From contig CATLBQ010000011.1 of assembly GCA_949879765.1 (NCBI GenBank), positions 1 to 52,350 on the forward strand: DNA of 52,350 bases, in the 5' to 3' direction. The notes under the pieces were generated by a model. That model did no database searches. It had not been told where the DNA came from and worked only from the letters and a program-made list of their open reading frames with translations. The position numbers were made by a program, and so were the translations under genes. The DNA comes from an uncultured Bacilli bacterium. GTDB lineage: Bacteria > Bacillota_I > Bacilli_A > ML615J-28 > CAG-313. Of this stretch, positions 1 through 52,350 are shown piece by piece; position 1 is the stretch's first letter, and every line of letters begins with the position of its first letter.

Positions 1-731
1 TCACCCATATACCAACCTAAGAATGTATAACCTTCTTTTGTTGGTTGAGGAAGTAATAATCCTTGACCTTCTGTATATTCAGTTGGTAAATTTTCACATA
101 CTCCACCATCTAGTATATATTCAATACTCCATACAGGTTTTAAGACTTCTACATTTAACGTATATTCGCGATATTGATTTGTATCTAATGGATATATTAC
201 TCTCACTACAATTTGTGCTTGGCCCAATGCTTTTGCACATACATTTCCCTCATTATCTACTGAAAGAATATTTTCATCAGAAGAACTAAAAGTAACAATG
301 GAGTCTGTGCTATCTGAAGCCAGTCGATATGTAACTACTGTTGTTTCTCCTACTGTTAACTTTTCTTTTACTGAAAAATCACCTTGTAATGATTTTGTAA
401 ATTTAACTGTAACTTTCGCTGTAATATACGCTAAGGGTTGTTCTATCGCATATACACGAATCGTCGTCTCCCCTTCACGAATGGCTTGAATTTCACCATT
501 TACAAAAGTTGCAACTGTTTCATCCTCACTTTTGAACCCAAGTTCAGTTTCGTAAGGATTGTTCCCTTTTGTAATTGTCGCTTGTACTTTTATACTTGTA
601 CCAGCTTCCAACGTATAGACTTTTTCATCCAATTCAATATGAATGACGTCAGCTGGATTACAAGAGGCAAAAACCAAAAGTAAACCAAAAATAGCAAAAA
701 TTAATGAACATTTTTTACCTAAATTTTTCAT
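1..731 (-). CDS. Lipoprotein with Ig-like and InlB B-repeat domains (3' end outside window)
   Basis: This minus-strand frame opens at the ATG at 731 and stays open to the window edge, so only about the first 243 codons are seen. The start is supported by an AAAGGAAAG Shine-Dalgarno. The product begins with a lysine-containing n-region, a hydrophobic stretch and Cys at residue 24 in FASC, which reads as a lipoprotein signal. It continues with bacterial Ig-like (BIG2-like) segments such as FSSSDENILSVDNEG. At the window edge an InlB B-repeat begins (LPQPTKEGYTFLGWY). It is presumably a membrane-anchored extracytoplasmic protein; any catalytic domain would lie beyond the window. Its promoter carries a LacI-type operator (767-804). 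The domain family is clear, the function unknown. Confidence 0.8.
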   Translation of the reverse strand, partial: MKNLGKKCSLIFAIFGLLLVFASCNPADVIHIELDEKVYTLEAGTSIKVQATITKGNNPYETELGFKSEDETVATFVNGEIQAIREGETTIRVYAIEQPLAYITAKVTVKFTKSLQGDFSVKEKLTVGETTVVTYRLASDSTDSIVTFSSSDENILSVDNEGNVCAKALGQAQIVVRVIYPLDTNQYREYTLNVEVLKPVWSIEYILDGGVCENLPTEYTEGQGLLLPQPTKEGYTFLGWYMG

Positions 732-766
732 CTTGTTTTCTTTCCTTTCTTTTTGATTGCTTTATT

Positions 767-804
767 ATTATAGCACTCTTTACAAAAGTTTGCAAGCGTT
801 TACA
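767..804 (-). promoter_or_regulatory. Sigma-A promoter with LacI/CcpA-type operator over the -35
   Basis: Read on the minus strand there is a -35 TTGCAA (790-795), a 17-base spacer and a -10 TATAAT (767-772). The 14-mer TGTAAACGCTTGCA (791-804) matches the cre/LacI-type consensus with one mismatch and overlaps the -35. A bound repressor would block polymerase. It drives the lipoprotein gene starting at 731. The same layout recurs at 19604-19641. Confidence 0.75.
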
Positions 805-838
805 TATTTTTATTGCCATAACTTACCATTTCATATAA

Positions 839-869
839 AAAAACTACTGATAGTTTCAGTAGTTTTTTA
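839..869 (-). terminator. Intrinsic terminator
   Basis: Ten-base stem 841-850 / 856-865 (AAACTACTGA with TCAGTAGTTT), five-base loop, and a T tract on the minus strand. It follows the small membrane-protein gene ending at 891. The symmetric A/T flanks would let it work in either direction. Confidence 0.8.
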
Positions 870-890
870 TTTCATACCTTATATTATAAA

Positions 891-1124
891 TTAATCAATC
901 CACCAAATTGGTTTGCCAAGAATGACACAAATTAGATCAACAATCCATAAGATAACGAATCCACAACAAAGTAATAATACTACAGCTAAAATGATGCCAA
1001 GTACATTTCCAGCAGCAATAGATTTAAATAATCTTAATAGGTTACCATAAACACCTAAGAAAATTACAAGTAGTAAACGTACTATCCAAGGAAGTCCTTC
1101 TAATGTTGAAACTACTTTTTTCAT
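891..1124 (-). CDS. Small hydrophobic membrane protein, unknown function
   Basis: A 77-residue protein with two likely membrane helices: roughly residues 15-28 (VRLLLVIFLGVYG) and 40-68 (NVLGIILAVVLLLCCGFVIL), with a WWID C-terminus. The start has a strong AAGGAGGAAAT site. The gene has its own near-consensus promoter, an inverted repeat in its leader, and its own terminator at 839-869, so it is an independent single-gene unit rather than a chance frame. I do not recognise the family beyond a small bacterial membrane protein. Confidence 0.75.
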   Translation of the reverse strand: MKKVVSTLEGLPWIVRLLLVIFLGVYGNLLRLFKSIAAGNVLGIILAVVLLLCCGFVILWIVDLICVILGKPIWWID

Positions 1125-1155
1125 TGTTATTTCCTCCTTTTTTATTATTTCACAT

Positions 1156-1214
1156 TTGAGTCATACTCAATTGTGACGCAATTATCATTATAATCAAAAA
1201 TATTTTTTTGTCAA
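1156..1214 (-). promoter_or_regulatory. Consensus sigma-A promoter plus perfect inverted repeat in the leader
   Basis: On the minus strand: -35 TTGACA (1209-1214), 16-base spacer, -10 TATAAT (1187-1192). Just downstream, TTGAGT-CAT-ACTCAA (1156-1170) is a perfect 6-base inverted repeat with a 3-base centre, placed between the expected transcription start and the ribosome-binding site of the 77-residue membrane-protein gene. It looks like an operator for a dimeric regulator; none is identified here. Confidence 0.75.
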
Positions 1215-1222
1215 TTATAAGG

Positions 1223-1525
1223 CTAATTACTAATACCAATAGCATCGTCTACTGGGAGCGAAAAAGTAACCGTATGTGCCTGTGTCCCCACACCATGCTT
1301 TCTTGATATCGATTGCATAATCGGTGCCTTTAATGCTTCATCCGTGATAATCATAATGATATCTTTTTCTGGTTGTATCGTAATACCTAAGAAATGTTCA
1401 CTATCTTTTTGTGCAGATCCTCTTGCATGAATGATAGTACCTCCCTTTGCTCCTGCATCTTTGGCGGTACTCATCACTTCATCTGCACTACCACTATTAC
1501 AAATGGCAAGAATTAAATGACGCAT
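1223..1525 (-). CDS. P-II-like regulatory protein (second of two)
   Basis: A 100-residue protein of P-II/GlnB-like size. Hallmarks are the N-terminal beta strand RHLILAICNSGSADEV, then KGGTIIHARGS where the nucleotide-binding T-loop region lies, and the C-terminal TVTFSLPVDDAIG. It starts 2 bases after the stop of the preceding P-II-like gene, behind AAGGAGGAAAA, and is the last gene of the DUF1538 unit. P-II proteins are small-molecule-binding trimers that often gate membrane transporters, so control of the adjacent DUF1538 protein is a reasonable inference. The ligand is unknown. Confidence 0.8.
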   Translation of the reverse strand: MRHLILAICNSGSADEVMSTAKDAGAKGGTIIHARGSAQKDSEHFLGITIQPEKDIIMIITDEALKAPIMQSISRKHGVGTQAHTVTFSLPVDDAIGISN

Positions 1526-1526
1526 A

Positions 1527-1916
1527 CTATTTTTCCTCCTTGAGTTCTTTTGAAGTAGAATGAGACACGGTTAGTTTGGTCTCACGTAAAATTTCTTCTA
1601 AAACACTTTGCCCCGCAACGCTATCTAACGGAATCGTACAAGCTACACCATGTCCTGGTTGATCTAAATGCATTTCTATGCGCAAAGCATCTAACATAAA
1701 TGGCACAATATCCGTTGGTGCTACTGATAAAACCACTTCTTTTTCTATTTCACCAAAACCAATATACTCAAAAATCTCTTTTGGAGCGGTTCCTTTTCCA
1801 TAAATGATTTGGTGATAATGACAGCCCACTTCTTCTAATATTTTTACAACTTGATTACCAAGGCCACGGTCAACTATAATGACAAATAATCGCATACCTG
1901 TGATTTTTCTATTCAT
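1527..1916 (-). CDS. P-II-like regulatory protein (first of two)
   Basis: A 129-residue P-II-like protein: core strand MRLFVIIVDRGLGNQV, then HYHQIIYGKGTAPKEI in the loop region and GHGVACTIPLDSVAG near the C-terminus. I chose the ATG at 1916 because it overlaps the stop of the DUF1538 gene (ATGAATAG) and has GGAGG about 9 bases upstream. A longer frame from 1958 would lie inside the DUF1538 coding region, and the ATG at 1895 has a poor site. It carries about 20 more C-terminal residues than its neighbour, ending in a charged tail. Translational coupling to the membrane gene suggests a regulatory subunit. Confidence 0.8.
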   Translation of the reverse strand: MNRKITGMRLFVIIVDRGLGNQVVKILEEVGCHYHQIIYGKGTAPKEIFEYIGFGEIEKEVVLSVAPTDIVPFMLDALRIEMHLDQPGHGVACTIPLDSVAGQSVLEEILRETKLTVSHSTSKELKEEK

Positions 1917-3462
1917 TTGCCTTTTCCTCCATTTCCTCATAATCAATTGTAAATTCAATAATTGGTTCTAATTCTGCCATTACATAATGTGATTTCATTC
2001 TAGTCTTCCACTTATACACTAGCCCTACAACTTGAATTACAACAAGCGGTGTCATCGCAACAAGAGCAACTACACCAAATCCATTGGTCAGCATCTTTGT
2101 TTCAAAATGGCTTGTTCCTTCATAAATGGCAAGACAGGCCCCACTGGCCAGTGGCAATAGAAATGTTGCGGTAAGTGGACCAGAAGCTACACCACCTGAG
2201 TCAAAGGCAATGGCCGTAAAAATCTTCGGAACAAAAAACATTAATCCAATAGCAATCACATATCCAGGAATTAAAATATACCAAATACTATAATCAAAAA
2301 TTACCCTTGACATCGCAAGACCCACCGATATAGCCACCCCTGCTGCTAAACTATATAGCATTGTTTTCTTAGAAATAGCACCACTTGTAATCTCTTCTAC
2401 TTGTTTATTCAATACATGAACAGCGGGTTCTGCCATTACAACAAAGAATCCCATTATCATACCTAAAGGTATCAGTATGTATTTTAATTGCGTCGCACCT
2501 ATCGTTTTACCTAGTAAAGTCGCAACAGGCATAAATCCAATATGTGCACCAGTTAAAAATATTACCAAACCAATATAGGTATAAAGTAATCCTATAAATA
2601 TTTTAATAATATTTTTCTTCGTGTCTTTAATCAATATGATTTCAAAAATAACCACACAGGCCAGAATAGGTAAAATGGCTAACGCAATTTCTCCTATCAT
2701 ACTAACCAACTGATGAGCGAATCCACTACTAAAATCATGAAAAGTTTGATATGCTACAACATCCGATGTAGTGACATTGGGATTTCTAAAGAATAATCCT
2801 AATATCAAAACCATCAATACAGGACCTACCGAACAAAAAGAAACAAGTCCAAATGAATCATCTTTAGAAGAATTATCACCACGTGCCCCTGCTACACCTA
2901 ATCCAAGTGCAAGTATAAATGGGACGGTCATAGGCCCCGTCGTTACTCCCCCTGAATCAAAGGCCGCCGCAATAAATTCACTCGGTACAAAAATAGCCAC
3001 CAAAAAAACGAGTCCATACAAAATAATCAATAACACATTCAATTGAATCTGTAATACAATACGTAAGAGAGCTAGAGCAAGAAAAATTCCCACACCAAGT
3101 GCCACACATAAAATTAACACCAGTGGTGGAATAGTACTTTTCATTTGATCAGCTAGTACCATCAAATCAGGTTCAGCAATAGTGATAATCAAACCAATTG
3201 CTGCAGTAGCACCGACCAAAAGCAGTAAGTTTTTCTTTTTCGTAATATAACCGCCAACTTGCTCGCCCATTTTCATCATTGAGGCATCAGCGCCCAGATT
3301 GAAAAAACTGAGTCCAAAAATTAGCATTACTGCACCTATGGCAAAAGCAAAAATCGTCCATCCTGGAAGCTTAAAACAAAAACATAGAATCAATACAATC
3401 GCTGTTATTGGTAAAACGGCCAACAAAGATTCTTTGATTTTTTCAAGCAACGCTTTTTTCAT
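1909..3462 (-). CDS. DUF1538 family membrane protein (putative P-II-controlled transporter)
   Basis: A 517-residue polytopic protein with about a dozen hydrophobic segments. Each half carries the same signature, AFDSGGVTTGPMT (first half) and AFDSGGVASGPLT (second half), so it is an internally duplicated DUF1538 protein. AEPAVHVLNKQVEEIT in the second half is also typical. The family is an uncharacterised membrane family, often encoded beside P-II-like genes as here. The duplicated architecture is transporter-like; the substrate is unknown. Start ATG at 3462 with GAGGTGG upstream. A short hairpin (3492-3512) lies in the leader. Confidence 0.85.
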   Translation of the reverse strand: MKKALLEKIKESLLAVLPITAIVLILCFCFKLPGWTIFAFAIGAVMLIFGLSFFNLGADASMMKMGEQVGGYITKKKNLLLLVGATAAIGLIITIAEPDLMVLADQMKSTIPPLVLILCVALGVGIFLALALLRIVLQIQLNVLLIILYGLVFLVAIFVPSEFIAAAFDSGGVTTGPMTVPFILALGLGVAGARGDNSSKDDSFGLVSFCSVGPVLMVLILGLFFRNPNVTTSDVVAYQTFHDFSSGFAHQLVSMIGEIALAILPILACVVIFEIILIKDTKKNIIKIFIGLLYTYIGLVIFLTGAHIGFMPVATLLGKTIGATQLKYILIPLGMIMGFFVVMAEPAVHVLNKQVEEITSGAISKKTMLYSLAAGVAISVGLAMSRVIFDYSIWYILIPGYVIAIGLMFFVPKIFTAIAFDSGGVASGPLTATFLLPLASGACLAIYEGTSHFETKMLTNGFGVVALVAMTPLVVIQVVGLVYKWKTRMKSHYVMAELEPIIEFTIDYEEMEEKANE

Positions 3463-3491
3463 CTTTCACCACCTCTTTCTTCTTTTGATAC

Positions 3492-3512
3492 GAAAAAAAG
3501 GCATTACTGCCT
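3492..3512 (-). terminator. Short hairpin with T tract ahead of the DUF1538 gene
   Basis: Stem AGGCA/TGCCT (3499-3503 / 3508-3512), loop TTAC, then seven T on the minus strand. It could terminate transcripts from the XRE gene or act as an attenuator in the DUF1538 leader. The stem is only five base pairs. Confidence 0.5.
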
Positions 3513-3612
3513 CTTTATTTGACAGACTCCACCATTTTTTCATATACAATTGATTCATTTTCCTTTTTATTTTTACCTATCAAGGACTATAGATCTATTT
3601 TAACATTTTTTT

Positions 3613-5154
3613 TCATTTCTGTAAAGAAATTGATTCACTATTTTTTGTATAAGTAACAAGTAGCATATAATTGCCTTGTTCATAATACATTGCCGCAAGA
3701 TATTGTCCTTCTTCTAAAGCACAAATTGTATACAAATCACATGTATCATCATAAGTATACCCTGATTGTGTTAATACAGTTTTAACTTCTGTAGCAATAG
3801 AAAAGAATGGGAAATCTGGTGCATCAATTTGTTTTGTACTCCAAGTTGTACTTGCTTTTGCATCTTTTAAAAATGCTTGTAACTCTTTTTCTTTACCAAA
3901 AACGATAACATCAATTTGCTTTCTTGTGTAATTTTCTTCTTGATGGGTTACTGTCTCTTCTTTGGTATGGCGATATACCGTATAATATGTATCAGGCATA
4001 TCAATTTCTGTCCTAGATTCAATGGTTTCATAGGCTACTTGATTGTTTGCCTTCACACAAGTTGCAAGACTCATCGCAGCATATCCTGCCAATAATATGC
4101 AAACACCAACCATAACAATACCAGTGATGATATTCTTTTTTCTCTTCATTTTATACTTTTTATTCAAAATTATGCCAAAAGCAATCGACGCAATTGGAAA
4201 TATCAATGCAAGTCCATACGTCAAACCATATAAAGCAAGTGTGGTATCTTGAGTAAATAATTCTATTATGGTAGAGACGATTGCTATGCCCATAATAGCT
4301 AGTGCCATCATAACCCATGATAATATATCCATACTTCTAGGTAAACTTGCCTCATTTTTTTCTTTCTTTAATGCCATATAATCTACATAATTTTGACTAT
4401 TGGATTTCATTTTTTCTTTCACTTCTGAAAATGAACCAGTTTGAAAATCATTTTTATCAATGACCATAATTGTCCGTTGATCTTTCACACAAGAAGAAAT
4501 CAAATAATTGCTATTTTCTACAGAAAGTAAAAATTCATTGTAATAAAACGTAGTTTGTGTTGTCTCATCGGGTTTTGATACATCCATATGATCTTGATAA
4601 TAAGTATAAACCCTAGTTTGACCAACAAATTCTTCTACCCAATCCGCCTTGAGTCTTTTGTACTGACGTGCTTTTTGAATAAAGCGAAATATAAAAATAA
4701 CGGAAACCACCAATGAAATGACACCTAATACCTTTAAAGTACCAAAGTAAAAAAACAAGCCCCATACCACATAAATCAAGCAAGAAAAGAGATTGGCAAC
4801 CACAAAATTACGATAATCTCGTTTAAAAATTTCATCAAACACATTTGGCGTATATACAATTTGAGATTGCGCAATAGGTGTTTCCTGTATCCTTTCTTCT
4901 TGGATAGGAGTGGATTCTTCCACAGTTTCTATTGTTTGATGTCCATATCCTTTTCGATCAATGCGAAAACTAAACGTATCCATAGGCACATCAAATACTT
5001 GTGCAAGAGCTAATTTTTTATCTAGTGATGGCTCTAATTCATTTGCTTCATACTTTGCTACATTTTCTACGCTATCTTGAATCAAAGATGCAAGTTCTTC
5101 TATGGTCATCTGTTTAGATTCACGCAAAGTTTGAATATTACTACCTATATTCAT
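3613..5154 (-). CDS. XRE-family regulator fused to membrane segments
   Basis: A 513-residue protein. Residues 1-60 form an HTH_3 (Cro/C1-type) DNA-binding domain (IGSNIQTLRESKQMTIEELA). Two membrane helices follow at about 115-152, a cytoplasmic stretch, then about three more helices at about 275-370, and a hydrophilic C-terminal domain of about 140 residues that probably faces outside. The layout suggests a one-component membrane regulator that senses an extracytoplasmic signal; that is inference. Start at 5154 has GGGAGG. An inverted repeat over its own -10 (5194-5209) suggests autoregulation. Confidence 0.75.
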   Translation of the reverse strand: MNIGSNIQTLRESKQMTIEELASLIQDSVENVAKYEANELEPSLDKKLALAQVFDVPMDTFSFRIDRKGYGHQTIETVEESTPIQEERIQETPIAQSQIVYTPNVFDEIFKRDYRNFVVANLFSCLIYVVWGLFFYFGTLKVLGVISLVVSVIFIFRFIQKARQYKRLKADWVEEFVGQTRVYTYYQDHMDVSKPDETTQTTFYYNEFLLSVENSNYLISSCVKDQRTIMVIDKNDFQTGSFSEVKEKMKSNSQNYVDYMALKKEKNEASLPRSMDILSWVMMALAIMGIAIVSTIIELFTQDTTLALYGLTYGLALIFPIASIAFGIILNKKYKMKRKKNIITGIVMVGVCILLAGYAAMSLATCVKANNQVAYETIESRTEIDMPDTYYTVYRHTKEETVTHQEENYTRKQIDVIVFGKEKELQAFLKDAKASTTWSTKQIDAPDFPFFSIATEVKTVLTQSGYTYDDTCDLYTICALEEGQYLAAMYYEQGNYMLLVTYTKNSESISLQK

Positions 5155-5190
5155 AAAATACCTCCCATTTTATTTTTTCCCCTATTTTAT

Positions 5191-5209
5191 ATTATACCAT
5201 AATCGGTAT
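5191..5209 (-). promoter_or_regulatory. Extended -10 promoter overlapped by an inverted repeat
   Basis: Minus-strand TGG-TATAAT (extended -10; TATAAT at 5191-5196) with no good -35. ATACC-(6)-GGTAT (5194-5209) is a small inverted repeat overlapping the -10, a likely binding site for the XRE protein encoded just downstream. Confidence 0.5.
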
Positions 5210-5250
5210 TTTTTTATCGTGAAATTACTATGAAAAAATAATGAAGTTTT

Positions 5251-5277
5251 AAAAAGGAGGATGTTACTCCTCCTTTT
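5251..5277 (-). terminator. Terminator overlapping the GH18 stop codon
   Basis: Stem GGAGGA/TCCTCC (5256-5261 / 5268-5273), extended by A/T pairs, with five T on the minus strand. The TAA stop of the GH18 gene sits in the loop. Confidence 0.75.
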
Positions 5278-7411
5278 GTTTTAAACTTGTATACATTGCA
5301 TTAACCAAAATGCCTGTTCCTTGGTCGTTATAATCTTGTGTCAAATCCCAACACATTAAACCACCTAGGCCCTGATTCTTTACATAATTACATTTAGCTT
5401 GAATGCTTCTTTCATTATCATAAGAATAAAATACCCCTGATCGGATGATGTATGCGGCTTCTGCTTGTGCATCATACTGTTCAACATAGGTTGAATCTGT
5501 CAGAATCAATGCTTTCAATTTGGCAAAAGAAAGCGGATTGGTTCCCATTGATGTCGAAAGCGAGGCAGATAAATTTTGATTAGCCATATTAGCAAAGGTA
5601 CCTCGTCTAGCATAAAAAGCAGCACCAGGAACAATTTTATCAGCATCAACTCTAGCTTTCATAAACTCTACGGCGTTACTCATACTAGATGATGCATTGA
5701 CACGATATAATGCTGAATCATGATAAGCGGTATTACCCATTGCATAATCATAGGTCATAACATTAAAAATATCCACATATTGATTGAGTGTTCTAAAATC
5801 AAAGAAGGTATCACTCGTTGTAACAGCTATGCTTAAAATCAAATCTTGCCGGTAAGCATTCATTGCTTGTTTTAATTCTTCACAAAATAAATTCAAGTTT
5901 TGTTTATCTTCTTTATTTGAACCAATTCCTGCTACACTACTTGTTGGATATTCCCAGTCAATATCAATTCCATCAAATTGATATTGCTTGAGGGTATTCA
6001 TAATAGATTGAATCAGTTTGCTTCTTCCTTCTTTTGTAAGCATTGCCTCACTAAAGCCACCTGCTCCCCATCCACCAATCGCAAGACCAACCCGAACACC
6101 TTGTTGACGATACGATAAAACTTGTCGTACAGCAGCAAGACTAGGTAAAACCAGTTCACCATTGTTGATACTTGCAAAAGAAAAATGAATATAATCCAAT
6201 TGTTCAATAGAAGTACTTGGTAGATGGAACGTTCCATTATAATCATATAAGTAGCCACTGACAATACTTCCTTTATTTACAGGTTTTAATTCTATTTTAG
6301 GCACCAAGGTCCGCCATTTCAATTCAAAAATTTGTGTATCCTTTGATACTTGCACCGTGATGTCAACCTCACAATCTACAACTTGCCTTGTCACCACACC
6401 ATTAGCAGAAATAACATCTTCATTAGAGGATTGCCAAACCAATGTAGCTAGCGAATCGTCTATATGTTCTTGAAACATCAAATCACTTGTAGTGACTTCC
6501 GGGACAAGTCCTTGTAAATAGTTTTCTAGTGTATCTTGATTCATATCCCATCCTGCAGTGAAAATCATATTGTAATAAATAGGGGTAGTAAAATCAAACA
6601 ATTCTCCTAAGTAATACCATCCCACAAAAGTGTACCCTTCCTTCATAGGCGATTGGGGTTCTTCTAAAATAGTTCCATAAGCTACTTGAAAACTATCGAT
6701 TGCATCGGATGTACCAGTAATCCATTCTACGCCAAACATTTTCAATTCCCAAACAGCTGTTAAAGTAATATCTGTTTCTACAACGCTATCAAAATCATAA
6801 CGTACGCCATCTTTTGCCCAATACAAAAAAGTATATCCAGGATTTAAAAGTGCATTGGGTGGATAAACTTTATTTCCCTTTTCAACAATTTGATCCCGGA
6901 CAACCTTATCACACATGGTATCAAACTGAACCAAATAACTCGTTTGCTCCCATTCTGCAGTAAGCGTCATATCTTCTTGGACTTGTAAAACTGAATCCAC
7001 AAATTCACCTTTGTACTTCCACCCCAAAAATACACATCTTTCTTTTGTTGGTGTAGGTAAAGTGATGGTTTCATTTAACGTGGCTTGAAGGACAATATCC
7101 TCTTGTCCATTTTGGCTTTGTAATGTGATGGTATATGGACTGATTTCAAATCGCGCTATCAAAGCAAAACTAGTTTGAACATTGCGTTCAAAATCATACA
7201 ATTCATCTTCTAGATACCATCCTAAAAAATGATAGCCTTCCTTCACAGGATCAAGTGGTTTTTCCACTTTTCCTTGTTTTTTGACTTCTACTTGATGAAT
7301 GCATACATCATCTACAAAGAAATGAACAGCATATGTCTTACGACATCCTACGAAACACAATAAGCAAAATACAATTCCCCCCCATAATGCTAAACTTCTT
7401 TTTTTTGTCAT
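5264..7411 (-). CDS. GH18 lipoprotein with N-terminal InlB B-repeats
   Basis: A 715-residue protein. The N-terminus is a lipoprotein signal with Cys23 (CFVGC). About four Listeria-Bacteroides repeats follow to residue 300 (EGYHFLGWYLED, GYTFLYWAKDG, GYTFVGWYYLG), then a short Ig-like stretch, and from about 385 a glycosyl hydrolase 18 barrel. The catalytic motif is FDGIDIDWEYP (DxxDxDxE, with the acid Glu present), and AIGGWGAGGFSE is the upstream conserved strand. GH18 enzymes cleave beta-1,4 bonds in chitin, GlcNAc glycans or peptidoglycan-like chains; here it would act on the cell surface. The start lies 2 bases after the stop of the upstream kinase-like gene with a weak AAAGG site, so the two are co-transcribed. 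Confidence 0.9.
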   Translation of the reverse strand: MTKKRSLALWGGIVFCLLCFVGCRKTYAVHFFVDDVCIHQVEVKKQGKVEKPLDPVKEGYHFLGWYLEDELYDFERNVQTSFALIARFEISPYTITLQSQNGQEDIVLQATLNETITLPTPTKERCVFLGWKYKGEFVDSVLQVQEDMTLTAEWEQTSYLVQFDTMCDKVVRDQIVEKGNKVYPPNALLNPGYTFLYWAKDGVRYDFDSVVETDITLTAVWELKMFGVEWITGTSDAIDSFQVAYGTILEEPQSPMKEGYTFVGWYYLGELFDFTTPIYYNMIFTAGWDMNQDTLENYLQGLVPEVTTSDLMFQEHIDDSLATLVWQSSNEDVISANGVVTRQVVDCEVDITVQVSKDTQIFELKWRTLVPKIELKPVNKGSIVSGYLYDYNGTFHLPSTSIEQLDYIHFSFASINNGELVLPSLAAVRQVLSYRQQGVRVGLAIGGWGAGGFSEAMLTKEGRSKLIQSIMNTLKQYQFDGIDIDWEYPTSSVAGIGSNKEDKQNLNLFCEELKQAMNAYRQDLILSIAVTTSDTFFDFRTLNQYVDIFNVMTYDYAMGNTAYHDSALYRVNASSSMSNAVEFMKARVDADKIVPGAAFYARRGTFANMANQNLSASLSTSMGTNPLSFAKLKALILTDSTYVEQYDAQAEAAYIIRSGVFYSYDNERSIQAKCNYVKNQGLGGLMCWDLTQDYNDQGTGILVNAMYTSLKQKEE

Positions 7412-7413
7412 TT

Positions 7414-7944
7414 TTAATCTGTCAACCTTTCTATAAATTGTTTGGCACTAGAGCGCGTTTTAAAGATTTTCACATCTACTTGTGGATATTGACTAATCAC
7501 TTGCATCAAAGCAGGATAATAGACAGTCTTAAACGATTTAGCCCATTCTACTAGTTCTTGATAAGATCGATTGAATGCATCTTTACAGCCTATCCCTAAA
7601 TCTTTTCTTTTAATAAATTGACCCTTTAAAGTCCGCCAAAATACACCTCTAATACAGGTTCTTGTGGGTATATCTAACATAATGACCAAATCAGCTCGTG
7701 CTAAGCGAGGAGGTAATGTTTCAATGTAATTGCCTTCAATCACCCACTTATCTTCAGATATAAGTTTAGCAATTTTTTCCTCCCATATTTGTTGTTCTGG
7801 ACGTGTCCAATGGGGTAACCAATATTCTTTATCTAAATGAAAGACTGCTATTTCTTTCTTTTTTTGAATGCTATTGGCTAAAGTTGTCTTTCCCGAGCCA
7901 ATCGATCCAAGGATTAGTATTCTTTGATATTTCTTATTTTGCAT
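7414..7944 (-). CDS. P-loop kinase-like protein (FlaR/adenylate-kinase-like)
   Basis: A 176-residue P-loop NTPase with Walker A GSIGSGKTT at about residues 13-21, FHLDKEYWLPHWTRP, and WVIEGNY-DLVIMLD in the order seen in small adenylate-kinase-like proteins often annotated as DNA topology modulation protein FlaR. The true substrate of that family is not established. It starts behind AGGATGGAG and has a good promoter (7973-8001). It is upstream of the GH18 gene with a 2-base gap; the pairing looks operonic rather than functional. Confidence 0.75.
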   Translation of the reverse strand: MQNKKYQRILILGSIGSGKTTLANSIQKKKEIAVFHLDKEYWLPHWTRPEQQIWEEKIAKLISEDKWVIEGNYIETLPPRLARADLVIMLDIPTRTCIRGVFWRTLKGQFIKRKDLGIGCKDAFNRSYQELVEWAKSFKTVYYPALMQVISQYPQVDVKIFKTRSSAKQFIERLTD

Positions 7945-7972
7945 TGTCTACTCCATCCTTTGTTATTTTTTG

Positions 7973-8001
7973 ATTATACTATAAATCCCTTTTTTTTGCA
8001 A
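7973..8001 (-). promoter_or_regulatory. Sigma-A promoter for the kinase-GH18 unit
   Basis: Minus strand: -35 TTGCAA (7996-8001), 17-base spacer, -10 TATAAT (7973-7978). No LacI-type operator is seen here. Confidence 0.7.
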
Positions 8002-8062
8002 TAGATAAACAATAACAGTATTTACCGATTGGCTTTTAAGATATGTTACCTTTTAATAACAA

Positions 8063-8094
8063 AAAAGATATATTTTTTTCAAAATATATCTTTT
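8063..8094 (-). terminator. AT-rich terminator of pheST
   Basis: Fourteen-base stem 8063-8076 / 8081-8094 with a four-base loop and T tract on the minus strand, 20 bases after pheT. The stem is almost all A/T, so its strength is uncertain. Confidence 0.65.
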
Positions 8095-8113
8095 CAATAG
8101 ATTGTATTAAAGA

Positions 8114-10504
8114 TTAAGCCCTAAGCGTAATATGATACCGATATTCTAATGATTTTAAAATGCGTTTGATTTTAGAAGCAATGATTTCATCTGTTAAGGT
8201 TTCATCTGATTCTAATGTAATCCTTACAGCAACACTTTTTTTGCCAGATTCAATTTTATCACCAATGTATAAGTCAAATACTTGTACTTTGGAAATCATT
8301 TTGTCACTTTTTCGAATAGCTTCTAATACCTCTCCCACAGGCTGTTGAATATCCATCACAAGAGCTAAATCACGTTCAACAGAAGGTACTTTAGAAATGG
8401 CTTGGAAAGGCACTACAGCTAGTGGTTCTTCTAGAAGTGCATCTAATAAAATTTCAAATACATAACTTTCTACCACATCATGTTCTTTGGCATACTTAGG
8501 ATGCAATTCACCAACAAATCCAATGACTTGATTGCGATATACAAGAAGAGCAGTACGCTTTGGGTGCATTTGTGAAGTAGGAGTATCTAAGGCTTGATAT
8601 TGAACTTGAACACGCAAATGGGCAAACAGTGTTTCTAATATTCCCTTCACATAGAAAAAATCCACTGTTTTGGTTTCATTAGACCAAGGATGACCAGGAA
8701 CTCGACCATTGATGATTCCTGATACAACGGTTTCCTCAAAAGTATCTTCCCCTATACGATAATACTTTTTGCCTATTTCAAAAAAGGCATTATCTGTTAT
8801 TTTTCTAGCCTGATTGTATGCTACGACTTCCACCAAACTAGAAATCAAGCTTTTTCGAAGAACAGCATGTTCTTCACTCATTGGATGACTCAACGCGATT
8901 GTTGTTTCATTTTCTTTTTGCAATAAGTTAAACTCTTCTACCTTTTTCGGATGAGTTAGACTATATGTAATCACTTCATTCCATCCCATATCCTTAAATG
9001 TATGTCGAACAATTCGTCTTGCCTTTTGATGCATTGTAAGTCCTCCACTTACATTCATCAAAGGAAGGGTTTCTTGCAACTGATCATAGCCATACATTCT
9101 AGCAACCTCTTCTACTAAGTCTTGTTGAATAGTAATATCTAATCTTCTATTGGGTACACTCACTTTTAATTGTTCATTTTCGATAGTAACGCCAAAAGAA
9201 AGAGCTTCACAAATATCTTTTATTTTCAATAGAGGAATCTTTATGCCCAAATAATTTTCAACATAAGTAGGTGTAATTGTAAATACTTTATCCTCAATAT
9301 GACTTACCCCTTGATGAATATATCCTTTGAGTACTGTACCACTTGCATACTGTTCTAGTAAATAACACGCATAATTGAGTGCTTCTAATGATTGATTAAC
9401 ATCTACTCCTCTTTCGTATCGAATGCTTGCCTCACTACGTAATCCTAGTCTCGAAGACGTTTTACGAATGCTTAGTGGTCGAAATACCGCTGATTCCAAA
9501 ACAACATTCACTGTTTTTTCTGTCACTTCTGTATTGCTTGAGCCCATTACCCCCGCAATACAAACAGGTTTTTCTCCATCTGTAATCACAATGTCACTAT
9601 GTGTAAGGGCTCGCTCGATTTGATCTAATGTAATCGTTTTTTCCCCATCTTTGGCTCTTCTAACGACAATGCGATGACCTAGTTGATCTTGATCAAATGC
9701 ATGAAGCGGTTGGCCAAACAACATTAAAATATAATTTGTGATATCTACTACATTATTGATTGGACGAATGCCGCTGGCAATTAGGCGAGCTTTGATAAAA
9801 GTAGGCGATTCTTGAATGACTACATTCTTAACTACTCTAGCATAATATGAATAGCAGTTGCTTGTTTCTAGCGATACCGTAAGTTCATCTTCTGTTTTTT
9901 GAGATGCTTCTTGAAACGTATATGAAAGAGGATTCTCCTCTACTTGATACATAGCTTTGACATCTTTTGCGACCCCTTTCATTGAAAGAAGATCCATTCG
10001 ATTTGGTGTGAGTCCTAGTTCAATCACATAATCGTCTAACCCTAAATAAGCAAGCGCATTCGTACCCGGAACAGCATCAGCACCAAGCACGTAAATACCA
10101 TGGGCAAACTCACTTGGAATATATTTTGCATCTAATCCTAACTCTTGTAAAGAGCAAATCATTCCATTTGATTCTACACCACGAATAACAGATTTTTTGA
10201 TTGTTCCACCAGGTAAAACTGCACCAGGCAAAGCTACAATGACATGTTGACCTTCTTCTACATTTGGTGCTCCACAAACAATCTGTAAGTCATAATCACC
10301 AAAATGAACTTGGCAAACATTCAAATGGTCTGAATTTTCATGTTTGCGTTTTTCTTTTACATACCCTACTACTAAATTTGTAGCTTGTATCAATTTAGAA
10401 AAGGATTCTACTTCAACACTATATAATGACATCTCTTCCGCGAGTTTCTCTGCAGGAACGTTTAATTGTATAAGTTCTTTTAACCAATTATATGATACAA
10501 TCAT
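8114..10504 (-). CDS. pheT: Phenylalanine-tRNA ligase beta subunit
   Basis: A 796-residue protein of normal PheT length. Starting at ATG 10504 the protein opens with MIVSYNWLKELIQL, as in other PheT. The EMAP-like tRNA-binding domain follows (about 40-150), then the B3/B4 editing region, B5, the catalytic-like core (RYERGVDVN) and a C-terminal anticodon-binding ferredoxin-fold domain (SKVPSVERDLALVMD onward). It pairs with PheS to charge tRNA-Phe in the cytoplasm. An upstream in-frame codon at 10522 is rejected because GGGAG sits 9 bases before 10504. The gene begins 1 base after the pheS stop. Expression is set by the T-box ahead of pheS. Confidence 0.95.
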   Translation of the reverse strand: MIVSYNWLKELIQLNVPAEKLAEEMSLYSVEVESFSKLIQATNLVVGYVKEKRKHENSDHLNVCQVHFGDYDLQIVCGAPNVEEGQHVIVALPGAVLPGGTIKKSVIRGVESNGMICSLQELGLDAKYIPSEFAHGIYVLGADAVPGTNALAYLGLDDYVIELGLTPNRMDLLSMKGVAKDVKAMYQVEENPLSYTFQEASQKTEDELTVSLETSNCYSYYARVVKNVVIQESPTFIKARLIASGIRPINNVVDITNYILMLFGQPLHAFDQDQLGHRIVVRRAKDGEKTITLDQIERALTHSDIVITDGEKPVCIAGVMGSSNTEVTEKTVNVVLESAVFRPLSIRKTSSRLGLRSEASIRYERGVDVNQSLEALNYACYLLEQYASGTVLKGYIHQGVSHIEDKVFTITPTYVENYLGIKIPLLKIKDICEALSFGVTIENEQLKVSVPNRRLDITIQQDLVEEVARMYGYDQLQETLPLMNVSGGLTMHQKARRIVRHTFKDMGWNEVITYSLTHPKKVEEFNLLQKENETTIALSHPMSEEHAVLRKSLISSLVEVVAYNQARKITDNAFFEIGKKYYRIGEDTFEETVVSGIINGRVPGHPWSNETKTVDFFYVKGILETLFAHLRVQVQYQALDTPTSQMHPKRTALLVYRNQVIGFVGELHPKYAKEHDVVESYVFEILLDALLEEPLAVVPFQAISKVPSVERDLALVMDIQQPVGEVLEAIRKSDKMISKVQVFDLYIGDKIESGKKSVAVRITLESDETLTDEIIASKIKRILKSLEYRYHITLRA

Positions 10505-10505
10505 A

Positions 10506-11540
10506 TTATCTATCTCCCTCAAATTGTTTTAAAAAACGGTAATCATTGGTATAAAAATGTCGAATATCATCAATGCCATATCTTAACATCGTAATCCGTT
10601 CAATTCCAGCACCAAATGCAAATCCTTGATATACTTCAGGATCATATCCACAGGCTTTTAGGACATGGGGATGTACCATTCCAGCGCCAAGCACTTCAAT
10701 CCATCCAGTATGCTTGCACATCGAGCAACCCTTTCCACCACATTTAAAGCAGCTTACATCTACTTCTACACTTGGTTCAGTGAATGGAAAATACGATGGT
10801 TTAAAACGAATACGCCTATTTTCACCAAACATTTTTTGCATCAACAAGCTCAATGTTCCTTTTAAATCGGACATTGTAATATGTTTATCCACAACAAGCC
10901 CCTCAAATTGTGTAAATTGATGAGAATGTGTTGCATCATCGTCATCACGACGATATACTTTTCCAGGACATACGATTTTTACTGGTTTTCCTCCTGCTTC
11001 TAGCAATGTTCTTGCTTGAACAGGTGAAGTTTGTGTACGCATCAGTACATTTTCATTGATATAAAATGAATCTTGCATATCGCGAGCAGGATGACCTTTC
11101 GGTACATTGAGCATTTCAAAGTTAAATACATCTACTTCAACCTCTGGCCCTTCTGCAATACTATATCCCATGCCAATAAAAATATCTTCTAATTCCTCAA
11201 TGACTTGATTGAGGGGATGAATTGTTCCTTTTTTAAAGCTATATCCTGGTAATGTGACATCTATTTCTTCTTTTTCAAGTTGAGCATTGATGATGGCTTC
11301 TTCTAATGCCATACGTTTGGCCATTACTGCCGATTCAATTGCTTGTTTCACTTGATTTGACGCTGCCCCTAGCGTTTTTTTCTCTTCAATGGTTGCTGTA
11401 GCAAGACCCTTCATAATCTCAGCCAACGGGCTTTTTTTACCTGTATAATAAGATCTAATTTCATTTAATTCAAGCATTGTCTTGGCTTGTTCAATTTTTG
11501 TTAATGCTTCTTGTTGAATGTTTTCCAACTGATGACTCAT
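10506..11540 (-). CDS. pheS: Phenylalanine-tRNA ligase alpha subunit
   Basis: A 344-residue class II synthetase subunit. An N-terminal coiled arm (about 1-90) precedes the catalytic core with DMQDSFYI, the motif 2 region [16 protein letters not shown] and motif 3 [27 protein letters not shown] and a Cys quartet ([12 protein letters not shown]) are also present. It makes Phe-tRNA with PheT. The ATG at 11540 has AAGGAGGAAATGT upstream; a longer frame to 11627 would run into the T-box terminator and is rejected. Confidence 0.95.
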
Positions 11541-11554
11541 ACATTTCCTCCTTA

Positions 11555-11800
11555 AAAATAAAAATGCTCTCTTCCTCATAAAGGACGAAAGCATGCCGTG
11601 GTACCACCTTAATTCAAGAAATATCAATTATTTCTCCTCATATCTATTAACGCTAGACAAACGGGCTTTTTTAGGGCCTCTCCTGGGTGAACTTCAATTA
11701 TCGCCATTCTTAAACTTGCTTTCAGTCTTTGACAAGTTCTCCCTAAAAGTTGTCTGATAATCTACTCTTCCAATCAACAATTTATATTTATATATGATTT
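11555..11800 (-). ncRNA. T-box leader of pheST, Phe (UUC) specifier
   Basis: The 305-base gap before pheS holds a T-box riboswitch on the minus strand. The T-box core AAGGTGGTACCACG is at 11597-11610. A terminator stem follows (11564-11576 / 11582-11594) with a T-rich tail. The likely specifier is TTC at 11689-11691 in the context GAAG-TTC-ACC, as expected for phenylalanine. Uncharged tRNA-Phe would stabilise the antiterminator. A -10 TATAAT at 11809-11814 places the start near 11800; the -35 is weak. Confidence 0.9.
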
Positions 11801-11845
11801 ACTTTATTATTATACACCATTTTTTCAGTTTATAAAAGTTATTTG

Positions 11846-12673
11846 CTAGAAATTCTCCTGACATTGTTGATTTTTTCTATTTTTATCTTGAATTCGCTTA
11901 CACAAAACAGTTATCCCTTGAATACTCAAAAATAAAATGGTCGCAGCAAGAATAATACCGAATACATAGCAGGCAAAAAAGACATACCAATTGGTTTTTT
12001 CCCAAATTGTAGATAATACAAGAACAGTACTTTTATAATAAGGGCTAATAAAGAACATATTGAATGTATCTGACAATTGATATTTGATTTTAAATTGTTC
12101 AAATACAATATCCATAATTAGCGCTATCGCAGTAATTGCCAAAAAAACAATAGTACCAGGATATACTTCTTTGTACTGTCTTCCAAAATGACATGCTCCT
12201 ATTAAATAACAGGCAAGAACCACCATTGCACCATGCCAAATTAGCGATTGCATCGTAATAGTGACTTCAACACTCCATACTGTTTCTGGGAAAACCAAAA
12301 CAGAAAAACCACCTAAAAAGCCATAAAAGGAAAGAAAGGAAAGAATAAACTTTCTTCCCCTATGAGGAAGAAAGGGCGCTACCAAACAAAAATAAAGCGG
12401 TGTCGAACAAAATTGAAATGGAAATATTGACCATTTATATCCATCTCTTTTTTCAAATACATGAAAAAACAATTGTTTGTATAGTTCTAAACAAAAAAAG
12501 AAAACGCCAAAACCAAATACTACTTTCTTCACCCTACTTAAGGATGAATGATTTCCCCATTTTAAAAAAAGTATTGAAAAAATGATGGTCAATACACAAA
12601 TCATAATGTGAACAATCCCATATCCTTGATGAGTGGGATTGGGCCAAGAAAAAATATTTTCAAGTATATTCAT
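11846..12673 (-). CDS. YwaF/TIGR02206-like integral membrane protein
   Basis: A 275-residue protein with about seven membrane helices. It begins MNILENIFSW, contains FPFQFCSTPLYFCLVAPF in the middle and ends in a basic tail, matching the YwaF/TMEM164-type family annotated as TIGR02206. No biochemical role is established for the bacterial members. It has its own promoter (12711-12740) after the terminator of the coat-like gene. No clear terminator is seen downstream before the pheS promoter. Confidence 0.8.
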   Translation of the reverse strand: MNILENIFSWPNPTHQGYGIVHIMICVLTIIFSILFLKWGNHSSLSRVKKVVFGFGVFFFCLELYKQLFFHVFEKRDGYKWSIFPFQFCSTPLYFCLVAPFLPHRGRKFILSFLSFYGFLGGFSVLVFPETVWSVEVTITMQSLIWHGAMVVLACYLIGACHFGRQYKEVYPGTIVFLAITAIALIMDIVFEQFKIKYQLSDTFNMFFISPYYKSTVLVLSTIWEKTNWYVFFACYVFGIILAATILFLSIQGITVLCKRIQDKNRKNQQCQENF

Positions 12674-12710
12674 ATGCCACCTTCTTCCTATCTATTCTCG
12701 ATGATGCTAT

Positions 12711-12740
12711 ATCATACCATATATTTACCACTTTCGTCAA
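12711..12740 (-). promoter_or_regulatory. Promoter of the YwaF-like gene
   Basis: Minus strand: -35 TTGACG (12735-12740), 18-base spacer, -10 TATGAT (12711-12716) preceded by TGG (extended -10). Confidence 0.65.
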
Positions 12741-12761
12741 TTATTTCATATCTAAATAAAA

Positions 12762-12799
12762 AAGAAAATCGCCTGTTGGTTAACAGGGTCATTTCTTTT
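12762..12799 (-). terminator. Terminator of the CotD-like gene
   Basis: Core stem CCTGTT-GGTT-AACAGG (12772-12777 / 12782-12787), extended by A/T pairing of the flanks, with a TTTTCTTTTTT tail on the minus strand. Confidence 0.8.
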
Positions 12800-12804
12800 G
12801 TTCA

Positions 12805-13173
12805 TTATCTTGGATAGTTAGAGTTGTTAGGTTCATTAACATGTACTTCACTACATGTATAGTTTGGAATAAATTCATTTTCAGTTACATGATGATGAAC
12901 GATTTCGGTATGATAATTATGTACATATGGTTGTTTAGTTACATGGTATTGATTGATAACTTGTTTAGAACAGGTTACAATTGGTGGACAACATTTGTAT
13001 GTAGTAGGACATTGTTTTTGACATCCACATTCAGGCATACCTTGATTGATGTTTCCACAATTACAAGTTTGGTTATCAGGTTTCATCATTGGTTCAACTT
13101 GTTGTTCAGGTTGGTTGTTGAAGTTCATACCAGGGAAATTGTTATTTTGAAAAGGATTGTAAAATCTTGGCAC
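12805..13173 (-). CDS. CotD-like spore coat protein
   Basis: A 122-residue protein rich in Asn, Cys, His and Tyr. The N-terminal third is an Asn/Pro/Met-rich spacer, the middle is cysteine-rich (CNCGNINQGMPECGCQKQC), and the C-terminal part is a His/Tyr/Val-rich CotD-like region (PIVTCSKQVINQYHV, HNYHTEIVHHHVTE). I start it at GTG 13173, which follows a near-perfect GGAGGTGAT site; an upstream frame to 13236 lacks one. CotD is a Bacillus inner-coat protein cross-linked through Cys and Tyr. The family call rests on composition and spacing, so it is moderately sure. Confidence 0.65.
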   Translation of the reverse strand: MPRFYNPFQNNNFPGMNFNNQPEQQVEPMMKPDNQTCNCGNINQGMPECGCQKQCPTTYKCCPPIVTCSKQVINQYHVTKQPYVHNYHTEIVHHHVTENEFIPNYTCSEVHVNEPNNSNYPR

Positions 13174-13249
13174 GAGAATCACCTCCTTCGTTGTTAGTAT
13201 ATTGTTTTTTTTTGAATTTGCTTGTGCGATTGCCATTTTTTTTGTTTTT

Positions 13250-13272
13250 TTGACAAAGCGATGCGGTATAAT
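13250..13272 (+). promoter_or_regulatory. Putative clpP promoter (-10 clear, -35 doubtful)
   Basis: TATAAT at 13267-13272, 24 bases before the clpP ATG. TTGACA at 13250-13255 is only 11 bases upstream, too close to pair with this -10, so the real -35 is not identified. No CtsR-type heptamer repeat is seen. Confidence 0.4.
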
Positions 13273-13295
13273 AGGGAAGAAAGAGAGGATTCCCT

Positions 13296-13883
13296 ATGTA
13301 TTTAACACCTGTTGTCATTGAACAAACTATTAAAGGAGAAAGAAGTTTTGACATTTATTCTAGGCTCCTAAAAGATAGAATTATTTTGATATTTGGAGAA
13401 ATTAATGATGCCGTCAGTGCGAGTGTCATTGCACAATTGCTTTTTTTATCTAGCATTGATAAAGAAAAAGAAATTTATATATATATCAACTCCCCTGGGG
13501 GATCAGTTTCATCAGGTTTAGCCATTTATGATACAATGCATTATATTCCAAACCCCTGTGTAACTATCGGTATGGGCATTTGTGCAAGTATGGGTGCTTT
13601 TTTACTAGCTAGTGGTGAGACCAAAAAAAGATATGCCCTAAAGCATACCAAAATAATGATTCACCAACCATTAGGAGGCGCACAAGGTCAAGCATCTGAT
13701 GTGATGATTGTCGCTGAAGAAATCATTAAAACCAAACATCTTTTAAATACGCTTTTAAGCGCCCATACTGGACAATCTTTAGAAACCATTGAAAAAAACT
13801 CTGACCGTGATTACTATATGACTGCAGATGAAGCAAAAGCCTATGGGCTCATTGATGAAGTACTTGAAAAAAATAATTTTTAA
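13296..13883 (+). CDS. clpP: ATP-dependent Clp protease proteolytic subunit
   Basis: A 195-residue ClpP of standard length. It carries the catalytic Ser in [14 protein letters not shown] (about residue 97), His in [14 protein letters not shown] (about 122), and Asp in [19 protein letters not shown] (about 171). [16 protein letters not shown] is the oxyanion-hole strand. It forms tetradecameric chambers with a Clp ATPase, which is not encoded here. The start follows AGAGAGG. It is one of the few plus-strand genes and converges on the RluA gene, whose stop lies 2 bases away. No terminator hairpin is visible at that junction. Confidence 0.95.
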
Positions 13884-13885
13884 TC

Positions 13886-14743
13886 TCATTTTATGTGATT
13901 TTTTTCTATCCATTGTGGCAAACAAGTCACATTGATTTCTTGTTGCAAAATCGGATGGATAAAACAAATATGCATACTGTGCAAGTGTAAAATAGAATCG
14001 CTTGCCTTTTTGCCATATAGTTCATCTCCTATAATACTATGCCCTAAATAGGCAAAATGAAGTCTCAATTGGTGCGTTTTACCTGTGTGTAACGTAGCCT
14101 TTACAATAGAGGTTGATTCTTTAATTTGGAGAACTTCATATGTGGTCTTACTATTTACAAAAGCTGTGCTAACTTTTCTTTTAATGATACTCGTTGGATC
14201 TTTTTCAATGCCAACTTCAATGGCACCTTTTTGTTGTTGAAAATGTCCTTCTACTTCTAGAATATATTCTTTTAGAATAACTGTTTTCTTCATTTCTGCC
14301 ATCACATATGGATTTTTAGCTAAAACAACAATACCAGAAGTTGCATAATCTAATCTACCTATAAAATGAATGTTTGATAAAATCCCTTGTCTTTTATAAT
14401 ATGACATCACATAATTAGCCAAGGAATGATGGTAGTGTAGTCTAGTTGGTATTGTTGCTAAATTATTGGGTTTATTCAGTATCAATAAATAACTATCCTC
14501 ATATAAAATGTCTAGGTGACCTTTGATTCCTATAATATGTTCCCCTTGAAAAGAAGCAGGAAAAACAACCTCTAAGATATCCCCTTGATGCATAACATAC
14601 CAATTTTCTACAATTTGATCATTAACTAAAAGTTGACCATTTCCCTGTTTTATTGCTTTTTGGGCATTTTGAAAGATCCCCTGTTTAGTTAAATAATCCT
14701 TAACAAGAATTTCAGATTCTTGAATAAAAAATCTTTTAATCAT
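13886..14743 (-). CDS. RluA-family pseudouridine synthase
   Basis: A 285-residue protein with an N-terminal S4-like RNA-binding segment (about 1-65) and the catalytic core with FIGRLDYATSGIVVLAKN (catalytic Asp in RLDxxTSG). HTGKTHQLRLHFAYLGH and GDELYGKKAS are the expected later motifs. It isomerises uridine in rRNA or tRNA; the exact site cannot be told from sequence (YjbO-like). It starts 3 bases after the relQ stop, so the two are one unit. In Bacillus subtilis the same pair is separated by an NAD kinase gene. Confidence 0.9.
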   Translation of the reverse strand: MIKRFFIQESEILVKDYLTKQGIFQNAQKAIKQGNGQLLVNDQIVENWYVMHQGDILEVVFPASFQGEHIIGIKGHLDILYEDSYLLILNKPNNLATIPTRLHYHHSLANYVMSYYKRQGILSNIHFIGRLDYATSGIVVLAKNPYVMAEMKKTVILKEYILEVEGHFQQQKGAIEVGIEKDPTSIIKRKVSTAFVNSKTTYEVLQIKESTSIVKATLHTGKTHQLRLHFAYLGHSIIGDELYGKKASDSILHLHSMHICFIHPILQQEINVTCLPQWIEKNHIK

Positions 14744-14746
14744 AAT

Positions 14747-15421
14747 TTACCACTTCTTCAGATTGACTAAAGATATCTCATTTTCTAACGGGTCAACTTG
14801 TTTGGTTGTATTTGCACTTTCCATTTCAAGAATAAGTCTGTGAATTTGTGACATTTCTTCATCTAACTTGGATGCGGCTAAACTGGCACTTTTTAGTCTT
14901 CCTTTTAATGTATCTGGTATATTTTTTTGATATTTGTATTTAAGAGAATGTTCAATACTAGCCCAAAAATGCATAGCATGGGTTCTAATCTGGAATTCTA
15001 ATATAATAGGTTCCTGTCCATCAATGGTTTCTACATTGTAAGCCATAATCAAATGTAATGACCGATATCCACTTGGTTTAATATGTTGAATGTAATCCCG
15101 CTCTTCTAAAAGTTTAACATCCTTTCTCGACTTTAATAATTCGCAAACACTATAGACATCTTCAATATATTTGCAAGTAATTCGAACACCACCAATATCA
15201 TATACTTCTTTTGAAATATTTTCAAACACAACATGCATTCTTTTGGCTTTATCTAAAATACTATCTGGAGATTTAACACGACCAGTAACAATTTCAATCG
15301 GGCAATATTCTCCCCGCAATTGATATTGCTTTTTTATGCCCTCTATTTTTAAAATAAATCCTTCTACAGCAAGTTCATAAGGTTGAAGAAACCTTTCCCA
15401 GTTGAATTTCTTTTCGGCCAT
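14747..15421 (-). CDS. relQ: Small alarmone synthetase RelQ/YjbM-like
   Basis: A 224-residue protein holding only the (p)ppGpp synthetase domain, without hydrolase, TGS or ACT domains. Motifs seen: VTGRVKSPDSILDKA, DIGGVRITCKY, HIKPSGYRSLHLI and EFQIRTHAMHFWASIEH. It transfers pyrophosphate from ATP to GDP/GTP. I start it at ATG 15421, because AGGAG lies 7 bases before it; the in-frame ATG at 15436 lies upstream of that site. It has its own promoter (15455-15483), divergent from the CYTH gene. Confidence 0.92.
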   Translation of the reverse strand: MAEKKFNWERFLQPYELAVEGFILKIEGIKKQYQLRGEYCPIEIVTGRVKSPDSILDKAKRMHVVFENISKEVYDIGGVRITCKYIEDVYSVCELLKSRKDVKLLEERDYIQHIKPSGYRSLHLIMAYNVETIDGQEPIILEFQIRTHAMHFWASIEHSLKYKYQKNIPDTLKGRLKSASLAASKLDEEMSQIHRLILEMESANTTKQVDPLENEISLVNLKKW

Positions 15422-15454
15422 ACATTGTCTCCTCATATTTTATTCTTTGTATTC

Positions 15455-15483
15455 ATTATATCACAATATTCCTTTTTTCTCAA
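15455..15483 (-). promoter_or_regulatory. relQ promoter
   Basis: Minus strand: TTGAGA (15478-15483), 17-base spacer, TATAAT (15455-15460). Confidence 0.75.
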
Positions 15484-15521
15484 TTGTAATGTTTTTTGGT
15501 TAAAATATTTTATTACTTTAG

Positions 15522-15549
15522 TTGATATTTTATTTTTTTTGTGTATAAT
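15522..15549 (+). promoter_or_regulatory. CYTH gene promoter
   Basis: Plus strand: TTGATA (15522-15527), 16-base spacer, TATAAT (15544-15549), divergent from the relQ promoter. Confidence 0.75.
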
Positions 15550-15589
15550 TTAGAGCGATATAGAAAATCGTAATAATGAGGTAATATTT

Positions 15590-16159
15590 ATGTCTAAAGA
15601 ATTAGAAATTGAATTTAAAACATTATTAACCAAAGAAGAGTATGTGAGTCTTTGTACAATGTTTTCTGATAAACAACGTAACTTACAAACTAACTATTAT
15701 TTTGATACTTCTCGCTTCACATTAAAAGCATCAGAAATAGGTTTAAGAGTGAGAAAAAGTGATAAATACGTGATGACACTCAAAAGAAAGAAGGGTTATG
15801 CGCTTCAAGAAATCAACGAAACTATCACAGAGCAACAATTGCAAACTTTTATACAAACAGGAATCATTCCTGTAGAAGAAATCCAAAATGAGTTAGTAGA
15901 TATTTTGAAAGGACAAATTCTCAAGTGTTATATGACCTTCTCCACTTATCGTATTAGTTTTCCTTATAAAAAGGGTATTGTAGCCATTGATAAATGCAAA
16001 TATGTTGATACCATTGATTATGAATTAGAATACGAAGCTACATCATATGAGGGAGGTAAGAGAGAGTTTGTTGAATTGGTACGTGAATTAGGTGTAATTT
16101 ATAAAAAGAGTCAGCCTAAGATGAAAAGGGCTTATGATGCTTTAAAAAGAAAAATGTAA
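15590..16159 (+). CDS. CYTH-domain (YjbK-like) triphosphate tunnel protein
   Basis: A 189-residue CYTH protein. The ExExK signature is at residues 6-10 (EIEFK); GLRVRKSDKYVMTLKRKKG and a late RAYDALKRK complete the beta-barrel pattern. The family binds triphosphate-bearing substrates and divalent metal; bacterial YjbK-type members probably hydrolyse inorganic or nucleoside triphosphates. It is divergent from relQ, a neighbourhood known from Bacillus (yjbK-yjbM-yjbO), which hints at a link to nucleotide or alarmone metabolism. The AATGAGGTAAT site supports the ATG at 15590. Confidence 0.88.
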   Translation: MSKELEIEFKTLLTKEEYVSLCTMFSDKQRNLQTNYYFDTSRFTLKASEIGLRVRKSDKYVMTLKRKKGYALQEINETITEQQLQTFIQTGIIPVEEIQNELVDILKGQILKCYMTFSTYRISFPYKKGIVAIDKCKYVDTIDYELEYEATSYEGGKREFVELVRELGVIYKKSQPKMKRAYDALKRKM

Positions 16160-16185
16160 AAGGAACCAAATGGTTCCTTTTTTTG
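16159..16185. terminator. Bidirectional terminator
   Basis: Stem AAAGGAACC/GGTTCCTTT (16159-16167 / 16172-16180), loop AAAT, followed by a T run on the plus strand and T-rich sequence on the minus strand. It is shared by the CYTH gene and the converging frameshifted lipoprotein gene. Confidence 0.85.
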
Positions 16186-16186
16186 T

Positions 16187-17326
16187 TTATTTGCTTTCCA
16201 TCCACGTAATTGTGATATCTGCATAAGCATCTGATGTAGGATATATACTGACTATTACATCTACTCCTTCTTGATAACTATAATGGATGTAAATAGTTCC
16301 ATCTATCTCATAAGTTTGATTCTTTTGTACACATATAGTTTCTATATTTGAAATAAGTCTATCCTTTTCTAAATTTGAAAAAGATGGTACATAAACCGTA
16401 TAGCCTTTTCCTAAAAGATTCAAAGCAGTAGAATCATTTTCCTGAATGGTATATTGCGTAATCTCTCTTGTCAAAAAATATAGTTTTTCAATATTAGATG
16501 AAATCGCTTGATCTAATCCACTCTTATAAAAAGCATCAGGTATTTTTGATATTTGAATCAAATCTACAAATTCTCCTGTTGTTGAATTCAGATTATTCAA
16601 TTCATCTATATATAAACAATATCCATCTTTTACATAATATAAAATAGGCACATATACAAGTTCAGTTAATGGATTATATTGTTTGGATAAACCTGGCATC
16701 TCCCAACCTAAATCAACTAAATACTCATGAACATTTGTATAATCTTTTTCTGCCAAATGTTGCTCTAACGCTTGATGATTCAGTCTACACTGTGCAATAT
16801 TTTCACTAGATATAAATGAGGAATCCTTTTCTACAACTAATTCACCTATGTTAAATGGAACATATTCAAATAATCCTAATAATATTTTTGAAGTACATAT
16901 TGTCATATCATTATATCTTAACTCAACATAATTCGCACTCATTTTAGTTTCAGGATGAGTTTGATAGCAAGAAGTTACTATAATATCCTCACAAGGTAAT
17001 TCTACCTTTTTTCCATCTTCTAATATGGCAAATACTTTCAAATCTTCCTTCAAATTTTCATATTCTGATTTAGTCAAATAGGTTGATTTGATATTTAGTT
17101 CATATGTTAACTCTACTGGCTGATAGAAAAGTTTAGTACCCACGCTTTCACCGCATACTGCGCAAGTTTTAGGTGATTGATATGTTGCTTCTATCCATGT
17201 ATGTCCTAACGCACTTCCTTCTGTTTCACCACATATGTCACACAATTTGGCGTGTGTACAATCTCCACCCTTAAATTGATGACCTTCAACCTGACAAATA
17301 AAATCATATTTTGCAATAAGTGTCAT
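16187..17326 (-). CDS. C-terminal part of frameshifted InlB-repeat lipoprotein
   Basis: A 379-residue frame that begins with MTLIAKYD, the typical last strand of an InlB B-repeat, so it is not a natural N-terminus. The first part of that repeat lies in the preceding frame (17323-17556). Two Cys-pair modules follow (CDICGETEGSALGHTW and CAVCGESVGTKLF), then about 300 residues of unfamiliar hydrophilic sequence. Adding one A to the A6 run at 17328-17333 would join the frames as FDSKIEKN-MTLIAKYD. As written, ATGA overlap could allow coupled re-initiation, but the product would lack a signal peptide. The joined protein would be a surface lipoprotein of about 457 residues; its function is unknown. 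Confidence 0.7.
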   Translation of the reverse strand: MTLIAKYDFICQVEGHQFKGGDCTHAKLCDICGETEGSALGHTWIEATYQSPKTCAVCGESVGTKLFYQPVELTYELNIKSTYLTKSEYENLKEDLKVFAILEDGKKVELPCEDIIVTSCYQTHPETKMSANYVELRYNDMTICTSKILLGLFEYVPFNIGELVVEKDSSFISSENIAQCRLNHQALEQHLAEKDYTNVHEYLVDLGWEMPGLSKQYNPLTELVYVPILYYVKDGYCLYIDELNNLNSTTGEFVDLIQISKIPDAFYKSGLDQAISSNIEKLYFLTREITQYTIQENDSTALNLLGKGYTVYVPSFSNLEKDRLISNIETICVQKNQTYEIDGTIYIHYSYQEGVDVIVSIYPTSDAYADITITWMESK

Positions 17327-17556
17327 ATTTTTTCTATTTTGCTGTCAAAAGAAAATAGATTTCCCTCATACATCCACCCAATAAATACTTTATTCTCTTT
17401 TTGAGGTGCCGAAACAGCCTCTACTTTTTTTCCCTTTTGTATTTCCACTATTTGGTAAACATCATTATCTATTATATAGCTTACTTCGTATTGACGTTTA
17501 CAACTAGATAGCATCAAACACAATAATATTGAAAAAATAATGATTACTTTTTTCAT
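17323..17556 (-). CDS. N-terminal part of frameshifted InlB-repeat lipoprotein
   Basis: A 77-residue frame with a lipoprotein signal (Cys19 in LMLSSC) followed by a nearly complete InlB B-repeat (VSYIIDNDVYQIVEIQKG, NKVFIGWMYEGNLFSFDS). The frame stops at TGA just where the repeat should continue with a MTLTAKW-like strand, which is found in the next frame. It starts 2 bases after the papain-like gene stop, so the three frames share a transcript. It is most likely the 5' end of a single gene broken or phase-switched at an A6 run. Confidence 0.7.
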   Translation of the reverse strand: MKKVIIIFSILLCLMLSSCKRQYEVSYIIDNDVYQIVEIQKGKKVEAVSAPQKENKVFIGWMYEGNLFSFDSKIEKI

Positions 17557-17558
17557 TA

Positions 17559-19517
17559 CTATCCTCCTATTTTCTCAAAGCCACAGCAAGGGCAATAACA
17601 AACTAATTCACCATTAGTTAAAGTTATATAATATAGTTCATTCCCATATGATTCATGTGGTACAATTTCTGTATAATCGCATATTAAGCAATATCTTTTG
17701 TGTTGATGATCATCCATTTTTTCATATAATAATTCATGAGGTTCATAATACATTTTTTGACATTCTTGACAATAATAGCCATGTGTTTGCTCATAAACTT
17801 CTGTATAATGATTTGCATAGCATTTTTCTATAAAACCGCAATCTACGCAAACCAAATAATGTTCTAAATTTTCTGTATAACTATGTTTAAAATGGTGTTC
17901 CTCACTAATAAAATATCCGCATTCACAAACTTTTTTATGAGTTTGACCATTTTGCTTTTGTATCATATTCATTCTATGAAGAGATGTCGTACTAGTATCA
18001 CATCCATCCACTATACAATATTTGATATGATTATCATCGTTAATCTGATAGTCCATTTGATGATGATGAGATGACTCGTACAATAAATGATTTCCATGTT
18101 CTTTGCATATATATTTATCCATATCTTCAATTTTTATTTTTGTTGCATACTTTGATAAAAACTCTTGTGTTGATAATTTAGAATCGCATGGGCATATGCC
18201 AAACGAGCAGCTTCCATTACTATATATGTAGTTCTTTGAACAAATATGTGTACCATTTTTAGGAATAAGTGTATAATCCATTGCCTTATCTCCGCCATAA
18301 TCAAAATCTACTAGCCTATTACTAAAAATAGCTTGTGTATATTCGTATTCACCATCATCATTTTTGCTTCCTGCATGTCCCTTATAATACGTTAGTACTT
18401 TATTTTCACCACTAAGTGTCTGTTCATATACTTTTAAATAACCATAGCATACAAATGAATGCCCCGCATTACCAAAAACAGTTGACCATTCCCCGCGTTC
18501 GCTTATGTAATACTGTAATGGATAAGTTACCCCGCTGTCAAATTCTGATGTTAATTCCACTACTACTGGTAAATCCATTTTAATTAATGATTCAAAGCTT
18601 TTAAAATTAGGTAAATTCTCTAGTGTATCTGCAGATATTGATGTAGAAAATCTAACTAGTTCAAAATTTTTTGATAAACTATTTTCTAATTCACTATCCT
18701 CATCAAATAGCAAATCCAATAATTGATTAGTCATTATACCGAAATTCACAACTGGATGAATATACCAAGGATCTGTGCCTAATTTATCCAAATTATACTG
18801 TTGATATTGTCTAGTTTCCTTTATTTTTTCATTTAATAAATATTCATAAAACTTCCCGCCACCAGGACTACTGATTGCATTTTCAATATGATGACTATAC
18901 ACAATTTCTTTATCCATATATTGATCAGGAATAATGTTATCATCATAGAACGTATCGAAATAAGAAAGTAAAGCTGCCAACGATATTAATGTGCATTCAT
19001 GATACAAATTTTGGCCAATATTTTTGTTTAATCTTTTAAAGTAATAAGAATTAGTAATTTCAACATCTTCCATAACATATCCCTTAGGGAAAAGGCTAGC
19101 AAAATCAAAATACACAGGAATATCAATGATTTGTGAACACATATCTGCTAAAGATACATCATTATATACAAACGTTTCCATAGATCCACTAATATTAACT
19201 ATATCACCATAGTTATATTCATTATTTTTGTCTAAATTAATTATACAATATCCCTGGCCATTTATATAAATTGCTCCATACTTATTAAACAAATTACCTG
19301 TATAACTATGCCACGGTGAATAACTATCCCAGCAATAATATAGCAATTCATTATGATCATAATCATATATAACATATGAAGGAGTTGTTCCTTCCACTAA
19401 ATAACTCTTTGAAATAATATTGTCTTCTATAAATAGCATTCGTTGATAACTTTTAGCCTGAAAATCTTCAAAACAAATGGTTGAAGTTTGCAAATTGGCA
19501 TATACATTTTTTTTCAT
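17559..19517 (-). CDS. Secreted papain-like cysteine protease, Cys/His-rich C-terminus; signal peptide out of frame
   Basis: A 652-residue frame. A papain-fold pattern is suggested by Cys175 in YHECTLISLAALLSYFD and a later His in GNAGHSFVCYGY, the order used by C39/C10-like peptidases. From about residue 425 it is rich in Cys-pairs and His (CSFGICPCDS, CVDCGFIEKC, CPCCGF). As annotated it starts at MKKNVYANLQ without a signal peptide. Upstream, a well-translated frame (ATG 19582) encodes a signal-peptide-like stretch that would join this frame after a one-base shift. The peptidase call is from motif pattern only; substrate unknown. Its promoter has a LacI-type operator. Confidence 0.6.
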   Translation of the reverse strand: MKKNVYANLQTSTICFEDFQAKSYQRMLFIEDNIISKSYLVEGTTPSYVIYDYDHNELLYYCWDSYSPWHSYTGNLFNKYGAIYINGQGYCIINLDKNNEYNYGDIVNISGSMETFVYNDVSLADMCSQIIDIPVYFDFASLFPKGYVMEDVEITNSYYFKRLNKNIGQNLYHECTLISLAALLSYFDTFYDDNIIPDQYMDKEIVYSHHIENAISSPGGGKFYEYLLNEKIKETRQYQQYNLDKLGTDPWYIHPVVNFGIMTNQLLDLLFDEDSELENSLSKNFELVRFSTSISADTLENLPNFKSFESLIKMDLPVVVELTSEFDSGVTYPLQYYISERGEWSTVFGNAGHSFVCYGYLKVYEQTLSGENKVLTYYKGHAGSKNDDGEYEYTQAIFSNRLVDFDYGGDKAMDYTLIPKNGTHICSKNYIYSNGSCSFGICPCDSKLSTQEFLSKYATKIKIEDMDKYICKEHGNHLLYESSHHHQMDYQINDDNHIKYCIVDGCDTSTTSLHRMNMIQKQNGQTHKKVCECGYFISEEHHFKHSYTENLEHYLVCVDCGFIEKCYANHYTEVYEQTHGYYCQECQKMYYEPHELLYEKMDDHQHKRYCLICDYTEIVPHESYGNELYYITLTNGELVCYCPCCGFEKIGG

Positions 19518-19531
19518 ATATAGCGCAAATA

Positions 19532-19582
19532 TTATGTTACAACAACAATTATGAAAAAAAAGATTTTAAATGCTTTTTTCAT
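19532..19582 (-). other. Detached signal-peptide frame upstream of the papain-like gene
   Basis: A 16-codon frame (MKKAFKIFFFIIVVVT, then TAA) starts at 19582 behind AGAGGTAAAAAT, the best ribosome-binding site of this transcript. One extra base near GTAACA (about 19535-19540) would continue it as NIIFALYMKKNVYA into the protease frame, giving a complete signal peptide with a VYA cleavage site. It is therefore probably the true start of the protease gene. Confidence 0.6.
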
Positions 19583-19603
19583 ATTTTTACCTCTTATTGC
19601 TTT

Positions 19604-19641
19604 ATTATATCAGTATTTTTTAATTATTGCAAGCGTTTTCA
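19604..19641 (-). promoter_or_regulatory. Promoter with LacI/CcpA-type operator over the -35
   Basis: Minus strand: -35 TTGCAA (19627-19632), 17-base spacer, -10 TATAAT (19604-19609). The operator TGAAAACGCTTGCA (19628-19641) overlaps the -35 exactly as at 767-804, and AATAAAGCAAT follows the -10 in both. Confidence 0.75.
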
Positions 19642-19661
19642 CCTATAGAGAATAAAAAATA

Positions 19662-19704
19662 CTGATAAAGAGCATCTCCATAAAATGAACAAGTCCTTTA
19701 TCAG
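19662..19704 (-). terminator. Terminator-like hairpin after spx
   Basis: Nine-base stem CTGATAAAG/CTTTATCAG (19662-19670 / 19696-19704) with a 25-base loop, followed by TATTTTTTATT on the minus strand. The long loop is unusual for a terminator. Confidence 0.55.
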
Positions 19705-19710
19705 AATCTT

Positions 19711-20130
19711 TTATTTTTTTGAATACTTTATATTAATGGGCTCATTATCAAAAATAGTAAAACCTTCTGTATTTCTTAATTCCTTTGGTAAAAAGATAGT
19801 AATGTCTTCATTGTTGTAACCAACTTGAAGTTCATTTTCATTGATGATAATGGGACGCTTTAAAACACTTGGATATTCAATAATGAATTCAACCAGTTGT
19901 TGTACACTCATATTATCTGGGTCTAATTTTTTTTCTTTAAATACTTTTGACCTCGTAGAAATAATATCATCAAATCCATTTTCACTATTGGCTAGCATTC
20001 TAAAGATATCTTCTCTACTTAATTTGATACTAAAAATGTTTTTTTCGGAATACGGGATTTTATACTGGTCAAACCATTTTTTTGCTTTTCTACAAGAAGC
20101 GCAACTTGGGGTAGTATATATTTGAATCAC
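19711..20130 (-). CDS. spx: Spx-type transcriptional regulator
   Basis: A 139-residue ArsC/Spx-family protein. The redox switch CASC is in IYTTPSCASCRKAKKWF, near residues 10-13. ISTRSKVFKEKKLD and VLKRPIIINENELQVGYN match Spx rather than arsenate reductase. Spx binds the RNA polymerase alpha subunit to reprogramme transcription under disulfide stress and is degraded by ClpXP; clpP is also in this window but not linked. I choose GTG at 20130, since GAGGTGACC lies 5-7 bases before it; a GTG at 20139 overlaps that site. It could instead be an Spx paralog (MgsR/SpxH-type). Confidence 0.85.
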   Translation of the reverse strand: MIQIYTTPSCASCRKAKKWFDQYKIPYSEKNIFSIKLSREDIFRMLANSENGFDDIISTRSKVFKEKKLDPDNMSVQQLVEFIIEYPSVLKRPIIINENELQVGYNNEDITIFLPKELRNTEGFTIFDNEPINIKYSKK

Positions 20131-20149
20131 TGCGGTCACCTCATTATTA

Positions 20150-20178
20150 ATTGTATCACATTTTTATCCTTTTTTCAA
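20150..20178 (-). promoter_or_regulatory. spx promoter
   Basis: Minus strand: TTGAAA (20173-20178), 17-base spacer, TACAAT (20150-20155). Confidence 0.65.
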
Positions 20179-20285
20179 TACTTTTTTTGAAATTATTTTA
20201 AAATTTTTTTAATTTTTCTTTGAATTTGGTGCAACTATGTCAATCATTGTCTTTTTATATCGAAACAAGGTTTTATCCTTCTATC

Positions 20286-20669
20286 TTATTGAAATAAAGT
20301 TAAAACCAAAGATACAATGAGAAACATTCCACCTATTGTAAAATAGGGTACAAATGTAAAATGTCCATGTTTTCGTTCTTCTTTTTTTTGAACGGAATAA
20401 TCATACAAATCCTCGTACTTGGCTTTGCCACCTCTTCTAAAACTAGCAAATCCATATCGGATAGTATCAAATCCCCCAAAATAAGCAATTAAACTTAAGG
20501 CACCACATAAAAAGACAATGGCACCAGCAATGGCAAATGCATCAATATAATAAATCAGTGTATGAAATCCCCTTGTGCTTAAATAAATCAATGTTAATGC
20601 ACTAGCTAAACAAAGTGCTACTAGATATCTTTGCCATGAATGCATAAATACTTGTTTTATCCAGTTCAT
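20286..20669 (-). CDS. DUF3899-like membrane protein
   Basis: A 127-residue protein with three membrane helices (about 15-32, 43-65 and 105-126) and a conserved-looking FGGFDTIRYGFASFRRGGK loop between the second and third, as in DUF3899 proteins. Its ATG overlaps the last base of the oppF stop (TAATG), so it is translated with the opp operon. No function is known; co-expression suggests an accessory to peptide uptake. No strong terminator is visible in the 146 bases to spx. Confidence 0.75.
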   Translation of the reverse strand: MNWIKQVFMHSWQRYLVALCLASALTLIYLSTRGFHTLIYYIDAFAIAGAIVFLCGALSLIAYFGGFDTIRYGFASFRRGGKAKYEDLYDYSVQKKEERKHGHFTFVPYFTIGGMFLIVSLVLTLFQ

Positions 20670-22057
20670 TATTCTTCCTCTAAATGAGATTGATATTCAG
20701 CCAACTCTTTTTCATTACAATATACCATATGTCCTGGCTTTAATTCCCTTAATTCAGGTTTATCCGTTGTATAATCATGCATTGCAGGATTGTATACCAT
20801 TCGTTTACGGGATTTTTCTGTCTTTGGATTAGGTTTTGGAATGGCAGAAAGCAGACTTTTGGTATAAGGATGAGTTGGATGCGCAAATAATTCATCACTA
20901 CTTGCGGTCTCAACAACTTTACCAAAATACATCACAACTATTCGATCACAAAAATATTTGACAACAGATAAATCATGAGCAATGAAAATAATTGATAAAC
21001 CATATTCTTGCTTGAGTTCATTTAGCAAATTGATAATTTGTGCACGAATAGAAACATCTAGTGCACTAATGGGTTCATCGCAAATTAACAGTTTAGGATT
21101 CATAATTAACGCTCTTGCAATACCAATTCGTTGTCTTTGACCACCCGAAAATTCATGAGGATATCTTGAAGCATGCTCTGCTACTAACCCAACTTTTTCA
21201 AGCATTTCGACAACTTTTTCATGATTTTCAACCTTGTTATGGTATCCTTGGATTTGTAATCCTTCTTGGATAATGTCTTCTACTGTCATTCTTGGGTCAA
21301 GCGAATCAACTGGGTCTTGAAAAATCATTTGAATTTCATTCACCAATTTACGACTAACGTGTCTATTATCAAATTGAATTTGTTTGATTTTACTTTTTTG
21401 CTCGGCTACAATTTTTCTAGTGTTCTCTTTTATCTTAGCGATTTTTTCACCATAATTTAGAATAATATTCTTTTTTGTTTCAGCTAAATTCTTACCTTGT
21501 ACATCTAGTTTAGCCAGTTCTTCTTTCATTTCTTTTTGAAGTTGCTTGCATTTCGTATTAGAACGAATGGTAGTCCATTTGATTTCTTTTTTATTCCATC
21601 TCATTCCTGCTGAGATTCGAACGCCCCTGTAATAGATGGATCCAGATGTAATATCATATAATTTGATAATGGAACGACCTGTTGTCGTTTTTCCACATCC
21701 TGATTCCCCTACAATACCAATACATTCTCCCTCATGTAAATCAAACGAAATATTCGAAACCGCCTTTAGCTTAGTACTTCTTGCTCCAGATCCAAATTTA
21801 AAGAATTGCTTTAAATGTCTAACTGAAAGTAAGATGTTTTTTTCTCTTAATTCTGGCTTGGTTTTAACATGAGGATGAATGCCGTATTTCTTGTTGAATT
21901 TTAAGACTTCTTGATTCTCATCAGTATCTTCTTCAATGGCATTATCTAGTTCTGTACCTGAAAATTCTTCATCCTCGTCTAAGAGGGTTGGATCACTATC
22001 ATCTTTCAATAGGTTGTCTTTGAGTTCTTCTTCTAAACGATTTCCGTATCTTGACAT
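20669..22057 (-). CDS. oppF: Oligopeptide ABC transporter ATP-binding protein OppF with coiled-coil insert
   Basis: A 462-residue ATPase. Walker A GESGCGKTTTGRS is near residue 120, Q-loop MIFQDPVDSLDPR near 245, signature EFSGGQRQRIGIARAL near 305, and Walker B LLICDEPISALD near 328. Two additions are unusual: an acidic N-terminal extension of about 75 residues, and a Lys/Glu-rich helical insert of about 80 residues (about 155-240) between Walker A and the Q-loop. Usual OppF is about 310-330 residues. The ATG at 22057 has AGGAGG 10 bases upstream; a GTG at 22063 overlapping the oppD stop is the alternative. It energises uptake with OppD. Confidence 0.92.
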   Translation of the reverse strand: MSRYGNRLEEELKDNLLKDDSDPTLLDEDEEFSGTELDNAIEEDTDENQEVLKFNKKYGIHPHVKTKPELREKNILLSVRHLKQFFKFGSGARSTKLKAVSNISFDLHEGECIGIVGESGCGKTTTGRSIIKLYDITSGSIYYRGVRISAGMRWNKKEIKWTTIRSNTKCKQLQKEMKEELAKLDVQGKNLAETKKNIILNYGEKIAKIKENTRKIVAEQKSKIKQIQFDNRHVSRKLVNEIQMIFQDPVDSLDPRMTVEDIIQEGLQIQGYHNKVENHEKVVEMLEKVGLVAEHASRYPHEFSGGQRQRIGIARALIMNPKLLICDEPISALDVSIRAQIINLLNELKQEYGLSIIFIAHDLSVVKYFCDRIVVMYFGKVVETASSDELFAHPTHPYTKSLLSAIPKPNPKTEKSRKRMVYNPAMHDYTTDKPELRELKPGHMVYCNEKELAEYQSHLEEE

Positions 22058-22059
22058 AC

Positions 22060-23544
22060 TCACTTTCCCTCCTTCTGCGCATTTTTGATTCTTTCCGAAA
22101 CAATTTTAGGCATTTCTACTTTTGGTGCTCTTTCATCTAATAACCACGTTGCGGCATAATGCGTATCGGTAATTTTGAAAAATGGTGGTTCACATTCAAA
22201 GTCTACTTTCATTGCATATTTACTTCTGAGTGCAAACGCATCTCCTTTTGGTGGATAAATCATATTAGGTGGTGTACCTGGTATGGCTTCTAATCTTTCT
22301 TTACTATCGACATCGGGAATACTGGATAATAATGCCCAAGTATATGGATGACGTGGATCAAAAAAGACTTCTTCTGATGTACCATATTCGACAATTTTTC
22401 CTGCATACATTACCGCAACTCTATCTGCCATATTGGCAACTACTCCTAAATCATGGGTAATAAAAATACACGATAAATCTCTTTCTTGTTTGATGCGATT
22501 AATCAACTCTAAAATTTGAGCTTGAATGGTTACATCCAGTGCCGTTGTGGGTTCATCACATATTAAGATTTCTGGTGTTGCAGTTAACGCAATAGCAATA
22601 ACAATTCTTTGCCTCATTCCACCTGAAAATTCAAATGGATATTGCCTAAAACGCTTCTCTGGATCGGGAATACCTACTTCTCTCATGATGTCTAATGCGC
22701 GTCTTTTGGCTTCTGCTTTTGTAATTCGAAGTTGATTGATGTAGTGTTCTTTTTCCAAAGCGATTTCTTTTTCAATGGCTGATTTGGCTTCACTTGTTTG
22801 AGCATGATACAAAGATTGTTTCAATTGTGCCATTTGATTTTGGTGTTCTTGTTTTACTTGCTCTTGATAGGCTTTGACTTTCGCTTTTGCAACCTGCTCA
22901 GTTTCTTTTAGTTTTGCCCTTAGTGGTACAGCATTCGATTTGGCTGTTGCTTTGATCTGGGCAATGGTTCGCTTGAGTTCCATTCTTTTTTGTTTGATCT
23001 CTAGTCTATAGTTTGCTTTTTCTTCTGAAGTTATATTGCCCTTTGAGCGGATATCTTTCATCCATGTATCAAACTTTTCTTGTTCATGTTGAATCTGAAT
23101 ATCTCTTTTGGTCAGTACATTTTTATAAGCCACTAAATCATCTGATATAATTTCATTATACATTTGTTTGAGTTTATTGGCATTAATCAAAGTTGCTTCG
23201 GTGATTTGTTTTCCAATTCTAACAATTGGATTGAGGGAAGAAAGTGGATCTTGGAAAATCATACCAATTTTATGCCCTCTAATTTTATGAAATTCTTCTT
23301 CTGAGACTTCTAATAAATTTTCACCATGATAGGTAATGCTTCCTTGTTCTACTATTGCATTGTTCGCCAAAATACCCATAATAGCCTTGGAAGTAACCGA
23401 TTTACCCGAACCGGATTCTCCAACAATGCATAGCGTTTCTCCTCTTGCAAGATCAAATGAAACATCCCGAACCGCATGAACAAGACCATTATCAGTTTTA
23501 AAATTAATGACCAAATGATCAACGGATAAAACTTTTTCTGACAT
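22060..23544 (-). CDS. oppD: Oligopeptide ABC transporter ATP-binding protein OppD with long coiled-coil insert
   Basis: A 494-residue ATPase. Walker A GESGSGKSVTS is near residue 45, Q-loop IFQDPLSSLNP near 97, signature EFSGGMRQRIVIAIAL near 307, Walker B ILICDEPTTALD near 330, and the C-terminal oligopeptide-binding-type extension (AIPGTPPNM) is present. A Lys/Glu/Gln-rich helical insert of about 155 residues (about 120-275) lies between the Q-loop and RRALDIMREVGIPDPE, where usual OppD has only about 10-20. ATG 23544 is chosen because AAGGAA lies 9 bases upstream and the oppC stop is 1 base away. Confidence 0.92.
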   Translation of the reverse strand: MSEKVLSVDHLVINFKTDNGLVHAVRDVSFDLARGETLCIVGESGSGKSVTSKAIMGILANNAIVEQGSITYHGENLLEVSEEEFHKIRGHKIGMIFQDPLSSLNPIVRIGKQITEATLINANKLKQMYNEIISDDLVAYKNVLTKRDIQIQHEQEKFDTWMKDIRSKGNITSEEKANYRLEIKQKRMELKRTIAQIKATAKSNAVPLRAKLKETEQVAKAKVKAYQEQVKQEHQNQMAQLKQSLYHAQTSEAKSAIEKEIALEKEHYINQLRITKAEAKRRALDIMREVGIPDPEKRFRQYPFEFSGGMRQRIVIAIALTATPEILICDEPTTALDVTIQAQILELINRIKQERDLSCIFITHDLGVVANMADRVAVMYAGKIVEYGTSEEVFFDPRHPYTWALLSSIPDVDSKERLEAIPGTPPNMIYPPKGDAFALRSKYAMKVDFECEPPFFKITDTHYAATWLLDERAPKVEMPKIVSERIKNAQKEGK

Positions 23545-23545
23545 C

Positions 23546-25441
23546 TTATTCACTTCCTTTCAATGATGGATTTAACGCATCTCGCAATCCATTACCAAAT
23601 AAATTAAATGAAATCATCATCAACGCGATAATAATGGCAGGAAAAACAACTAAATTAGGAGAACTTTGTAAATATTGTTGATTTTCTGACATCATAACCC
23701 CAAAGGCTTGCACACCTTGTAATCCTAAATTCAAATAAGCGAGTGTAGCTTCTGAGAAAATCGTACTTGGAATCATCAATACACTTGCGGTCACAATCGT
23801 TCCTAATGAATTAGGTAAAATGTGTTTGAAAATCAATCGGCCATCTGATGCACCAAGAGTACGAGAAGCAAGGACATATTCACGTCCCTTAAAACGATAG
23901 AACTGGGTTCTTGTTCTTGCTGCAGTTCCCATCCATCCTGTTAAACAAAGTGCCAAAAAGAACGTAATAAAATTATTACCAAAATGCAAAATAGCTAATG
24001 TCATAATGACTATCCAAGGAACTCCTCCTAAAATATCACAGAATCTCTCCATCGCAATATCGACATTGCCACCAAAATATCCAGAAATTGCACCCCAACA
24101 AAGACCAAATAGAAAACAAAAAGCTGCAGTACATACACCAAGCATTAGTGAAGTTCGAAGTCCTGCAAAAGCCTTTTTAAATAGATCTTGGCCGTTTTGA
24201 TTGGTTCCTAGTATAAACTTTGGCATCTTTTTATAACCTAGTTTTCGATACCGGTAACTATTTGCTCTAACTGAAAGTAGTTTTTTGGTAATAGAATTGA
24301 TTTGTTGATCAATAACAGAATCAATAGGACATTCATCACTTAGTTTTTTAAAGGATTCAGGTCCTATAGTATAATCATACTCGCATAGACCTTGATCAAT
24401 ATAGGATTGCAAATCAGATGCTGCATAAGTCACTTCTTGTGCGTCATATGCTACAGCATATGTATCATATAGGAAATCACAATAATAAATTTCTGAATTA
24501 TGCACACCTTTTCTTCCTGAACAACTCCAATAACCAACAGGTACATTTTGGAATTCATCTCTGGCAAGTAGAACCATTTTTGTTGCATCTGTAAAAGAAA
24601 TTTGATTGACCAATTCATCATAATTTTCAGTTTCTTCATTACTTGAAAATACGCATTCTTTAATGAGAATATAGGTATTTTCATTTTCTTTTGACTTCAA
24701 TTCAAAAGAAAGGGAGCCTTTTACTTCTGGAAGGCCTGCTTCTTGTAGTGCAAGACTAATATCTAATTCAATCATTCCATAATCAGTTGAATCATCTTTT
24801 AATAGTATACGTTTTGCTGTTCCATTGTCAGTATAAGTCAGATATACAGCATATTCACCAAGTACTGATTCTTGTACATGATCCTCATTATCTAATAAAA
24901 ATTGAACCTTATAATTACCACTTGATGTAAATAAAGTTGGATAAGATGAAAGCAAAACAGATTTATCTGGTGACTTGGTCTCATTTGCAAAGATCACAAA
25001 ACCACCCTTTCCATTTTTTGATGCTTGATCAATATAAGTTGGTTTCTCATCTACTTTTAAATTCAATACAGCGGGTTTATAATAATCTGCTGGCACTTCA
25101 TTGACTATATCATAAACAATTCTTGTATACTTTTTCGTTCCATCCCAAAAGCCTGTACCTGCTTCAAATAGTTTTGGTGCCAAAAAGGCTTCTGATTTAC
25201 TGGTTCTTTCAATATTCTTGGTAGAAATGGCTGGAACAAAAAGGGCTAATAAAATCAAAATTCCTAAAATGATGGCTCCTACTACAGAAGACCTATTTTT
25301 TCTAAATCGCTTCAATGCGTCTTTGAAAAAAGTAGTCGGTTTAGATTCTAATGCCTTATCGGAAATTTTGGTATCTTTTTGAACCAAAACAAAATCATCC
25401 TTCGTTAAATTTGTCATATTATCTTGATGATTATCTATCAT
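23546..25441 (-). CDS. oppC: Oligopeptide ABC transporter permease OppC with large extracytoplasmic insert
   Basis: A 631-residue permease, about twice the usual length. TM1 is at about 52-72. A hydrophilic domain of about 330 residues (75-405) follows, and then the normal OppC core from ILGTNQNGQDLF, with five further helices and the ATPase-coupling EAA loop (YVLASRTLGASDGRLIFKHILPN). The insert would face outside. It is rich in beta-strand-like Tyr/Thr/Val stretches (GNYKVQFLLDNEDH, GEYAVYLTYTDNGTA), suggesting a beta-sandwich. The start ATGA overlaps the oppB stop. Confidence 0.9.
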   Translation of the reverse strand: MIDNHQDNMTNLTKDDFVLVQKDTKISDKALESKPTTFFKDALKRFRKNRSSVVGAIILGILILLALFVPAISTKNIERTSKSEAFLAPKLFEAGTGFWDGTKKYTRIVYDIVNEVPADYYKPAVLNLKVDEKPTYIDQASKNGKGGFVIFANETKSPDKSVLLSSYPTLFTSSGNYKVQFLLDNEDHVQESVLGEYAVYLTYTDNGTAKRILLKDDSTDYGMIELDISLALQEAGLPEVKGSLSFELKSKENENTYILIKECVFSSNEETENYDELVNQISFTDATKMVLLARDEFQNVPVGYWSCSGRKGVHNSEIYYCDFLYDTYAVAYDAQEVTYAASDLQSYIDQGLCEYDYTIGPESFKKLSDECPIDSVIDQQINSITKKLLSVRANSYRYRKLGYKKMPKFILGTNQNGQDLFKKAFAGLRTSLMLGVCTAAFCFLFGLCWGAISGYFGGNVDIAMERFCDILGGVPWIVIMTLAILHFGNNFITFFLALCLTGWMGTAARTRTQFYRFKGREYVLASRTLGASDGRLIFKHILPNSLGTIVTASVLMIPSTIFSEATLAYLNLGLQGVQAFGVMMSENQQYLQSSPNLVVFPAIIIALMMISFNLFGNGLRDALNPSLKGSE

Positions 25442-26475
25442 TTCTTCGCCCCCATTCTAATTCTTGGGTCAATAAATCCGTAAGATATATCTAAAACAAC
25501 ACCAGCTAATAAACTAATGGTTGTAAATATAGCCATATCTACGAATAAGATATTATAGTCTTTATATTCTAACGACTCGATAAACAATTTTCCAATACCA
25601 GGAATACCATATAATCCTTCTAGAATCATAGATCCACCTAAAATACCGATGAATTCTGCCAAAATAGATGGTACAATGGGAACCATTGCATTTCGTAATG
25701 CATGACGTAAAATCGCTTGTTTTTTGGTTAATCCTTTGGTTCTAGCGAGTAATAAGTAATCACTTTCCATTACTTCACATAATTCTGCTCTTGTAAAACG
25801 ACAATAGCCACATATAGATCCAAATGACAAACAGAAAACAGGTAAAATATAACCTAGAATCTTATACGACAACGGATCCGTTGGATTCGGCCATTTGGTA
25901 GGTACCCATCCTAATTTATAGCCAAAAATGAGCAGTAAGAAAATAATTAATACAAAGCTAGGAATAGAAATAAAAACCATAACCAATGTAGATATCACAT
26001 GATCAGTCATCGTATTTTTCTTTAGTGCAGCCCAAATCCCTAGCAATATGCCAATAGGCACAGAAAATAATACAGATAAAATATTAATGCGAATAGAATA
26101 GCCCAAACGCTCCCCTATAATGACGGATGCTTTTACATTGGGATTAATTTTTCTAGACACACCCCAGTCAAATTTTGTAAAAATATTTTTTAACCAACTT
26201 CCATACTGTTTCATAACAGGAACCTGATAGTAGTAGGTTGACTTACCAGAAGAACCATTTGTCTTATATAGATACTCTCCTAATTCTGGTTTTTCCATAT
26301 TAAACGAATACGCATACCCCAACCGTACTTGTTCTTCATAAAACGCAATTTGTTGCGATTCTTGGCCAGTTGTTCTTTCTGGTGGTAAGAGTTTTATCAT
26401 TATGAATGTAAGCGACAAAATAATGAATGCAGTTGCAAGCGCTAAACCAATTCTTTTTAATACGTATTTTACCAT
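25438..26475 (-). CDS. oppB: Oligopeptide ABC transporter permease OppB
   Basis: A 345-residue permease with six helices, N-terminal MVKYVLKRIGLALATAF, and the EAA loop LLLARTKGLTKKQAILRHALRNA near residue 245. The TM1-TM2 loop is about 35 residues longer than usual and includes Ser/Tyr-rich sequence (KTNGSSGKSTYYYQ), probably contacting the enlarged OppC or OppA outside the membrane. GGAGGAGTGTT supports the start. It follows an attenuator-like hairpin after oppA. Confidence 0.92.
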   Translation of the reverse strand: MVKYVLKRIGLALATAFIILSLTFIMIKLLPPERTTGQESQQIAFYEEQVRLGYAYSFNMEKPELGEYLYKTNGSSGKSTYYYQVPVMKQYGSWLKNIFTKFDWGVSRKINPNVKASVIIGERLGYSIRINILSVLFSVPIGILLGIWAALKKNTMTDHVISTLVMVFISIPSFVLIIFLLLIFGYKLGWVPTKWPNPTDPLSYKILGYILPVFCLSFGSICGYCRFTRAELCEVMESDYLLLARTKGLTKKQAILRHALRNAMVPIVPSILAEFIGILGGSMILEGLYGIPGIGKLFIESLEYKDYNILFVDMAIFTTISLLAGVVLDISYGFIDPRIRMGAKK

Positions 26476-26515
26476 AACACTCCTCCTTTTTTCATTTTCT
26501 ATATTCGTGCAAAAA

Positions 26516-26548
26516 GCAATTAGGTTAGTTTTTGAAACGCCTAATTGC
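26516..26548 (-). terminator. Intergenic hairpin between oppA and oppB
   Basis: Stem GCAATTAGG/CCTAATTGC (26516-26524 / 26540-26548), 15-base loop and five T on the minus strand. It probably allows partial read-through, giving more OppA than OppBCDF, as in many Opp systems. Confidence 0.7.
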
Positions 26549-26593
26549 CTTTACACATCCTCTAATAAATTTTAGTCGTTACTCAGAATCAGT

Positions 26594-29287
26594 TTATTCT
26601 GAAAGCATTGGAAACATACCATATACAGATGCCATTTCCGTTGTAGTTACACCATTAATGGTTAGCGCAAAGATAACATCAAATCCCATTTCGCCATAGA
26701 ATTCGGCAGTAAGATCAGCAGATGTAGTAATAGTCAAAACAACTTTTCCATCTGCACTTGATACAACAGTAGCTTCTAATACAACTGCTTCTTTATACCC
26801 TTCATCACCTTCTTGATACCAACACATAACTACATTTTGTACTTCTACTTCACTTTCTTCTGGCAAAGTCAATTGAATTTCAACAGTAGATGTAACTGAA
26901 CCATCAGCATTTACTTTTTGATCAGTCATTTCTGCTTGATAAGCAGGAACATTGGCACCATTTTCAACAATAGTTTGACCATTTGCAGCAAGATATAATG
27001 CATCATATGACCAACGATATCCATTGTAAACCAATAAATCTACATCTGGATCGTTTGTATTTGGACCCCAGTTCAATGTGAAATTATGAGAAATTCCTGC
27101 ATCAGAAGATAAAATATTAAGGAATGCTAGTGGATTTAATGGGTCACCACTGATTGAACCAAATCCAATATCATATTGACCAACTAATAATTTATTATCA
27201 TATACTTCTGCCCAATCTGCGCCAGTCCAGAACTTCACTTCTAATTTATATTTACCACCTGAAACAGAATCATCATTGAATGCATCTTCAAAATATTGTT
27301 TCAATTCATTGTGATCTGATGTTTCTTGCCAAGGATACATCCATGCAATCTCAAGTTCGATTACTGTAGGATTTGCTTTTGTACCTGGTTTATATTTACC
27401 ACTCGCTTCTAATTCTGCAAGCGCAATTTTAAAATATTCACGAGCAAGTTCTAAGTTATATCCATAGCCATCTGTATCTGCTAATAAACCAGCAACAGCA
27501 TTTTTATGTGCTTGTGTATCATTATATGTAATACCATTGATTGGATCAGACATATAGTTTGGTGCAAGGAAGTCTACAGAAGCAATAGAACCACGTGCAT
27601 CTGAGTATTCTTTTCTGTTGATAGACAAACTCAACGCTTTTACAAAGTGGGCATTGCTTAGTGCAGGTTCAACTTTCCAATAATTGTCCTTTGGATTTTG
27701 AACAATAGTTCCGTTTTCACCAAATAAGTATTCCCATGTTGCTTCATCAGTAGCATTTACATTCAATTTGAAGTTTGCCTCTCCTCTTACTACCCGTGTA
27801 CGAGGGTCGTTTTTATATTCATCTAATCTTGTTTGAGGAATACCTGCAGCATCGGTATTGCCTGCTAAGAATTCTTTAATACCTGCTTCTTTATCAGATG
27901 AAGCGGCAGTTAGGATATTCATATGTATACCTTCAATAGCATATTTTGTACTTGCATATACATAGTATGGGTTCTTTTTATAAACAATTTGTTGTCCGCT
28001 ATCCCAACGCTCTAATGTGTATGCTCCAAGTGATAATGAATTATCAACTGGTGTTTCTGTTTTGTTTTCATTGAATCCAAGGAAGTTTTTAACACCTACT
28101 AAATCTAAGAAAGATTGTGGAACTGGCATATATAGACCACTTGTAATGTAATACATCGCATAGAATTGAGTCATTGGATTGACAAATTCTACTTCGAAAT
28201 ATTCAAGACCATTTTCTTCATATACTTTAACACCTACTGAACTAAAGTCTGCTTCTCCTTTACCAGATGCGTTGTAGTATGCTTGTGCACCTTTGATTGC
28301 GGCAGTAGTTTGATTAGCAAGTTCAGCACCACGATATAAACCATTCTTTTGATTTAATAATAACTTAAATGGTGTAAGATAATCTTCTAATTCTACTTCT
28401 TTACCATCGAAAGCTTGACGAGATGCAAGTGTAGAATTGGTGTTGTATTTTAAACCATCCTTACCTGTTTTAACTGGGAATCTCCATTTGGTTGCACTAC
28501 CATCAGTTTGTGGATTAACAGCTTGTGGTTTTTCTTTCGCAAGTTCAGGAACCCAGTCATAACCATCTTTGGTTTCATTCATAAAAGTAGTAAAATAACC
28601 TGCACTCATAAAAGTATATAAATCACCTACTTGAGAACCTTGATCATTGTGATAGTATATAGTACCTGGATCAGAAGCCTCAATAATATGATAATATCTC
28701 TTCCATGCTTCATTCTTTTCAGTAGCTAAGTCTGCAGTAATTGCACCTTCTGCCAATGTACCAAAACCATAACCAATGATATAATTTTCAGTTCCTAAAG
28801 TAACACGTGGGTGAAACATTTGATATGCCGCATCTTCATATAGGCTGATACCAGTAAGACCATTTCTAACACCATATGCTTCTAAAAGGCCTAAAATTTC
28901 CGTTTTTTCCTCATTGCTTAAAGAAATAAAAGAATATACACCATTAGCAAGCGGAATTTGATTAGCAATTTCGCTTTTTGCGGTTTTAAATGCTGCTTGA
29001 ACTTCTTTTACGGATTTTGCTGCATTCATTGCTGCAACACCAGCTTCTTTTTTAGCATTTACCAATTTTAAAACACTAGCATCAAGTTGACCACTAATAT
29101 TTTTTACAACATTTTCTAAATCATATACCATATATGACTTATAGTCATCCAAAGACAAATAGTCTGGATTGACATCTCCACCTACTGGTGGTTTTGGATT
29201 TGGGTTGTCAGTTTTACAACCAACTAGTGCTATTCCAGCAACCAATACCATCAATAGTACAGAAAATTTCTTACATAATTTTTTCAT
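26594..29287 (-). CDS. oppA: Oligopeptide-binding lipoprotein OppA
   Basis: An 897-residue extracellular solute-binding protein, family 5 type. It has a lipoprotein signal with Cys24 (ALVGC), a helical linker (about 45-105), then the binding-protein body with YKKNPYYVYASTKYAIEGIHM, LSLSINRKEYSDA, LELAREYFKIALAELE and QYDIGFGSISGDPLNPLAFL. Usual OppA is about 540-600 residues; the extra length sits in the N-terminal helical part and a C-terminal beta-rich region. It captures peptides for OppBCDF. ATG 29287 has GGGGAGGAAAATT. A strong promoter and a LacI-type operator lie upstream. Confidence 0.9.
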   Translation of the reverse strand: MKKLCKKFSVLLMVLVAGIALVGCKTDNPNPKPPVGGDVNPDYLSLDDYKSYMVYDLENVVKNISGQLDASVLKLVNAKKEAGVAAMNAAKSVKEVQAAFKTAKSEIANQIPLANGVYSFISLSNEEKTEILGLLEAYGVRNGLTGISLYEDAAYQMFHPRVTLGTENYIIGYGFGTLAEGAITADLATEKNEAWKRYYHIIEASDPGTIYYHNDQGSQVGDLYTFMSAGYFTTFMNETKDGYDWVPELAKEKPQAVNPQTDGSATKWRFPVKTGKDGLKYNTNSTLASRQAFDGKEVELEDYLTPFKLLLNQKNGLYRGAELANQTTAAIKGAQAYYNASGKGEADFSSVGVKVYEENGLEYFEVEFVNPMTQFYAMYYITSGLYMPVPQSFLDLVGVKNFLGFNENKTETPVDNSLSLGAYTLERWDSGQQIVYKKNPYYVYASTKYAIEGIHMNILTAASSDKEAGIKEFLAGNTDAAGIPQTRLDEYKNDPRTRVVRGEANFKLNVNATDEATWEYLFGENGTIVQNPKDNYWKVEPALSNAHFVKALSLSINRKEYSDARGSIASVDFLAPNYMSDPINGITYNDTQAHKNAVAGLLADTDGYGYNLELAREYFKIALAELEASGKYKPGTKANPTVIELEIAWMYPWQETSDHNELKQYFEDAFNDDSVSGGKYKLEVKFWTGADWAEVYDNKLLVGQYDIGFGSISGDPLNPLAFLNILSSDAGISHNFTLNWGPNTNDPDVDLLVYNGYRWSYDALYLAANGQTIVENGANVPAYQAEMTDQKVNADGSVTSTVEIQLTLPEESEVEVQNVVMCWYQEGDEGYKEAVVLEATVVSSADGKVVLTITTSADLTAEFYGEMGFDVIFALTINGVTTTEMASVYGMFPMLSE

Positions 29288-29339
29288 AATTTTCCTCCCC
29301 TGATTTTTTCATCAAAAACATTTACTTATGTTTGATATC

Positions 29340-29394
29340 ATTATATAATAAAAAATAAATTATATCAACCTTTTTTATACTGAAAACGCTTACT
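29340..29394 (-). promoter_or_regulatory. oppA: oppA promoter with upstream LacI/CcpA-type operator
   Basis: Minus strand: TTGATA (29363-29368), 17-base spacer, TATAAT (29340-29345). An operator-like 14-mer, AGTAAGCGTTTTCA on the minus strand (29381-29394), lies 12 bases before the -35. A second TATAAT at 29360-29365 could serve a promoter whose -35 overlaps the operator. The rest of the 302-base gap to 29590 is A/T-rich, with an AAAAAACGCTTTTTT stretch near 29435-29449, the divergent plus-strand promoter, and no gene. Confidence 0.7.
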
Positions 29395-29539
29395 TTAGCA
29401 TTTTTTTATTTTTTTATTATTTACATAATATATAAAAAACGCTTTTTTACTTTAATTTTTACTAAATTTACTGTTAAATTGCTGATTTTCAAATAAGAGA
29501 AAATCACCATTTTTTTCTTATTCTAGCTTTACAAAAAGA

Positions 29540-29568
29540 TTGACAAGTAAAAAGAGAAAGTGTATAAT
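29540..29568 (+). promoter_or_regulatory. Consensus sigma-A promoter
   Basis: TTGACA (29540-29545), 17-base spacer, TATAAT (29563-29568), driving the small membrane-protein gene at 29590. Confidence 0.85.
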
Positions 29569-29589
29569 AGATGGCAAAGGAGATGGAAT

Positions 29590-29949
29590 ATGAATCAACA
29601 TGAAGAAGTGATTATCGATGGAAATCAAATGAAAAACAAAGAAAAAGGAAAAAGAAATAAACTTTCCAAAAAGATTTCAAAAGCAATGCCATTGCTTGCA
29701 TTAACTGCTTTTTTGATTCTTGGTTTCTGTAAGAATGCCTGGCATCCTGGTTGGGTTGTTTTTCTTAGTATTCCATTAACTGAAGTTGTACTCAGTGTAT
29801 TTAAAAAAGAGGGAAAAGCCAAATATGTAGGCATTGCTTTTATTGTTAGTGTCATTGCCTATGCCGCAATTGGATTTTGTCTAGATGCTTGGCATCCTGG
29901 ATGGCTTGTCTTCTTTTTAGTGCCTATTGTTGGTATTTTTGCTGAATAA
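29590..29949 (+). CDS. Small membrane protein with duplicated WHPGW motif
   Basis: A 119-residue protein with a charged N-terminal 40 residues followed by a duplicated membrane module: ILGFCKNAWHPGWVVFLSIP and later IGFCLDAWHPGWLVFFLVP. Four hydrophobic segments are likely. The WHPGW-F-IP pattern also appears as the membrane tail of some Firmicutes regulators; here it stands alone without an HTH. ATG 29590 is chosen because AAGGAG lies 7 bases before it; the earlier GTG at 29560 overlaps the -10. The function is unknown. It is followed by the trpS T-box leader. Confidence 0.75.
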   Translation: MNQHEEVIIDGNQMKNKEKGKRNKLSKKISKAMPLLALTAFLILGFCKNAWHPGWVVFLSIPLTEVVLSVFKKEGKAKYVGIAFIVSVIAYAAIGFCLDAWHPGWLVFFLVPIVGIFAE

Positions 29950-29989
29950 TAAAACAAATGATATGGAAATAGTAATTTATTTTTATCTT

Positions 29990-30178
29990 ATCAAGTGAGC
30001 AATGGAGAGTGAGAACATTGCTAAGACAAATAGATGAATGGAACCATAGATGTAAAAAGAGGAAATGCTTTTTCGTTTTAGCCGCGTTAAGGTTTTGAGG
30101 ATATAAGCACGATTGCTTATATTGAATAAAGGTGGTACCACGATGCTTTCGTCCTTTGAGAGGATAAAAGCATTTTTT
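29990..30178 (+). ncRNA. T-box leader of trpS, Trp (UGG) specifier
   Basis: T-box core AAAGGTGGTACCACG at about 30128-30142, preceded by a Stem I region containing the likely specifier TGG (30039-30041, context GAA-TGG-AACC). A terminator stem (30143-30155 / 30161-30173) ends in a run of T. Uncharged tRNA-Trp would allow read-through into trpS. The promoter is not clear; a weak candidate overlaps the end of the preceding gene. Confidence 0.9.
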
Positions 30179-30204
30179 TATTTTATGTATAAAGGAGAAA
30201 TTAT

Positions 30205-31206
30205 ATGAAGACGATTATATCAGGAATTCAGCCTTCTGGTAGGCTTACGCTAGGCAATTATCTTGGCGCTATTAAAAACTTTGTTGATTTACAAAACAAT
30301 GGCAACTATGACGAATTTTTTGTATTTATTGCTGATTTACATGCTATTACTGTTCCAAAAGATCCCATTCAATTGAGAAAAACAATCAAAGAACTGGCTG
30401 CACTCTATTTAGCTTGTGGGCTAAATCCCAATAAAGTGACCCTATTCATCCAATCAGAAGTGCATGAACATACTGAAATTGGTTACTTGCTACAAACAAT
30501 TACGTATATCGGTGAACTAGAAAGAATGACTCAATATAAGGATAAAAAAGTAAAACAAGTAGAGGGTGTATCTAGTGCTTTACTTACTTATCCAGTATTA
30601 ATGGCAGGTGACATTTTGTTATACAATGCAGATGGTGTTCCTATTGGACATGACCAAAAACAACACTTGGAACTGACAAGAAATTTAGCCGAGCGATTCA
30701 ACACAAAATTTGGTGAATTTTTTCACATTCCAGAACCTATTATCGCTACTCAAGGCGCAAAAATTTGTTCTCTTCAAGATCCAACCAAAAAAATGTCCAA
30801 GTCAGATCCCATTGGGAAAGCTTGCATTTATTTAGATGATACCGCATCTATGATTCGAAAAAAAATTGCTAGTGCTGTAACCGATAGCGATGGGACAATT
30901 CATTATGACCCCCTCCATAAACCAGGTGTTTCTAATCTTATGACGATTTTATCTTGTTGTACAGGTGAAAGCATTGATTCTATTGAAAAACGGCTACAAG
31001 GTTGTGGATATGGTATATTAAAAGAACAGGTTAGCAATGCGATTATCGAAATACTTATACCTATTCAAGAACGTTATCAATCTTTTTTAAATGATAAAGA
31101 AAGCTTAAATGCAATTTTGGATCAAGGCCGTGATAAGGCAAGCTATTTTGCTCGAAAAAATTTGACCAAAATAAAAAAGAAAATGGGCGTAGGCAGAATT
31201 GCTTAG
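30205..31206 (+). CDS. trpS: Tryptophan-tRNA ligase
   Basis: A 333-residue class I synthetase of normal length. The HIGH-region variant PSGRLTLGNYLGAI is near residues 10-23, the substrate loop GVPIGHDQKQHLELTRNLAER is in the middle, and the KMSKS loop is KKMSKSDPIGK near residue 197. It attaches tryptophan to tRNA-Trp in the cytoplasm. An AAAGGAG site supports the ATG, and the T-box upstream carries a matching Trp codon. It is monocistronic, with a strong terminator downstream. Confidence 0.96.
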   Translation: MKTIISGIQPSGRLTLGNYLGAIKNFVDLQNNGNYDEFFVFIADLHAITVPKDPIQLRKTIKELAALYLACGLNPNKVTLFIQSEVHEHTEIGYLLQTITYIGELERMTQYKDKKVKQVEGVSSALLTYPVLMAGDILLYNADGVPIGHDQKQHLELTRNLAERFNTKFGEFFHIPEPIIATQGAKICSLQDPTKKMSKSDPIGKACIYLDDTASMIRKKIASAVTDSDGTIHYDPLHKPGVSNLMTILSCCTGESIDSIEKRLQGCGYGILKEQVSNAIIEILIPIQERYQSFLNDKESLNAILDQGRDKASYFARKNLTKIKKKMGVGRIA

Positions 31207-31212
31207 CAACCC

Positions 31213-31254
31213 AAAACAGTCTTAGAGATAGTTTTATTTCTAAGACTGTTTTTT
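31213..31254 (+). terminator. trpS terminator
   Basis: Fourteen-base stem AAAACAGTCTTAGA / TCTAAGACTGTTTT (31213-31226 / 31239-31252) with a 12-base loop and T tract. Confidence 0.9.
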
Positions 31255-31302
31255 ATTGAATTGATATAATCTATAAGGAATTCCCCATAATGACTCTTAT
31301 AC

Positions 31303-32991
31303 CTAGCATAAAAGGTATATCTTTCTATCTTCTAGTATTATCCAAATTGTTTCATAGAATGTAAAGAAAAATTTTTTATCAACAATTTTGGCGCTTTTTG
31401 GCGTTTCATTAAATATTGTTAAATAGGCAAAGATAGTATTTATATTTTCCTCATATTGATATTTGCACATAACCTTTTCATGATAATCATCTAAATATAT
31501 TGTATTGATAGCATCATGGCTTTCCTCTTGTTGTTCCTCATTTAAATTACACTGATTTAGTCTAGAGTCGTTTGGATATTTGGAATCATAAATATTGAAT
31601 AAAATCTGAATGGAATAATCTAAGACAAATTGTATTGGATGTTGAATGCCTATATCAAGGCTGAAGACATCTTTATTGCTCTTATTGTTCTCTATTTCTA
31701 AATAATATATCCCTTTTAATAGTACATATTCCCTATCCTTGATTTTATTATTGTCTTTTTTGATTTGGGGTTCAATTCTTTCTAGGTTCTCATTATATAA
31801 TGTAATCTGTAGTGGTTCATAACTACTTGCAACCATTTGATAAAATTGAGACGTTTCTATATTCAGTTTATAATACATTTTGGATAAAGCGTTGATGATG
31901 CTTACATCCTTTATTCTTGAGTTATTTTGATGAATATCATCTGTTTCTATCCATTCAATTGTATCTATATGCCTACACCTTTGACATTTAAAGTAATCCA
32001 AATGACCAAAGGATGCAACTAGTAACATATGACTAGTATCACCTCCATAATGATTACAACTTTGATAATCTATTATGGAATTTTCAGCAGTTTTTACATT
32101 CTTCATTATACCATTACATATTGTACAAATCAAATCCATAGTATGATCCATATTGACTCTTTTCATCCAAATGTGATCTTCATCTGTATGAAGTCCCCTT
32201 GTGATGGCTATTCCTGCAATATCTTGATAGGTTGCACCTAATTGACAATTTGCCCCATTTCCATATCCCATCAATAACTCTTCGTGATGCTGATAAGAAG
32301 CACAATAGGTATCCATATCTCTTAATCCTAAAACATGGCCCAATTCATGCATTCCTGTACGTTCTTTATGAATAAACGCATCTTGGTCGGTTACATCTTG
32401 ATTGTGATAAAAATAATGTAAATTCACATTCATATACCATTGTTCATAATGAATATGACGCAAATAGGGTGTTGGGGTATCTATTTTTATCCCCTCACCA
32501 AGTGGAGCTGTTGAGGCAACATAAGGTGCTGTAGCATCAATGGGACAAATGAGTAAATTATAATTCTCCTTTGTCCCTTCCTCTATTGTAATCAATGGTC
32601 TTTTGGTTCTATGCCCTTCTTGATCATAGATATAAAAAAATACATCATTCCACTTACACAAACTTTTTATAAAAGCATCTTGAATTTCATCTGCTATTTC
32701 TTTTGAAACATCTGTTGTCCATGTATAATCCAAATTATCTTTCGCATGATCTAAAATATAATATCGTATGATTGGCATATCTTCACCCAAATGAAAGTAT
32801 TCTTTGCATTCTAACAAAGGACGATACAACAAATACCATAGTTCACCTTCTCCTTCTTGATTTTGAGTAGGTTGACACGTATCATATGTTACATCTAATA
32901 CATTGGAATGAGCAAAAGTAGTCATATGAAAAACACTGACATAAAAAAGACAACAAAATATTCCCCCTATGAAAAGAAGTTTAGATTTCAT
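31303..32991 (-). CDS. Secreted metzincin-type zinc metalloprotease
   Basis: A 562-residue protein with an N-terminal hydrophobic signal ending near FAHS, so probably secreted. The zinc site is MHELGHVLGLRDMD near residues 214-227 (HExxHxxGxxD, the metzincin pattern with Asp as third ligand), and LLMGYGNG about 20 residues later fits the Met-turn. After about residue 280 there are Cys-pair modules (CTICNGIMK, CQRCRHID) and a C-terminal region without recognised domains. ATG 32991 is chosen (GAGGTGAAAATC before it); a GTG 9 bases upstream overlaps that site. A -10 TATAAT lies at 33021-33026. Substrate unknown. Confidence 0.75.
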   Translation of the reverse strand: MKSKLLFIGGIFCCLFYVSVFHMTTFAHSNVLDVTYDTCQPTQNQEGEGELWYLLYRPLLECKEYFHLGEDMPIIRYYILDHAKDNLDYTWTTDVSKEIADEIQDAFIKSLCKWNDVFFYIYDQEGHRTKRPLITIEEGTKENYNLLICPIDATAPYVASTAPLGEGIKIDTPTPYLRHIHYEQWYMNVNLHYFYHNQDVTDQDAFIHKERTGMHELGHVLGLRDMDTYCASYQHHEELLMGYGNGANCQLGATYQDIAGIAITRGLHTDEDHIWMKRVNMDHTMDLICTICNGIMKNVKTAENSIIDYQSCNHYGGDTSHMLLVASFGHLDYFKCQRCRHIDTIEWIETDDIHQNNSRIKDVSIINALSKMYYKLNIETSQFYQMVASSYEPLQITLYNENLERIEPQIKKDNNKIKDREYVLLKGIYYLEIENNKSNKDVFSLDIGIQHPIQFVLDYSIQILFNIYDSKYPNDSRLNQCNLNEEQQEESHDAINTIYLDDYHEKVMCKYQYEENINTIFAYLTIFNETPKSAKIVDKKFFFTFYETIWIILEDRKIYLLC

Positions 32992-33090
32992 GATTTTCAC
33001 CTCATCCCGTTTCTCCTTATATTATATAGAAGAAAAAGAATGAAAGATGTCGAATTTTGATAAGATATCATCTAGATTTACATTAAACGT

Positions 33091-33117
33091 AAAAAAAGGA
33101 CATACAACTGTATGTCC
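33091..33117 (-). terminator. Terminator of the muropeptide/lactate operon
   Basis: Stem GGACATAC/GTATGTCC (33098-33105 / 33110-33117), four-base loop, seven T on the minus strand. It lies 7 bases beyond the last gene of the ten-gene run. Confidence 0.9.
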
Positions 33118-33123
33118 TTATAT

Positions 33124-34524
33124 TTATTCTACTACTTTTCCTGGATTTAAAATATCATTGGGATCGAATACTGCCTTAATTCCTTTCATCAAGCGCACTT
33201 GGTTTTCTCCAAGCACTTCTTTCATATAAGCTTTTTTAGCATAACCAATGCCATGTTCACCAGAAACAAGTCCACCTACTGCTCTGGCTTTTTTATACAT
33301 TTCATCAAAAATTGCAGATAACTTTTCTTCAAATTCTGTATTACTATACGCATCTTTACAAATATAAATGTGAAGATTACCATCACCTGCATGTCCAAAA
33401 GATGGAATCCGAATTTGATATTTTTCAGCAAGGTCATAAGTGAATTTAATATAATTGGCAATTTCACTACGAGGAACAACTACATCACACTCATCCATTT
33501 GAGTTGTCGATGCTTTGATTGCTTCTAAGAAAGCACCCCTAGCTTTCCATACCGATTCTTTTCTTTCTTCTGTATCTACGATGAAAACATCCGTTGCGCC
33601 TAATTGATTAAGACACACATCAGCAGCAAGTTGATAATTATAATTCAATTCTTCTTTTGTTTTTCCTTCAAAGGTTAAAAGAATATAGGAATCACTTTTG
33701 GTATCTGGAAACTTCTTCCCCAAAAATTCTTCCGCAAACAAAATAGTTTGACGCTCAAAAAATTCGATTGCGGTTGGCGAAACTTTTGCCTTGATAATTT
33801 CTGGTACAGCATCTAGTCCTTCTTGTTCTGTTGGGAAAGGGACAAGTAAGCTAATACTTTCGACTGGTTTTGGGTCAAGTTTTAGAATTGCTTTAGTAAT
33901 GATTCCTAAAGTTCCTTCACTACCAATCATCAATTGTTTGAGTGGATATCCTGTTGAATCTTTTACTACTTTTCTCCCCAACCATTCAATATCCCCATTT
34001 GGTAATACTACCTCTAATGCTCTTACCCAATCTCTTGTCACACCATATTTTACAGCACGCATTCCACCTGCATTAGTTGCAATGTTTCCACCTATGGTAG
34101 CACTTTTTTCACCAGGATCGGGTGCATAAAAATATCCTTTTGGTTCTACATAATCATAAATTTCCATAAGTAGGACACCTGGTTCAACAGTTAATGTTAA
34201 ATTGGATTCATCTAATTCCAAAATATGATTCATTTTAGATGTATTGATGATAATACCTCCGAATAGTGGAACGCATGCTCCAACAAGCCCTGTTCCACTA
34301 CCTCGAACGACAACAGGAATCAAATGTTCATTCGCATATTTCATAATTTTAGAGACTTCTTCAGCACTTTTGACATACATCATGACATCAGGTTTACCGC
34401 TTACTGTCCCTAATTCATCTTTACCAAAATCTTCTGAAATTGCATCGCCTTCTAAAAAATCTTGTTGATCCACAATTGTTTTTAAATAGGCTATATCTTG
34501 ATTTGTTATTTTATTATATGCCAT
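33124..34524 (-). CDS. lctD: FAD-linked (D-)lactate dehydrogenase, GlcD/LctD type
   Basis: A 466-residue FAD-binding-4 flavoprotein. [20 protein letters not shown] (about 50-70) and [21 protein letters not shown] are the FAD-binding signatures; [13 protein letters not shown] and [14 protein letters not shown] mark the C-terminal substrate domain. The family oxidises 2-hydroxy acids such as D-lactate or glycolate. Direct linkage to etfB and etfA matches the LctBCD electron-confurcating lactate dehydrogenase of Acetobacterium woodii. Here it also follows murQ, which releases D-lactate, so D-lactate is the best substrate guess. GGAGGAAAAA supports the start. Confidence 0.85.
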
Positions 34525-34533
34525 TTTTTCCTC

Positions 34534-35745
34534 CTACAATATCCCTTTTGTTTTCTTGATATTTTCAATCAATTGAGGTACAACTTGATAAACATCTCCT
34601 ACAATACCATAATGTGATACATCAAAAATTGATGCTGATGGATCTTGATTCACTGAAACAATCAGTTGGCTCCCCGTCATACCTGCTGTATATTGGACAG
34701 CACCACTAATACCCAAATTAATAATTAATTTAGGGGCTACTGTTCTTCCACTTAAACCTACTTGAAATTTGGCATCTTTAAATCCTGCTTCAATCAATGG
34801 TCTTGTTACCGCAACGACACCACCAAGTAAATTGGCTAATTCTTCGGCCATTGCTAAATCTTCTTTTGACTTAAATGCTCTTCCACAAGCAACAATCACA
34901 TCTGCTTCTGAAATATCCGTGACTTTTTCTTTTTCCTTGATTTCAAGTGTTTCTATAGCACTTGATTTATCGAGTGAAGATGTATCCATATATACCTTTT
35001 CACCAAATGGTGTCACCTTTTCAGGCATTTTAAAAATTTTATAACGCACGGTGGACATTTGTGGACGGTGATTTGGACAAACAATTTGCGCCATAACATT
35101 ACCACCAAAAGCAGGTCGTACTTGAATTAAATCAGAGTTTTCTTTCATTCCTAAAATAGTACAATCGGCAGTCAGTCCTGTTCTAAAATGTGCTGCAACC
35201 CTTGGTGCAAAACTTCTACCAAGTGATGTTCCTCCATACAAAAGCACAGAAGGTTGAACCTTTGAAACAAAGTCTTCCACACATCTTGCATACCGTTCCA
35301 TATTGAATGTACTATATGCATCATCTTCATAGATATAAACTTTATCTACACCATATGCGAGTATTTCCTCCGCATAAGCATCATTCTTTTCTTTTGAACC
35401 AATTAGAATCGCATATACTGGATGTTGGCATACTGCAGCCAACTCTTTGGCTTTCCCAATAAGTTCGAAAGATACTGGATGGATACCATCTACGTCTACT
35501 TCAACAAATACACTCACACCAACCCATTTGCTCTTGTCAATTCGTGGTGTACTATCTTGAACGATTTCTTCTGTTACCACACCACTTGGTCCTTTTTTGG
35601 CACACAATCCACAGTTTTTACATCCTGCAGTAAAGTTCAATTGTTGATTGGTATATTCTAATCCCCCAAAAGGGCATACTTTGATTACTGCCTCAGCAGT
35701 CTCTTGGTTTACTTTTTCTTGATGAATTGTTAATTTTTTTGCCAT
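34534..35745 (-). CDS. etfA: Electron transfer flavoprotein alpha subunit with N-terminal Fe-S domain
   Basis: A 403-residue EtfA. The first 60 residues form a ferredoxin-like extension with Cys24 and CKNCGLC (Cys42, 45, 48), enough for one [4Fe-4S] cluster. Then come the ETF N-domain and the C-terminal FAD domain (GRTVAPKLIINLGISGAVQ, QDPSASIFDVSHYGIVGD). Fe-S-bearing EtfA is typical of Etf from bifurcating complexes such as LctC, rather than of plain fatty-acid-oxidation ETF. ATG 35745 is chosen: AGGTGAT, overlapping the etfB stop, lies just upstream; a GTG at 35754 is part of that site. Confidence 0.88.
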   Translation of the reverse strand: MAKKLTIHQEKVNQETAEAVIKVCPFGGLEYTNQQLNFTAGCKNCGLCAKKGPSGVVTEEIVQDSTPRIDKSKWVGVSVFVEVDVDGIHPVSFELIGKAKELAAVCQHPVYAILIGSKEKNDAYAEEILAYGVDKVYIYEDDAYSTFNMERYARCVEDFVSKVQPSVLLYGGTSLGRSFAPRVAAHFRTGLTADCTILGMKENSDLIQVRPAFGGNVMAQIVCPNHRPQMSTVRYKIFKMPEKVTPFGEKVYMDTSSLDKSSAIETLEIKEKEKVTDISEADVIVACGRAFKSKEDLAMAEELANLLGGVVAVTRPLIEAGFKDAKFQVGLSGRTVAPKLIINLGISGAVQYTAGMTGSQLIVSVNQDPSASIFDVSHYGIVGDVYQVVPQLIENIKKTKGIL

Positions 35746-35754
35746 ATCAATCAC

Positions 35755-36543
35755 CTATATATATTTCTTATCTTTTAAAATTTCTGTCAATCGGTCAACT
35801 TGTTCAGGCACAGTTCCTTCAAGTACAATTTTATCTGTATTTCTTTCTGGTGGGAACATTCTTTCTACTTGAGTAGGAGAACCTTTCAGTCCATAGTGAG
35901 TTTCATCTTGATCGATTACATCTTGGAATGTAATCATAGGTATATTGGTATTCTCCATTGTTTTTCCTCTTTTGTATGAAGGCAAACGTGGTGTAACATG
36001 TCCTTTATCTATCGTAATCAAACACGGAAACATAACTTCAAATGTCTCAATTGTTTTATCCATAGAAGCCCGAACGACAATCGATTTTTCTTTTACTTCT
36101 AAAACTTTTTCTACATATGCAATATGTGGAATACCTAAATATTCTGCCATCTCTGCACCTACTTGAGCTGTATCTCCATCTGTTGTTTGTTTTCCACAAA
36201 CAATCAAATCAAAATCACCTAATTTACGAATGCCTTGGCTAATCGTATATGCTGTAGCAACAACATCGGCACCACCAAATTTACGATCACTAATCAACAT
36301 CGCCTCATCACATCCCATCCAAAGCGATTCTTGTAATACTGCTTTTGCAGGAGGCGGTCCCATTGTAATCGTTTTGATAGTTGCACCATTTTGTTCTTTA
36401 ATGCGTAAAGCCGTTTCAATTCCATATAAATCATATGGATTCATTTTTGTATTGTTTCCATCTCGAATTAAAACACCTGTAACTGGATCAATTTTAACAT
36501 CTGATGAAGCTGGAACTTGTTTGATACATACAACAATATTCAT
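35755..36543 (-). CDS. etfB: Electron transfer flavoprotein beta subunit
   Basis: A 262-residue EtfB. MNIVVCIKQVPASSDVKID is the standard N-terminus, and CGKQTTDGDTAQVGAEMAEYLGIPH the ETF-beta signature with the nucleotide-binding DGDTAQVG. It pairs with EtfA to pass electrons between flavins; in bifurcating Etfs this subunit carries the second FAD and NAD site. AAGGAAGG precedes the ATG, 13 bases after the hydrolase gene. Confidence 0.9.
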   Translation of the reverse strand: MNIVVCIKQVPASSDVKIDPVTGVLIRDGNNTKMNPYDLYGIETALRIKEQNGATIKTITMGPPPAKAVLQESLWMGCDEAMLISDRKFGGADVVATAYTISQGIRKLGDFDLIVCGKQTTDGDTAQVGAEMAEYLGIPHIAYVEKVLEVKEKSIVVRASMDKTIETFEVMFPCLITIDKGHVTPRLPSYKRGKTMENTNIPMITFQDVIDQDETHYGLKGSPTQVERMFPPERNTDKIVLEGTVPEQVDRLTEILKDKKYI

Positions 36544-36556
36544 ATTTTTCCCTTCC

Positions 36557-37294
36557 TTATTTTAAAAATTCTGTTACCTTTTGATGGACAATCTGTCGAT
36601 AGGCTATTTTCGCATAACCATGTTCAGAACCATCAACTAAAATATATTCGCTATTTGGATATAAATCGTCATATCGTTTACTATACATCGGAGGTACTGC
36701 TTGGTCACAAGCACCTTGCATAATCAGTACTGGTTTAGTAAACGTTTCAATATCTTTATACATATCATATCCTTCAAACGATTTTTGAATAGCAATATTC
36801 ATATAATATCCTCCCATATCAATATTGCCATCTAAATTCATTTGGTTTTGTGCAAAACGCTTTTGAATAATTTCTGGAATATTTCCAGCTGGAGAAAGTA
36901 ATATCATTTTTTCTATCCGCTTTTGGACAAGCAAAGAAACTCTACTAGCAATAGCTCCACCCATTGAAAAGCCAAGCAAAATAATTGGTTTGCATTGATT
37001 CAATTGGTAGGCCTCTTCGATGATGGCTAGTCCATCATCTATTTCAGTGAATAACGTATAGTCCGCAAAATCACCATCGCTTTCTCCATTCCCCATAAAA
37101 TCATAACGCAAAGTAGCCATATGCTGCTCTACTAATGTTTTCGTCAATTGCTTAAATAAATAGCCATGCTCATTTTTATGTCCAGTAAAACCATGAAACA
37201 TGACAACGATTGTTTTGTACCCATCATCTGGTTTCGAAAACAAACCTCTTAGAGTGTATCCGTTGACTTTTAATGCTTTTTGTTCAATTATCAT
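36557..37294 (-). CDS. Alpha/beta hydrolase
   Basis: A 245-residue alpha/beta hydrolase. Oxyanion strand VVMFHGFTGHKNEHG is near residue 30, the nucleophile elbow GFSMGG near 105, the acid in MQGACDQAVPP and the His in DGSEHGYAK. The cinnamoyl-esterase/Est1E-like group has this layout. Its ATG overlaps the murQ stop (ATGA), so it is translated with the muropeptide genes. A role in removing ester groups (for example O-acetyl) from amino sugars is possible but unproven. Confidence 0.85.
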   Translation of the reverse strand: MIIEQKALKVNGYTLRGLFSKPDDGYKTIVVMFHGFTGHKNEHGYLFKQLTKTLVEQHMATLRYDFMGNGESDGDFADYTLFTEIDDGLAIIEEAYQLNQCKPIILLGFSMGGAIASRVSLLVQKRIEKMILLSPAGNIPEIIQKRFAQNQMNLDGNIDMGGYYMNIAIQKSFEGYDMYKDIETFTKPVLIMQGACDQAVPPMYSKRYDDLYPNSEYILVDGSEHGYAKIAYRQIVHQKVTEFLK

Positions 37295-38214
37295 TTTTGA
37301 TGTCCTCTTTGTTCTACAGAAGAAATTGCCCTTCGAATATTTCCGTTATTTTCAAATAATAACTGTCGTATTTCCTCTTCATTTTCAATATTTGTCAGAT
37401 AAGATAGAATCACACCTTTAACACTTTGATAGCGATTCAAAGCCTCTTTTGCTTTTGATTCATCATATCCTGTTACTTCCTTTATCATAGATAACAGTCT
37501 TGCAACTAATTTTTGATTGGTAGGCTGTAAATCCACCATCAAGTTTTCATATACTTTGCCTAACCGAATCATTGAACTGGTTGTAATCATATTACAAATT
37601 AATTTTTGAGCTGTTCCTGACTTCATTCTTGTAGAACCTGTTATGGGTTCTGGTCCCGTAATTGCCTCAATGGGATAATCCACAATATTTGCTAACTTGC
37701 TTTTTGAAGCGGTCGTGATACAACCTGTTTTACAACCTATTTGTTTGGCATAACGCACACCTGATATGACATATGGCGTTCTTCCACTTGCTGCAATACC
37801 CACAACAAAATCATTTGGCGTAATTCGTATACTATCTAAATCTAATTTAGATAGTTCTTCAGAATCTTCTGCCCCTTCTACAGCATGAATTAAAGCCTCT
37901 TTTCCGCCCGCAATCAATCCTATCACCATATTCTCATCTACACCATATGTAGGAGGACATTCTGATGCATCTAAAACACCTAATCTACCAGACGTCCCTG
38001 CCCCCATATAAATCAATCTTCCGCCACACTGGAAAGTGGGCACTAGTGCATCAACTAAATTGGCAATCTGCGGAATGGCTTGTTCTATGACAAAAGGAAT
38101 TGTTTTGTCTTCATTGTTGATTTTCTTTAGTATTTCTTTTGTTGAAACTTGATCGATATCCATTGTATTTGGATTTCTTGTTTCGGTTGTGATTTGTTTT
38201 AAATTTACTTGCAT
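37291..38214 (-). CDS. murQ: N-acetylmuramic acid 6-phosphate etherase
   Basis: A 307-residue SIS-domain protein of normal MurQ size. TETRNPNTMDIDQVST is near the start, IYMGAGTSGRLGVLDASECPPTYG (about 68-91) the SIS core, and ITGPEPITGSTRMKSGTAQK the catalytic region. It cleaves the lactyl ether of MurNAc-6-phosphate to GlcNAc-6-phosphate and D-lactate in the cytoplasm. It overlaps anmK by 10 bases at the start and the hydrolase by 4 at the end. AAGGAGAAGAT, inside the end of anmK, is the ribosome-binding site. Confidence 0.95.
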   Translation of the reverse strand: MQVNLKQITTETRNPNTMDIDQVSTKEILKKINNEDKTIPFVIEQAIPQIANLVDALVPTFQCGGRLIYMGAGTSGRLGVLDASECPPTYGVDENMVIGLIAGGKEALIHAVEGAEDSEELSKLDLDSIRITPNDFVVGIAASGRTPYVISGVRYAKQIGCKTGCITTASKSKLANIVDYPIEAITGPEPITGSTRMKSGTAQKLICNMITTSSMIRLGKVYENLMVDLQPTNQKLVARLLSMIKEVTGYDESKAKEALNRYQSVKGVILSYLTNIENEEEIRQLLFENNGNIRRAISSVEQRGHQK

Positions 38215-39347
38215 ATCTTCTCCTTACAAGGTGGATAAGTAATATTTCCTAAGACAACAGACTGCTTTGCACCAGTCACACTTTTCACATTTGAAGGTTT
38301 CTGTAATACCGTCATATGACCAAGAATAGCAAATCCAAATGCTTCATATGCATCTGTCCTATCTTCCACGATGACAGGTATACCTAATTTTTGTTTTAAT
38401 AAATTTAGAATAAATTCATTATGTGCCCCACCCCCTGAAACAATTAATTCATCAATGGGTCCTAAAAAACGCTGATATTGATCTATGATGGAATATGCGG
38501 TAAAGGCTGTAAGCGTTGCAATGATGTCTTGATTCCTCTGATCTAATTTTCTCATTTTTTCTATAACCTCATTGAGATAGGCATCATTGTATTTTTCTCT
38601 TCCTGTGCTTTTAGGGTAGCATTCTTGAAAATAGGCATCATTCAACAATTCTTGCAATATGCCTTGATGAATCATTCCACTTTTGGCAATTTTACCTCCA
38701 CAATCAAAAGGAAGTTGATATAGTTTTTGCATTGCCGCATCAATCAGCATATTTCCAGGACCTGTATCAAAAGCAATCACATCCTCTAGCGTTCCATTTC
38801 GTTTCAAGTAACATACATTGCCAATTCCACCAATATTTTGTAGAGCAATATGTTTTGTTTTACTTTGATAAAGTAGATAATTGACAAATGGAATCAGTGG
38901 TGCTCCACTTCCTCCTGCTGCCATATCCATTGTTCTAAAATTACTAATTACCATTTTATTAAAACGATAAGCCAAAATGCTTGGATCACCAATTTGTAGC
39001 GTAGATGAAGCATACCCATCCATATGATTAGGATTATGCCAAATGGTCTGACCATGCATTGAAATATAAGAGACGTCTTCCATATTCAAATGATATTCTT
39101 GAGCAAAGTCTGAAAGAGCCTCCGCATAAGCCTCACTGATTTCTACATTTAAACTACAAATTTTTTGTACATTAGAGGTTGATAAGTTGCTAACCTCTTG
39201 AATGTTGTGAACCAATTTTTGGGTATATGGGTATGTATGAAAAGCAAGAATTGTATAGTCAAACATTTCACCTTGTTCAACTATATCGACTAAACAAATA
39301 TCTATACCATCCAATGATGTTCCACTCATTATTCCAATTGATTTCAT
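38205..39347 (-). CDS. anmK: 1,6-anhydro-N-acetylmuramic acid kinase
   Basis: A 380-residue ASKHA-fold kinase. GIMSGTSLDGIDICLVD is the N-terminal phosphate loop, then SMHGQTIWHNP, DTGPGNMLIDAAM and VSGGGAHNEFILN. AnmK opens the anhydro ring while phosphorylating, giving MurNAc-6-phosphate for MurQ. AnhydroMurNAc comes from lytic transglycosylases, so this cell can use products of its own or foreign transglycosylases. It starts 2 bases after the BadF-type kinase gene. Confidence 0.93.
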   Translation of the reverse strand: MKSIGIMSGTSLDGIDICLVDIVEQGEMFDYTILAFHTYPYTQKLVHNIQEVSNLSTSNVQKICSLNVEISEAYAEALSDFAQEYHLNMEDVSYISMHGQTIWHNPNHMDGYASSTLQIGDPSILAYRFNKMVISNFRTMDMAAGGSGAPLIPFVNYLLYQSKTKHIALQNIGGIGNVCYLKRNGTLEDVIAFDTGPGNMLIDAAMQKLYQLPFDCGGKIAKSGMIHQGILQELLNDAYFQECYPKSTGREKYNDAYLNEVIEKMRKLDQRNQDIIATLTAFTAYSIIDQYQRFLGPIDELIVSGGGAHNEFILNLLKQKLGIPVIVEDRTDAYEAFGFAILGHMTVLQKPSNVKSVTGAKQSVVLGNITYPPCKEKICK

Positions 39348-39349
39348 TT

Positions 39350-40276
39350 TTATCCCATCCTATTCTGTTTCATATGACGACACGCTCTTTTATAAACGCC
39401 AATCATTTGGTCGCTTGTGTTCTCCTCAAATGTTAGTTCAATCTTTTTTTGTTTAACATAGTCATGAATTCCTTTTATAATATATTCGCCTTCATGTTCT
39501 AAAAATCCACCACGCAATCCAATTTTGGTTTTGGGTGGCATAGATAGCCATTGCATTAAATGTTCAATTTGCTTTCCTAATGATATTCCTTGCATATATA
39601 GTAATGTCTTCGCATGCAAATCACCTTTTTGTGCACAAGATTTGATATATACACTCCATTTGGCAATGTCATCTTTTGTATGTTGATAGAACAAATGATT
39701 CAAATCTCTGATTTCTCTAAAACCTAGTGTTTCTAAAAAACCTTTTTCTAATGAATCTAATTCCTTTCTAGATTCATATTTATCAATCATCTCAATTGCT
39801 AAGTCATGAACAATAGCATATGCACTTCCAGATTCCCTAATCAAATGTCCCCAACCACCAATCAAATGGCTTTTTCCATTGTGTTCACCATATATAGCAA
39901 CACCAGTTCCTGATATGACTACTATTCCACTTGCATCCTCTTCTTCTATAACTGAATATAATGCTGTTACAGTATCACTCGTAATTTCACATTGTGTCTG
40001 ATACTTTGTTGCAAAAAAATCATCAATTTCTCTATGAGATGATAGTGCACTAATACCAGAAACCCCCATTTCGATATACTCAATCTCTATTTGTTCTGTA
40101 GATAATTTAGACAATGTCAATTCAATGGTATCATCAATATGCTTATACCATTGGTGTACATCTACAGCAGGAGAACCAGATTGACCAACTCCTTTTGTAA
40201 GTAGTCTCCCTTTTTGATCAAAAATGGCAACTTTGGTTGTGCTGCCACCCGCATCTACACATATACATACTTTCAT
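39350..40276 (-). CDS. N-acetylglucosamine/N-acetylmuramic acid kinase (BadF/BadG type)
   Basis: A 308-residue BadF/BadG/BcrA-type ATPase. ICVDAGGSTTKVAIFD is at residues 4-19, VVISGTGVAIYG near 125 and IGGWGHLIRESGSAYAI near 140, the pattern of bacterial NagK/MurK kinases. By family it phosphorylates GlcNAc and/or MurNAc at O6. Clostridial MurK uses both sugars, which would fit a cluster without a visible MurNAc PTS. It starts 3 bases after mupG. The final C-terminal residues are basic and His-rich (RACRHMKQNRMG). Confidence 0.85.
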   Translation of the reverse strand: MKVCICVDAGGSTTKVAIFDQKGRLLTKGVGQSGSPAVDVHQWYKHIDDTIELTLSKLSTEQIEIEYIEMGVSGISALSSHREIDDFFATKYQTQCEITSDTVTALYSVIEEEDASGIVVISGTGVAIYGEHNGKSHLIGGWGHLIRESGSAYAIVHDLAIEMIDKYESRKELDSLEKGFLETLGFREIRDLNHLFYQHTKDDIAKWSVYIKSCAQKGDLHAKTLLYMQGISLGKQIEHLMQWLSMPPKTKIGLRGGFLEHEGEYIIKGIHDYVKQKKIELTFEENTSDQMIGVYKRACRHMKQNRMG

Positions 40277-40279
40277 ATC

Positions 40280-41320
40280 TTACCTATCACTTATGATAAA
40301 TGCAAATGGCTTCTGTTTTTGAATTTCATCTAAAATGATGGGACTCATCTCTATATGCCCCACTACGTTAACTCGTTCATCTTTTGGCAAAGGTTGAAGA
40401 ACTAGATTGATTTCCCCTCGATAACGAAGAAAATCTTGGTTATCAATGGTAATATCTCCCCTCTTTCTATCTATCGTTTGGAAAGGAGGGAATGACATAC
40501 AATTCCCGTGAGCAGAAATACGCAGTAGTCTATCATTAAAATCAGGACGAATCCGGTATACCCCTTTTAAATAATCTCGATAAAGCACAGGTAATTCTGT
40601 ATTCAACTGAATGGGAAGTAAAATCGTTTCAATTTGGTGCAGAATTAGTTGCTTTAATTCTTTATCGCTTGCATAAGCATCTCCAAAATAAATTTCATCT
40701 ATTCCAATGGCTTTCAATTCTTCAATGGCACTATCTAAAGAACAAAAACGATGATCTTCTATACTTGGTAATCCTTGATATAATGGAGGTCTGTGCCCTA
40801 CTTTTGAGGGAAGAAACGCTCCAACTGATATTCCATATTGATGATAATATGCAGTTCGTTCTTTACAAAATGGTAAGCTATGTCCTGTATAAGGTTTAGG
40901 ATAATAATTGAAACTCACTCGAACTCTTTTGGGATTTAATCCTTTTTCCATAAGGTCTTCAAACCTACGATTAGAAAGCGTTGATGCATTGAGTTCAATG
41001 AAAAAAGGAGCATTTTGCGATAATTGAACAATGTCATCATCCGTAAATCCATAATCCAATCGTAAGGCATATAAATTTTCTAAATGGTCCATTTTGTCAT
41101 ATGCAGGTTTTGAAATATCTAAAGATAATTTCATTCCCAATTGATTCGCTTTTTCCAAGCACACTTGTAAGTCCTGATAGCTTCTATTGGCTTCTTGGAT
41201 ATGTGCTGAAGAAAAAAGCATTTCTATTCCATTCTCTTTAGCTCTTTCTATATAAGCCAAATTATCTTCTAAATTATAATCTTTCAATCCATTAAAAATG
41301 GAGATGCCCGCCTTGTACAT
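40280..41320 (-). CDS. mupG: 6-phospho-N-acetylmuramidase MupG-like (DUF871)
   Basis: A 346-residue DUF871 protein: an N-terminal TIM-barrel-like domain (MYKAGISIFNGLKDYNLED, FSSAHIQEAN, VRVSFNYYPKPYTGHS) and a C-terminal beta domain from about 235. MupG of Staphylococcus aureus hydrolyses MurNAc-6-phosphate-beta-1,4-GlcNAc in the cytoplasm. Its presence implies that a phosphorylated disaccharide is made here, either by an unseen PTS or by one of the kinases. It lies 11 bases after namZ. Confidence 0.85.
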   Translation of the reverse strand: MYKAGISIFNGLKDYNLEDNLAYIERAKENGIEMLFSSAHIQEANRSYQDLQVCLEKANQLGMKLSLDISKPAYDKMDHLENLYALRLDYGFTDDDIVQLSQNAPFFIELNASTLSNRRFEDLMEKGLNPKRVRVSFNYYPKPYTGHSLPFCKERTAYYHQYGISVGAFLPSKVGHRPPLYQGLPSIEDHRFCSLDSAIEELKAIGIDEIYFGDAYASDKELKQLILHQIETILLPIQLNTELPVLYRDYLKGVYRIRPDFNDRLLRISAHGNCMSFPPFQTIDRKRGDITIDNQDFLRYRGEINLVLQPLPKDERVNVVGHIEMSPIILDEIQKQKPFAFIISDR

Positions 41321-41331
41321 AAAATCCCTGC

Positions 41332-42498
41332 TTAAAATGAATAAATATAATATTTTTGGCCCAAAGCTTTAAAAGCTTTCGAATCGTTTTCAAGACGACG
41401 AATTTGTTCATCTAGTGGTACGCTATTTTCAATAATATCATCCGTACCTGCTTCAAACTGAAATAATCCAGGTCGTCCTTCCACATATGGTTTATTAATT
41501 TGAAAATATTGTGGATAAGTAGTACGAATGTGATATAACATAGTCCAACTTGTTTTCACTGCTTCAAATGTATTGCGATCTGTAATATGTACATAAACTC
41601 CACCACACAATTCCCCTACATATTTTGAAAAAGTAGGCGTAAAATATTGTGGTCTAAAATACACTCCAGGTAATTGATAACTATTCAATTCTTTTGCCAA
41701 TTTCTCGGATTTCAACCATGGTGCACCAATGAGTTCAAATGGGGTTGTTGTTCCTCTTCCTTCTGCTACATTTGTTCCTTCGAAAATACATGTTGCATTA
41801 TACACATATGCGGTTTGAACGGTTGGAAGATTAGGGGTAGGAATAACCCATGGTAAACCTGTATCCTCAAAATCCATATTTCTTGTATAATTCTTCATAG
41901 GAATAACGGTTAATCTACAATGTATCCCATATTCTTCATTGAACAATTGAGCCAGTTCTCCCATTGTCATGCCATGGCGTTGTGCAATTGGATAATATCC
42001 AACAAATGAGCGGTATTTCTCAATATTAATGGTATTGCCTTCCACCTTTGCGCAATTGATTGGATTTGGTCTGTCAAAGACAACAAATTCTTTATCATAT
42101 TCTGCACATGCTTGCATACAATACGCCATTGTATAAATGAAAGTATAATATCTTGATCCACAATCTTGAATGTCAATAGACATAATGTCTACTTTATCCA
42201 TTACTTCTTTAGATGGTTTTTTCGATGCACCATAGAGACTATATACAGTAATGCCTGTTTCTTCATCCACATAAGTTTCTAAATGTTGTCCAGCTTGAAT
42301 GCTTGCTCGAACTCCATGTTCTGGTGAAAATAAGCCTACTAAATTGGTCTTTTCTTGCAAAATATCGATTGAAGATGTAAAATTTCCATCAATGCCAGTT
42401 GGATTGGTAATCAATCCAACTCGTTTTCCAACAAATATATCTTTAAATTCATCAATTCTTTCAATTCCTAAAATGGTTCTTTTCTTTTGACTATTCAT
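41332..42498 (-). CDS. namZ: Exo-beta-N-acetylmuramidase NamZ (DUF1343), cytoplasmic form
   Basis: A 388-residue DUF1343 protein. VGLITNPTGID, LFSPEHGVRASIQAG (near residue 55), DIQDCGSRYYTF, FDRPNPI and FEGTNVAEGRGT are family hallmarks. NamZ of Bacillus subtilis (YbbC) removes terminal MurNAc from muropeptides and is secreted; this copy begins MNSQKKRTILGIERID with no signal peptide, so it should act inside the cell. Its ATG overlaps the yesL stop by 8 bases (ATGAATAG). Confidence 0.9.
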   Translation of the reverse strand: MNSQKKRTILGIERIDEFKDIFVGKRVGLITNPTGIDGNFTSSIDILQEKTNLVGLFSPEHGVRASIQAGQHLETYVDEETGITVYSLYGASKKPSKEVMDKVDIMSIDIQDCGSRYYTFIYTMAYCMQACAEYDKEFVVFDRPNPINCAKVEGNTINIEKYRSFVGYYPIAQRHGMTMGELAQLFNEEYGIHCRLTVIPMKNYTRNMDFEDTGLPWVIPTPNLPTVQTAYVYNATCIFEGTNVAEGRGTTTPFELIGAPWLKSEKLAKELNSYQLPGVYFRPQYFTPTFSKYVGELCGGVYVHITDRNTFEAVKTSWTMLYHIRTTYPQYFQINKPYVEGRPGLFQFEAGTDDIIENSVPLDEQIRRLENDSKAFKALGQKYYIYSF

Positions 42499-43186
42499 CT
42501 TCTAACTCCTCCTCGATTTTTTTTGATATTTTATCGAAATCAACTGTTTCAAATTGATAATATATTGGTCTTGTTGCTTTAGTGATTAAAAATATCGGTA
42601 GTGAAATGCCAATAATCATCCATACAGCAAGTAATCCTGGTATAGCAATACACATCATTAATGAACCTACAATAACGCCAAAAGTAATCATCATTGCTAT
42701 GGTTGTAAGTATATAGCGAAATGCCATATAAAAGGATGTCTTTACAATGTCAATTATCCGTAGTTTGGGTAATATGATTATCAAATATGGAATATGTACA
42801 ACTGAAAATAAAAAGATAATCAAGCATACAACCATTGCCACAAATCCCGCTTGTGCAATCCATTCCATCGAACTTTGATAAAATTCTTGAAAAATCCAAA
42901 AAAAGAAAGCATAAATGATGATTGTAAAAATGAGTAATAAACCTATTCCTAGCAAAAATGATTTTACAAAATATTGTTTTACATTTCTAAAATATGCCCC
43001 AATAATATTCCCTTTATTTAAATCATTACGAATGGTTGCAATACATGCAACAAGCATAGGAAATATTGTAATAATCGGTATAGATAAAATAATAGTTGAA
43101 AAGTTGATGACTAATAATTTATATAACAAATCAAAAAAGCCAGTCGTTTTTGATGAATATTTCTTATCGCTGTCTTCTATTCTCAT
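42491..43186 (-). CDS. yesL: YesL/DUF624 membrane protein
   Basis: A 231-residue protein with about five membrane helices (from about 20 on) and the DUF624 pattern, including the amphipathic ending FETVDFDKISKKIEEE. DUF624 proteins are regularly encoded with carbohydrate ABC transporters, though their role is not established. I start it at ATG 43186, 6 bases after AGGAGG; an upstream frame to 43303 would cross the terminator of the preceding gene and is rejected. It is the first gene of the ten-gene run. Confidence 0.85.
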   Translation of the reverse strand: MRIEDSDKKYSSKTTGFFDLLYKLLVINFSTIILSIPIITIFPMLVACIATIRNDLNKGNIIGAYFRNVKQYFVKSFLLGIGLLLIFTIIIYAFFFWIFQEFYQSSMEWIAQAGFVAMVVCLIIFLFSVVHIPYLIIILPKLRIIDIVKTSFYMAFRYILTTIAMMITFGVIVGSLMMCIAIPGLLAVWMIIGISLPIFLITKATRPIYYQFETVDFDKISKKIEEELEDE

Positions 43187-43202
43187 GTTCATCCTCCTTT
43201 TT

Positions 43203-43240
43203 CGTAAGCGCTCACATTTTATTATATATATATTATAACA
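43203..43240 (-). promoter_or_regulatory. Promoter and LacI/CcpA-type operator of the muropeptide/lactate operon
   Basis: Minus strand: extended -10 TGT-TATAAT (TATAAT at 43232-43237; no good -35). The operator TGTGAGCGCTTACG (43203-43216) lies downstream of the expected start and just before the yesL ribosome-binding site. A repressor bound here would act as a roadblock or cover the start. Confidence 0.65.
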
Positions 43241-43278
43241 TAAAATCCTTTTTTCGTGTTGCATAAAGAAAAGAAAAA

Positions 43279-43303
43279 GTGATTCACTATTATAGTGAAT
43301 CAC
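43279..43303 (-). terminator. Terminator of the sugar-binding lipoprotein unit
   Basis: Perfect 11-base stem GTGATTCACTA/TAGTGAATCAC (43279-43289 / 43293-43303), loop TTA, T-rich tail on the minus strand. It separates the binding-protein unit from the yesL operon. Confidence 0.9.
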
Positions 43304-43325
43304 CTTTTTTTAATTTAAATAGGCC

Positions 43326-45560
43326 TTATACTAAGTAACCCATATTTCTCATTGCCTCACGATATTTTCCTAAAATTGAATTTAATTCAGTAGCAGGAGA
43401 AACATCTGATTTTCTGCAAATATTAGGAATGACAATCCATAAAGCATCAGGCCCAAAGTGAGAACCACCACCAACGCTCATACTTAATAATTCAGCTAAT
43501 TCGAAGTAAGTTCTACCTTCAGTTGACATAATAACATCTGCATATAGTGTGTTATCAAATTTAGTAATTAACCAGTTTCTATATGATTCTTCAGCAGATA
43601 AAACTACTTTATCTGGATCGTTTCCAAGGCCACTATATAAATCATACATAATCGCAAATAAAATTTTATTTGTGATACCATTTTTACCATTTTGAGTATC
43701 AATAATAGAATAACATGAAGTACTTCCATAAGGTACTTGGAAAGTTGAATTGTTTAAATCTAAACCACTGATATAATCACCTGTTTCAGAATCTACTAAT
43801 GGTTGTTCATTAGAAAGAATTGCATTTTCACGTTTACTTGTAGTGATTGTTGTACCACCTTGACCATCAGCAGTTGGATAAGGTACACAACCAATTTCAA
43901 AATCACAAACACCAAAACGTGTAGTATCCCCTAAGAACCAAAGATCACCATGATGGAATACAGATTGACCTGCTGCAAATGAAGTAGCAACATCAGAAAC
44001 ACCACGAGTACCATCATATAAATTACTAGTTGTTAATCTTTGAATAGCACTGAATCTGTTCAATGTACTTGTTGAAGTCAAATTCAACATTGGTGGAATC
44101 ATACCATCACCAGGAGTAGCAATTGAACCACCTGTTGATGCCACTGAACCAATTAAGAATTCAGGATATCCCATAGCCAATGCTTTGTACTCATTACCTT
44201 TTGCAGCCAATTTAGTTTGAAGTTCATTTGCATAACTTTCAAATGTAGACCAAGTCCATTGTCCTTTGAACCATAGTTCAGCAGGATTTTCCATACCCAT
44301 TTCTTCGATTAAGTTAGCATTGAAATACATAAAGTAGTCTGGATGTACACTTCCTTGAATATATCCGTATACTTTATTTCCAGATGAAGTAACTTGATTA
44401 TTTGTCATATCTTGATGATATGTATGATTTGTACCATCCCATTCACCAGGTTTAACTTCTTCATAACCGATTTCAGCAAAAATACCTGTTTGAGACGCCA
44501 TATCATATAATTCAGCTAAACAATTTGCACCAACTAAAGTTGGAATCCATGAAGATGCAATATTGATAATATATTGGTCTTTACTTTGTAATTCTCCATT
44601 AGGACCTTTATCTTTAATATATTTTACACGGTCAGGTCCCCAAGGTGCTGAGTTATCCCAATCTTGATATTCAATTTGAATTTGATAATTTTTCTCTACT
44701 TCTCTTTCTTGTTGTTGTCTAATTCTTTGATCACTAGCAGTATATCCATCATCAAATGGATCATAAGAAGATTTTGGAAGTACAAGAATAACCACTTTCA
44801 TATTTCTTCCTTGCCATCCACCAACTTGTTGAGCAGGCGTCCATAATGGTTTATATTCTTTTGAGGAACTTTGTTTCCATGTTGCAACTAATGTAATATT
44901 TTCATTAATTGCTTGATTTTGATTAAATGGTTCTCCATTTAATGTCCATCCTTCGAAAGTATATCCTGTCTTAGTAGGCGTTGCTGGCAATGTTAATTTA
45001 TCGCCTTTTTTAAGAGTAACTGGAGTAATGTTATTACCACCATCTGTATTAAATGTTACAGTTACTGTTTCTACACCTGATTGTGCTTTCCATTCAGCAG
45101 TAAGTGTAATATTCGCAGTTACTGCAGCATTAAAATCATAGTCTGCGCCATTTAATTTCCAACCAACAAAATCATATCCACTTTTTGTAGGGTCAGCTGG
45201 TTTTTGCACCTTTTCATTTGCATTTACTTTTACTGGATTAATTGTACTACCACCGGCAGTATTAAATGTTACAGTATAACTAGTTGGTGCATTTGCTTCC
45301 CATTTTGCTTTTAGAGTGATATTCTCTGAAATGGCAGTACCAAAATTAAATTGTGTACCATCTTTTTCCCAACAAACGAAAGTATATCCGTCTTTTGTTG
45401 GATTAGCTGGTTTTTTAGCATATTCACCTTTTTTCACTTCTTGCGTTTCTACGCTAGATCCACCATTGCTATCAAAAGTAACTTTAAACTTTTTTGAGCA
45501 ACTTGTTAGAGTAAAAAGAGTAAATAAAGCAATTACTAGAATAAAAAATCTTCTCTTCAT
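43326..45560 (-). CDS. ABC sugar-binding lipoprotein fused to three InlB B-repeats
   Basis: A 744-residue lipoprotein (Cys21 in TLTSC). Three Listeria-Bacteroides repeats fill about residues 24-232 (DGYTFVCWEKDG, SGYDFVGWKLNG, TGYTFEGWTLNG). From about 250 there is an extracellular solute-binding, family 1-like domain (MKVVILVLPKSSYDPFDDGY, INIASSWIPTLVGANCLAELYD, YFNANLIEEMGMENPAELW). Classic binding proteins lack such repeats, which may lift the binding domain off the membrane or bind the wall. No permease genes are nearby. Given the neighbours, a GlcNAc/MurNAc-containing ligand is plausible. It starts 3 bases after the GNAT gene stop. Confidence 0.85.
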   Translation of the reverse strand: MKRRFFILVIALFTLFTLTSCSKKFKVTFDSNGGSSVETQEVKKGEYAKKPANPTKDGYTFVCWEKDGTQFNFGTAISENITLKAKWEANAPTSYTVTFNTAGGSTINPVKVNANEKVQKPADPTKSGYDFVGWKLNGADYDFNAAVTANITLTAEWKAQSGVETVTVTFNTDGGNNITPVTLKKGDKLTLPATPTKTGYTFEGWTLNGEPFNQNQAINENITLVATWKQSSSKEYKPLWTPAQQVGGWQGRNMKVVILVLPKSSYDPFDDGYTASDQRIRQQQEREVEKNYQIQIEYQDWDNSAPWGPDRVKYIKDKGPNGELQSKDQYIINIASSWIPTLVGANCLAELYDMASQTGIFAEIGYEEVKPGEWDGTNHTYHQDMTNNQVTSSGNKVYGYIQGSVHPDYFMYFNANLIEEMGMENPAELWFKGQWTWSTFESYANELQTKLAAKGNEYKALAMGYPEFLIGSVASTGGSIATPGDGMIPPMLNLTSTSTLNRFSAIQRLTTSNLYDGTRGVSDVATSFAAGQSVFHHGDLWFLGDTTRFGVCDFEIGCVPYPTADGQGGTTITTSKRENAILSNEQPLVDSETGDYISGLDLNNSTFQVPYGSTSCYSIIDTQNGKNGITNKILFAIMYDLYSGLGNDPDKVVLSAEESYRNWLITKFDNTLYADVIMSTEGRTYFELAELLSMSVGGGSHFGPDALWIVIPNICRKSDVSPATELNSILGKYREAMRNMGYLV

Positions 45561-45562
45561 AT

Positions 45563-46534
45563 TTAATCCTTTCTTTCATTTTTTAATTCTTTCGTCATAT
45601 AGAAATATGACTTAAAAACTTCGAATCCCATATGTCTATAGAAATCTAGAAGACCAGTCCAATCAATAATGATTTCGCTAGCACCCTCATCAATTAAAAT
45701 ATTATTCGCAAAAGCAACAATATCATAACCTATATTTCTTTTTCTATATGCGATATCTACTCCCAGTGGACCAATTCCACCTAGAGTATCAAAACGATTA
45801 CGCCATGTTTGGCTGTAACTAATTAAATTTGTATTGGTACTTGGATATCCTACTTTTGCAAATGCACAAATTTGATCTTTATCCAATGCCAAAACATATT
45901 CCCTACCTGTTCCTCCATTATTGAAATAATCAATCGCTTCTTTGGTCCAACGTCCAGGCCAATTTTTGCAAATAAAACCAATAATTTGTTCTTTATCCAT
46001 TTTGTTTGCAATTCTGTATTGAATTGTATCATTTTTTAATAACAATTTTTGTTTATAAATGCCTTTTATGCTTTTGATTAAATCATACGTATCGTATGGT
46101 CTAACGAATCCTCTTTTTTCAAAAAAGCTAGCGCTATTTTTTAAATCTACTGGAAGACCAGGAAAATAATTTAAATAGTCCCTGCCCAAATAGATACGTT
46201 TTTTTCCTAATACTCTCATTTCTTTTTCTACTAGTTCAAGTAATCTTGAACCTACACCTTGATTCTGATACTTAGAATCAACATATAATAGATTAATCCA
46301 GCCACTATCCTCATACGATTGGATTTTAAATTCTTCGTCCCAAATTTTAGCCAAGATGAAACCTATTATTTTATCTTCATCATTTAGTACGATGTAAGAT
46401 CCCTTTTGATAAATATTTGAAATATTTCTCTGAAATAATTCTTCTGAAATCGGAAATATACAACCATATGTTTTATTCCATAATGTGTATATTTCATTTA
46501 TTTTTTGATAATTTTGAATTTGAATATATTTCAT
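45563..46534 (-). CDS. GNAT acetyltransferase with two GNAT domains
   Basis: A 323-residue protein. The N-terminal GNAT domain has LLYVDSKYQNQGVGSRLLELV (acetyl-CoA-binding R/QxxGxG loop) near residue 95 and ASFFEKRGFVRP after it. The C-terminal half repeats the fold with LGVDIAYRKRNIGYDIVAFAN and LLDFYRHMGFEVF. It lies between a surface protein and the sugar-binding protein in a muropeptide region, so an amino-sugar or peptide acceptor is possible. The substrate is unknown. The ribosome-binding site is poor and partly within a hairpin. Confidence 0.8.
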   Translation of the reverse strand: MKYIQIQNYQKINEIYTLWNKTYGCIFPISEELFQRNISNIYQKGSYIVLNDEDKIIGFILAKIWDEEFKIQSYEDSGWINLLYVDSKYQNQGVGSRLLELVEKEMRVLGKKRIYLGRDYLNYFPGLPVDLKNSASFFEKRGFVRPYDTYDLIKSIKGIYKQKLLLKNDTIQYRIANKMDKEQIIGFICKNWPGRWTKEAIDYFNNGGTGREYVLALDKDQICAFAKVGYPSTNTNLISYSQTWRNRFDTLGGIGPLGVDIAYRKRNIGYDIVAFANNILIDEGASEIIIDWTGLLDFYRHMGFEVFKSYFYMTKELKNERKD

Positions 46535-46544
46535 TTTTTATAAA

Positions 46545-46570
46545 GAGGTGAAGTCTACCTCCTCCACCTC
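46545..46570 (-). other. Hairpin with repeated SD-like sequence upstream of the GNAT gene
   Basis: On the minus strand AGGAGGTGGAGGAGGT precedes ACTTCACCTC. GAGGTG (minus, 46570-46565) or GAGGT (minus, 46561-46557) can pair with CACCTC/ACCTC at 46550-46545, giving alternative 5-6 base stems. It could lower GNAT and binding-protein expression relative to the abundant surface protein or mask ribosome-binding sites. Weak evidence. Confidence 0.35.
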
Positions 46571-46585
46571 CTTTTTGTTTAAGAA

Positions 46586-49500
46586 CTAGTGTCTTTTTCT
46601 TAATACTACTGCTAATAATGCAGCGGCACCAGCGATTTCAAGAACTAATAATGCACCACTTCCACAGCCTTTTTTAGTTCTAGATAAAATTGTATCAACA
46701 TTGCCACCAATAGTACCAACTTCAGCTTTAAGTTCATCAGCTACTTTCTTAACTGATTGAACTTCATCTTTAGTTGCAGCATTGTTCATCAAATTAGCTA
46801 ATTTTTCTAATTCTTCTTTGATATCACTAACTGATTGGTTAACTTTTGCTACTTCATCAAATAAATCTCCAATTTGACTATTTAAATTACCAATAGATTC
46901 TTGTAAACTTCCAAAGCTGTCATCCAGATCACTTGGTACATATTTATTAGCAATAATAGTTAATTGAAATGTACCAGAAGTTGTATTACCTGCTCTATCT
47001 CTCGCAGTAACTGTTATCATATGCTTATAGTTTTGACCTGGAGTACTAATATTATCTGTATCAATAGTTTTACTTGATTGATATACAGCTTGAAGATCAG
47101 AGATTTCTAATAAATTACCATCTACTGCATCATATGCATAAACAACTGCGTCTAAAGCATTAAAGTCATCACCTTGAAGAACTGTCATATTACGAAGTTT
47201 TAATAAAGGAGCAGTCATATCACGAACTTCAATTTGGAAAGTTGTAGTTGCTTTCTTAGTATGTGCATTATTCCAAATTGTAGCAACAACAGTATGAACA
47301 CCTTCTTTAGGATTATTCCAATCTAAAGTTGTATCAAATTCAATATTTTGAGAAATATCATTACCTAATAATTCAACACCATTGTATTGTGCATCATATG
47401 CTTTAACAATTGAATATATATCAATTGGTGCAATAGATAATGCATCACCTACTTTTGTAGGGAAATATAACAATTTATTTTTGTCCACTTTAATTACAGG
47501 TGTATAAGAATCAACAACAACATATTTAATAGTTAATGAACTTGAAATATTTGTACTAGAATTATAAACTCTATAATTCATTACCCAATTTTCGCCAGGA
47601 TATGATTTAGATGCATCAATAATAACATCATTCCATTTGTCAAGATTAGATCTAGTGTCCATCCATTCAATATTGTGATCATCTTGGAAATTCATACCAA
47701 AATATCCATGTTGTTGACCATTTAAGAAATACCAGAATGCATATGCAATTGTTTGTGGTGAATCACAATAATAATTTGTAGCCGCAGTTTTAACCTTGTC
47801 TAAACTTGCAGTATAAGTATCACCACCAGGGTATGCTAACATTGTTTGATAAATTTTTTCGATTAACCAACCCCATTTTTCTTTATTTGCAGGAATGTTC
47901 CAGAATGAAGGCATTTCTTCAGATGGATAATCAGGTTTTGCAGCATTATCTGCATTAGTAGCAAAGAATTGTCCCCAAGAGAAATTAGATTGGAAATTAG
48001 CTGCTGTATCAAACTTAATTTCAGATACATCTACGCCTTTCCAAGCAGCAATATCAGCTAAGAAATCTGTTTTAATATCCTCCATTGAAGTATAATCATT
48101 TGTTTTTTCAACAAGAGTTAAGGCAGCACCACCATTTTTAGATGATGTGATATAGAACTCTAAACTATCATCAGAAGATGTATAAGATGTAAGATCGTCT
48201 TCTACACTCCAATATCTCTTAACACCATTATAGTTGATATTTTGAGTAGGCTTATATACATCACCAGCCATAATCTCAACAACATTTTGACCCTCTAATA
48301 GTTTATATGTTGTATCGTTAATTACTTTTTCATCAAAAGAAATGTCTGTAACAGAGAAACTATAAGTTCTTTGTTCACCCATACCAATTAATGTTTCAGT
48401 TTGATTACCTTCTCTATCAACTTTATTGAATTCTTTACGTCCATATAAGTAACCATAAATAACAGTTTCATTAAAGAATTTATCGTTTGTAACTTTTCCT
48501 TTATCTAAGAAACCATAGTCAAATACATATCCACCAGCAGGAATTCTAACTGTAGCAACACAAGTACGTACAGATGAATTTGCAATTTGTGTTGCTTCTT
48601 CTTCTGTCTTACCTTGACCAATCAATGTTTGTTTATACGCATTAACTTGATCACCTTTTACATTACAAGTGTTATCAGCAGAACCAACAAATGCAATACA
48701 CATATATCCACCATCTTGTTCGTAGCAGTAATCCCAAAGATTTGGATCCCAACCAGCAGAAAGATAAGGAACTGTATTTACATTTTCAGGTTTAGTTGTG
48801 AAATATTCCCAAACAAATCTTGAATAAACAAGTCTATCCTTGTCAGTTTCAACCATAATAGGATTGCCATCTTCATCTAATACAGCATTTCCTTCTTCAT
48901 CAAGTTGTTGTTGCATTTCTTTATCGCAAGTAACACCTTCTGCAATCTTAGTTACAACACCATTAGAATAACAATATTCAGGAGCAAATTTAAATGTACC
49001 TTCTGCAGCTGTATAAACATCATCTAATGCAATACCACGAATCAATTGACCATTAGCATTGAAAATCATTGAACGATTGTAATAGTTTGTACCTTCATCA
49101 CCTAATCCCATTTGAGTTGGATTAAATTCAATATCTACACCAGAAATATTTGTTCTCATATGTGATAGTGATGGGTCAGATGCTTGACCTCCTTTAGCGG
49201 CTAAAATACCATCAGACATCTTTACAGCAACAATTTTTTTGTTACCATTTTCATCTAAAACAGGGATTCTTTCACCATTTTCATCTAAAAGGTATTTTGT
49301 TCCTGCTTCATTTCTTTGATATTCATAATCATAGAATAAGATATTTTTACCAGCACCGATAACAAAATCACCATTACTTTCAACAGCTACAGTGTGTCCT
49401 GAGAAATAAACTGCGTAATATTTACCAGTTGGATTTCCGTTTTCATCAAATTGCGCAACTCTTAGTCTAGTTTCATTCCAAGGATACATTCTTGAAGGAC

Positions 49501-49714
49501 CAGACCAATTATTATCAGGCTCAGCTTCATTATCATAATAATTTGGGAAAGTAGTATAAATACTATCCATGATATAAACAGGGATTTCATCCGCTGCTAA
49601 TGTTGGGTCTTTTGTAATTTTACCTGCAGCATGAGCAGGAGTGTTTACAGCAAAAACGCCAACGAATGCAATTGTGAGTAACATTGTACTCAAAAAAGCA
49701 AAAACTTTTTTCAT
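46586..49714 (-). CDS. Large surface protein with C-terminal KKGC-TM-RKR anchor
   Basis: A 1042-residue protein with a signal peptide ending near AHAAG (about residue 30). About 800 residues of unfamiliar extracytoplasmic sequence follow, with DENGNP-type turns. Ig-like domains lie at about 750-925 (HTVVATIWNNAHTKKATTTF, MTAPLLKLRNMTVLQGDDF, ITVTARDRAGNTTSGTFQL). A predicted coiled coil spans about 930-1005 (NLNSQIGDLFDEVAKVNQSV). The C-terminus is TKKGCGSG, a hydrophobic segment and RKRH. The tripartite end resembles a sorting signal but has no LPxTG. Catalytic function unknown. Promoter and two operators lie upstream. Confidence 0.85.
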   Translation of the reverse strand: MKKVFAFLSTMLLTIAFVGVFAVNTPAHAAGKITKDPTLAADEIPVYIMDSIYTTFPNYYDNEAEPDNNWSGPSRMYPWNETRLRVAQFDENGNPTGKYYAVYFSGHTVAVESNGDFVIGAGKNILFYDYEYQRNEAGTKYLLDENGERIPVLDENGNKKIVAVKMSDGILAAKGGQASDPSLSHMRTNISGVDIEFNPTQMGLGDEGTNYYNRSMIFNANGQLIRGIALDDVYTAAEGTFKFAPEYCYSNGVVTKIAEGVTCDKEMQQQLDEEGNAVLDEDGNPIMVETDKDRLVYSRFVWEYFTTKPENVNTVPYLSAGWDPNLWDYCYEQDGGYMCIAFVGSADNTCNVKGDQVNAYKQTLIGQGKTEEEATQIANSSVRTCVATVRIPAGGYVFDYGFLDKGKVTNDKFFNETVIYGYLYGRKEFNKVDREGNQTETLIGMGEQRTYSFSVTDISFDEKVINDTTYKLLEGQNVVEIMAGDVYKPTQNINYNGVKRYWSVEDDLTSYTSSDDSLEFYITSSKNGGAALTLVEKTNDYTSMEDIKTDFLADIAAWKGVDVSEIKFDTAANFQSNFSWGQFFATNADNAAKPDYPSEEMPSFWNIPANKEKWGWLIEKIYQTMLAYPGGDTYTASLDKVKTAATNYYCDSPQTIAYAFWYFLNGQQHGYFGMNFQDDHNIEWMDTRSNLDKWNDVIIDASKSYPGENWVMNYRVYNSSTNISSSLTIKYVVVDSYTPVIKVDKNKLLYFPTKVGDALSIAPIDIYSIVKAYDAQYNGVELLGNDISQNIEFDTTLDWNNPKEGVHTVVATIWNNAHTKKATTTFQIEVRDMTAPLLKLRNMTVLQGDDFNALDAVVYAYDAVDGNLLEISDLQAVYQSSKTIDTDNISTPGQNYKHMITVTARDRAGNTTSGTFQLTIIANKYVPSDLDDSFGSLQESIGNLNSQIGDLFDEVAKVNQSVSDIKEELEKLANLMNNAATKDEVQSVKKVADELKAEVGTIGGNVDTILSRTKKGCGSGALLVLEIAGAAALLAVVLRKRH

Positions 49715-49742
49715 AAAATAATTTTCCTCCTATTTATATATT

Positions 49743-49823
49743 TGAAAGCGTTTGCGATTATATTATAACATAACAAGGAATCCTTTGCAAGGAAATTAGT
49801 ATAATTTTTTAAAAACGTTTACA
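49743..49823 (-). promoter_or_regulatory. Promoter flanked by two LacI/CcpA-type operators
   Basis: Minus strand: -35 TTGCAA (49785-49790), 17-base spacer, -10 TATAAT (49762-49767). Operator-like CGCAAACGCTTTCA (49743-49756) covers the start region and TGTAAACGTTTTTA (49810-49823) lies upstream; their CG centres are 67 bases apart, a spacing compatible with DNA looping. Confidence 0.7.
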
Positions 49824-49861
49824 TCATTTTTTACCTTTTTGCAAAATTTTATAAAAAATGG

Positions 49862-49891
49862 AAAAAGTTGCCGAATGCACGGCAACTTTTT
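49862..49891 (-). terminator. nagB terminator
   Basis: Twelve-base stem AAAAAGTTGCCG/CGGCAACTTTTT (49862-49873 / 49880-49891), loop AATGCA, T tract. It ends the nagZ-nagB unit. Confidence 0.92.
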
Positions 49892-49903
49892 GACCATTCC
49901 TAA

Positions 49904-50626
49904 TTACATTTTTGAATAAGCATCTTGATCAATAATTACAGTTACATCAGGATGATTGTTCAAAATAGAAGCCGGAAAATCTGGTGTTATTTCTCCACTC
50001 AATAATTTTACAACAGCATCTGCTTTACTTGTACCACTAATGAGCATCAAAATCTTTTTAGCTTGCATAATATTTTGAATTCCCATTGTAATTGCATGGG
50101 TAGGCACTTCATCAATAGATTGAAAAAATCGTTTATTATCCTGTCTAGTTTTTTCAGTCAATTCTACAATAAATGTTTCTTGAGTAAATGGAGTTCCTGG
50201 CTCATTAAATCCAATATGCCCATTTCCACCAATTCCTAACAACTGTAAATCAATACTTGCCTCATGTAACATATCATTGTATTTCTTACAATCCTCATCA
50301 AGGCTATCATTCGATACTGCTGGAATATGCACATTTTCTTCACGGACATCTACATGATTGAATAGATTATCATGCATAAAGTAGTAGTAACTTTGAGGAT
50401 GACTTCTACTAATTCCACAATATTCATCCAAATTATAGGTTTTTACATCTTTGAATGAAATCTCTTTATTTTCATATGCTTTTACCAAGTTTTGATAAGT
50501 CCCTATTGGGCTACTTCCGGTAGCTAACCCTAGTGTACAAGATGGATTGGCTTTAATTGTATTAGCAATTATTTCCGCACCTAAATCACTCATTGCTTGA
50601 TAATCTTTTACTACAATAACTTTCAT
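49904..50626 (-). CDS. nagB: Glucosamine-6-phosphate deaminase
   Basis: A 240-residue NagB. GLATGSSPIGTYQNLVKAY (about 33-51), TYNLDEYCGISRSHPQSYYY (catalytic Asp) and LLGIGGNGHIGFNEPGTPF are the family motifs. It converts glucosamine-6-phosphate to fructose-6-phosphate and ammonia, the last step from MurNAc/GlcNAc to glycolysis; nagA is not in the window. ATG 50626 has AGAGG upstream; a longer frame to 50686 would overlap nagZ and is rejected. Confidence 0.95.
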   Translation of the reverse strand: MKVIVVKDYQAMSDLGAEIIANTIKANPSCTLGLATGSSPIGTYQNLVKAYENKEISFKDVKTYNLDEYCGISRSHPQSYYYFMHDNLFNHVDVREENVHIPAVSNDSLDEDCKKYNDMLHEASIDLQLLGIGGNGHIGFNEPGTPFTQETFIVELTEKTRQDNKRFFQSIDEVPTHAITMGIQNIMQAKKILMLISGTSKADAVVKLLSGEITPDFPASILNNHPDVTVIIDQDAYSKM

Positions 50627-50642
50627 TTTAAATACCTCTTTT

Positions 50643-52202
50643 CTATTGAATGCTAACTGGTAAAACACCTTTAGCCTCAATTTCACCAGTTAGATATTTG
50701 GCAAGTGCTTTAAAACTAAGTACGCTTGCCTCATAACTACATACATATGTTGGAACATTTAGAACATTAATATCATAAGGAGTTCTAACTGCAACGACAA
50801 CTATTTTTTGTTTATCAATTTGATTAATTAAATCTGCCTGTGAGGGATTAAAGTTGGCATTATAACTACAATATACAACTTTATCATATTTATTTACTTT
50901 TTCAAGTAATTCTATTTGTTCATCTTCTGTTGGTTGAATTGAAATATAATGCTTATCTACAGAAAATGGCATATAGTCTGCTAAACAGCTTAGTGTATTA
51001 TCGTCATTTTCTACTAAAGTAACTACTTTAATTTTTGGAAAAACAACCAATATTTTTTCATTTTTACAAAGTGGCAATAAATTTTTGTCATTTCTAACAA
51101 GCGTTAGCGCATCTTCAGCAACTTGTTCAGCAAATTCCATTCTTTGTGGTTCTTCTAAATCACCTTGAATATCTTCAAATGTATTAGCCATTTCACCTAC
51201 ATTATACATTTCTTTATATTTCATGATTCTTTCAACTGAAGCATCAATCATCTCCATTGGTATTTTACCTTCTTCTGCAAGACGTAAAGCAGTGTTGGCA
51301 AATTCCTTTTGCATTTCAATATTTCTAGCCCCACACAATAAGAGGATATCACATCCTGAATTAAATCCATTATAAACAATTTCTTCTAAACTGAAATTAT
51401 CAAATACAGCGGACATCGTCAAAGAATCTGTTACTACTAATCCTTTAAATCCCATTTCTTCTCGCAAAAGTCCCGTAATAATTTTTTTAGATAATGTTGT
51501 TGGATATGTATCATCATATTTTGTATACAATACATGACTTGCCATTATTCCTGGCAAATCTAAATCAATTACTCTTTGAAATGGAACAAGTTCCATTTGA
51601 TCCAAACGACTTTTATCAAAATCAACAACTGGTAATCCCACATGTGAATCTACTGCCGTGTCTCCATGGCCTGGAAAATGTTTGACTGATGTCATTAATC
51701 CCGCCTCATGATATCCTTTGATTGCTTCTACCATATAATCTGCAACCATATGAGGATCTTCGGAATAAGAGCGAACATTGATTACTGGATTCTTCGCATT
51801 GTTATTGACATCTCCTACTGGTGCAAAATTAAAATTAAATCCCAAGTGTCTCAATTCAATTCCCATATTCTTAGCGAGTTGATAAGCATTTTCTTTTTTC
51901 TTTGTTGCCCCTATCGCCATTGCTCCAGGTGATTGAACAATCCCCTCTGTCACTCTTGCTACCATCCCACCCTCTTGATCAATCGCAATAAATGGGGGAA
52001 TTTTAGCTTGTTGATTAATGGTTTTATTCAAATCAAATATTTGCTTTGGTGTAACACAATTATCTTTAAAATAAATGATCAAGCCGGCCTCTATGTCTTC
52101 AACTTGCATTTTTAACTCTGGACTATAACTATCTCCTGAAAAAGCAAGTCCTATCATTTGACCCACTTTTTCTTTCAAAGTCATATCTTGAACTTTTTTC
52201 AT
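50643..52202 (-). CDS. nagZ: Beta-N-acetylglucosaminidase NagZ (GH3), cytoplasmic form
   Basis: A 519-residue GH3 enzyme. FIAIDQEGGMVARV, MTSVKHFPGHGDTAVDSHVG (the His/Asp loop that assists catalysis in NagZ) near residue 170, and GLVVTDSLTMSAV with the Asp nucleophile near 255 are present. A C-terminal Rossmann-like domain follows from about 345, as in Gram-positive NagZ. It removes terminal GlcNAc from muropeptides. No signal peptide is seen, unlike the secreted Bacillus subtilis enzyme. The start is 6 bases after the stop of a surface-protein gene, with AAAAGG about 9 bases upstream. Confidence 0.93.
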   Translation of the reverse strand: MKKVQDMTLKEKVGQMIGLAFSGDSYSPELKMQVEDIEAGLIIYFKDNCVTPKQIFDLNKTINQQAKIPPFIAIDQEGGMVARVTEGIVQSPGAMAIGATKKKENAYQLAKNMGIELRHLGFNFNFAPVGDVNNNAKNPVINVRSYSEDPHMVADYMVEAIKGYHEAGLMTSVKHFPGHGDTAVDSHVGLPVVDFDKSRLDQMELVPFQRVIDLDLPGIMASHVLYTKYDDTYPTTLSKKIITGLLREEMGFKGLVVTDSLTMSAVFDNFSLEEIVYNGFNSGCDILLLCGARNIEMQKEFANTALRLAEEGKIPMEMIDASVERIMKYKEMYNVGEMANTFEDIQGDLEEPQRMEFAEQVAEDALTLVRNDKNLLPLCKNEKILVVFPKIKVVTLVENDDNTLSCLADYMPFSVDKHYISIQPTEDEQIELLEKVNKYDKVVYCSYNANFNPSQADLINQIDKQKIVVVAVRTPYDINVLNVPTYVCSYEASVLSFKALAKYLTGEIEAKGVLPVSIQ

Positions 52203-52208
52203 AAATCA

Positions 52209-52350
52209 TTACCTTTTCTTTCTCAGTATCATCAAGGTTGTTATAAGTGCTAGGATACTTGCTATCAGTGTCATGGCACTGGCTTTCTTACATCCTTTCT
52301 TTGGTTCTCCTACGGTTGTTCCACAGACTGTACATGTTTTGGGTTCTTTC
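52209..52350 (-). CDS. C-terminal end of a surface protein with KKGC-TM-RKKR anchor (5' part outside window)
   Basis: An open minus-strand frame enters at the window edge and stops at TAA 52209-52211; 46 residues are seen. They comprise a Cys-pair module (CTVCGTTVGEP), KKGCKK, a hydrophobic segment of about 20 residues (MTLIASILALITTLMIL) and RKKR. The ending matches that of the large surface protein at 46586. It is co-transcribed with nagZ, 6 bases downstream, so it may be a surface muropeptide-related protein. Confidence 0.75.
   Translation of the reverse strand, partial: KEPKTCTVCGTTVGEPKKGCKKASAMTLIASILALITTLMILRKKR

Follow-up and report, generated by a model that had tools for sequence, protein, structure and literature searches.

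A putative cysteine-containing C-terminal surface tag in Anaeroplasma and relatives of its order

Exported proteins of Anaeroplasma and of relatives in the same order appear to share a lineage-specific tag at the C-terminus, in which a cysteine is followed by a hydrophobic helix and a basic end, and comparison of the encoded proteins supports such a tag well. We suggest that it may be a modular sorting or anchoring signal combining Sec export, arrest at the helix, putative lipidation of the cysteine, and putative cleavage by a CPBP protease, a reading to which we give slightly less than an even chance. The export-type N-terminus, the anatomy of the tail, its conservation, modularity, and lineage, and the presence or absence of candidate enzymes were read from sequences, and from these we infer the modification, the cleavage, and the enzyme. 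The tag offers a concrete and testable answer to how surface proteins could be retained in an order in whose 39 genomes no sortase was detected. An earlier note on this DNA had raised the idea of a lineage-specific anchoring system, and this idea has gained support: the tag occurs on several unrelated exported proteins, mainly in one order, and this order has no detected sortase.

Two tails of one design in the window

The window, which is the whole stretch of DNA analysed (52,350 bases), is the entire contig C11 of a 1.48 Mb Anaeroplasma genome that we call G000. From its open reading frame and from an orthologue search and alignment, the gene at 46586-49714 on the reverse strand, as are all window features given below, is predicted to encode a putatively exported, tag-bearing surface protein 1042 aa long. 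This protein ends in TKKGCGSGALLVLEIAGAAALLAVVLRKRH, that is, KKGC followed by a helix and RKRH. Its N-terminus (residues 1-30, MKKVFAFLS...AHAA; 49625-49714) resembles a signal peptide and the hydrophobic start is kept among 10 orthologues. Residues from about 928 to 1011 (46682-46933) are predicted, from weak sub-cut-off Pfam matches and a very low-confidence structure model (mean pLDDT 29 for the protein), to form a helical, coiled-coil-like stalk that is poorly conserved. The KKGC signature (46664-46675; Cys codon 46664-46666) is followed by the hydrophobic helix ALLVLEIAGAAALLAVVL (46601-46654), which has a hydropathy of 2.65 over 17 residues, and the translation then closes with the basic end RKRH (46589-46600), which would be cytoplasmic in the topology proposed here.

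Relatives of this protein were found in 12 of 12 genomes of one family of the order (f1) and in none of the 27 others of the order (E ≤ 1e-5). A copy that is 88% identical lies on JAMPAL010000003.1, from an Anaeroplasma bactoclasticum MAG. The cysteine is invariant in the 10 orthologues that were aligned and the stalk ahead of it is variable. Eleven orthologues were read at the C-terminus, the copy in G009 running off its locus, and the cysteine is present in 10 of them; the orthologue from G007 has the helix and a KKK end and no cysteine.

A second tail lies at the edge of the window, where the last 46 codons of a tagged protein (52209-52349) are cut by the contig end (52350). This frame ends in KKGCKKASAMTLIASILALITTLMILRKKR and contains a CxxC repeat unit, KTCTVCGTTVGEP, followed by KKGCKK (KKGC at 52290-52301; Cys codon 52290-52292), a helix, and RKKR. 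The earlier note had described two surface proteins that share a KKGC-helix-basic end and lack LPxTG. Both translations have this shared end and neither contains an LPXTG motif; as for the two surface proteins, the first is encoded whole, whereas the second is represented in the window by its last 46 residues only.

Contigs C9, C11, and C22 terminate in near-identical paralogous tails. Because these paralogues are all contig-terminal and so alike, the two window tails belong to two protein families. Three frames predicted to encode NAGPA (phosphodiester glycosidase, PF09992) are present in G000, on contigs C22, C10, and C25, and all of them run off contig ends. The C22 frame terminates in ADCTHAKTCTRCNET and the tail fragment on C9 starts with the same residues, followed by KKGC, while the C10 and C25 frames break off before that CxxC repeat. 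On the simplest reading, which joins these fragments by comparison rather than by assembly, the second tail probably belongs to a NAGPA phosphodiester glycosidase, with the assembly broken by the CxxC repeats.

The cysteine is the conserved element of the tail

A search of the G000 genome for the KKGC codon pattern gave 31 matches, versus 15 in a backward-read control. Reading 30 of these 31 loci gave exactly five C-terminal tails with a cysteine, a helix, and a basic end (contigs C4, C9, C11 twice, and C22). A five-tail profile had matches in 20 of 40 relatives (E ≤ 10), and a 21-tail profile matched 114 places in 26 of 39 genomes of the order (E ≤ 1). We read 80 tails drawn from these 114 places and from relative and class-wide searches; this sample consists mainly of long open frames, most contig-edge fragments and near-duplicates having been left out, and 67 tails remain after dropping those that are at least 60% identical.

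The cysteine is the sole invariant column across these tails (80/80), a count that is partly circular since the tails were found with cysteine-bearing profiles. The residue preceding it is G in 52 tails, K in 20, and another residue in eight. KKG is not invariant, and the invariant element is the cysteine rather than the KKGC motif; of the invariant Gly-Cys pair that had been claimed, the cysteine stands and the glycine does not. The cysteine is followed by 24 to 31 residues (median 26). The longest uncharged run in the tail spans 19 residues at the median, and all 80 tails finish with a net positive charge. When 46 diverse tagged proteins were aligned, the cysteine was one of just two columns with at least 90% conservation. 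A rough scripted criterion gave 72 of the 80 proteins a signal-like start; of the remaining eight, three are incomplete at the 5' end. The tail cysteine is the only cysteine after residue 25 in seven of the 80 proteins, which argues against an intramolecular disulfide.

Two selections were free of cysteine-bearing profiles: the orthologues of the window protein described above and proteins with a NAGPA domain. In the first NAGPA set, 25 of 30 loci had a readable C-terminus (11 from family f1 and 14 from a second family of the order, f2). All 11 of the readable f1 proteins end in a cysteine, a helix, and basic residues. A helix with a basic end was found in none of the 14 readable f2 proteins, among which L319 is moderately hydrophobic. 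Twenty further f1 NAGPA loci gave 13 readable C-termini, every one of them tagged, with six loci running off the contig and one masked. When pooled, 24 of 24 readable f1 NAGPA C-termini are tagged (31 loci inspected of 53 places), the 24 proteins being paralogues rather than independent events.

A filter for type I membrane proteins, applied to stretches of several genomes, one stretch being partly masked, returned eight proteins, five with the cysteine and three without, and lends the tag no support. The five all come from stretches with known hits, namely one picked from G005, contig C11 of G015, and the window. None of the three proteins from stretches without a known hit has the cysteine; one of these is a clean case and two are poor calls. 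The clean case is a 2485-aa protein encoded on contig C1 of G000 (107622-115079, forward strand; L159), and cysteine-less C-terminal anchors do exist in the sampled genomes. This 2485-aa protein has an N-terminal lipobox as well as its cysteine-less C-terminal helix and basic end; such ordinary anchoring at both ends contrasts with the tag.

Unrelated ectodomains carry the same tail

Single-linkage clustering of the ectodomains (E < 1e-8) divided the 80 tagged proteins into nine clusters, the largest with 54 members. Pfam searches with 46 representatives matched Metallophos and Pur_ac_phosph_N in 17 each, GHL10 in nine, Flg_new and Big_2 in eight each, PUD in six, NAGPA in five, and alpha-amylase in two, with LRR and others besides. 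The tagged ectodomains include metallophosphatase, GHL10, NAGPA, pullulanase, LRR, and InlB-repeat types, and the tag is also found on proteins with short proline-rich or Ig-like ends. Judged by these matches, the tag is modular, with one kind of tail on unrelated ectodomains.

Distribution of the tag, sortase, and rhomboid proteases

A profile of KKGC-TM-RKR tails, as the earlier note had envisaged, does trace the tag through the genome and its relatives: by reading, it is present in 25 of 39 genomes of the order, comprising 12 of 12 from family f1 and 13 of 27 from family f2. The genomes are mostly fragmented with many short contigs, and taxonomic ranks are those assigned by the search tool. 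G027 is a possible extra case outside the 25 counted, with a tail of the form FSC-helix-RKRK. Weak in-order matches in G019, G039, and contig 7 of G006 had no such tail when read and were rejected as tagged loci.

We also searched a class sample of 394 genomes that are at least 90% complete with a 32-tail profile (E ≤ 0.01). This matched 21 of 27 genomes of the order versus nine of 367 others; as its training tails came from the order, divergent tags elsewhere could be missed. On reading, cysteine tails are present in only two of the nine out-of-order genomes, G157 and G175. The other matches were rejected: G275 reads TPNTG, G082 and G065 have no cysteine, three have stops inside the match, and G381 has no such tail. 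G175 and G157 (L218, L220) belong to family f22 of the same class and have APETGC-helix-ARRKEW tails; family f22 may be a second tag-bearing lineage.

Sortase (PF04203) was detected in 120 of the 394 class genomes, none of them from the order, and in neither G157 nor G175; it was found in none of the 39 genomes of the order and is not supported as the sorting enzyme there. The LPXTG anchor family had no match in the G000 genome. Rhomboid proteases were likewise above cut-off in none of the 39 genomes, with two sub-threshold matches, and were detected in all 14 control genomes; rhombosortase is not supported as the processing enzyme on this basis. A 2024 survey infers that sortase was lost in the ancestor of Acholeplasmatales, Izemoplasmatales, and ML615J-28, interprets its loss from RFN20 and ML615J-28 as a sign of fewer surface proteins, and reports that 40-60% of Anaeroplasmataceae genomes have peptidoglycan genes (PMC10868615).

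CPBP proteases as candidate processing enzymes

CPBP is the only one of the three sorting-type protease families tested that was found in the order, and it is tied to the tag by presence alone. Of the 39 genomes, 37 have it: 24 of the 25 tagged ones and 13 of the other 14. In one tagged genome, G029 (a 92% complete MAG), CPBP was not detected even with a query from the same genus, and the CPBP of G027 is a contig-edge fragment. Four contigs contain both a tag and a CPBP gene, at least 37 kb apart (114 tag places versus 66 CPBP places, many on short contigs). A look through 225 overlapping loci, most of which have flanks of 1.5 kb or less, showed no CPBP-like frame. The earlier note had looked to a dedicated protease, of rhomboid or CPBP type, distributed together with the tag; these results do not support one, given that rhomboid does not rise above cut-off and that CPBP occurs irrespective of the tag, and they do not refute the idea either.

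In a tree of the 66 CPBPs, 24 of the 27 f2 genomes contribute one copy each to a clade of 24 rows. A second, weaker clade of 14 rows has a single copy per f1 genome (12 in all) together with two f2 rows. Both of these core clades include untagged genomes and extra copies are scattered; CPBPs are mostly vertically inherited core copies. A tag-specific subfamily was rejected: no clade is both confined to tagged genomes and inclusive of them, in a tree with several weak forks and provisional tag labels (G006, G015, G035, and G038 still untagged). Tagged rows do cluster in this tree, requiring 15 changes versus a mean of 22.3 on shuffling (0 of 500 shuffles as low), and relatedness alone can be enough to account for this.

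The core CPBP of G000 (contig C1, 96372-96701, reverse strand) has the motifs EELIFRK, FAGIHV, and HFTNN. These fit the EExxxR and HxxxN motifs described for MrtX (PMC11980579). Ten of the 66 CPBPs were scanned with NCBIfam models and none reached the Mrt or myxosortase cut-offs. The best models, all below cut-off, were MroQ for five, ABC-permease/CPBP for two, LnsB for one, and MrtS for one, with none for the remaining protein. Separately, a divergent group of CPBP-like membrane proteins, marked by a CxxC-rich N-terminus, is found only in G000, G001, G005, G009, G010, and G012, all from family f1, and not in tagged f2 genomes. The G000 copy (L152, contig C21, 1468-2307, reverse strand; relatives L147-L151) is without EExxxR and has no Pfam match at 1e-5.

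In the sorting model proposed here, Sec would export the protein and the helix would stop it in the membrane with the basic end inside. The cysteine, which would lie just outside the membrane, may then be covalently modified, most likely with a lipid, and the helix may be cut off by an intramembrane protease, for which the core CPBP (a glutamic protease) is the likeliest candidate. By analogy with what has been proposed for MYXO-CTERM, a large enzyme or adhesin would be held on the surface by its C-terminal lipid.

The tail could also be a plain type I membrane anchor, with an uncut helix, a basic end, and a cysteine that either has a minor role (S-acylation or helix packing) or stems from duplication of the tail, and we regard this as distinctly possible, though not probable. 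A membrane helix suffices where a wall is absent. This explanation stays live because cysteine-less cases exist (the G007 orthologue with its helix and KKK end, and the 2485-aa protein of G000) and because no protease was found to be linked to the tag. However, a type I anchor needs no invariant cysteine at a nearly fixed spacing, and the cysteine is kept in all readable f1 NAGPA proteins and in all but one of the window-protein orthologues despite a freely changing stalk.

Relation to known C-terminal sorting signals

Anatomically the tag appears to resemble MYXO-CTERM but does not score as a member of it. MYXO-CTERM/MrtX shares with the tag an invariant-cysteine motif, a helix, a basic end, an N-terminal signal peptide, and its occurrence on unrelated hydrolases and adhesins (PMC11980579), and in both cases a CPBP glutamic protease is the enzyme or candidate enzyme for processing. 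By contrast, the tag belongs to another phylum with another envelope, in which an outer membrane and type II secretion are not expected, and the residues ahead of its cysteine are mostly KG, KK, or SG. The window tails are taken above cut-off by none of the NCBIfam models and give no match at all to those for MYXO-CTERM, and the 10 scanned CPBPs score below the myxosortase models. The earlier note had likened the tails to MYXO-CTERM and GlyGly-CTERM signals; the tripartite anatomy bears this out, whereas the curated models, when run on the window tails, do not, and the lack of a rhomboid above cut-off in the 39 genomes speaks against the rhombosortase version of the idea. In Myxococcus xanthus, the conserved cysteine is required for cleavage by myxosortase, and lipidation of the cysteine before cleavage is the authors' model rather than a demonstrated fact (PMC11980579).

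JDVT-CTERM/MrtJ is similar in having cysteine-containing tails with a CPBP partner (PMC11980579); MrtJ is described as adjoining its single target, unlike the CPBPs here, the nearest of which is 37 kb from a tag. Several core CPBPs here match the MrtJ and MrtS models weakly, and every score for these systems, of enzymes and of tails, is below cut-off. Synerg-CTERM tails also contain a cysteine and have the CPBP partner MrtS. GlyGly-CTERM/rhombosortase shares with the tag a tripartite C-terminal layout, but its tag is not known to contain a cysteine, and the 39 genomes here have no rhomboid above cut-off. In lipoproteins processed by Lgt and LspA the lipobox cysteine closes an N-terminal signal peptide, unlike the tag cysteine, which is near the C-terminus and before a helix.

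Among weak NCBIfam matches of the 80 tails (E ≤ 0.1), LPXTG_anchor was the commonest with 17 members (best 2e-7), followed by NPXTG with five, Heimdall-CTERM and JDVT-CTERM with four each, and MYXO-CTERM with two; TIGR03901 and TIGR03382 each match two tails. Ten tails, chosen rather than drawn at random, were rescanned singly with these short models, which cross-match. Five of the 10 passed the LPXTG_anchor cut-off of 15.9 bits (L297, 29.9; L303, 27.5; L311, 21.9; L304, 16.2; L293, 16.0). L293 also passed TIGR03382 (18.4 versus 15.85 bits) and failed TIGR03901 (18.9 versus 20), L298 failed both, and L303 and L309 just passed the GlyGly-CTERM model (16.2 and 15.9 versus 15.5 bits). In L297 and L303, the LPXTG motif is matched from its P onward by PETG or PATG, with the cysteine directly after. 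Of the 80 tails, five have PxTGC, the only such form seen among them.

These alignments suggest that the tag may descend from LPXTG. Like LPXTG/sortase substrates, tagged proteins are large surface proteins with a motif-helix-basic layout, and some keep PxTG before the cysteine; unlike them, they have an invariant cysteine, and the window tails have no LPXTG and the 39 genomes no sortase. It is conceivable, though we consider it unlikely, that ancestors of the order lost sortase, and in at least part of the order also the wall, and that LPXTG signals were rebuilt from LPxTG through PxTGC to KKGC, lipidated, and cut by a housekeeping CPBP. If so, a C-terminal lipoprotein system of the myxosortase type would have replaced sortase in descendants of Gram-positive bacteria, and the PETGC intermediate would still be living. 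The tails might instead be sortase signals that eroded after sortase was lost and that now serve for anchoring only, and the PxTGC tails, the LPXTG_anchor scores, and the lack of detected sortase all fit such fossils. We consider this improbable, as a fossil should not gain a new invariant residue, and the cysteine is present in every tail versus PxTG in five. An intermolecular disulfide that joins membrane-proximal stalks as dimers, for which the weakly predicted coiled-coil-like stalk right before the cysteine in the window protein and six of 80 tails with two cysteines in the tail region could be cited, is very improbable given that the tag is also found on the short proline-rich or Ig-like ends and that surface disulfides are unfavourable in a strict anaerobe such as Anaeroplasma.

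A literature search showed no description of the tag among the papers listed and no paper dealing with both Mollicutes and CTERM signals, and the tag shared by the nine ectodomain clusters looks like an unrecognised mode of surface anchoring. Were the sorting model correct, it would extend cysteine-type C-terminal sorting to this branch of Bacilli. Tails in such genomes that score as LPXTG may not be anchored to the wall by sortase, and the PxTGC tails are possible fossils of a shift between anchoring chemistries.

Genes neighbouring the tagged gene

A predicted set of muropeptide catabolism genes lies around the tagged gene (37291-42498 and 49904-52202, reverse strand) and comprises MurQ, AnmK, a NagK-like BadF kinase, MupG, NamZ, NagB, and a GH3 hexosaminidase-like enzyme. 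This suggests that peptidoglycan is eaten by this bacterium. The family of Anaeroplasma is usually described as wall-less. The gene at 43326-45560 (reverse strand) is predicted to encode a protein with a lipoprotein-like start (LTSCSKK) followed by three InlB B-repeats (Flg_new); the part after the repeats has no convincing family match and looks solute-binding. Between the sugar-catabolic genes and this InlB-repeat lipoprotein, at 42491-43303 (reverse strand), is a gene predicted to encode a DUF624 membrane protein.
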